A stretch of 34,711 nt of DNA, from positions 1-34,711 of the forward strand of contig JAUHZK010000015.1 of the NCBI GenBank assembly GCA_030425645.1, written 5' to 3'. Positions 1 through 34,711 of this stretch are shown piece by piece (the stretch's first letter is position 1; every line of letters starts with the position of its first letter). The stretch is from Gammaproteobacteria bacterium. Its GTDB lineage: Bacteria > Pseudomonadota > Gammaproteobacteria > JAPPPA01. Position numbers and translations under genes: made by a program. The notes under the pieces were generated by a model, which worked only from the letters and a program-made list of their open reading frames with translations, had not been told where the DNA came from and did no database searches.

Positions 1-127
1 TGGTGATAACGTACAAATGACCGTGACTCTAATCGCACCGATTGCGATGGAAGAAGGTCTGCGTTTCGCGATCCGTGAAGGTGGTCGTACCGTGGGCGCT
101 GGCGTTGTTGCCAAGATCCACGACTAA
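1..127 (+). CDS. tuf: Elongation factor Tu, C-terminal end (partial)
   Basis: Only the last 41 codons are inside the window; the first complete codon begins at base 2. The peptide reads [20 protein letters not shown] and then ends in [11 protein letters not shown], the conserved end of beta-barrel domain 3 of EF-Tu, which delivers aminoacyl-tRNA to the ribosome. The 46 bases to rpsJ show no terminator and no clear promoter, so tuf and the S10 cluster are probably read together, as I recall for Pseudomonas. Which tuf copy this is cannot be told. Confidence 0.95.
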
Positions 128-173
128 GCATTGCGCGATAACTACCGCCAACCAATACGTTTAGGTTTTAAAC

Positions 174-488
174 ATGGCTGCTAATCAAAAAATCCGCATC
201 CGTCTAAAAGCGTTTGATCATCGTCTGATTGATCGCTCTGCGCGCGAGATCGTCGAAACTGCTAAGCGCACCGGTGCGCAGGTACGTGGTCCTATCCCGT
301 TACCTACCCGCAAAGAGCGTTTTACTATTTTGATCTCTCCGCACGTAAACAAAGACGCGCGTGATCAATACGAAATGCGTACGCATAAACGTTTGATGGA
401 TATCGTCGACCCTAACGACAAAACCGTAGACGCGCTAATGAAGCTCGATCTTGCGGCTGGCGTTGACGTTCAAATCAAGCTCGGCTAA
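174..488 (+). CDS. rpsJ: 30S ribosomal protein S10
   Basis: A full-length S10 of 104 residues (Escherichia coli 103). It starts [20 protein letters not shown] and carries the conserved segment [20 protein letters not shown] in the middle. S10 sits in the 30S head and, as NusE, also takes part in antitermination with NusB. It is the first gene of the S10 cluster. The start has AGG about nine bases upstream (TTAGGTTTTAAAC before ATG). The short 5' gap leaves no room for the long L4-responsive leader known upstream of E. coli rpsJ. Confidence 0.98.
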
Positions 489-511
489 GCCGGATATTCA
501 GGAATAGAACG

Positions 512-1150
512 ATGACATTAGGTGTTGTTGGTCGCAAATTGGGCATGACCCGAATTTTTACCGAAGACGGTGTTTCACAACCCGTTACGGTAATTGAAGT
601 TCAGCCTAACTTGGTGACACAGATCAAAACCGAAGAAACTGACGGCTATACCGCTGTACAGGTTACTACTGGCAGCAAGAAAGCTTCTCGAGTAACTAAA
701 GCGGCAGCTGGCCACTTCGCGAAAGCGGGTGTTGAGCCGGGTCGTGGTTTGTGGGAATTCCGCATTGATAGCGAAGCTGCGGCTGAGCTAGAAAATGGTA
801 GCGAAATTAACGCCACCATTTTTGCAGAAACAAAGAAAGTGGATGTGACCGGTACCAGTATTGGTAAGGGCTTCCAAGGTGGCGTTAAGCGTCACAACTT
901 TAAGATGCAAGATGCGACCCACGGTAACTCCATTTCTCACCGTGCGCCGGGTTCAATTGGTCAAAACCAAACTCCAGGCCGCGTATTTAAAGGTAAGAAA
1001 ATGGCGGGCCATATGGGCGCCGAGCAAGTCACTACGCAAAACCTTGACGTTGTGCGTATTGATGAGGCACGTAACGTGTTGTTGGTGAAGGGTGCAGTAC
1101 CTGGATCTAAAGGCGGTACGGTAATTGTTCGTCCGGCTGAAAAAGCATAA
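512..1150 (+). CDS. rplC: 50S ribosomal protein L3
   Basis: A 212-residue L3 of usual length that starts [20 protein letters not shown]. The loop that reaches the peptidyl-transferase centre is intact ([20 protein letters not shown], about residues 149-168). It includes the Gln that PrmB methylates in E. coli. L3 is an early assembly protein of the 50S subunit. The start is set by GGAATAGAAC directly upstream, a sequence that recurs before several genes of this cluster. It is followed by rplD after 26 bases. Confidence 0.98.
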
Positions 1151-1176
1151 GTCAGCCAAGGTAAAGGAATAGAACA

Positions 1177-1782
1177 ATGGAATTGCAACAAGTTAATGGC
1201 AACAGCATTGCGGTAAACGAAACGGTTTTTGGCGCTGAGTTTAACGAGACTTTGGTTCACCAAGTCGTTACCGCTTATATGGCTGCTGGCCGTTCTGGTA
1301 CCAAGGCACAAAAGAACCGTTCTGCTGTTAGTGGCGGCGGTCGCAAGCCTTGGAAACAAAAAGGCACAGGCCGTGCTCGTGCAGGTACAATCCGCAGCCC
1401 GCTATGGCGCAGTGGTGGTGTTACTTTTGCTGCGCAGCCTCGTAGCTATGCCCAGAAAATCAACAAGAAAATGTATCGCGCTGCAATGCGTAGCATTTTT
1501 GCTGAGCTAGTACGTCAAGAGCGTTTGATGGTGGTTGAGTCTTTCGACTTGGCCGAGCCTAAGACCAAAGGCATGGTAGCGAAGCTGGCAGAAGTTGGTG
1601 CGGATAACGCCCTAATCGTAACTGCTGAAGTTAATGAAAACCTTTGGTTGGCGTCTCGCAACTTGTACAAAGTAGATGTAACTGATGTTGCTGCTTTGGA
1701 TCCTGTGAGCTTGGTTGGTCACGACAAGATTGTTGTGACTGCTGATGCCCTGAAGCAAATTGAAGACCGCTTAGCGGCGTAA
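1177..1782 (+). CDS. rplD: 50S ribosomal protein L4
   Basis: A 201-residue L4 of the usual length. The globular domain starts [10 protein letters not shown]; the basic loop that lines the exit tunnel is seen around residues 44-90 ([20 protein letters not shown], then [15 protein letters not shown]). In E. coli L4 also represses its own operon through the S10 leader; no such leader is seen here. The ribosome-binding stretch is AAGGAATAGAACA. The stop is 10 bases before the chosen rplW start, which suggests coupled translation. Confidence 0.98.
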
Positions 1783-1792
1783 GGTGGGAATG

Positions 1793-2089
1793 ATGAATCA
1801 AGAACGCGTATATAACGTTATTCGTCGTCCAATCGTGACTGAGAAGTCTACCTTGGCTACCGAAAAGGCTAACCAAGTAGTGTTCGAAGTTGCCGCTGAT
1901 GCGACTAAGCCTGAAGTAAAAACCGCAGTAGAGAGCCTGTTTAAGGTTTCGGTTACTAACGTGTCTTTGCTTAATTTGAAGGGCAAACAAAAGATGTTTG
2001 GTCGCCGCGCCGGCAAGCGTAACGATGTGCGTAAAGCCTACGTTACCTTGAAAGCGGGTGATGCAATCGATTTTAGCGCGGCTGTTTAA
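1793..2089 (+). CDS. rplW: 50S ribosomal protein L23
   Basis: L23 of 98 residues if it starts at the second of two adjacent ATG codons (MNQERVYNVIRRPIVTEKST), which matches the Pseudomonas-type N-terminus I recall. The ATG at 1790 and an in-frame GTG at 1784 would add two or four residues. AAGG at 1781-1784 is eight bases from the chosen ATG. L23 lies at the tunnel exit and is the docking site for trigger factor and SRP. The conserved C-terminal stretch FGRRAGKRNDVRKAYVTLK is present. Confidence 0.95.
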   Translation: MNQERVYNVIRRPIVTEKSTLATEKANQVVFEVAADATKPEVKTAVESLFKVSVTNVSLLNLKGKQKMFGRRAGKRNDVRKAYVTLKAGDAIDFSAAV

Positions 2090-2122
2090 GCAGCTACGTA
2101 AGAAAGAAACGGACTTATAGTC

Positions 2123-2950
2123 ATGGCACTGCAAAAAGCAAAACCTACCTCAGCTGGTCGCCGCTTTGTTGTTCAGGTAAAAACACCTGACCTTCACAAG
2201 GGCGAGCCTTATGCACCGTTAGTTGCACCGCTGAGCAAAAATGGTGGTCGTAACAACCAAGGTCGCATTACCGTGCGCCACAATGGTGGTGGCCACAAGC
2301 GCCGTTACCGCGTAATCGACTTTAAGCGTAACAAAGATGGTATTCCAGCCAAGGTTGAGCGTATTGAATACGATCCTAACCGCACGGCTCATATCGCTTT
2401 GTTGTTGTTTGCAGACGGCGAGCGCCGCTACATCTTGGCACCTAAGGGTGTGAAGGTCGGCGATGAGCTACGTAGTGGTTCTGATGCTCCAATCAAGCCT
2501 GGTAACTGCTTGCCATTGCAAAACATCCCGTTGGGTAGCGTGATTCACGCCATTGAGCTACGTCCTATGAAGGGCGCGCAAATGGCTCGTAGCGCGGGCG
2601 CAGAAGCTCAGCTGGTAGCTAAAGAAGGTACTTATGTAACCTTGCGTCTTCGCTCAGGTGAGATGCGTAAAGTGCTAGCGGATTGCCGCGCCACCATGGG
2701 TAGCGTTAGCAACTCTGAGCACGGTTTGAAATCGTTGGGTAAAGCTGGTGCCACTCGCTGGCGCGGCGTTCGTCCTACCGTTCGCGGTGTGGCAATGAAC
2801 CCGGTTGATCACCCGCACGGTGGTGGTGAAGGTCGTACCTCTGGTGGCCGTCATCCTGTATCACCTTGGGGTGTACCAACTAAAGGCTACAAGACTCGTA
2901 GCAACAAGCGTACAGATCACTTGATCGTACGTCGTCGGAAATCGAAGTAA
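2123..2950 (+). CDS. rplB: 50S ribosomal protein L2
   Basis: A 275-residue L2 (E. coli 273) that starts [20 protein letters not shown]. The C-terminal catalytic-centre region [20 protein letters not shown] holds the conserved His needed for peptidyl-transferase function. L2 is a primary 23S-binding protein that bridges the subunits. It is followed by a 43-base gap with no clear terminator before rpsS. Confidence 0.98.
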
Positions 2951-2993
2951 TCCGGCGTCGTCGTCCGGTCAGTAATTATTTGAGGATAACGTT

Positions 2994-3266
2994 GTGGCAC
3001 GTTCACTGAAAAAAGGCCCATTTATTGATGGCCACCTTTTCAAAAAGGTGATGGATACCCAGGGCCAAAAAGTTAAACGCCCAATTCAAACTTGGTCGCG
3101 CCGTTCTACCGTGCTGCCAGAAATGATTGGTTTAACCATCGCGGTTCATAACGGTCGCCAGCATGTGCCGGTGTACGTTAACGAAAACATGGTAGGTCAC
3201 AAGTTGGGTGAATTCGCTCCAACTCGTACTTATAAAGGCCACGTTGCGGATAAAAAATCCCGCTAA
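2994..3266 (+). CDS. rpsS: 30S ribosomal protein S19
   Basis: S19 of 90 residues that begins at GTG ([18 protein letters not shown] after the initiator). The GTG start is supported by TGAGGA seven bases upstream and by exact agreement with the family N-terminus. S19 forms a complex with S13 in the 30S head near the A-site tRNA. The C-terminal motif [17 protein letters not shown] is intact. Confidence 0.98.
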
Positions 3267-3293
3267 GCGGCATTTAGATTGGAATAGAAGATC

Positions 3294-3626
3294 ATGGAAG
3301 CTGTAGCACGTTTACGACACGCACGGGTTTCGCCTCAAAAGGCGCGCCTAGTTGCGGACTTGATCCGCGGCCAACGCGTAGAAGAAGCTCGTAACACTTT
3401 GGCGTTTAGCGCCAAGAAGAGCGCCCAAATCATGGGCAAAATTTTGGACTCAGCCATTGCCAATGCCGAGAATAACTACGGTTACGACATTGATGAGCTG
3501 AAAGTGGCTACCGTTTTTGTAGACGAAGGCCCGCTAATGAAGCGTATTCGCCCACGTGCTCGTGGCCGTGCTGATCGCTACGTTAAGCGTACCAGTCATA
3601 TCACCCTTAAATTAGGCGCGGCGTAA
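3294..3626 (+). CDS. rplV: 50S ribosomal protein L22
   Basis: L22 of 110 residues, the E. coli length. It starts [20 protein letters not shown]. The extended beta hairpin that narrows the exit tunnel and is a site of macrolide resistance corresponds to about residues 80-95 ([18 protein letters not shown]). The start codon is preceded by GGAATAGAAG. Ordinary member of the cluster; nothing odd seen. Confidence 0.98.
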
Positions 3627-3657
3627 GCCACGCTACGCTTAAGAGCAGGAATAGACC

Positions 3658-4311
3658 ATGGGTCAAAAAGTACATCCACACGGCTTACGCCTTGGCATCG
3701 TCTCTGAGTACAACTCTACTTGGTACGCTGACAAGCAGAACTACGCTAGCCAGCTTCATGAAGATTTGGCGCTGCGTGAAGAGCTAAAGAAAAAGCTAGC
3801 TCACGCTTCTGTTGCGCGTATTCAAATTGAACGTGCCGCTGGTAGCGTTCGCATCACCATTCATACCGCTCGCCCAGGTTTGGTTATCGGTAAGAAAGGT
3901 GAAGATATTGAGCGTATTCGCGGCGAGCTGCGTAATCGTTTAGGCCAAGATGTTCAGTTGAACATCGAAGAAATTCGTAAGCCTGAGTTGAGTTCAGTGC
4001 TGGTTGCTGAGGGTATTGCCCAGCAGCTAGAAAAACGTGTGATGTTCCGTCGCGCTATGAAGCGTGCGGTGCAAAACGCTATGCGTCTAGGCGCAGGTGG
4101 CATCAAAGTACGTGTTGCGGGTCGTTTGAACGGCGCCGAAATTGCACGTGCTGAGTGGTACCGCGAAGGCCGCGTGCCATTGCATACCCTACGTGCTGAT
4201 ATTGACTACGGTACTGCTGAAGCGGAAACGACTTACGGCATCATCGGTATCAAAGTTTGGATCTTCAAAGGTGAGGTGTTTGCCGCCGATCGTGAAGTTG
4301 CAAACGCTTAA
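3658..4311 (+). CDS. rpsC: 30S ribosomal protein S3
   Basis: S3 of 217 residues (E. coli 233, so slightly short at the C-terminus). It starts [20 protein letters not shown] and contains the KH domain with the loop [13 protein letters not shown] near residues 78-90. S3 forms part of the mRNA entry tunnel with S4 and S5 and helps unwind mRNA. The initiation region is GGAATAGACC then ATG. The reading frame continues cleanly to TAA. Confidence 0.98.
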
Positions 4312-4340
4312 TCTGAAAACTATTTAGTGGAATAGCAAAA

Positions 4341-4754
4341 ATGCTACAGCCAAAACGTACCAAATTCCGCAAGCAGCAGAAAGGTAAAAACCGTGGCTTA
4401 GCCCAAGCGGGCAACAAAGTAAGCTTCGGTGAATACGGCCTTAAGTCGCTTGAGCGTGGAAAGCTCACCGCTCGCCAAATTGAGGCAGCGCGTCGTGCTA
4501 TGACTCGTCACGTAAAACGTGGCGGTAAAATCTGGATTCGTGTATTCCCGGATACCCCAATCACCGCCAAGCCTGTAGAGGTTCGGATGGGTAAAGGTAA
4601 AGGTAACGTGGAATATTGGGCGGCCAAAATTCAACCTGGTCGCATGTTGTACGAAATGGAAGGTGTTTCTGAGTCTTTGGCTCGTGAAGCGTTTGCACTG
4701 GCCGCTGCTAAGCTGCCTGTGAAGACCACCTTCGTAGTCCGCACGGTGATGTAA
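4341..4754 (+). CDS. rplP: 50S ribosomal protein L16
   Basis: L16 of 137 residues (E. coli 136) that starts [20 protein letters not shown]. It binds near the A-site and is a late 50S assembly protein. The conserved arginine-rich stretch [20 protein letters not shown] is present. The last base of its stop codon is the first base of the rpmC start (TAATG), so translation of the two is probably coupled. Confidence 0.98.
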
Positions 4755-4948
4755 TGAAAGCGTCTGATTTAACTGGCAAGTCTGCTACCGAGCTGAATGA
4801 TCAGCTGATCGAATTGCGTAAAGAGCAATTTAATCTACGTATGGAACAGGCGTCTGGCCAAATCGCCCAGCCGCACCGCGTTAAGCAAGTGCGTCGCGAT
4901 ATCGCCCGCGTTAAAACTGTATTAAGCCAACAGGCTGCGGCTCAATAG
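4754..4948 (+). CDS. rpmC: 50S ribosomal protein L29
   Basis: L29 of 64 residues, close to the E. coli 63. It starts [20 protein letters not shown] and is a two-helix coil ([16 protein letters not shown], then [14 protein letters not shown]). It sits next to L23 at the tunnel exit. The start overlaps the rplP stop by one base and no separate ribosome-binding site is needed. Confidence 0.97.
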
Positions 4949-4969
4949 TCGCCTAGAGAGAGCTGAATA

Positions 4970-5230
4970 ATGGCAGAGCAAAAAACACAACGTAGCTTAG
5001 TAGGTCGCGTCGTTTCCGATAAGGGCGATAAGTCTATGACTGTAGCTATTGAGCGCCGTGAGCAGCACCCGCTGTATGGCAAATTTATTCGTCGTACTAC
5101 CAAGTACCGTGTACACGACGAAAATAACGATGGTCGCGTAGGCGATACCGTTCGCATTAGCGAAGGTCGTCCGGTCAGCAAAACTAAAAGCTGGCGACTG
5201 GTTGAAGTTGTAGAACGCGCCGCTGAATAA
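4970..5230 (+). CDS. rpsQ: 30S ribosomal protein S17
   Basis: S17 of 86 residues that starts [20 protein letters not shown]. It is an OB-fold primary binder of 16S rRNA. The conserved middle [20 protein letters not shown] is intact. The start is preceded by AGAGAGCTGAATA. It is the last gene of the S10 part of the cluster; the 35-base gap to rplN shows no convincing terminator or promoter, so the spc genes are probably cotranscribed. Confidence 0.97.
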
Positions 5231-5265
5231 GCGCCGATCTAGTTAAACCTTAAAGGGATAGAGCA

Positions 5266-5634
5266 ATGATTCAGATGCAAACTATGCTCGATGTGGCCGA
5301 CAACAGTGGCGCACGTCGTTTGCAGTGCATCAAGGTTTTGGGTGGTTCTCATCGCCGCTACGCACGCATTGGTGACATTATTAAAGTGTCAGTAAAAGAC
5401 GCGATTCCTCGTGGTCGTGTTAAGAAAGGTGACGTGTACAGCGCCGTTGTTGTGCGTACCGCTAAAGGCGTTCGTCGCCCAGACGGTTCAGTGATCCGTT
5501 TTGACGGTAATGCTGCTGTGTTGTTGAACACCAAACTTGAGCCAATCGGCACACGTATTTTTGGCCCTGTAACGCGTGAGCTGCGTAGTGAGCAATTTAT
5601 GAAAATTGTTTCACTAGCGCCCGAAGTGCTTTAG
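5266..5634 (+). CDS. rplN: 50S ribosomal protein L14
   Basis: L14 of 122 residues, the same size as in E. coli (123). It starts [20 protein letters not shown] and shows the conserved [20 protein letters not shown]. It is a barrel protein at the subunit interface, also the target of the silencing factor RsfS. The upstream GGGATAGAGCA is another copy of the recurrent initiation motif of this cluster. It is the first gene of the spc group. Confidence 0.98.
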
Positions 5635-5653
5635 GCCTCAGGAGAGATCAAGC

Positions 5654-5968
5654 ATGAACCGCATCCGTAAAGGCGACCAAGTCGTCGTAACCACCGGCAA
5701 AAGCAAAGGCCAGCAAGGCGCTGTACTTTCTTTCTCTGGTGAAGACCGTGTGATTGTTGATGGTGTTAACTTGGTTAAGAAACACCAGAAGCCGAATCCT
5801 AATGCTGGCGTACAAGGCGGCATTATTGAGAAAGAAGCTCCAATTCACATTTCTAATGTAATGCTGCTAAACCCTGAAACGGGCAAAGGCGACCGCGTTG
5901 GCTACCGTGAAGCCGACGGTAAGAAAGAGCGTTACTTCAAATCCAACGGCAATGCCGTTGAGCAATAA
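5654..5968 (+). CDS. rplX: 50S ribosomal protein L24
   Basis: L24 of 104 residues (E. coli 104) with a KOW motif near the N-terminus ([20 protein letters not shown]). It is an assembly initiator protein that binds the 5' end of 23S rRNA. The start is set by CAGGAGAG ten bases upstream. In E. coli the S8 repressor site lies around the downstream rplX-rplE junction; I could not identify the site here from sequence alone. Confidence 0.98.
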
Positions 5969-5987
5969 GTAACGAGGGAATACACAA

Positions 5988-6554
5988 ATGGCAAACTTGA
6001 AACAGTTTTACCGTGAAACGGTAGTGCCTAAGCTGATGGAGCAGTTCAAATACAGCTCTAGCATGCAGGTGCCTAAAATCACCAAAATCACCCTGAACAT
6101 GGGTGTGGGTGAGGCGATTGGCGACAAGAAAGTGCTTGAGCACGCAGTTGCTGATATGACCAAAATCGCTGGCCAGAAGCCTGTGATTACAAAAGCACGC
6201 AAATCTATCGCTGGCTTTAAGATCCGTGACGATTACCCAATCGGCGTCAAAGTTACCTTGCGTCAAGAGCGCATGTACGACTTTTTCGAGCGTTTGGTAC
6301 ATGTGTCTTTGCCACGTGTGCGTGACTTCCACGGTGTAAACCCAAAAGCATTCGACGGTCGTGGTAACTACAACCTAGGTGTTACTGAGCAAATCATGTT
6401 CCCAGAAATCGATTTCGATCAAATCGACAAGCTGCGCGGCATGGACATTGCTATTACTACTACCGCTAAGAACGACGAAGAAGGTCAAGCGCTATTGGCT
6501 GCCTTTGGTTTCCCGTTCAAAAAACAAGCTAAGAAACAACAGGCAGAGGCGTAA
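5988..6554 (+). CDS. rplE: 50S ribosomal protein L5
   Basis: L5 of 188 residues, about nine longer than E. coli because of a Lys/Gln-rich tail after the normal end ([16 protein letters not shown]). The core is ordinary: [20 protein letters not shown] and the [20 protein letters not shown]-like region (here [20 protein letters not shown]). It binds 5S rRNA and contacts P-site tRNA. The ribosome-binding site is GAGGGAAT. It is followed by rpsN after only two bases. Confidence 0.98.
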
Positions 6555-6556
6555 GC

Positions 6557-6862
6557 ATGGCTAAGGTTTCAATGGTTCAGCGCGAGCTGAAACGTACTAA
6601 AAAAGTTGCCAAGTTCGCTGCAAAGCGCGCTGAACTTAAGAAAATCATCAGCGACGTAAATGCTGATCCTGAAGCTAAGTTTGACGCCATGCAAAAACTG
6701 AGTAAACTGCCGCGCGACGGTAGCCCGGTTCGCCAGCAAAATCGCTGTGAACTAACCGGTCGCCCGCATGGTGTTTACCGTAAGTTTGGCTTAAGTCGCA
6801 TTAAGCTTCGTGAAGAAGCGATGAAGGGAAATATCCCTGGCTTAACTAAGTCTAGCTGGTAA
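6557..6862 (+). CDS. rpsN: 30S ribosomal protein S14, zinc-free long form
   Basis: S14 of 101 residues, the long (C-minus) form found in E. coli, without the CXXC zinc pairs of the short form. It starts [20 protein letters not shown] and ends [21 protein letters not shown]. It belongs to the 30S head and assembles late. After its stop there is an unusually long 113-base gap with three hairpins before rpsH. Confidence 0.97.
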
Positions 6863-6870
6863 TAAATTCC

Positions 6871-6946
6871 GTTTGGTGCTCCGGCGCCAAACAACAAGTG
6901 AAGCCCAATGCTTGCATTGGGCATTTCTGTGACCGGCAAACCGGTC
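6871..6946 (+). other. Three consecutive hairpins in the rpsN-rpsH gap
   Basis: Read directly: hairpin 1 is GTTTGGTGC / GCGCCAAAC (6871-6879 with 6884-6892, loop TCCG, one G-U pair). Hairpin 2 is GCCCAATG / CATTGGGC (6903-6910 with 6915-6922, loop CTTG). Hairpin 3 is GACCGG / CCGGTC (6931-6936 with 6941-6946, loop CAAA), followed by TTTA. None has a proper T-tract, so they are more likely RNA processing, stability or feedback sites than full terminators. Function unknown. Confidence 0.7.
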
Positions 6947-6975
6947 TTTAATCCTAAGGCAGAGGGTATCTGTAC

Positions 6976-7371
6976 ATGAGTATGAATGACCCAGTAGCCG
7001 ACATGCTGACCCGCATTCGCAATGGTCAGTCGTCTGGCAAAACTGAAGTTCGTATGGCCGCATCTAAGTTGAAGTCTGCAGTTGCTGCAGTACTAAAAGA
7101 TGAAGGCTTTATTTCTGACGCAGTCGTTGAAGGTGAAGGCGCTAAGCCTGAGCTTCGCGTATTGCTGAAGTATCACAATGGCCAACCTGTGATTGAAGGT
7201 ATTCAACGCAGTTCTCGTCCTGGTCGTCGTCTATATCGCGCAAAGTCTGATCTACCAACCGTAATTGGTGGCTTGGGTGTGGCGATCATTAGTACGTCGC
7301 ATGGTGTGATGAGTGACCGCAAAGCCCGTGAAATGGGCGTTGGCGGCGAAGTTATTTGCACAGTGTGGTAA
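6976..7371 (+). CDS. rpsH: 30S ribosomal protein S8
   Basis: S8 of 131 residues (E. coli 130). It starts [20 protein letters not shown], with the in-frame ATG at 6982 as a second possible start; AGAGGG at 6961-6966 lies nine bases before the first. The conserved C-terminal [20 protein letters not shown] is present. S8 binds helix 21 of 16S rRNA and, in E. coli, represses the spc operon. Its gene follows a gap with three hairpins, which may bear on regulation. Confidence 0.98.
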
Positions 7372-7376
7372 TTGAC

Positions 7377-7931
7377 ATGGCTAATGCAACTTCTGAAATC
7401 AAAATTCCACGTTTAGCACGTTCTCCGATCGCGCTAGCGGGTGGTGCCGAGGCGACCGTTAATGGTCAGCATGTTGCCGTAAAAGGTCCTAAAGGTCAGT
7501 TAGAACTTAACGTTCATGACTCTGTGGAAGTTTCTAAAGGTGACGACGGTATTAGTGTTAAGCCGCTAAGCAATGCGGCAGCTGCTATGAGCGGCACTAT
7601 GCACTCTTTGCTAAAAGGCATGGTGCAAGGTGTAACTCAGGGCTTCGAGAAAAAACTAACACTGATTGGTGTTGGTTATCGTGCCCAAGCGCAAGGTAAA
7701 ACACTAAACCTATCTCTCGGTTTTTCGCATCCGATTGAATTTGCTGTGCCTGAGGGCATCACAATTCAAACCCCTAGCCAAACTGAAGTGATTGTTAGCG
7801 GCGCTGACAAACAACAAGTTGGCCAAGTGGCTGCGAAGATTCGTTCTTATCGTCCCCCAGAGCCTTATAAAGGTAAGGGTGTTCGCTACGCAGACGAGTA
7901 CGTACTGCGTAAAGAAGCTAAGAAGAAATAA
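7377..7931 (+). CDS. rplF: 50S ribosomal protein L6
   Basis: L6 of 184 residues, about seven longer than E. coli at the N-terminus (MANATSEIKIPRLARSPIAL). The start at 7377 lies five bases after the rpsH stop; a longer reading frame from 7356 overlaps rpsH and has no support. The C-terminal repeat with SYRPPEPYKGKGVRYADEYV is typical. L6 lies near the GTPase centre and is needed late in assembly. Confidence 0.97.
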   Translation: MANATSEIKIPRLARSPIALAGGAEATVNGQHVAVKGPKGQLELNVHDSVEVSKGDDGISVKPLSNAAAAMSGTMHSLLKGMVQGVTQGFEKKLTLIGVGYRAQAQGKTLNLSLGFSHPIEFAVPEGITIQTPSQTEVIVSGADKQQVGQVAAKIRSYRPPEPYKGKGVRYADEYVLRKEAKKK

Positions 7932-7964
7932 TCCTGCTGTTGCAGGTAAGACTGGACCCAAGTT

Positions 7965-8318
7965 ATGGACAAGAAAAGTACCCGATTACGTCGTGCTCGT
8001 CGTGCTCGCGCTAAGATTAGCGAGCTACGCGCCGTTCGTTTGTGCGTACACCGCACACCGCGTCATATCTACGCTCAAGTTATCGCCGGCGCTGGCGACG
8101 AAGTATTGGCTGCGGCCTCTACCGTTGAAGCTGATGTACGTGGCCAAGTAAAAAGTACCGGTAATGCTGACGCAGCGGCGTTGGTAGGCAAGCTAGTTGC
8201 TGAGCGCGCTAAAGAGAAGGGCGTTGAGCAGGTTGCATTTGACCGCTCTGGTTTTCGTTATCACGGCCGTGTGAAAGCACTGGCAGACGCCGCGCGTGAA
8301 GCCGGCCTTAACTTCTAA
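7965..8318 (+). CDS. rplR: 50S ribosomal protein L18
   Basis: L18 of 117 residues, the E. coli length, that starts [20 protein letters not shown] and contains [20 protein letters not shown] and the end [10 protein letters not shown]. It binds 5S rRNA together with L5. The 33-base gap before it is CA-rich with a weak ribosome-binding stretch (AAGACTGG). Ordinary gene of the cluster. Confidence 0.98.
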
Positions 8319-8337
8319 GTAGTAGGGAGTACACATC

Positions 8338-8844
8338 ATGGCGAATTTTGAAGCTGCCAGTAACGGTGACGGCCTGCTCGAGAAGCTGGTAGGCGTTAAC
8401 CGCGTAGCAAAAGTAGTAAAAGGTGGTCGTATCTTTAGCTTTACCGCATTGACTGTGGTTGGCGACGGAGAAGGCCGCGTAGGTTTTGGTTACGGTAAAG
8501 CACGTGAAGTGCCTGCTGCGATCCAGAAAGCAATGGAACAAGCTCGCAAGAGCATGGAGCCTGTATCTCTTAACGATGGCACCTTATGGCACGCTGTTGT
8601 AGGTAAGCACGGTTCTACTGAGGTTGTGATTCGTCCGGCTTCTGAAGGTACTGGTGTGATTGCTGGTGGTGCGATGCGTGCGGTTCTTGAAGCTGCAGGC
8701 GTACGTAACGTACTAGCGAAGATCATCGGTTCTCGTAATCCAATTAACGTAGTACGCGCAACCATTAATGGTTTGCAAGCGCAACGCTCTCCAGAAGCGA
8801 TTGCAGCTAAGCGTGGTAAAACCGTTGAGGAGATCTTGGGCTAG
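8338..8844 (+). CDS. rpsE: 30S ribosomal protein S5
   Basis: S5 of 168 residues (E. coli 167). The double-stranded-RNA-binding region and the loop [20 protein letters not shown] (about residues 28-47), the site of spectinomycin resistance and ribosomal ambiguity mutations, are present. It works with S3 and S4 at the mRNA entry. TAGGGAG lies upstream of the ATG. No oddity seen. Confidence 0.98.
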
Positions 8845-8869
8845 GCTCAGGATCTAATAGGTAAGAATC

Positions 8870-9055
8870 ATGGCTGATAAAACTGTCAAGGTAACTCTAG
8901 TGCGCAGCACTATTGGTCGCCTAAAAAACCATCAAGCTTGTGTGCGTGGTCTCGGCATTCGCCGCATGCACCAGACCGTTGAAGTAAAAGACACTCCTGA
9001 AAATCGCGGAATGATTAACAAGGTGTCTTACATGCTTAAAGTAGAGGAAGCCTAA
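8870..9055 (+). CDS. rpmD: 50S ribosomal protein L30
   Basis: L30 of 61 residues (E. coli 59), starting [20 protein letters not shown] and ending MLKVEEA. The core [20 protein letters not shown] matches the ferredoxin-like fold of the family. L30 is a non-universal bacterial protein that binds 23S rRNA domain II. The stop is two bases before the rplO start, suggesting coupled translation. Confidence 0.97.
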
Positions 9056-9057
9056 TC

Positions 9058-9492
9058 ATGCGTCTAAATACGCTAAAACCTGCAGAGGGTGCTAAGCAAA
9101 CTCGCAAGCGTGTCGGTCGTGGTATCGGCTCTGGCTTAGGCAAAACCGCTGGTCGCGGTCATAAAGGTCTTAAGTCTCGTTCTGGCGGTAAAGTTGCTGC
9201 TGGTTTCGAGGGTGGCCAAATGCCTTTGCAACAACGTTTGCCTAAAGTTGGGTTCCGTTCTGCTAAAGCAGCCAAAGTGGCTGAAGTACGTTTGTCGGAA
9301 CTAGACAAGATGACTGCTGAAACGGTTGACCTATTGGCACTTAAAGCAGAGAAAGTCATTGCTCAGCAATGCCTAGAAGCAAAAGTATTTGCCTCAGGTG
9401 AGCTAAGTCGTAAAGTGGCGATCAAAGGCTTGCGTGTTACCAAAGGTGCACGTGCAGCTATTGAAGCCGCTGGCGGAAGCGTGGAAGAATAA
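9058..9492 (+). CDS. rplO: 50S ribosomal protein L15
   Basis: L15 of 144 residues, the E. coli length. The glycine-rich basic N-terminal extension ([20 protein letters not shown]) that threads into 23S rRNA is intact, as is [19 protein letters not shown] middle-stage 50S assembly protein. It lies two bases after rpmD and 37 before secY, consistent with the usual spc order. Confidence 0.98.
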
Positions 9493-9529
9493 ACGCTTTC
9501 ACAGCAACAAGAACTGATAAGGACGCGTA

Positions 9530-10852
9530 ATGGGGAATTCGGCACAAAACATGGCGGCACAGCTAGGCAACGGAAAGCTTACTGAGCTGCGTCAGCGTAT
9601 ATTCTTTGTATTAATCGCTGTTGTCGTTTTCCGCATTGGTTCTTTTATTCCTGTTCCGGGCATTGATCCACAAGCGGTGCAGTCTTTCTTTGACTCGCAG
9701 CAAGGTACCATTCTTGATGTCCTAGGCATGTTTTCTGGCGGCGCGCTTGAGCGTCTGTCGATTTTTGCTTTGGGTGTTATGCCGTACATTTCAGCCAGTA
9801 TTATCATGCAGCTGATGTCGGCGATCGTGCCTTCACTAGAAGAGCTGAAGAAAGAAGGTGAGGCTGGTCGTCGTAAGATTAACCAGTACACTCGTTACGG
9901 CACCGTTTTGTTGGCGACTTTCCAATCGGTTGGTGCTGCGATTGCGCTGCAAGGTCAGGGCATTGCGGTAACGCCTGGTCCGAGCTTTGTGTTTAGCGCT
10001 GCGGTCACCTTGGTTACTGGCACCATGTTCCTGATGTGGTTGGGTGAGCAAGTAACCGAACGCGGCATTGGCAACGGTATTTCATTGATCATCTTTGCCG
10101 GTATTGTTGCGGGCCTGCCCTCAGCGCTAGGCCGTACCCTAGATATGGTTTCTACGGGTGAGATGAATGGTTTTGTTGCGCTGTTGCTATTTGTTCTAGC
10201 AATGGGTGTGATCGCCTTTGTTGTGTTTGCGGAGCGCGGCCAACGTCGTATTACCGTGAATTACGCACGACGTCAGCAAGGCCGTCGCCAATATGCTGCA
10301 CAAAGCAGCCATTTGCCGCTGAAACTCAACATGGCTGGTGTAATTCCGCCAATCTTTGCCTCTAGCATCATCTTGTTCCCAGCAACGCTAGCGCGTTGGG
10401 TGGCTGACATTAATGGTCTTGGCTGGTTGCAAGATATTAGTACTGCGTTGGCCCCCGGCCAGCCGTTGTACACCGCCTTGTATGGCGCCCTAATTATCTT
10501 TTTCTGCTTCTTCTATACCGCGTTAATGTTCAACGCGCGTGAAACCGCAGATAACTTGAAGCGCTCTGGTGCTTTTGTACCAGGTATCCGTCCGGGTGAG
10601 CAGACTGCTCGCTACGTAGATGGTGTAATGACACGCTTAACTATTTGGGGAGCGGGTTATATCGCTCTCGTATGTTTGCTGCCAGAGTTTATGGTGGCTT
10701 ACTGGAACGTGCCGTTTTATTTCGGCGGTACATCGCTATTGATTATCGTAGTCGTAGTGATGGATTTTATGGCTCAACTTCAATCTCATCTGATGTCTAA
10801 TCAGTACGAGGGTTTGATGAAGAAAGCCAATTTGGGTGGAAAGGAAGCCTAA
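9530..10852 (+). CDS. secY: Protein translocase subunit SecY
   Basis: SecY of 440 residues (E. coli 443), the channel of the Sec translocon in the inner membrane that works with SecE, SecG and SecA. Ten hydrophobic segments can be followed. Recognisable parts are [16 protein letters not shown] after the first segment, [20 protein letters not shown] (lateral gate helix 2), [20 protein letters not shown] and the cytosolic loop [16 protein letters not shown] before the last segments. The start ATG has AAGGA eight bases upstream. It is the last gene of the spc group; the expected rpmJ does not follow. Confidence 0.98.
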
Positions 10853-11122
10853 GTCGATAATGATTGCCGGGCTAGCTCGGTAGTGATTGGTCGGCGATAA
10901 CACTTACTGTCTCGTAGGCGCTGTAGAGCGTTTTTACAAGGCGGCTTTGTAGGCACCCAGACAGTTTCACATTCATTTGTGGGCTGTTGTTTTGACCTAA
11001 ATAAATGAGCGCATTTTGGGCAATAGCGTTGCTATGGCCTGAAATGGTTTTTTTTGTTTGATTTTGAAGGGTTGTGCATGTAAAATCGCGCGCCTTTCAA
11101 CAATGGACCCTGGGGATAGAGC
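10853..11122 (+). other. secY-rpsM intergenic region without rpmJ
   Basis: About 270 bases with no recognisable gene. All frames were read for an L36 start (MKVRASVKK-like) and none is present. A short stem CGCT/AGCG followed by TTTTT lies near 10919-10935. An imperfect stem GGCAATAGC / GCTATGGCC occurs near 11019-11040, eight bases before a run of eight T. Both are weak terminator candidates for the spc transcript. The alpha promoter lies at the right end. Confidence 0.7.
11058..11086 (+). promoter_or_regulatory. Sigma70-type promoter for the alpha cluster
   Basis: TTGATT (11058-11063), a 17-base spacer and TAAAAT (11081-11086), followed at once by the GC-rich stretch CGCGCGCC. Such a discriminator is typical of stringently controlled ribosomal promoters in E. 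coli. It lies 36 bases before the rpsM start. The same layout recurs before rplM and before the tRNA genes of this window. Confidence 0.75.
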
Positions 11123-11479
11123 ATGGCTCGTATTGCCGGTGTAAACCTACCAGCACAAAAGCACGCAGTTATTGGTTTGACTGCTATTTATGGAATTGGC
11201 CGCACTCGTTCTGCGGACATTTGTGCAGCGGCTGGTGTGGCACCTACCACTAAAATTCGTGACCTCACAGAAGCAGAGCAAGAAGCTTTGCGTACTGAGA
11301 TTGGTAAATATGTTGTTGAAGGCGATCTGCGTCGTGAAACAACGCTAAACATCAAGCGCTTGATGGACATCGGTAGCTATCGTGGTTTACGCCACCGTAA
11401 GAACCTGCCTGTTCGTGGTCAGCGTAGTAAAACTAACGCACGTACCCGTAAGGGCCCACGTCGCGCTATCAAGAAATAA
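11123..11479 (+). CDS. rpsM: 30S ribosomal protein S13
   Basis: S13 of 118 residues, the E. coli length. It starts [20 protein letters not shown] and has the basic C-terminal tail ([12 protein letters not shown]) that contacts P-site tRNA. The start follows TGGGGATAGAGC. It is the first gene of the alpha group and has its own promoter immediately upstream. In E. coli S4 binds the leader of this operon; the short leader here (about 30 bases) leaves little room for the same pseudoknot unless it extends into the coding region. Confidence 0.98.
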
Positions 11480-11495
11480 GTCGTAGGAAAGTCAC

Positions 11496-11879
11496 ATGGC
11501 AGTTTCCAAGGGCGGAAAGAAAGTTAAAAAGAATGTGGTTGATGGCGTAGCCCATATCCATGCCACGTTTAACAACACCATCGTAAGCATCTCTGATCGT
11601 CAGGGTAATATGTTGGGTTGGGCCTCAGCCGGTGGCTGCGGTTTTAAAGGTTCTCGTAAGAGCACCCCATTTGCTGCTCAGGTAGCAGCTGAGAAAGTGG
11701 GAACCCACTGCAAAGAGTTTGGTTTGAAAAACCTAGACGTTCAAGTTCGCGGCCCTGGCCCTGGACGTGAATCTGCAGTGCGTTCGTTGAACAATGCTGG
11801 CTATCGTATTACCAGTATTGCTGACGTAACCCCGCTGCCGCACAACGGCTGTCGCCCTGCTAAACGCCGTCGCGTTTAA
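11496..11879 (+). CDS. rpsK: 30S ribosomal protein S11
   Basis: S11 of 127 residues (E. coli 129). It contains [20 protein letters not shown] and the C-terminal [10 protein letters not shown]. It lies on the 30S platform next to the anti-Shine-Dalgarno helix and pairs with S18. The ribosome-binding stretch is TAGGAAAG. The usual order rpsM-rpsK-rpsD-rpoA-rplQ is kept. Confidence 0.98.
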
Positions 11880-11911
11880 GCAGACGCTAATTCACTCGGA
11901 GTTTATTCCAC

Positions 11912-12535
11912 ATGGCACGTTATATCGGCCCTAAATGTAAGCTGGCACGTCGTGAGGGCACAGACCTCATGCTTAAGAGCCGTGGCCGCTCACTGGAAAC
12001 CAAATGTAAGTTAGACACGCCTCCTGGTCAGCACGGTGCTGGTCGTCGCGCACGTCCTTCTGATTACGCGCTTCAATTGCGTGAGAAGCAGAAGCTACGT
12101 CGCATCTACGGCGTTCTAGAAAAGCAATTCCGTAACTACTACGGCGAAGCTGCTCGTCGCAAAGGCCCTACCGGTACTTTGCTACTGCAACTACTTGAGC
12201 AGCGTTTAGATAACGTTGTTTACCGTATGGGTTTTGCTGCTACGCGTTCTGAAGCGCGTCAGTTGGTTAGCCACAAGTCTATTTTGGTTAACGGCAAAGT
12301 CGTAAACATCCCTTCATACGTTGTTAAAGCGGGTGACGAAGTTTCTATTCGTGAAAAAGCGAAGAAACAACTACGTATCCAAAGTGCTTTAGACATCGCC
12401 ACCCAAATTGGCCTGCCAGAGTGGGTTGAGGTGGACGTTAAAGGCCTACAGGGCGTATTTAAGAGCGTTCCTGAGCGTGAAGATTTGCCAGCAGAGATCA
12501 ATGAGTCTCTTGTGGTAGAGCTTTACTCGAAGTAA
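11912..12535 (+). CDS. rpsD: 30S ribosomal protein S4
   Basis: S4 of 207 residues (E. coli 206) that starts [20 protein letters not shown]. The S4 RNA-binding domain is at about residues 97-160 ([20 protein letters not shown]). The end [12 protein letters not shown] is typical. It is a primary assembly protein and a repressor of the alpha operon in E. coli. Start supported by CTCGGAG about 12 bases upstream. Only two N-terminal cysteines (C9, C32) are seen, so it is not the four-cysteine zinc form. Confidence 0.98.
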
Positions 12536-12578
12536 TGGCATAAGCCATTCAGGCGAAAAGATTTTAAGAGGCATATAG

Positions 12579-13574
12579 ATGCAGACCGCTTACAACGAAT
12601 ATTTGAAACCACGCATCGCTGAAGTACAGGTTATTTCGGCTACGCGTGCCAAAGTGATGATTGAGCCGCTAGAGCGCGGTTTTGGTCATACGCTTGGCAA
12701 CGCGTTGCGTCGTGTACTGCTGTCTTCTATTCCGGGCGCAGCCATCACTGAAGCTGAAATTGATGGCGTAGTCCATGAGTATTCAGCCATCGAAGGCGTT
12801 CAGGAAGATGTAATTGAAATCATCTTGAACCTTAAGCAAGTGGCTATCAGCCTGTCTGAAGTTGATAAAACTCAGGTTAAGTTGAGCAAGAAAGGCCCAG
12901 GCCCTGTGACCGCGGGCGATATTCAAAGCGACGGCCATATCGAGGTGATGAACCCTGATTTGGTGATCGCGAATATCACCGGTGACACCGAGCTAAGCAT
13001 GACTTTGACCGTTGAAATGGGTCGTGGTTATGTACCTGCTACTCAGCGTGAAGATGACGAAGAAGCGAGTCGCCCAATTGGTCGTTTGGCGCTAGATGCG
13101 TCTTTCAGCCCGATTGATCGTGTGGCTTGGTCGGTTGAAGCTGCTCGTCTTGAGCAACGTACTGACTTAGATAAGCTGGTTATCGAGCTTGAAACCAACG
13201 CTACTATCGATCCTGAGCAGGCTATTCGCCGTGCCTCTACTATCTTGACTGAACAGCTAATGGTTTTTGCAGATTTGCAAGAGCACAAGCCTGGTCAACA
13301 GCAGCAACAACAAGTCGTTATCGACCCAGAGTTGTTGAAGCCGGTAGATGATCTTGAGCTAACAGTACGTTCTTTGAACTGTCTTAAAGCTGAGAAAGTG
13401 CAGTACGTTGGTGATTTGATCCAACGTGTTGAAAGTGATCTTCTGAAAACGCCTAACTTAGGTAAGAAGTCACTCACTGAGATTAAAGATGCTTTGGCAG
13501 CTCGCGGTTTGGCTCTGGGTACTACCCTAGAAAACTGGCCACCAGCGGATCTGCCGGGTGCTCAAAGCGCTTAG
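12579..13574 (+). CDS. rpoA: RNA polymerase alpha subunit
   Basis: Alpha of 331 residues (E. coli 329). The N-terminal dimerisation domain includes [20 protein letters not shown]. The C-terminal domain starts near residue 250 and keeps the DNA-contacting R264 (R265 in E. coli) in [10 protein letters not shown], plus the helix-hairpin-helix [16 protein letters not shown] used for UP elements and activators. The flexible linker holds a run of six glutamines (Q240-Q245), which is not in E. coli. Start supported by AAGAGGC. The gene is followed by rplQ after 70 bases. Confidence 0.98.
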
Positions 13575-13644
13575 TCAGTCGTTTTACTGATTAAGTAGCC
13601 TAGTTAACACGCGTTATACGCAAAGAAATATATAGGAAACAGTC

Positions 13645-14076
13645 ATGCGCCATCGCAAGTCTGGACGTCAACTAAATCGTAACTCGTCTCACCGTAAGGC
13701 GATGTTCCGTAACATGACCGCGTCACTCATCGAGCATGAGTTGATTAAAACAACCGTACCTAAAGCAAAAGAGCTGCGTCGCGTTGCTGAGCCGCTAATT
13801 ACGCGCGCTAAGTCTGACAGCGTTGCTAACCGCCGTATTGCTTTCTCACGTATCCGTGACAAAGACGCGGTAGCCAAGCTATTCAATGAGCTAGGTCCTC
13901 GTTACACCGAGCGCCCAGGTGGCTATATCCGCATTCTGAAGTGCGGTCTGCGTCCTGGCGACAAGGCACCAATGGCATACGTAGAATTGGTTGATCGTCC
14001 GCAGCCTGTGGCTCAAGAAGATGCGCCAGAAATTGACGAAGCAACCCCGGTTGCGAATGAAGAACAAGCTGCTTAA
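13645..14076 (+). CDS. rplQ: 50S ribosomal protein L17
   Basis: L17 of 143 residues. The conserved core ([20 protein letters not shown] to AYVELVDRP) ends near residue 120 and is followed by an acidic tail of roughly 20 residues ([19 protein letters not shown]), longer than the E. coli protein (127). The ribosome-binding site is TAGGAAAC. It is the last gene of the alpha group, closed by a strong terminator 18 bases after the stop. Confidence 0.97.
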
Positions 14077-14093
14077 GCTTTTTTTTCAACGTC

Positions 14094-14125
14094 AAAAAAA
14101 CCGGGCTTATGCCCGGTTTTTTTTT
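14094..14125 (+). terminator. Intrinsic terminator after rplQ
   Basis: CCGGGC / GCCCGG with loop TTAT (14101-14116), preceded by seven A and followed by nine T. It is symmetric in its A and T flanks, so it could act on both strands. It ends the tuf-to-rplQ cluster. Confidence 0.95.
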
Positions 14126-14199
14126 GCCTAGGCTTTATTGCTGTTGCTCTATTGGCCTAGCTGTTATGTAGTATAGGGATTCGAGTAATAGGAAACGCA

Positions 14200-15117
14200 A
14201 TGCAGGTATCTGGTTTAACCTTTATACGTAACGGCTGTCGCTTGGGTTACCCATTTGTCGAGGCGATCAAGTCGGCGCTGCCGTTATGCGATGAATTCAT
14301 CGTTGTGGTTGGAGAATCTGATGACGGCACTCGTGAAGCGGTCGCAGCAATAGGTGATCCCCGCATTAAGATTGTTGATTCAGTGTGGCCGAGCAATATC
14401 GAGCCTGGTTATGCCGTGTTGGCGCAGCAAACCAATCTCGGACTGTTGCAGTGTCAGGGTGACTGGGTCGTGTATGTGCAAGGTAACGAGGTCTTTCATG
14501 AGGATGATTTACCGACCTTAAAAGCCCTGATGGAGCAATCGCAAGATCGCGCTGAGGTAGAAGGTATTTTGGTCGAGCGCCGAACCTTCTACGGCGACTA
14601 TGAGCACTTTTTCCGGGTCTACCCAGACCGCTTTAAGTATGTAGTGCGTTTGTTCAAAACCGGAATTGGCGTGGCCTCTGTAGGCGATGCGATGACCTTT
14701 GCGCGGTTTAAAGACTACGGCAGAGTTGGTCGTGATCTTAAATGCATCGACAGTGGGGTTGAGCAATATCGCTACGGATGTGTATTAACTGCAGAAGCGG
14801 CGCGTGCAAAACGGGAAGAGGCCGCTCACTTTGCCGACTTAAGCAATGAGTTTGAGTTAGATAACTATTATCAGGATAAGCCGCGCCAGTATTTTGCTGA
14901 GTTTAAGGGCCAGCATCCGGCGGTGATGGCTGAACGGATTCGGGCGCACCAATTCCACCTGAAAGCGCATTCAGAGCGCTGGCGGACTAAGTTGAAGTTT
15001 AAAGAGTATAAGCGGCTGCTTGAGTCGGCTATTTATCGTCTCTGTGGCATGCCGCGTTGGCGAATTAAACGGTCTAAGGTGCTAGGTCAGCTAGTAAAAA
15101 AAGACCGCCAAGAATAA
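14200..15117 (+). CDS. GT2-like glycosyltransferase
   Basis: A 305-residue protein with a GT-A type start: VSGLTFIRNGCRLGYPFVEA, then FIVVVGESDDGTREAVAAIG (nucleotide-sugar binding, about residues 31-52). The segment GDWVVYVQGNEVFHEDD (about 87-103) occupies the place of the metal-binding DXD region. Where many GT2 enzymes have Asp, this one has QGNE followed by HEDD. No membrane segment or signal peptide is seen; the C-terminal third is basic. It is probably involved in lipopolysaccharide or capsule sugar transfer given the neighbours, but donor and acceptor are unknown. Start supported by AGGAAACGCA before ATG. Confidence 0.75.
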   Translation: MQVSGLTFIRNGCRLGYPFVEAIKSALPLCDEFIVVVGESDDGTREAVAAIGDPRIKIVDSVWPSNIEPGYAVLAQQTNLGLLQCQGDWVVYVQGNEVFHEDDLPTLKALMEQSQDRAEVEGILVERRTFYGDYEHFFRVYPDRFKYVVRLFKTGIGVASVGDAMTFARFKDYGRVGRDLKCIDSGVEQYRYGCVLTAEAARAKREEAAHFADLSNEFELDNYYQDKPRQYFAEFKGQHPAVMAERIRAHQFHLKAHSERWRTKLKFKEYKRLLESAIYRLCGMPRWRIKRSKVLGQLVKKDRQE

Positions 15118-15130
15118 AGCTGCTTGGCGG
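15096..15130 (-). terminator. Terminator for the UDP-glucuronate decarboxylase gene
   Basis: On the minus strand CCGCCAAG / CTTGGCGG (15123-15130 with 15105-15112, loop of 10) is followed by TC and seven T. It overlaps the last codons of the plus-strand glycosyltransferase, which thus ends inside the stem. On the plus strand the 3' side lacks a T-tract. Confidence 0.85.
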
Positions 15131-15143
15131 CCTTTGGGTTTGC

Positions 15144-16115
15144 TTATACCGCGATCCGATCGCCCATGTCGTGAATCAAACGGTCAAAGTATTCGATGGT
15201 GGGCTTAAGGCCTTCCGCAAGTTTTACTTTCGGCTCCCAGTCCAGCACCTCTTTGGCACGGGTAATGTCAGGTCGACGCTGGGTTGGGTCATCTGATGGC
15301 AGTGGCTCCATAATCAGCTCAGATTTACTACCGGTTAGTGCGATCACTTGCTCAGCGAGTTCGCGAATAGTGAATTCGCCGGTGTTGCCAAGGTTGATCG
15401 GGCCGGTGACATCGTCGCCAGTTGCCATTAGGCGTACAAAGCCTTCAATCAGATCATCGACGTAACAGAATGAACGTGTCTGCGAGCCGTCGCCATATAG
15501 CGTAATGGGCGTGCCACGCAGGGCCTGCACAACAAAATTAGATACTACACGGCCGTCATTAGGGTGCATGCGTGGTCCGTAAGTGTTAAAGATACGGCCA
15601 ACTTTGATTTTCACGTCATGCTGACGGTGGTAGTCGAAAAATAGTGTTTCAGCGCAGCGTTTACCTTCGTCGTAACAAGAGCGAATGCCCGTTGGATTAA
15701 CGTGGCCCCAGTAGTCTTCTGGTTGTGGGTGCACTAGCGGGTCGCCATACACTTCACTGGTTGATGCTTGGAAGATTTTGGCTTTGACGCGCTTGGCCAA
15801 TCCCAACATGTTGATCGCGCCGTGAACGCTGGTTTTGGTGGTTTGCACCGGGTCAAATTGGTAGTGCACCGGAGACGCAGGGCAGGCCAGGTTGTAAATC
15901 TCATCCACTTCTACATACAGTGGGAAAGTGACGTCATGGCGCATGCATTCGAAGTGCGGATGATCCATCAAATGTTCGATGTTCATCTTGCTGCCGGTGA
16001 AAAAGTTGTCTACACAAAGTACATCGTGGCCTTCGCCTAGTAGTCTTTCGCAAAGGTGTGAACCCAAAAAACCGGCACCGCCGGTTACCATGATGCGTTT
16101 CTGCGGGTGAAGCAT
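15144..16115 (-). CDS. UDP-glucuronate decarboxylase (UDP-xylose synthase)
   Basis: A 323-residue extended short-chain dehydrogenase. The NAD-binding GGAGFLGSH is at residues 12-20, the catalytic Ser/Thr region [10 protein letters not shown] at 117-126 and the Tyr/Lys pair is in CYDEGKR (Y148, K152). YDEGKR and [20 protein letters not shown] are hallmarks of UDP-glucuronate decarboxylases, which convert UDP-glucuronate to UDP-xylose. The start at 16115 is chosen because AAGAGGAC lies just upstream and because the Rossmann fold begins there; a longer frame to 16367 would overlap glnE. It likely supplies a pentose sugar for surface glycans. A 4-keto-pentose product cannot be excluded. Confidence 0.85.
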
Positions 16116-16182
16116 TGTCTGTCCTCTTATTTGGTAGGCTAATGATAACCCGCCCCGGCGGTGACAACTATCAATAGCGTTA

Positions 16183-18780
16183 ATGACAGTAAAAAAAATG
16201 CTAGCTAAGCAATTCAGTGAACTCGTTGAGCGTTGGTATGACCCCAGCGTAAGCCTTGCGCCGCCTGTTGTCGTTGAAGGTGACGTTCCCGAGGTTTTCG
16301 AGGCCGCGCTGCGGCAGTGGCGAAATTCGCAGATGGCGCTAATCGCCAATGCCGACATTGATGGCACTTGGCCGCTTAAGAAAGTCTTGTTGGCGGTAAC
16401 GGAGGTTGCTGAGCAATCGCTGCAAGCAGCTTTGCATTATCACCAGTCTCGTTTAACGCAGCGCTATGGAGACTGCTGCAACGCTGAGGGAGAGCCTTTG
16501 CGCTTCTTCGGTTTAGGGATGGGTAAGCTGGGCGGGCGCGAGCTGAATTTCTCATCTGATATAGATCTGATTTGGTTCTATGACCAGCCTGGCTGTTGCA
16601 GCGGCCCCGGTGCTTTGTCGGCAGAGGAGTTCTACGGCAAGCTGGTTAAGGCGGTCACTCAAAGTCTAAGTCGCGTCACTGCCGACGGCTTTGTGTTCAG
16701 GGTTGATCTGCGGTTGCGCCCTTATGGCGGCGCTGGGCCGTTAGCGATGCATTTTGACCAAGCTGAAAATTACTACGAAACGCAGGGGCGTGATTGGGAG
16801 CGGTATGCTTATATCAAAGCACGCCCTGTCGCCGGTGATATCGAGGCAGGTGACGCCTTTCTGGAGCGTTTGCGGCCGTTTATCTATCGCCGTTATTTAG
16901 ATTTCACGGCCTTGCATGGCCTGCGGGATCTAAAAAGCAAGATTGAAGATCAATACGCGGCGCAACGTTTGGATGACAATATCAAACTCGGCCCGGGTGG
17001 GATTCGCGAGATTGAGTTTATTGCGCAGTCATTTCAGCTGGTGCGGGCGGGGCAAACTCAGGATTTACAAACGACTTCTCTGTACACAGCCCTGTATGAA
17101 GCGAGTCAGCAGGGTCTGATTGCAAGTACGACCGAGCGGCAGTTACTGGCGGCCTATGAATTCCTGCGTGTGGTTGAGAACCGCTTGCAGCAACGCCGTG
17201 ATCAGCAGGTGCATCATTTGCCAGAAACCGACAATGAGCGTCAAGCGTTGGCGGAGGTGCTCGGTTTTGCGGACTATGCTGCATTCTGCGACTGTTTGCA
17301 GCAACACCGACAGTTTGTAAGGAGTCAGTTTGAGGCCGTGTTGGCGACAGAAGATGCGCAAGCTCCTGCGGTTGATCTAGATGCCAATGTGCTCAGCGCC
17401 TTCGATTCTTTGCTCACTAGCGCTGCCTACAGTCGCCTAAGCGATCGCGCGCAAAATTATATTCGCGTATTAATGCACCGGCTGGCAGCGTTGTCGCCAT
17501 CCACAGAAGTGCTGGCCTTCGTCGTCCGGTTAGTTGACAGCATAGCGGGGCGTACAACCTATCTAGCCTTGTTGGCTGAGCAACCGCAGGCACTAGATCG
17601 GTTGTTGTTCTTTGTGGAGCGGTCGTCATGGATGGCTGAACAGGTATTGGCGTCACCGCATCTGTTGGACGAGGTGCTGGATGAGCGGGCCCTGAAAGAG
17701 CTGCCTAATCGGCAACAGAAACTGGCGCTGTTAGATAGTCAGTTATCACAGGTTGACGGTGACGACTTAGAGCAGGCCATGAATGTGTGCCGACGGTATA
17801 AGGCGGGTTTGCAGTTTTCGATTGCGGCTGCCGATGTGGCCGGCTATTTGCCCGTGATGCAAGTTAGTGATCATTTGTCTGAATTGGCAGAGGTGATACT
17901 TCAGCTGGCGCTAGATTGGGTGGCTGCGGAGATGCAGCTGAAAACCGGTCGCCCTCGACTGCAGCGCGGTGAGACGGTTGTGAATGCGCAAATGCTGGTC
18001 GTGGGTTATGGCAAGCTGGGTGGAATTGAGCTGGGCTACGGCTCTGATCTAGATATTGTTTTGTTGCATGACGGCGACGGCAAAGCGCTAGGTACAGATG
18101 GCAATAAATCTCTTGAGAACGCGGTGTATTTCCAACGTTTAGGACAACGTTTTGTGCACTTCTTGAGCGCCAACACTTCTTCCGGCCGACTCTATGAGAT
18201 CGATACTCGTTTGCGGCCCTCTGGTAACTCTGGTTTGTTGGTGACCTCGCTAACTGCTTACGAGAAGTATCAACAGCAGTCAGCCTGGACCTGGGAGCAT
18301 CAAGCCTTGGTGCGGGCGCGGGCAGTAGCGGGGCCAGCCAAGTTGGCGGCTGAATTTGATCGTATGCGGCTGGCACTGTTGTCGGCGTCGCGTGACGCGG
18401 TGGCCCTGCGGCAGGATGTAGTCGAGATGCGAGAGAAAATGCGTGCGCACCTCGATGACAGCAACGCTGAGCGCGTTAATTTGAAGCATGGTCGCGGCGG
18501 CATGGTTGATATTGAGTTTATTTGTCAGTACCTGGTTTTGAGCCAGGCTGCTGTTTGTGAGGGTTTGTTTGCCGTCACAGACAACGTCAGGCAGTTGTCT
18601 GTATTGACTAAGGCGGGCGCTCTTACTGCGGCGCAGGCGGAGCAGCTCACCACTGCTTATATTGCTTTGCGAGGGGCAACGCACCATCAGCGGCTAGGTT
18701 GTGATGTGGCAACTGGGGCTGATGAATTGGGCCGGTTCCGCCAACAAGTCGTAGCCGTTTGGCAAGAGCTGTTAGAATAG
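16183..18780 (+). CDS. glnE: Bifunctional glutamine synthetase adenylyltransferase/adenylyl-removing enzyme
   Basis: An 865-residue GlnE that controls glutamine synthetase by adding and removing AMP in response to PII. Both nucleotidyltransferase domains are visible: [18 protein letters not shown] at residues 112-129 (removase half, D126/D128) and [18 protein letters not shown] at about 608-625 (transferase half). [10 protein letters not shown] and [12 protein letters not shown] near the end are typical. E. coli GlnE has 946 residues; here about 45 are missing before the first domain. An in-frame TGA at 16162-16164 blocks a longer start. No clear ribosome-binding site precedes ATG 16183, and ATG 16198 is an alternative. 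Confidence 0.95.
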
Positions 18781-18821
18781 CGTCCTTTATTTCCCTAGTT
18801 ACAGCTTTAGGAGTCCTGCTG

Positions 18822-19742
18822 ATGTCCATGTCGGATCGTGACGGTCTTATTTGGTTAGATGGCCAAATGGTGCCGTGGCGCGAAGCGCAAACCCATGTTT
18901 TAACACACACATTGCATTACGGCATGGGTGTATTTGAGGGGGTGCGTGCTTATCATGCTGAGCAGGGTACGGCGATCTTTCGGTTGCAAGAGCACACTGA
19001 CAGATTATTTAACTCCGCCCATATTCTGGGTATGACAATGCCGTTTGATAAAGACACGCTAAATGAAGCCCAGCTAGCAGCGGTACGCGAAAACAACCTG
19101 GACAGCGCCTATTTGCGTCCAATGGTGTTTTTTGGCTCTGAAGGTATGGGGCTGCGTGCCGACAACCTAAAAGTACACGTAATGGTGGCGGCTTGGGAAT
19201 GGGGTAGTTACTTGGGTGCCGAGGGTATCGAAAAAGGCATTCGTATCGGCACGTCTAGCTACACACGTCACCATGTTAATGCGGCGATGTGTCGAGCTAA
19301 GGCCAATGGTCATTACATTAACTCGATGTTGGCGCTGTCTGAAGCCCAGGCACATGGCTACGACGAAGCCTTGTTGTTGGATGCCCAGGGTTATGTCGCC
19401 GAAGGCAGCGGCGAGAATATTTTCCTTGTGAAAGATGGTGTTCTACATACGCCTTGCACAACCTCGGCGCTAGACGGCATTACCCGTAAAACCATCATGC
19501 ATTTAGCAGAAAAGAATGGCCTAAAAGTGGTTGAGCGTTTGATCACTCGTGACGAGGTTTACATCGCCGATGAAGCCTTTTTCACCGGCACCGCCGCTGA
19601 AGTCACGCCTATTCGTGAATGTGACCGCCGTGCGATTGGCTCTGGTAGTCGCGGCCCGGTTACGGAAACACTGCAAAGCCAGTATTTCGATTTAGTACAC
19701 GGCAAGTTGCCGGGTTATGAAAGCTGGTTAGCTGTCGTTTAA
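18822..19742 (+). CDS. ilvE: Branched-chain amino acid aminotransferase
   Basis: A class IV PLP aminotransferase of 306 residues (E. coli 309) that makes Leu, Ile and Val from their keto acids. HTLHYGMGVFEGVRAY is at residues 29-44, the PLP lysine is K160 in CRAKANGHYINS, and GYVAEGSGENIF follows. The start at 18822 is chosen because AGGAG lies eight bases upstream; ATG 18828 is too far from it and the frame upstream overlaps glnE. The glnE-ilvE order is the one I recall from Pseudomonas. Confidence 0.96.
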   Translation: MSMSDRDGLIWLDGQMVPWREAQTHVLTHTLHYGMGVFEGVRAYHAEQGTAIFRLQEHTDRLFNSAHILGMTMPFDKDTLNEAQLAAVRENNLDSAYLRPMVFFGSEGMGLRADNLKVHVMVAAWEWGSYLGAEGIEKGIRIGTSSYTRHHVNAAMCRAKANGHYINSMLALSEAQAHGYDEALLLDAQGYVAEGSGENIFLVKDGVLHTPCTTSALDGITRKTIMHLAEKNGLKVVERLITRDEVYIADEAFFTGTAAEVTPIRECDRRAIGSGSRGPVTETLQSQYFDLVHGKLPGYESWLAVV

Positions 19743-19760
19743 TAACGACTTGGCTTAAGA

Positions 19761-19790
19761 AAAAAAGCGGCGCCTTGGCGCCGTTTTTTT
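19761..19790 (+). terminator. Terminator after ilvE, likely bidirectional
   Basis: CGGCGCC / GGCGCCG with loop TT (19768-19783), seven T after it on the plus strand and a run of A before it. It therefore also serves the convergent minus-strand O-antigen ligase-like gene, whose stop lies at 19789-19791. Confidence 0.93.
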
Positions 19791-21069
19791 ATGCCGCTAC
19801 TCGAACCGTAGCGCTCTGGGTGCAGGAGTGCCCCAATCCAAGTAGGCAAAAGTAAAGCCAATATACCCATACGGCGGGCATGTTATAGGCCATCGGTGTA
19901 TCAGTTTGGCAGAACAAGATGAGGCTGGCGGCGACAAAGCTCGCTAGTAAATAGAAATGCTGGCCTCGTGTGTTACTACTGCGGGCCGCCGTAAGTGGTG
20001 TGATTACCATCGCCGCCCATAGTAGGACTAGGCAAGCCATACCTGGCCAGCCGAACATGACGCCAGCGAGTAACACTTGGTTATGCGGCTTAAATTGTTG
20101 GCTTAAATACAAGGAGTGAGCATTGCCTTCTCTGGCCTGTTTACGCATATGGGCGTAAAAGCTTTCTAGTCCGCCTCCTAACGGCGACGTTTTAATGATG
20201 TGCATCGCCCCATAAGTTAAGCCGGCACGAATACCAAAGGACGCGGCGTAAGCCTCGTCGTCTTTCTCTTTGGCATTGATTAGGTTAATTGTGTCGGTAT
20301 AGGTGTATGTGATTCGCTCTAAGGTCTCTTCATCGGTAAGGGCGGTAACTCCAACTAATGGAGTGACTAACAAGAGGCCGATACCGAGCCATTTTCGAGT
20401 TTGCAGATCTGATTTAAACCAGAGCCATAACAATACGGCGGGGCTAGTGGTGGCTACATAGAGCCAAGCGGTTCTGGAGCCAGAAAATAATATTGCGGGC
20501 GTGCAGGCGAAGGCGGCTAGTAACAGAGCGAGTTTTAGAGGCTTATTGTTAATAACGCCAACGTGGATAATGGCGCAAAACCAAAGCATAGAGCTGATCA
20601 GGCTGAACATGATTGCATTATGGCCGCCGCCAATACGCCCCTGATCTAGTACTAGCCGGTCATAGCCGGCAATAAAGCCAACCGTTAGCGAACCGGCGAT
20701 AACAATGTAAGCAAACAGCTGCTCAGCGTGGCGTATGCGGTGATAAAACGGCATGATTAATAACATGCATAATATCGGCTTAACGGCACTGCCTGCGTAC
20801 TGGTCTTGAGCGGTGATAAATTCATGACCGCTGGCAACTAAGAAAAACAATAGCGCTGTTATTGCTAACGGTTTTAGCGCCTTCTGTTGCATCGCTTCGG
20901 CGTAAAATTGCCTTACTTGCGGCAGCGCTAGCAACACCAGTACTAATACAAACGGTGTAGAGTGGTGGGCATAGCCGAGGGCCAATCCGAGGCCAAGTAC
21001 TGACATAAGGTAGATCGGCCATTCGCTTTGTAATAGCGAAGCTAATGGCTGGTTGGCGGAAATACGCAT
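19789..21069 (-). CDS. O-antigen ligase/polymerase family membrane protein
   Basis: A 426-residue inner-membrane protein with about ten or more hydrophobic segments and a large periplasmic loop near residues 245-340. GSRTAWLYV (about 200-208) and QQFKPHNQVLLAGVMFGWPG (about 327-346) are typical of the WaaL/Wzy_C family (PF04932), which joins O-antigen to lipid A-core. Whether this is the ligase or a polymerase or another sugar-lipid ligase cannot be decided from sequence. It is divergent from hldD and convergent with ilvE. The ATG at 21069 has no strong ribosome-binding site. Confidence 0.8.
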   Translation of the reverse strand: MRISANQPLASLLQSEWPIYLMSVLGLGLALGYAHHSTPFVLVLVLLALPQVRQFYAEAMQQKALKPLAITALLFFLVASGHEFITAQDQYAGSAVKPILCMLLIMPFYHRIRHAEQLFAYIVIAGSLTVGFIAGYDRLVLDQGRIGGGHNAIMFSLISSMLWFCAIIHVGVINNKPLKLALLLAAFACTPAILFSGSRTAWLYVATTSPAVLLWLWFKSDLQTRKWLGIGLLLVTPLVGVTALTDEETLERITYTYTDTINLINAKEKDDEAYAASFGIRAGLTYGAMHIIKTSPLGGGLESFYAHMRKQAREGNAHSLYLSQQFKPHNQVLLAGVMFGWPGMACLVLLWAAMVITPLTAARSSNTRGQHFYLLASFVAASLILFCQTDTPMAYNMPAVWVYWLYFCLLGLGHSCTQSATVRVAA

Positions 21070-21118
21070 TATGAAATATGGGCCTGCGGGCTTTTTAAGA
21101 CGGTTTGGAGTTAATTAA

Positions 21119-22063
21119 TTGATCGTAGTAACCGGTGGCGCCGGCTTTATTGGTAGCAATATTGTAGCGGCTTTGAATGAGCGCGGACACAGCGACGTAT
21201 TGGTTGTGGACGATTTAAGCGATGGCCATAAGTTTCTAAATATCGCTGATTTGCAGCTTGGCGATTACATGGATTTACATGAGTTCCGTCAGCGCATTGC
21301 CAACAAGACGCTGCCAGCGATTGAGGCAATCTTTCATGAAGGTGCTTGCTCAACTACCACTGAGTGGGATGGGCGTTACATGATGGACAATAACTACAGC
21401 TACTCGAAAGAGCTGCTGCACTATTGTTCTGATCACAAAATTCCCTTGATCTACGCTTCATCAGCGGCCACCTATGGTGGCAGTTCGCGCTTTGTCGAAG
21501 AGCCTAGCTATGAAAAGCCGCTAAACGTTTACGGCTATTCGAAACTGTTGTTTGATCAGTATGTGCGGCGCGTGTCTGCCGATCTGCAATGCCAATATGC
21601 AGGCTTACGTTACTTTAATGTTTATGGCCCGCGCGAGCAGCATAAGGGTGGTATGGCCAGTGTGGCTTATCACTTCAATAACCAGATCAAAGAGAATGGT
21701 CGCTGCAAATTATTTGAAGGCACTGAGGGTTACGGTAACGGCGAACAGCTGCGCGATTTTGTCTACGTGGGTGACGTAGTGGCTGTGAACCTATGGCTGC
21801 TAGACAACCCAGAGGTTAGCGGTATCTTTAACTGTGGCACCGGCCGCAGTCAGGCCTTTAACGATGTTGCCAATGCCGTGATTGATTGGCATGGCAAGGG
21901 CGATATTGAGTACATCCCGTTCCCGGACAAGCTCAAAGGTGCCTATCAGAGCTTTACCGAGGCTGACTTGACTAACTTGCGCACGGCGGGCTGTCTGGTG
22001 GAATTTAACACCGTTGAGCAGGGCACTAAGTCATATCTAGATTGGTTGAACCAAGCTGACTAA
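21119..22063 (+). CDS. hldD: ADP-L-glycero-D-manno-heptose-6-epimerase
   Basis: A 314-residue short-chain epimerase that converts ADP-D,D-heptose to ADP-L,D-heptose for the lipopolysaccharide inner core. [11 protein letters not shown] binds [24 protein letters not shown] is diagnostic of the family, and YGYSK (Y138, K142) is the catalytic pair. It starts at TTG: GGAG eight bases upstream and the family N-terminus MIVVTGG both require it. It overlaps waaF by one base (TAATG). Confidence 0.96.
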
Positions 22064-23061
22064 TGAGTAAGCGCATTCTCGTTATTGGGCCTGCTTGGGT
22101 CGGCGACATGGTGTTGTCGCAGGCTTTGTATATCGAGCTGAAGAAGAATCACCCTGAGGCCGTTATTGACGTAATGGGCCCGAGTTGGTCATTGCCGATT
22201 GTGGCGCGAATGCCGCAGATAAGGCGGGGCATTGAGTTGCCGCTAGGGCATGGGCAGTTTGGTTTGTTGCAGCGTTGGCGTTTAGGTAAATCACTGCGCG
22301 GCCAATATGACCAAATTATTGTCTTGCCGCGTACCTTTAAAGCCGCACTGATCGCCTTCGCCGCGCGGGCGCCGATTCGCACCGGGTTTAAAGGTGAGCT
22401 GCGCAGCTGGATGCTAACGGATGCGCGTAAGCGGCCTAAGCTCAGTACGGTAGCGCGTTTTCTAAGTTTGGGCGTTGCCGACAATGCCACGGCGCCATCG
22501 ATAGAGAAGCCGCACTTAAACCATTCGCAAGATAAGGGCCGCGAACAGCTGCAGGCTTTGGGTTGTGATGGTGCCAAGCCGGTGGTGATGATGGCGCCGG
22601 GTGCTGAATTTGGCTCTGCTAAACGCTGGCCGGCCAGTCATTACGCTCGGTTGGCGGATTTGTTGGCGGCAGAGGGTATGCAATCTTTGGTGGTGGGTTC
22701 ACCAGCCGATGCAGCCGTGGCTGAACAAATTGTTGCTGAGGCGAATACCACCGTATTTAACGCCTGCGGTAAAACTAGTTTAGATTCGGTGGTGGATGTA
22801 ATTGCGGCATGTGATTCTGCCGTTACTAATGACTCGGGCTTAATGCATATTACTGCGGCTACCGGCCGGCCCTTGGTCGCGGTCTACGGCTCTACCAGCC
22901 CGGAATTGGCGTTCCCGATTTCAGATCGCGTCAATATCGAAAAACTGGATTTGGACTGTATGCCTTGTGCTGAGCGTGATTGCCCCCTGCAGCATCACAA
23001 CTGCATGCAAGAGCTATCGCCACAGCGCGTTAAGGATAGTCTTTTAAGCTTGCTCGGCTAG
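22063..23061 (+). CDS. waaF: Lipopolysaccharide heptosyltransferase II
   Basis: A GT9 transferase of 332 residues that adds the second heptose to the inner core using the ADP-L,D-heptose made by HldD next door. KRILVIGPAWVGDMVLSQAL at the N-terminus, APGAEFGSAKRWPASHYARL in the middle and TNDSGLMHITAATGRPLVAV near residue 265 are typical of RfaF. Start overlaps the hldD stop. Its 3' end overlaps the convergent GT9 gene by 18 bases. Confidence 0.93.
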   Translation: MSKRILVIGPAWVGDMVLSQALYIELKKNHPEAVIDVMGPSWSLPIVARMPQIRRGIELPLGHGQFGLLQRWRLGKSLRGQYDQIIVLPRTFKAALIAFAARAPIRTGFKGELRSWMLTDARKRPKLSTVARFLSLGVADNATAPSIEKPHLNHSQDKGREQLQALGCDGAKPVVMMAPGAEFGSAKRWPASHYARLADLLAAEGMQSLVVGSPADAAVAEQIVAEANTTVFNACGKTSLDSVVDVIAACDSAVTNDSGLMHITAATGRPLVAVYGSTSPELAFPISDRVNIEKLDLDCMPCAERDCPLQHHNCMQELSPQRVKDSLLSLLG

Positions 23062-24129
23062 CTGCGTTATTCGCTCGCAAACCGCGTCGAGCTCAATTAA
23101 GTCCATTGCCTCGGGGTGGCGCACTCGCTGCCCCCATTTCATTTCGCTCACCGATTTGCCCAGATAGTGCTGGCAGGCTTTGGGGTAGGAGTTGACTACC
23201 CAGCGGTCATTGCTGAGATAGGGGCCGGTTCTAGCTGGGTTAGAGGTGGCGTAAAGCCCAATCACCGCCGTGCCGACGGTGGTTGCCATATGTGCTGGCC
23301 CCGAGTCAGGTGAGAGTAAGCCGCTGGCTTGTTGCAATAGCGCTAACAGCTCCTTCAAATTGGTTTTAGCCACTAAGTTAGTCGCGTTGGTGGCCTCGGC
23401 AATTGCGCTGCCGTATTCTCTTTCTAGCTCGCTAGGGCCGCCAGTCACAATCACCGCCATGCCCAGTTGTTCTGCGTGTTTAGCGGCGGCGATATAGTGT
23501 TCGACTGACCAGTTGCGGAAGTTGCGCGCGCGTTGTGACGAGCAGGGGCTGATCACAAGAGTCGGCTTATTCTGTGGATTCTGTTGCTGCCCAAATGCTT
23601 GCTGAGCTTCGGTCAGCGGAATATCCCAACGTAACTGTGGGTTCGGCGGACGCTGCACGCCGATGCTTTCGGCGAACCCAAATAAAGCATCCATCACATG
23701 CTGCCGGCTGACGGCGGCAATACGTTGGTTGGTAAATAGCCATTGGAAGTCTTTGGCTCGGGCTTTGTCATAGCCAAGCTTGATTGGGCTTTTGATAAGA
23801 CGCGAGATGCGGCTAGAACGCATTGAGATCTGCATATGTAGCAGCGCGTCAAACTCACGGCCTGCTAGTTGCTGCTTCAGCTGTTTCAGGCTTTGCTTTT
23901 CTTGGCCTTTGTCGTAAACCAAAAACTCAATATCAGCGATGTCGCCGATCAAACTGTGCTCAAGTTTGCCAATAATCCAGGTTAGCTGAGTCTGTGGCCA
24001 TTGATCTTGGATCGCGCGCACCACTGCCAAGGTGTGGCAGACGTCGCCAATCGCGGATAAGCGCAAAATACACAGTGATTTTGGTGCAACAGTGAATGGT
24101 AGGCCAGACTTCACTACAATACGGCTCAT
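23044..24129 (-). CDS. GT9 family heptosyltransferase-like protein
   Basis: About 361 residues. SLCILRLSAIGDVCHTLAVV at the N-terminus, ISPCSSQRARNFRNWSVEHY in the middle and LSPDSGPAHMATTVGTAVIG near the end are the ADP-heptose-binding parts of GT9. It resembles the RfaQ/WaaC-like proteins of Vibrio and relatives that I recall, so a heptosyl I-type role on Kdo is possible. The next gene, a Kdo kinase, fits inner-core work. The start at 24129 is chosen because the upstream frame would run into the divergent kinase gene; the ribosome-binding site is weak (GAAGA). Confidence 0.8.
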   Translation of the reverse strand: MSRIVVKSGLPFTVAPKSLCILRLSAIGDVCHTLAVVRAIQDQWPQTQLTWIIGKLEHSLIGDIADIEFLVYDKGQEKQSLKQLKQQLAGREFDALLHMQISMRSSRISRLIKSPIKLGYDKARAKDFQWLFTNQRIAAVSRQHVMDALFGFAESIGVQRPPNPQLRWDIPLTEAQQAFGQQQNPQNKPTLVISPCSSQRARNFRNWSVEHYIAAAKHAEQLGMAVIVTGGPSELEREYGSAIAEATNATNLVAKTNLKELLALLQQASGLLSPDSGPAHMATTVGTAVIGLYATSNPARTGPYLSNDRWVVNSYPKACQHYLGKSVSEMKWGQRVRHPEAMDLIELDAVCERITQLAEQA

Positions 24130-24155
24130 ATAGTCATCTTCGGAAAAGTCTAACA

Positions 24156-24872
24156 GTGTCGCAGCAACTTGTGCCGGGCTTTGAATTATCACAGCATCAA
24201 AATCAGTGGATTTGGTCCAACCCGGCAGTGGGTCAGCGCTTGCAGCTGGCTGACTTTGATTTGGCGGCGTGGCAGGCCAGCGGCGGTGCCGAGCCGGTTG
24301 CTGGGCGTGGCAGCGCTTGCCGTATTCCTCGCGAGTCGCAAGATTGGTTTTTACGGCACTATCGCCGTGGTGGTTTGATCGGCAAGCTATTACATGACCA
24401 ATATCTGTGGTTAGGTGCGGCTAAAAGTCGGGTTGTGCAAGAGATTAATGTGACTCATGCGCTTTATAATGATGGTTTGCCAGTGCCTAAAGTCGTTGGC
24501 GGTCGTTTGCTTAAGCAGGGACTCATCTATCGCGCTGATTTAATCACCGAGGCCTTGCCAGCGAGCCAAAGCATGGCTGAATGCCTGCCAAGCTTGTCGC
24601 CTGCGCAGTGGCAGGCGATTGCAGAAACGGTTGCGGCGCTGCATGGCAAAGGGCTTTGGCACGCAGATTTAAATGCTCATAATATTCTGCTGGCCGACAC
24701 GCAGGTGTGGGTGATTGATTTTGATCGCGCGCGTTTTTTGTCGCCAGCGCGTAAGTGGCAGCAAAACAACCTAGAGCGCTTATGGCGCTCGGTGGCGAAG
24801 GTCGCCGGGGATGACCAGCGATACCGGGGCCAATGGCAACAATTTTTAACCTCTTATAACGCTAAATTTTAA
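24156..24872 (+). CDS. kdkA: 3-deoxy-D-manno-octulosonic acid (Kdo) kinase
   Basis: A small kinase of 238 residues of the KdkA/RfaP type, as in Haemophilus influenzae where it phosphorylates Kdo of the inner core. LRHYRRGGLIGKLLHDQYLW is at residues 66-85, the catalytic loop HADLNAHNILL at 169-179 (D171) and the metal-binding DFD at 188-190. The start is taken as GTG at 24156 because GGAAAAG lies upstream and the length then fits the family; an ATG at 24096 in the same frame would overlap the divergent GT9 start. Confidence 0.87.
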   Translation: MSQQLVPGFELSQHQNQWIWSNPAVGQRLQLADFDLAAWQASGGAEPVAGRGSACRIPRESQDWFLRHYRRGGLIGKLLHDQYLWLGAAKSRVVQEINVTHALYNDGLPVPKVVGGRLLKQGLIYRADLITEALPASQSMAECLPSLSPAQWQAIAETVAALHGKGLWHADLNAHNILLADTQVWVIDFDRARFLSPARKWQQNNLERLWRSVAKVAGDDQRYRGQWQQFLTSYNAKF

Positions 24873-24874
24873 GC

Positions 24875-25894
24875 ATGAATATTCAACAAGCCCTAAAAGC
24901 GGTGACTGAACGTCAGAACCTGAGCCGTGAGCAAATGACGTCGGTGATGCGCCAAATTATGACTGGCGAAGCCAGCCAGGCGCAGATTGGCGGTTTTCTG
25001 GTCAGCCTGCGTATGAAGGGCGAAACAGTCGAAGAAATTACCGCTGCGGCTTCAGTGATGCGTGAGCTGGCCTCGGGCGTAGAGGTGCCTAAAGAACACT
25101 TGGTGGATACCTGCGGCACCGGTGGCGATGGCTCGGGCCTGTTTAACGTTTCTACCGCGGTGGCCTTTGTTGCTGCGGCAGCGGGTGCAACGGTGGCTAA
25201 ACATGGAAATCGTTCTATTACTTCTAAGTCCGGTAGTGCCGATTTGCTGGAAGCGGCTGGTGTCAATTTAACTATCAGCCCGGAACAGGTGGCGACCTGT
25301 GTGCAGCAGCTTGGCGTCGGTTTTATGTTCGCGCCGGCACACCATGGCGCTATGAAACATGCGATCGGCCCGCGTAAAGAAATGGCCGTGCGTACGATTT
25401 TTAATGTGCTGGGCCCATTAACTAACCCGGCGGGAGCGCCGAACCAGGTGTTAGGTGTGTTTTCGCAAACACTGACTCAGCCATTGGCAGAAGTGCTGCA
25501 AGCTTTGGGTAGCCGCCATGTGTTAGTGGTGGCCTCAGACGATGGCCTTGATGAAATTTCTATCGCCGCCGCCACGCAAGTTTCCGAACTGAAAGACGGC
25601 GAAGTAACAACGTGGACGCTAAACCCTGCGGACTACGGCATTAGTGGCAGCTTGGACGCGATTGTGGTGGATTCCGCCGAGGCTAGTCTGGCTTTGATTC
25701 AGCAGGCCTTTGCCGGTGAAGCCGGCCCCGCCGCCGATATTATCGCCCTGAATGCTGGCGCCGCGATTTACGCTGCTGGCGTGGCGGAAAGTTTAGTGGA
25801 TGGTATTGCCAAGGCGCGTGAAGTTATGGCCAATGGCGCCGCCGCCGAGAAATTGGCTGGTTTGGTTAGTTTGACGCAGGAATTGGCAGCATGA
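24875..25894 (+). CDS. trpD: Anthranilate phosphoribosyltransferase
   Basis: A 339-residue TrpD that transfers phosphoribose from PRPP to anthranilate in tryptophan synthesis. [20 protein letters not shown] binds PRPP (about residues 78-97), [20 protein letters not shown] follows, and [15 protein letters not shown] is present. It is monofunctional with no fused TrpG domain, and no trpG lies upstream. It overlaps trpC by four bases (ATGA). The gap of two bases after kdkA suggests read-through from the kinase gene. Confidence 0.97.
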
Positions 25895-26709
25895 GTCAGG
25901 AGCTCAATTTAGTGCGTGATGTGCCCGACGTGCTGGTAAAAATTCTGGCGCGTAAGGTAGAAGAAATCGCTGCTGGGCAGGCCTTAGTGTCGGCGGCGGA
26001 TATGCGCGCCCAAGCGCAAGACTTGCCAGCTTGCCGCGGTTTTGTCGCCAGTATGCAGCAGCGAATTGATGCTGGCGATGCCGCTGTGATTGCCGAGGTC
26101 AAAAAGGCCTCGCCATCTAAAGGTGTGATCCGAGCAGACTTTGATCCACAGCAAATTGCGCAAAGTTATGAGGCTGGTGGCGCGGCTTGTTTGTCGGTGT
26201 TGACCGACCAAGATTTTTTCCAGGGCCATAACGACTATCTGCAGCAGGCCCGTGCCGCTTGTGCACTACCGGTTATCCGCAAAGATTTTATTATTGATCG
26301 CTACCAAGTAGACGAGGCGCGAGCCTTGGGTGCTGATTGCATTCTGCTAATTGTGGCGGCGCTAACCGACGCGCAGTTACAAGACCTCTATGGCTATGCG
26401 GTTGAGTTGGGTATGGATGTGCTGATTGAGGTGCATGACGAAGCCGAGCTGCAGCGTAGCTTGCCTCTAGGTGCGACGTTGGTGGGCATTAATAATCGCG
26501 ATTTGCGTAACTTCACCACCAGCTTGGACACCACCATCGACTTGTTGGCGCAAATTCCGTCTGATCGCATTGTGGTTACTGAAAGCGGCATTCATACGCC
26601 AGCGGATGTGGCATTAATGCGCCAACATAATGTAAATGCCTTTTTGGTTGGCGAAGCTTTTATGCGCGCACCGGAGCCAGGCGAGAAACTTAAGGAACTC
26701 TTTTTCTAA
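25891..26709 (+). CDS. trpC: Indole-3-glycerol phosphate synthase
   Basis: A monofunctional TrpC of 272 residues, a TIM barrel that closes the indole ring of the tryptophan pathway. [10 protein letters not shown] (about residues 68-77), [24 protein letters not shown] and [10 protein letters not shown] carry the catalytic Lys and Glu residues and the phosphate site. No TrpF domain is fused. The start overlaps the trpD stop and its own stop overlaps the next gene by one base. Confidence 0.97.
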
Positions 26710-27122
26710 TGGAAGCAAACTTACGCTGGCAAGGCGGAATGCAATTTTTGGCTGAAGCTGATAGTGGTCACGCCTTGGTGCTAGATGGACCGCCAGATTT
26801 GGGTGGCCGCAACACAGGCGTGCGCCCGATGGAAATGATCTTGATGGGGCTGGGCGGCTGCACCGGTGTTGACGTGGTGCATATTCTGAAAAAGTCGCGT
26901 CAAGCGGTTGATGGTGTCGAAGTTAAGCTCAGCGCCGAGCGTGCCGATACGGATCCAAAAGTGTTCACCAAAATCCATGTGCATTTTTTGGTGAAAGGCG
27001 AGAAGCTAAACCCTAAGCACGTTGCTCGTGCGGTAGAGCTGTCGGCAGAAAAGTATTGTTCGGCGTCACTTATGCTACGTGGCAGTGTTGAAATTACCCA
27101 TAGTCACGAGATTGTTGAATGA
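26709..27122 (+). CDS. OsmC family protein
   Basis: A 137-residue OsmC/Ohr-fold protein. The two reactive cysteines of the family are in GLGGCTGVDVV (C51) and EKYCSAS (C117), so thiol peroxidase activity on hydroperoxides is plausible. The subgroup is the short YhfA-like one rather than Ohr. It starts inside the trpC stop codon (TAATG) and overlaps the next gene by four bases. In Pseudomonas, as I recall, vfr/crp lies between trpC and this gene; here it does not. Confidence 0.88.
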   Translation: MEANLRWQGGMQFLAEADSGHALVLDGPPDLGGRNTGVRPMEMILMGLGGCTGVDVVHILKKSRQAVDGVEVKLSAERADTDPKVFTKIHVHFLVKGEKLNPKHVARAVELSAEKYCSASLMLRGSVEITHSHEIVE

Positions 27123-27526
27123 CAAGACCGCCAAAACACCTTGGGCTCTGGCATGTCGCGCTCAACGTTCATGACCTAGCGGCCTGTGAAGCGTTTTATG
27201 TGGCCTTGTTGGGTTATGAGGTTGAATGGCGCCCGGATGACAATAGTGTTTATCTCAGTAGCGGCAAAGATAATTTAGCCCTGCATAAAGTACCGGAAGG
27301 CGTAGCCCGTGCCGCGGCGCGTGAGCAGGCCTTGGATCATATTGGCGTATTTGTGCCGACGATTGATGATGTTGACCCGTGGTATGACTACTTGCTGGCT
27401 AATGACGTCAAAATGGCGACGCAACCGCGTACGCATAGAGATGGCGCGCGTTCCTTCTATTGTTATGACCCAGATGGCAATAAAGTGCAGGTTTTGTATC
27501 ACCCGCCGATTAGCGCCCAGCTATAA
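27119..27526 (+). CDS. VOC (glyoxalase-like) family protein
   Basis: A 135-residue protein with the two paired beta-alpha modules of the vicinal oxygen chelate fold: LGLWHVALNVHDLAACEAFY at the N-terminus and LDHIGVFVPTIDDVDPWYDY from residue 72. H12 and H74 sit where metal ligands are expected. The last strand reads NKVQVLYHPP, so the usual terminal Glu ligand is replaced by Gln or Val. Substrate unknown. Its start overlaps the OsmC stop (ATGA), so it is the end of the trpD-trpC-OsmC chain. Confidence 0.8.
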   Translation: MTRPPKHLGLWHVALNVHDLAACEAFYVALLGYEVEWRPDDNSVYLSSGKDNLALHKVPEGVARAAAREQALDHIGVFVPTIDDVDPWYDYLLANDVKMATQPRTHRDGARSFYCYDPDGNKVQVLYHPPISAQL

Positions 27527-27547
27527 CTAATAACAAATTGTTGCGGT

Positions 27548-27588
27548 GCAGCAGAAGTTGTTTGCTGCGACAGAATCAGGCGTATAAT
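27548..27588 (+). promoter_or_regulatory. speD promoter region with an inverted repeat
   Basis: A perfect -10 box TATAAT lies at 27583-27588. The best -35 is TTTGCT at 27561-27566 (16-base spacer), which is weak. It is overlapped by the inverted repeat GCAGCA-N9-TGCTGC (27548-27553 and 27563-27568), a possible operator or the end hairpin of the preceding gene. The speD start lies 46 bases downstream. Confidence 0.6.
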
Positions 27589-27634
27589 TCACGCCCATTT
27601 CTTGTTCTACTTCGTTGCTGCTGAGGTTCGGCCA

Positions 27635-28477
27635 ATGGCTCAGTATTCAAACCCTAAATTACAGCTGCACGGCTTCAATAACCTGACGAAGTCGCTCAGT
27701 TTTAATATTTACGATGTCGCTTACGCCAAAACCAAGGCCGAGAAAGACAAGTACATCGAATATATTGACGAAGAGTTTAATGCCGAGCGTTTGACCCAGA
27801 TTCTGACTAATGTTTCCAGCATTATTGGCGCCAATATTCTTAACGTGGCGCGCCAGGATTACGACCCGCAAGGGGCTTCGGTAACGATCCTAATCTGTGA
27901 AGAACCGATCGATCCGGCTGACTATGAGCCGACGGAAGAAGAACCCGGCCCGATTCCAGAAGAAGACACCGAGCTGGTTATTCATAAAGAATCGGTAGTG
28001 GGGCACTTAGATAAGAGCCATATCACGGTGCATACCTACCCAGAGTCGCACCCGGAAAAGAATATCTCTACCTTCCGTGCTGATATCGATGTGTCTACCT
28101 GTGGCGTCATTTCGCCGCTAAAGGCGTTGAACTATCTGATTCACAGCTTTGATTCTGACATTGTCACCGTTGACTATCGCGTACGTGGTTTTACCCGTGA
28201 GCTTGATGGCAGCAAGTTGTTTATCGACCATGAAATTACCTCGATCCAAAACTTTATGGACGAAGAAACCTCGCAGAAATATCAAATGATTGATACCAAT
28301 GTGTATCAGGAAAATATTTTCCACACCAAGATGCATTGGTCGGAATTTGATTTGCAGCGTTATGTGTTCGGAAAAACGGTCGATGGTTATAGCGATGAGC
28401 ATCAAGCCGAAATTGCTAAAAACCTGAAACACGAAATGGACGAGATATTCTACGCCCGCAATATGCCCTCGTTATAG
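27635..28477 (+). CDS. speD: S-adenosylmethionine decarboxylase proenzyme
   Basis: A 280-residue SpeD of the E. coli type, the pyruvoyl enzyme that makes decarboxylated SAM for spermidine. It starts [20 protein letters not shown]. The self-cleavage site is KS in [17 protein letters not shown] (K127-S128); Ser128 would become the pyruvoyl group. [17 protein letters not shown] and [14 protein letters not shown] follow. Compared with E. coli there are about 11 extra, mostly acidic residues before the cleavage site (around 96-121). TGAGG eight bases upstream sets the start; the ATG-less frame further up is not used. Confidence 0.96.
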
Positions 28478-28502
28478 CACGGCTTGCCAGACTTCCGCAC
28501 TC

Positions 28503-28590
28503 GGCGTTGCGACCGGCGCTGCGGTGCTCATTACCGATTTGGTAACTCCGCTCCTCGCGCCGTCCGCGCCTTGATTGCGAAAATCTGGCG
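28503..28590 (+). repeat. Intergenic repeat, copy A
   Basis: Shared blocks in order: GGCGTTGC (28503), GCTGCGGTGCTCA (28518-28530), CGCGCCTTG (28565-28573) and CGAAAATCT (28578-28586). The same blocks occur in the same order on the minus strand of copy B, so these are two copies of one element of about 85 bases. It resembles palindromic intergenic repeats I recall from marine gammaproteobacteria, not verified. Confidence 0.75.
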
Positions 28591-28649
28591 GCACCTCACA
28601 TTGCACTTTCAAGGTGGCGGTATTCAAATGAATCGCTTGGAAAATGCGT

Positions 28650-28736
28650 AGATTTTGCGTCAGGGCAAGGCGCGTTTAAGACCGAGCGCGCAGCGACTAT
28701 TTAATACGTGAGCACTCGCAGCTTAAATGCAACGCC
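28650..28736 (-). repeat. Intergenic repeat, copy B (inverted)
   Basis: On the minus strand: GGCGTTGC (28736-28729), GCTGCGAGTGCTCA (28722-28709), CGCGCCTTG (28674-28666) and CGCAAAATCT (28659-28650). Spacing matches copy A within a few bases. The pair could fold into a long imperfect stem that separates the convergent speD and coq7 transcripts. Confidence 0.75.
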
Positions 28737-28771
28737 GCCATGGCGTAAAAGATGCGTATTTACCGTGCGAC

Positions 28772-29413
28772 TTACCACCAGTAGGCGGTTTTGGTCATTA
28801 CTTTGCTGGATAGGCTCATCATCAGTTGAACCACTTCCGGCAACTCAGCGCCGCCGGCTTGCATGGCTTTTTCTCCATGTTCGGCTTCATCTTGTTTCAT
28901 TTGTTTCAAAATGGCGCGGGTCTTTTGGTCTTCAGCGGGCAATTGCGTTTCGTGCTCTTCCAGATGTTTGACCACTTGTTTCTCGGTCTCGGCCACAAAG
29001 CCCAAACTCCATTTGTCACCAATCGCGCCCGCCAAGGCGCCTAGGGCAAATGAACCGGCGTACCAAAACGGCTGTAGGGCGCTGACTTCGCCGCCGAGTT
29101 CGCGAATACGTTCTTCGCACCATGCCAAGTGGTCATTTTCTTCCTCGGCGGCGTGCTCCATCTCAGCTCTTACTTCGGGCAGCTTAGCGGTGACGGCTTG
29201 GCCGTGATACAGCGCTTGAGCGGCGACCTCGCCGGCGTGGTTGACCCGCATTAGTCGCATGGCGTGTTCCCGCTCAGAATCAGACATGGTTGCCTCTGGG
29301 AGCGACTGAGCCGGCGTTGGGCGGTCAGCTACGGCGTTTGTCTCTAGTGCGGGAGCAAGGCCGCGATTGAGTTCGGTAAATAGCTTGTCGAGAGTGGAAT
29401 AACGGCGTTGCAT
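28772..29413 (-). CDS. coq7: 3-demethoxyubiquinol 3-hydroxylase (Coq7)
   Basis: A 213-residue di-iron hydroxylase of ubiquinone synthesis. The carboxylate/His ligands lie in VNHAGEVAAQALYHGQ, EMEHAAEEENDHLAWCEERI and QDEAEHGEKAMQ. The N-terminal 40 residues (RRYSTLDKLFTELNRGLAPA) are typical of the Pseudomonas-type protein I recall. The start at 29413 is chosen over an upstream ATG at 29437 because the family N-terminus begins there; the ribosome-binding site is weak. It is convergent with speD, as the pair commonly is near each other in related genomes. Confidence 0.93.
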   Translation of the reverse strand: MQRRYSTLDKLFTELNRGLAPALETNAVADRPTPAQSLPEATMSDSEREHAMRLMRVNHAGEVAAQALYHGQAVTAKLPEVRAEMEHAAEEENDHLAWCEERIRELGGEVSALQPFWYAGSFALGALAGAIGDKWSLGFVAETEKQVVKHLEEHETQLPAEDQKTRAILKQMKQDEAEHGEKAMQAGGAELPEVVQLMMSLSSKVMTKTAYWW

Positions 29414-29417
29414 ATTC

Positions 29418-29446
29418 TTGATGTTGCAGCGCAACATAAGTAGACT
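29418..29446 (+). promoter_or_regulatory. Promoter of the DUF481 outer-membrane gene
   Basis: TTGATG (29418-29423), 17-base spacer, TAGACT (29441-29446), then GCGCGC. It lies 27 bases before the start codon and just outside the divergent coq7 start. Confidence 0.6.
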
Positions 29447-29473
29447 GCGCGCAAAATTATCATGGGGTAAACA

Positions 29474-30178
29474 ATGAAAAACCTGACAACTATTGTACTC
29501 GCATTCTTAATGGCTGGCGTTAGCCTAGTGGCCACTGCTGGAGAAACCAGTGGTTCGGCTGAATTGGGTTATTTAGCGCGTAGCGGTAATACCGACAGCT
29601 CAGACTTAAATGCCAAATTCCAGCTGGCACATGCCTATGACCATTGGGCGCAAAGTTTCCATGTGGCCGTTGAGCAATCTGAGGAAAATGACCAGCGCAC
29701 GGCAAAGCGTTTTCTAGCTGGCGTAAAAAGTGAATATCGTCTGTCTGATAGTGACTATGTGTTTGCCACCGTTGATTACGAGAGTGATGATTTTGGTGCC
29801 TACCGCTCGCGTTGGACAGAAACCTTGGGCTATGGTCGTCGCTTGATCAGCGAAGAGCGGCAGACCTTGGATCTGGAGCTGGGTGCCGGTGCTCGTCAAG
29901 CAACGCTACAAACGCGAGAAGAGCAAAGTGACATCATTGCTCGTCTTGGCTTGAACTATCTGTACACCTTTGCCACCAGTGCGGACTTCAGCAACAAACT
30001 GTTAATTGAAACAGGCGCTGATAACACTTACGCCCAGAATGAGACCGCGGTACGCATGCCGCTACTAGAAAATGTGTCATTAAAAGTGGCGTATACACTG
30101 CGTCACAACACCGATGTGGCGGCTGGTACAGAGAAGACCGATACACTCACGTCTGTGAATGTTGCTTACAGCTTCTAA
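29474..30178 (+). CDS. DUF481 family outer-membrane protein
   Basis: A 234-residue protein with a signal peptide (MKNLTTIVLAFLMAGVSLVA, likely cut after ATA at residue 22). The mature part is a series of alternating beta strands (for example SAELGYLARSGNTDSSDLNA and RSRWTETLGYGRRLISEERQ) that ends in YSF, as outer-membrane beta barrels do. The pattern GYLARSGNTDSSDLNAK is typical of DUF481 (YdiY-like, sometimes called salt-induced outer membrane protein). Function is not established. Confidence 0.85.
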   Translation: MKNLTTIVLAFLMAGVSLVATAGETSGSAELGYLARSGNTDSSDLNAKFQLAHAYDHWAQSFHVAVEQSEENDQRTAKRFLAGVKSEYRLSDSDYVFATVDYESDDFGAYRSRWTETLGYGRRLISEERQTLDLELGAGARQATLQTREEQSDIIARLGLNYLYTFATSADFSNKLLIETGADNTYAQNETAVRMPLLENVSLKVAYTLRHNTDVAAGTEKTDTLTSVNVAYSF

Positions 30179-30196
30179 ACGCCGCGGCACCGGGGC

Positions 30197-30220
30197 TCTG
30201 GGCCTTGTTAAAGGCCCAGA
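30197..30220 (+). terminator. Strong hairpin after the DUF481 gene
   Basis: A perfect 10-bp stem TCTGGGCCTT / AAGGCCCAGA with loop GTTA, 18 bases after the stop codon. It is followed by TTCCTAG rather than a T-tract, so it may be a factor-assisted terminator or an mRNA-protecting structure. Confidence 0.6.
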
Positions 30221-30252
30221 TTCCTAGAACGCTTGAAAGCCGATATTTAGGC

Positions 30253-30281
30253 TTGCAATGGGGGGTGGGTTTCAGTAAGAT
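30253..30281 (+). promoter_or_regulatory. Promoter of rplM-rpsI
   Basis: TTGCAA (30253-30258), 17-base spacer, TAAGAT (30276-30281), followed by GCGCGCCC. Like the alpha and tRNA promoters of this window it has a GC-rich discriminator, as expected for growth-rate control. The mRNA leader would be about 113 bases. Confidence 0.75.
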
Positions 30282-30329
30282 GCGCGCCCTTATTTCAGCG
30301 GCTCCCATAAAGGGCCGTGTCGTCTAATG

Positions 30330-30395
30330 TTGGTGCAAGCTTGTGCCAATGTATTCGATTTGAACAGACTACAAAATTCAACGGCCTTGGAGGCC
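30330..30395 (+). promoter_or_regulatory. Structured leader of rplM
   Basis: Two hairpins: TTGGTGCAAG / CTTGTGCCAA (30330-30349, ten pairs on paper with two G-U, the middle ones opening as the loop) and GGCCT / AGGCC (30383-30395, loop TGG). The ribosome-binding site TTGGAGG (30387-30393) lies inside the second hairpin, eight bases before the start codon. This could regulate translation; L13 is reported to control its own operon in E. coli. Confidence 0.55.
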
Positions 30396-30401
30396 TTTGT
30401 A

Positions 30402-30830
30402 ATGAAAACCTTTAGTGCAAAAGCCGAAGAAGTACGCCACGACTGGCTACTAGTAGACGCAGACGGCAAAACGCTTGGTCGTTTGGCTGCAGAAATTGCT
30501 ACCCGTCTACGTGGCAAACATAAGCCAGAATACACGCCGCACGTTGATACCGGCGATTACGTAGTAGTAGTTAACGCAGAAAAAATTGCGGTAACTGGCA
30601 AGAAACTTAGCGACAAGATGTACTACCGCCACACTGGCTACGTAGGTAACTTGAAGTCAGCTAACTTGCAAGAAATGCTAGACAAGAAGCCTGAAGAAGT
30701 CATTCACTTGGCTGTTAAAGGCATGCTGCCACGTGGTCCTCTTGGCCGCGCAATGCGTACTAAATTGAAAGTGTATGCTGGTACTGAGCATCCACACGCC
30801 GCGCAACAGCCTGTTGCCGTTGAACTATAA
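30402..30830 (+). CDS. rplM: 50S ribosomal protein L13
   Basis: L13 of 142 residues, exactly the E. coli length, that starts [20 protein letters not shown]. The core [20 protein letters not shown] and [20 protein letters not shown] are conserved. The start at 30402 is fixed by GGAGG eight bases upstream and by the family N-terminus; a longer frame from 30327 runs through the leader hairpins and is not supported. An early 50S assembly protein, in operon with rpsI 17 bases downstream. Confidence 0.98.
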
Positions 30831-30847
30831 GGGCAAGGTTAAATAAC

Positions 30848-31243
30848 ATGGCTCAAACCGAACAAAACTACGGTACTGGTCGTCGTAAGACATCTACCGC
30901 TCGTGTATTCATTAAAGCTGGCGCTGGCAACATTGTTGTAAACGGCTCTCCACTTGATGAGTACTTTGGTCGTGAAACTTCTCGCATGGTTGTTCGTCAG
31001 CCGCTTGAGTTGACTGAGACTCTTGAGAAGTTCGACATCAGCGTAACCGTACGCGGTGGTGGTGCTTCTGGTCAGGCCGGTGCTATTCGTCACGGCATTA
31101 CCCGTGCGCTAATGGACTGGAGCGAAGAGCTACGCCCTGCACTGCGTAAAGCAGGCTTTGTTACTCGTGATGCCCGTGAGGTAGAACGTAAGAAAGTTGG
31201 CTTGCACGGCGCTCGTCGTCGTCCACAGTTCTCGAAGCGTTAA
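30848..31243 (+). CDS. rpsI: 30S ribosomal protein S9
   Basis: S9 of 131 residues (E. coli 130). It starts [20 protein letters not shown] and ends with the basic tail [11 protein letters not shown], which reaches the P-site tRNA anticodon stem. [20 protein letters not shown] is typical. It follows rplM after 17 bases and is closed by a terminator. Confidence 0.98.
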
Positions 31244-31276
31244 TCACGTTTCAAGCTTTTTCGAAAGCTTCACAAG

Positions 31277-31301
31277 AAAAGCGCCTTATGGCGCTTTTTT
31301 T
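31277..31301 (+). terminator. Terminator after rpsI
   Basis: GCGCC / GGCGC with loop TTAT (31281-31294), four A before and seven T after. A second small hairpin (AAGCTT / AAGCTT, 31253-31268) lies between the stop and this terminator. Confidence 0.93.
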
Positions 31302-31360
31302 GTTTTTAAAACAAGCATTTAAGCCGGTCTTGATGGCTGCAATTTGAGTCAAAAAATACG

Positions 31361-31389
31361 TTGACCTAATTGCTCTGACTCCGTAAAAT
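31361..31389 (+). promoter_or_regulatory. Promoter of the tRNA cluster
   Basis: TTGACC (31361-31366), 17-base spacer, TAAAAT (31384-31389), then GCGCGC. It lies 44 bases before tRNA-Pro. No other promoter is seen between the three tRNAs, so they are probably one transcript. Confidence 0.8.
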
Positions 31390-31433
31390 GCGCGCTCGCT
31401 GTTAATGCTGAGGCGTTAATAGCAAACCCGAGT

Positions 31434-31510
31434 CGGGGTATGGCGCAGCCTGGTAGCGCATCTGCTTTGGGAGCAGAGGGTCGCAGGTTCAAATCCTGCT
31501 GCCCCGACCA
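31434..31510 (+). tRNA. tRNA-Pro (anticodon TGG)
   Basis: A 77-base cloverleaf. The acceptor arm is CGGGGTA with TGCCCCG and encoded ACCA end. The anticodon stem TCTGC / GCAGA encloses TTTGGGA with TGG at 31468-31470; the T arm carries GGTTCAAATCC. First of three tRNAs in a row. Confidence 0.97.
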
Positions 31511-31525
31511 CTATTTCAAGAACAT

Positions 31526-31602
31526 GCGCCCGTAGCTCAACCGGATAGAGCATCGGCCTTCTAAGCCGGCGGTTGCAGGTTCGAGTCCTGCCGGGCGTGC
31601 CA
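31526..31602 (+). tRNA. tRNA-Arg (anticodon TCT)
   Basis: A 77-base cloverleaf. The acceptor arm is GCGCCCG with CGGGCGT (a G-U end pair) followed by GCCA. The anticodon stem TCGGC / GCCGG encloses CTTCTAA, giving TCT, which reads AGA/AGG. The T arm is GGTTCGAGTCC. Confidence 0.96.
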
Positions 31603-31635
31603 ATACAGCGCCCTCAGTACTCACACCAGTCTATG

Positions 31636-31711
31636 GTGGGCGTAGCTCAGTTGGTAGAGCTCCGGATTGTGATTCCGGCGGTCGTGGGTTCAAGCCCCAT
31701 CGTCCACCCCA
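31636..31711 (+). tRNA. tRNA-His (anticodon GTG)
   Basis: A 76-base cloverleaf. The acceptor arm is GTGGGCG with CGTCCAC. The base before it is G and the discriminator is C, as expected for the extra G-1:C73 pair of tRNA-His. The anticodon loop TTGTGAT gives GTG. It is the last tRNA and lies next to the integrase gene, so its 3' end is the likely attachment site of the mobile element. Confidence 0.97.
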
Positions 31712-31719
31712 TATTCTAC

Positions 31720-31781
31720 AAGGCTTTAAGCCTTAGGAGTCCCCCTGAGAAGGGGGTAACTCCCAAAACTACTCCCAAAAC
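31720..31781. other. Putative att region: hairpins and direct repeats beside the integrase
   Basis: AAGGCT / AGCCTT (31720-31734) is a short hairpin just after tRNA-His. GGAGTCCCCC with GGGGG-TA-ACTCC forms a second, longer stem (31736-31763). The direct repeat ACTCCCAAAAC occurs at 31759-31769 and 31771-31781, one base apart. Such short direct repeats between an attachment site and an integrase gene are typical of arm-type integrase binding sites. That role is inferred. Confidence 0.55.
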
Positions 31782-31799
31782 AATTGCTAAAAATGGCCT

Positions 31800-32825
31800 C
31801 TAGCGGGTTGCTGCTATCGTCTCAATTTGACGGTCATAGGTGCGAACCATCCGTGGAGAGTAGTCACCGGTTGCGGCCTGCTTGTCGCCTTGGAAGTCCG
31901 ACACGCCCTTGGCTTTGAGGTCGTGAAACGTGAACGGTTTTTCCATGCCCTGTGGGAATGCCTTCTTGAAAGCTTTTCCCCATGCTGTGGTGATCGCGCT
32001 TCCGGTAAGAGCTAACCCTCGGTTGTTCAGTAGCACGTTATGGCAGACTACATTTTTACGGAGAGACTTGGCGAGGTCTAAAGCTTTATTCAAGCGTTCC
32101 CCTCTCTCGACCAGTTGGGTCTTTGAGCCTTTTTTGCGCTTAACCAACACATGGGTGTCATCTACGGCTTGCCACTTTAGTTCAACGGTTTCGATCTTCC
32201 GCATACGGCACAGATAGGCTAGCTCCATTGCTACTTTTAAGTTTGACGGTGCCGCGTCATATAGAGCTTGGTATTCCTCGTCGGTAACGTACCTGTCCCT
32301 TGGCGTCTCCTTTATGCCTTTGACACCAATGCACGGGTTGGATGGTATGTATCCGTTCCTAGCTGCCCAGCCAAGACAGCTAGATAAGGCTGCTTTCTCT
32401 CTATTGGCTCTCACGCCAGCGGTGCGCGAACGCTCCTCTACGTAGCGTTGCACGGTGTGGGTTTTAATGGTTCGAGCATCAAAGCTCCCAAATGACTGGC
32501 CACTAGCGGTTCTGGTGTTGATGATCCGCTCTAGGTCTCCGCTGTAGTCTTGCTGGGTGCGGGGTTTCTTTTGGGTAAAGTCCATCGACTTTTTGAACTG
32601 GCTGACGAGGTAGCAAAGAGTGTTGCTTTTGGCTCCGGCTTCCATTTCGTTGAATGCAGTCCAGACCTCGCCGCGCGAAGAGTTAAGTGGGCAGAGCACA
32701 ATGTCTTTGCCAAATACACGTTTGCCGTTTTCCATTCCCAAGTAGGGGCGGTAGAAATAGTGCCATTTGTTCTTGTAGACATACGGTGGTAGTCCAGTGT
32801 TTTTTCGAAGGCGTGGGCGAGTCAT
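31800..32825 (-). CDS. Tyrosine recombinase (phage-type integrase)
   Basis: A 341-residue integrase. The N-terminal arm-binding region is YVYKNKWHYFYRPYLGMENG (15-34) and a SAM-like core-binding domain spans about 68-160. The catalytic part has R209 in LCRMRKIETVEL, Lys near 230-232, H301 in FTFHDLKAKGVSD and the nucleophile Y330 in MVRTYDRQ. The second Arg of the HXXR motif is Lys (K304), a form I recall from phage integrases with HDLKAKG, and the later His (GH) is Asp (D321 in TGDYS). Its ATG overlaps the stop of the upstream small gene (ATGA). It reads toward tRNA-His, its likely target. Confidence 0.88.
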   Translation of the reverse strand: MTRPRLRKNTGLPPYVYKNKWHYFYRPYLGMENGKRVFGKDIVLCPLNSSRGEVWTAFNEMEAGAKSNTLCYLVSQFKKSMDFTQKKPRTQQDYSGDLERIINTRTASGQSFGSFDARTIKTHTVQRYVEERSRTAGVRANREKAALSSCLGWAARNGYIPSNPCIGVKGIKETPRDRYVTDEEYQALYDAAPSNLKVAMELAYLCRMRKIETVELKWQAVDDTHVLVKRKKGSKTQLVERGERLNKALDLAKSLRKNVVCHNVLLNNRGLALTGSAITTAWGKAFKKAFPQGMEKPFTFHDLKAKGVSDFQGDKQAATGDYSPRMVRTYDRQIETIAATR

Positions 32826-33034
32826 GAAAAGGTTGGTTCCAGTTGGTTGTTGAGTGAGCGAAGGTAAAAAGATATAGCGTCAACCGTGGTATAGACGCAA
32901 CCTCCTTGGCCTCGTCTGAACTGAACACCTTCTGAGTTAAGGTGTCGTACAAGGTCGGCTCGGCGGGTGTAGCCCGTGGTGTCCATTAGTTGCTCCTCGG
33001 TCACTAAAAAGGAATTTACTAAGCTGCTAATCAT
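32822..33034 (-). CDS. DUF4224-like small protein
   Basis: A 70-residue protein if it starts at 33034: MISSLVNSFLVTEEQLMDTT, then GYTRRADLVRHLNSEGVQFR and a C-terminal helix. The pattern (V/L)TEEQLxxxTGYxRxxxLxxxLNxxGVxFRRG fits DUF4224, small proteins often found just upstream of integrase genes; a directionality-factor role is plausible but unproven. The stop overlaps the integrase start by four bases and the start overlaps the preceding gene by eight, so it is in a tight operon. A longer frame to 33202 overlaps that gene widely and is not preferred. Confidence 0.75.
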   Translation of the reverse strand: MISSLVNSFLVTEEQLMDTTGYTRRADLVRHLNSEGVQFRRGQGGCVYTTVDAISFYLRSLNNQLEPTFS

Positions 33035-33344
33035 GGTCGTTACATTTGGATTTTTTGATAGCTCTGTTGGCCTCGGCTGTCTTACAGGACAAAGCTCTGA
33101 ATGGATATAGAGCGCATTTGGTGAAGAGACAATTTTCGACTTGTTGTCTCCAGCTTCCTTTCTCTGCGGGGTCATATATGCAGTCTTTGCAGTGCTGCTC
33201 AATCGCTGACTTGCGTGAGTGGTTTTGAGTGGTGTTGTTGGTTGTCTTCATTGGTTGTTTTTTTTGCTTCTGGCAGTTGGCTTTGGGGTGCTTTTGCGCA
33301 AACTTTGAGGGTTTTAGGTGTTGCTTTAGGCTTTGGGTGGGCAC
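33027..33344 (-). CDS. Cys-rich small protein of the integrase operon
   Basis: A 105-residue protein with a Lys/Gln-rich N-terminus and a four-cysteine motif C52-X2-C55-X16-C72-X4-C77 (HCKDCIYDPAEKG, then NCLFTKCALYPFRA). It looks like a small zinc-binding domain of a kind I recall in phage and island genes (CALYPFR/CPLWPYR endings). The GTG start is decided by a near-perfect ribosome-binding site GAGGAGGT six bases upstream. The ATG at 33251 (74 residues) has no such site. It is the first gene of the operon to the integrase. Confidence 0.7.
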   Translation of the reverse strand: MPTQSLKQHLKPSKFAQKHPKANCQKQKKQPMKTTNNTTQNHSRKSAIEQHCKDCIYDPAEKGSWRQQVENCLFTKCALYPFRALSCKTAEANRAIKKSKCNDHD

Positions 33345-33536
33345 GGGTATACCTCCTCAAAGTTGAGACTAAAAAAGGGGGGCGTACGCTTGCTAATCCC
33401 TCAATTGCTGTGGGGAGCGTGAGCTACCAAGTGGTGTTAAGTGTGTCGCTATGGGGATGCCCTAGGTTCAACTTATAGGGCTAGATATATAGTTCGCTAG
33501 TGAGTGTATTTACTTACGTTGTCATTACTTTCCTTG
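33345..33536 (-). other. Gap between the polymerase-like gene and the integrase operon
   Basis: 192 bases. Besides the ribosome-binding site at its left end, it holds TTGAAC, TATAAG and TATATA stretches near 33465-33490, with no well-spaced -35/-10 pair on the minus strand that I trust. A C6-T6 tract (33374-33382 region) is notable. The promoter of the integrase operon is probably here but is not located. Confidence 0.4.
33351..33358 (-). promoter_or_regulatory. Strong ribosome-binding site deciding a GTG start
   Basis: On the minus strand GAGGAGGT is followed by ATACCC and GTG (33344). It is the best match to the anti-Shine-Dalgarno sequence noticed in the window and favours the longer form of the Cys-rich protein. 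Confidence 0.75.
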
Positions 33537-34613
33537 TCACCATTCGGTATTGATCTTGGGGCTTTGACCATGGACATGATTTCTATAGCAGCTAACCATT
33601 AACTCCTTAGCGTCTTTGGCCTGACTCCTAGGGCACAACAGACCGTCGTGGATCGGTAACAAGGCTAGATCGGTGGTGATGGAGTTGAGGAGGATGTCAG
33701 TCATGATGTCTGAGTCCTTCCGCTGTAGTTTTAGCCCAAAACCCCTAAACCATAGGCCGTGGAGTTCCGGGTAAGCCCTAGCAATAAGTGCTTGTATCGC
33801 TGACCAGCTAACCCCTTTGGGTAGTAATTCTCTAAGTCTTTTTGGTGCAACTCTCAATGGAGCGTAGCTACTTAGACACGCGTTGATCGCAAGCTTTGCG
33901 GCTTTCCTCCTTAGTGCGGGGCATTGATCCAACAGGCGTTGATATGGGTCAGTGTGAGGTGATACAACTGATCCAACATGAGCTAGGGCCAATCTAAGCC
34001 CCATGGCCTCATAGTCGAGGCAGGTGAGGGCTTCGCCTTTGATTCTGAGTGATTGTCGTTCTATAGCTGAAAGGTCTTGCCAAAATCCACCGTAGTAGCG
34101 CCCACCATGTTCGAGACCTCCGTTATTAAAGACTCGATATAGAGTTCCCGGGTAATGTCCAAATACAGCGGTCGGCGTGAGGATGGGGATTGCCTGTGGG
34201 GAATCTAGATGGAAGCTATTGATGTGGGCGTTGATTGCTAGGGTCTGATCTCGAATGTCTTGGATAAGTTTGGTTTCTGGTGTGGGCAGTCGAGAGTCGC
34301 AATGTTTTAAGAACTTGTCGCTAGGATCCTTGATAACGACTGGGGGCGATGTCTTTGGGTTGCAGTCAATTGTGCTAAGCATGGTGGTTGGGGCTGCCCC
34401 TAGTAGTTGAATAAGAGAGTCGCTAGCCCTAATTACTGTGCAAGGCCTTGCTCCGGCTATTGATATCTTCTTTCTCTGGATGCACCCGGCATACTCAAGT
34501 GCATCTAGCACCGTAGTCACTCGTCTGGCCGAGAATAGCGAGCCAAATTGCCCCTTGTTGAGTTGAGCTGCTGAGGTCGGCACTCGGGTAATCCCCCGAT
34601 AAAACGGACACAT
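33537..34613 (-). CDS. Superfamily A polymerase-like protein of a mobile element (5' truncated)
   Basis: A 358-residue frame. The N-terminal part has a winged-helix look (RRVTTVLDALEYAGCIQRKK, 30-49). The conserved block LYRVFNNGGLEHGGRYYGGF (158-177) leads to three palm motifs: motif A TCLDYEAMGLRLALAHVG (D200), motif B RRKAAKLAINACLSSYA (R235, K240, Y250, like the O-helix) and motif C LPIHDGLLCP (H322, D323, closer to T7-type HDS than to the HDE of DNA polymerase I). No exonuclease domain is present. This fits the transposon/virus polymerases (TV-Pols) described as related to family A. The first about ten residues are read from the adjoining IS end, so the true N-terminus is probably lost and the gene may be a pseudogene. 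Confidence 0.65.
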   Translation of the reverse strand: MCPFYRGITRVPTSAAQLNKGQFGSLFSARRVTTVLDALEYAGCIQRKKISIAGARPCTVIRASDSLIQLLGAAPTTMLSTIDCNPKTSPPVVIKDPSDKFLKHCDSRLPTPETKLIQDIRDQTLAINAHINSFHLDSPQAIPILTPTAVFGHYPGTLYRVFNNGGLEHGGRYYGGFWQDLSAIERQSLRIKGEALTCLDYEAMGLRLALAHVGSVVSPHTDPYQRLLDQCPALRRKAAKLAINACLSSYAPLRVAPKRLRELLPKGVSWSAIQALIARAYPELHGLWFRGFGLKLQRKDSDIMTDILLNSITTDLALLPIHDGLLCPRSQAKDAKELMVSCYRNHVHGQSPKINTEW

Positions 34614-34649
34614 TGAAAAGGTACTATTAGATACCTAAAGGAATGTGTC
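34607..34649 (+). promoter_or_regulatory. Nested hairpin at the IS end before orfA
   Basis: Outer arms GACACATT (34607-34614) and AATGTGTC (34642-34649), inner arms AGGTA (34619-34623) and TACCT (34632-34636) with loop CTATTAGA. The transposase start follows at once and its ribosome-binding stretch AAAGGA (34637-34642) lies within the structure. Similar structures protect some IS elements from read-through expression. Confidence 0.6.
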
Positions 34650-34711
34650 ATGAACAAACGCAAACACTACTCATCTGAGTTTAAACAGGAAGCTCTCGCA
34701 CTGGTCGACAG
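34650..34711 (+). CDS. IS3-family transposase OrfA, N-terminal part (partial)
   Basis: The first 20 codons (MNKRKHYSSEFKQEALALVD) before the window ends. This is the start of the helix-turn-helix domain (HTH_Tnp_1) of OrfA of IS3-family elements (consensus-like YSxEFKxEALxLV). AAAGGA lies eight bases upstream. The exact left end of the IS is not visible; it is probably somewhere between 34580 and 34607 and cuts into the polymerase-like gene. Confidence 0.75.
   Translation, partial: MNKRKHYSSEFKQEALALVD

Follow-up and report, generated by a model that had tools for sequence, protein, structure and literature searches.

The tRNA-His element and its genes

The window analyzed here is a stretch of 34,711 nucleotides, one contig (C15) of a gammaproteobacterial genome (G000). 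Close to its end it carries part of an integrative element inserted at a tRNA-His gene, and this part includes a minus-strand open frame (33537-34613; 358 aa as read) with the motifs of a family A polymerase. The features of the region are as follows:

31636-31711, plus strand: tRNA-His(gtg), the integration target (ARAGORN)
31665-31717, plus strand: attL, a direct repeat of 53 bp that covers the 3' part of tRNA-His and 6 bp beyond it; the other copy is at G000:C9:297066-297118
31800-32825, minus strand: tyrosine recombinase (integrase), 341 aa (Pfam Phage_integrase, 4.8e-10; PHROG integrase, 1.4e-39)
32822-33202, minus strand: probable excisionase, weakly DUF4224-like, 126 aa (PHROG excisionase, 2e-6; Pfam DUF4224, 0.037, below cut-off)
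33027-33344, minus strand: small Cys-rich ORF, 105 aa, overlapping the start of the excisionase ORF (by eye)
33537-34584, minus strand: TV-Pol-like polymerase gene, element-encoded part (residues ~10-358), with the catalytic domain at residues 82-358 (ORF, alignment, AlphaFold2 model, Foldseek, VIA)
34585-34711, no strand assigned: end of an IS3-like insertion (identical to the terminal 127 bp of contig C14; transposase orfA begins at 34650)

An integrase targeting tRNA-His had been proposed for this locus, and the boundaries of the element bear this out. The attL repeat and its copy on contig C9 match exactly over 53 bp, and in a genome of the same genus (G001) both outer flanks were observed to be contiguous around a single copy of the repeat (52/53), which represents the empty site. 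The att copies enclose 2867 bp on C15, 3272 bp on C9 and an insertion sequence (IS); without the IS the element is ~6.1 kb. Its genes are in the order integrase, excisionase-like gene, Cys-rich ORF, C-terminal part of the polymerase gene, IS, N-terminal part of the polymerase gene, an ORF of 113 aa, serine resolvase (Pfam Resolvase, 7e-41), XRE regulator and ImmA/IrrE-like metallopeptidase.

The resolvase, XRE and ImmA/IrrE-like genes are near attR on C9, at L026:6984-7574 (+), 6400-6780 (-) and 5848-6390 (-), respectively. An AlpA match inside the resolvase (0.0022) was below the cut-off, as was a zf-C4pol match for the Cys-rich ORF (0.018), which was rejected. A similar Cys pattern was noted by eye in an ORF beside the polymerase gene of one relative (L022:2285-2641), and neither of these small ORFs had a Pfam family above the cut-off.

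The interrupted polymerase gene

The start of the polymerase frame lies inside IS sequence. Bases 34585-34711 overlap the end of another contig of this genome, C14, with full identity over 127 bp, and contain the start of an IS3-type orfA, for which the HTH_Tnp_1 match is weak since it covers just 20 aa. This stretch supplies the ATG and the first 29 bases of the listed ORF, and the first ~10 residues (MCPFYRGITR) are IS-derived. The opposite end of the same IS was found to terminate contigs C6 and C9. On C9, directly behind the IS end, there is a frame of 95 codons (L026:8140-8427, +) that runs into IS sequence after ...LLDQHIEHWLR, and its position, strand and hydrophobic, helical character (by eye, unscored) are as expected for the lost N-terminus. 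When the window ORF was aligned to the PHROG family phrog_4756, its residue 17 was placed at profile position 91 of 440, and in relatives a median of 79 residues precede the start of the alignment to the window protein.

That the ORF starts inside IS sequence, together with the N-terminal frame on C9, indicates that the gene is split and that the 358-aa form is not a natural protein. Judged from the sequence, the lost N-terminal part (~84 residues) is located on C9, the polymerase gene is split by the IS3-like insertion, and the window is a contig that ends inside that IS. No target-site duplication was found in either possible pairing of contig ends, so the event was perhaps more than a simple insertion.

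The "minimal" protein of the original prediction is, therefore, an artefact of the IS insertion and the contig end; its relatives are mostly 450-520 aa, and the stretch that had been read as a winged helix corresponds to the end of a larger N-terminal domain that they possess. This reading should stay out of databases because the N-terminus of the ORF is IS sequence. As the insertion and the contig end created the 358-aa form, the polymerase copy in this genome probably does not work in the form read, and no second copy was found in the genome. The suggestion that the element encodes its own replication enzyme stands in part, in that an integrative element at tRNA-His does carry a polymerase gene, but this copy is split and probably non-working. 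The window protein also differs from its family at five conserved positions (G205, S248, G324, C198 and F177), and given these substitutions its catalytic half may itself be drifting.

Catalytic motifs and predicted fold

To collect relatives, two proteins from the same class and one plasmid copy were used as seeds. Pattern scanning failed with an initial, overly diverse alignment and succeeded with a tighter one of three sequences. One scan of 84,980 genomes yielded 171 relatives, from which 80 loci were kept, and viral contigs added four, giving 84 loci; single-protein scans of viral contigs gave no matches.

The three palm-type motifs described in the original prediction were found in the ORF and are near-invariant in 96 aligned family sequences. 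The motif A Asp is D200 in LDYEAMGLRLALAH, which is kept in all of the sequences (96/96). R236-x3-K240 lies in RRKAAKLAINACLSSY, with both residues kept in 95/96, and motif C is H322-D323 in IHDG (94/96 and 95/96, respectively). The exceptions at R236, K240, H322 and D323, which involve one or two sequences, are gaps or a single substitution. The original prediction had proposed checking whether D200, K240 and D323 are invariant in homologs, and it withstood that comparison. The fingers Asp, D222, is present in 94% of the 96 sequences and R186 in 100%. The Arg that TV-Pols have on a beta-hairpin before the palm is also present, the candidates being R160 (98%) and R172 (100%, a value that is biased since the GGRFYG stretch containing R172 served as a search pattern), which are in strands E158-162 and E170-175 of the predicted model. 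The other conserved positions were not search patterns. Given their near-invariance in the 96 sequences and the predicted fold, we rejected chance as the source of the motifs.

The AlphaFold2 model of the window ORF, built with 74 relatives, had a pLDDT of 84.7, with values of 96-98 across most of residues 190-358. Foldseek matched this model to family A DNA polymerases (including Pol theta) or mitochondrial RNA polymerases in 50/50 of the matches listed (best E 1.1e-6). VIA-align of the model with apPol (9qsc_A) gave a Z of 14.8 and 3.6 A over 234 residues, and the 50/50 rows listed by VIA belong to one superfamily, T7 RNA polymerase among them, where rows within 1 of the top Z count as tied. 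A full-length relative of 540 aa (model pLDDT 83.9) matched the same superfamily (best E 3.1e-5, Z 13.7). TM-scores against solved structures were modest (0.3-0.4), as expected at 10-18% identity. Structure prediction might have pointed to a non-polymerase fold, and all the matches listed were polymerases. With high confidence, residues 82-358 are predicted to form the thumb, palm and fingers known from family A DNA polymerases and from RNA polymerases of the T7 type. Full-length relatives carry a further N-terminal domain, which was modelled with strands plus helices.

A Pfam scan of the 67 members of a larger profile (A6) found no exonuclease domain, in agreement with what had been noted from the sequence of the ORF. 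Searches of Pfam, NCBIfam and PDB sequences gave no convincing match for the window protein or a small alignment, and likewise none for the 67-member profile. A SAM-like match for the polymerase (0.041) was below the cut-off and was rejected.

Family membership, relatives and proposed role

In 2008 the TV-Pol family was proposed to be near the ancestor of Pol I and of T7 RNA polymerase, and the virophage Sputnik is one of its named sources (Iyer, Abhiman and Aravind 2008, PMC2579912). Like TV-Pols, the window family has a family A palm with two Asp, a fingers Asp and RxxxK, a conserved beta-hairpin Arg and no nuclease domain; it is linked to a lambda-type integrase and a resolvase in mobile elements, and Rhodobacterales are well represented in both member lists (PMC2579912). 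Many published TV-Pols adjoin a D5 helicase, and the alternative feature in the family is an all-helical N-terminal domain, TV-PolN (PMC2579912). Neither a D5-like nor any other helicase was recognised in the window element or among ten cargo proteins from six delimited relatives, and the N-terminal domain modelled for a full-length relative contains strands besides helices. Unlike intact TV-Pols, the window copy is split by an IS.

The label TV-Pol for the window family is based on motifs, fold and context, and most of the features compared fit; at the level of sequence, the family is weakly connected to named TV-Pols. The TV-Pol-like identity put forward in the original prediction agrees with the fold, the catalytic and hairpin residues, the lack of a nuclease and the mobile context. 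BAF36121, which we take to be the TV-Pol member meant for phage Ma-LMM01, matched the family with an hmmsearch E of 0.095 and an hhalign E of 2e-4 (45% probability), and this match was unsupported with profile A6. As a control, A6 does not match the annotated DNA polymerase of Ma-LMM01 itself. The type of element is not new in kind, since the TV-Pol subset closest to the window family, which has an N-terminal domain and linked integrase or resolvase genes, was already described in 2008 (PMC2579912). What is added here is the delimitation at the level of att sites, the empty site, the sugar-gate signature and the correction for the IS.

The relatives are mostly from marine alphaproteobacteria, Rhodobacterales foremost. 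In a search for the same neighbourhood in other genomes, a tyrosine integrase was found to recur in 65/84 relative loci, and a serine recombinase is present in 21/84. In at least 29/84 loci the polymerase gene lies between direct repeats that derive from a tRNA 3' end and span 17 bp or more; this figure is a minimum, as many contigs stop close by. The smallest well-formed element, in Marivibrio halodurans, is 4.2 kb and consists of the polymerase gene, a 221-aa ORF of unknown kind and an integrase within a 52-bp tRNA-Gly repeat. The smallest bracket overall (L074) is 2.4 kb, has no integrase and is probably a remnant. Cargo in other elements includes a TIR protein, nSTAND3/Mrr and type I restriction-modification genes, all of which are likely anti-phage defence genes. 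In the delimited relatives cargo was seen at L108:10443-13154, L056:6425-8779 and L040:4580-6607.

Several other known systems resemble the window protein or its element. The ORF matches phrog_4756, a family of unknown function, at 2.1e-24, and this family and proteins of Vibrio phage ICP1 and of other large Vibrio, Aeromonas and Shewanella phages are clear sequence homologues. Against viral structure models, the full-length relative matched phage homologues with E values down to 5e-23. These homologues differ in that they sit in large phage genomes, and the five phage sequences sampled group as a separate clade (0.892). The full-length relative also matched the replication protein V6BPG7 of Zamilon virus in Foldseek, weakly by E (3.2e-3) and with a probability of 1.00, but V6BPG7 has a different domain layout, is 778 aa, and belongs to a satellite of a eukaryotic virus. 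PICMI satellites are likewise very small and integrase-based, and they combine regulators and an AlpA/Xis-type gene with a single gene for replication; the latter encodes a DUF3987/DUF5906 primase, whereas the window element has a family A polymerase (PMC10803314). Neither DUF3987/DUF5906 primase nor AlpA was found above the cut-off in the scanned ORFs of the window element.

Residues at the sugar gate were compared by motif register at D+5 (E710), K+4 (F762) and K+8 (Tyr766). The register is built on E. coli, Taq and T7 residue numbers, and a Tyr at K+8 is common to Pol I and T7 RNA polymerase. In this motif register D+5 is His in 77/96 sequences (G205 in the window copy), K+4 is Asn in 53/96 and Leu in 29/96 (N244), and K+8 is Asn in 87/96 (S248). 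CCPol of SCCmec keeps equivalents of E710 and F762, which exclude ribonucleotides, and it uses or prefers dNTPs (PMC7581432), whereas the window lineage mostly has His and Asn or Leu at those positions by motif register. Since the sugar-gate residues are replaced, sugar selection is predicted to be different from that of CCPol, which is a hint that the lineage may differ from CCPol in ribonucleotide use.

Priming by CCPol requires its partner MP, and the CCPol-MP pair has been demonstrated to act as a primase-polymerase that primes de novo (PMC7581432). The biochemistry of the group, described in the original prediction as little studied, is in that respect not wholly unstudied, but to the knowledge of the CCPol authors in 2020 no other TV-Pol had been characterised, leaving the SCCmec member as the sole one tested (PMC7581432). 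Like CCPol-MP and the PolA-SSB primases of Bacillota, for which a priming role has been proposed or shown, the window protein is a family A polymerase with reduced N-terminal domains on an integrating element; unlike them, it has no recognised SSB-like partner or helicase, and its hosts are proteobacterial (PMC7581432, PMC10061031). Sequence clustering found no recurrent small neighbour beside the polymerase, and MP is too variable for such a test.

Taken together, the window ORF is very probably the catalytic C-terminal part of a polymerase of the TV-Pol type, which was broken here by an IS and is the likely enzyme for replication of the ~6.1-kb tRNA-His element. We infer polymerase or primase activity, a replication role, dependence on the host and, for this copy, loss of function. 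In intact relatives, the integrase and excisionase would release the element as a circle, on which the two-metal palm site of the polymerase (D200, D323) would synthesise DNA, possibly after priming it, with the helicase and the remaining replisome parts supplied by the host. In this genome, the insertion parts the N-terminal from the catalytic domain, and the element would probably no longer be self-replicating.

A reading that we rate a little below even is that the enzyme is mainly a primase, making short primers on the excised element while host polymerase III performs the bulk of synthesis. CCPol-MP provides the precedent of a family A polymerase that primes de novo, the compact replication modules of PICMI satellites depend on a primase (PMC10803314), and the changed sugar-gate residues (His at D+5, Asn at K+8) are compatible with ribonucleotide primers, but a conserved small MP-like partner was not found beside the polymerase and the full thumb-palm-fingers fold suggests an ability to elongate as well. 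It is very improbable that the protein is a T7-like single-subunit RNA polymerase that transcribes the element rather than replicating it: mitochondrial and T7 RNA polymerases score as well as Pol I in the structural comparison and weak Pfam RNA_pol matches occur in 4/67 relatives (best 0.0061), yet the K+8 Tyr of Pol I and T7 RNA polymerase is replaced in most of the family and the protein is far smaller.

For the window ORF itself, decay to a pseudogene with no present function is a probable state, given the insertion, the foreign N-terminus, the single genomic copy and the substitutions at family-conserved positions; against this, the remaining frame is open, the catalytic residues are intact and the insertion may be recent. 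This is compatible with a TV-Pol-type replication enzyme as the preferred explanation, as the latter describes the intact family. The window protein does, then, belong to a known family of which little has been tested, and it is broken in this genome. Its relatives provide intact, delimited and very small bacterial elements with one polymerase gene and an integrase, as in M. halodurans, and they likely let such elements copy their own DNA. More speculatively, and in our view unlikely as a whole, the family may be a sugar-tolerant primase-polymerase lineage apart from CCPol which, with no more than an integrase and the host helicase, allows integrative elements that copy themselves and rank among the smallest known (to 4.2 kb), many of which would carry anti-phage genes from one marine bacterium to another.

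During these studies, we noted that the homologues in large lytic vibriophages (ICP1 and relatives, e.g., L013:5164-6651) are annotated just as hypothetical and in some records occur at 2-3 places. Two polymerase genes close together were observed at single loci in L113 (1164-2474 and 5893-6912) and L050 (8785-10464 and 14578-16326). Glaciecola sp. HTCC2999 has two close polymerase copies ~22 kb apart on one contig (L082, L094), for which a recent duplication or a tandem insertion is possible.
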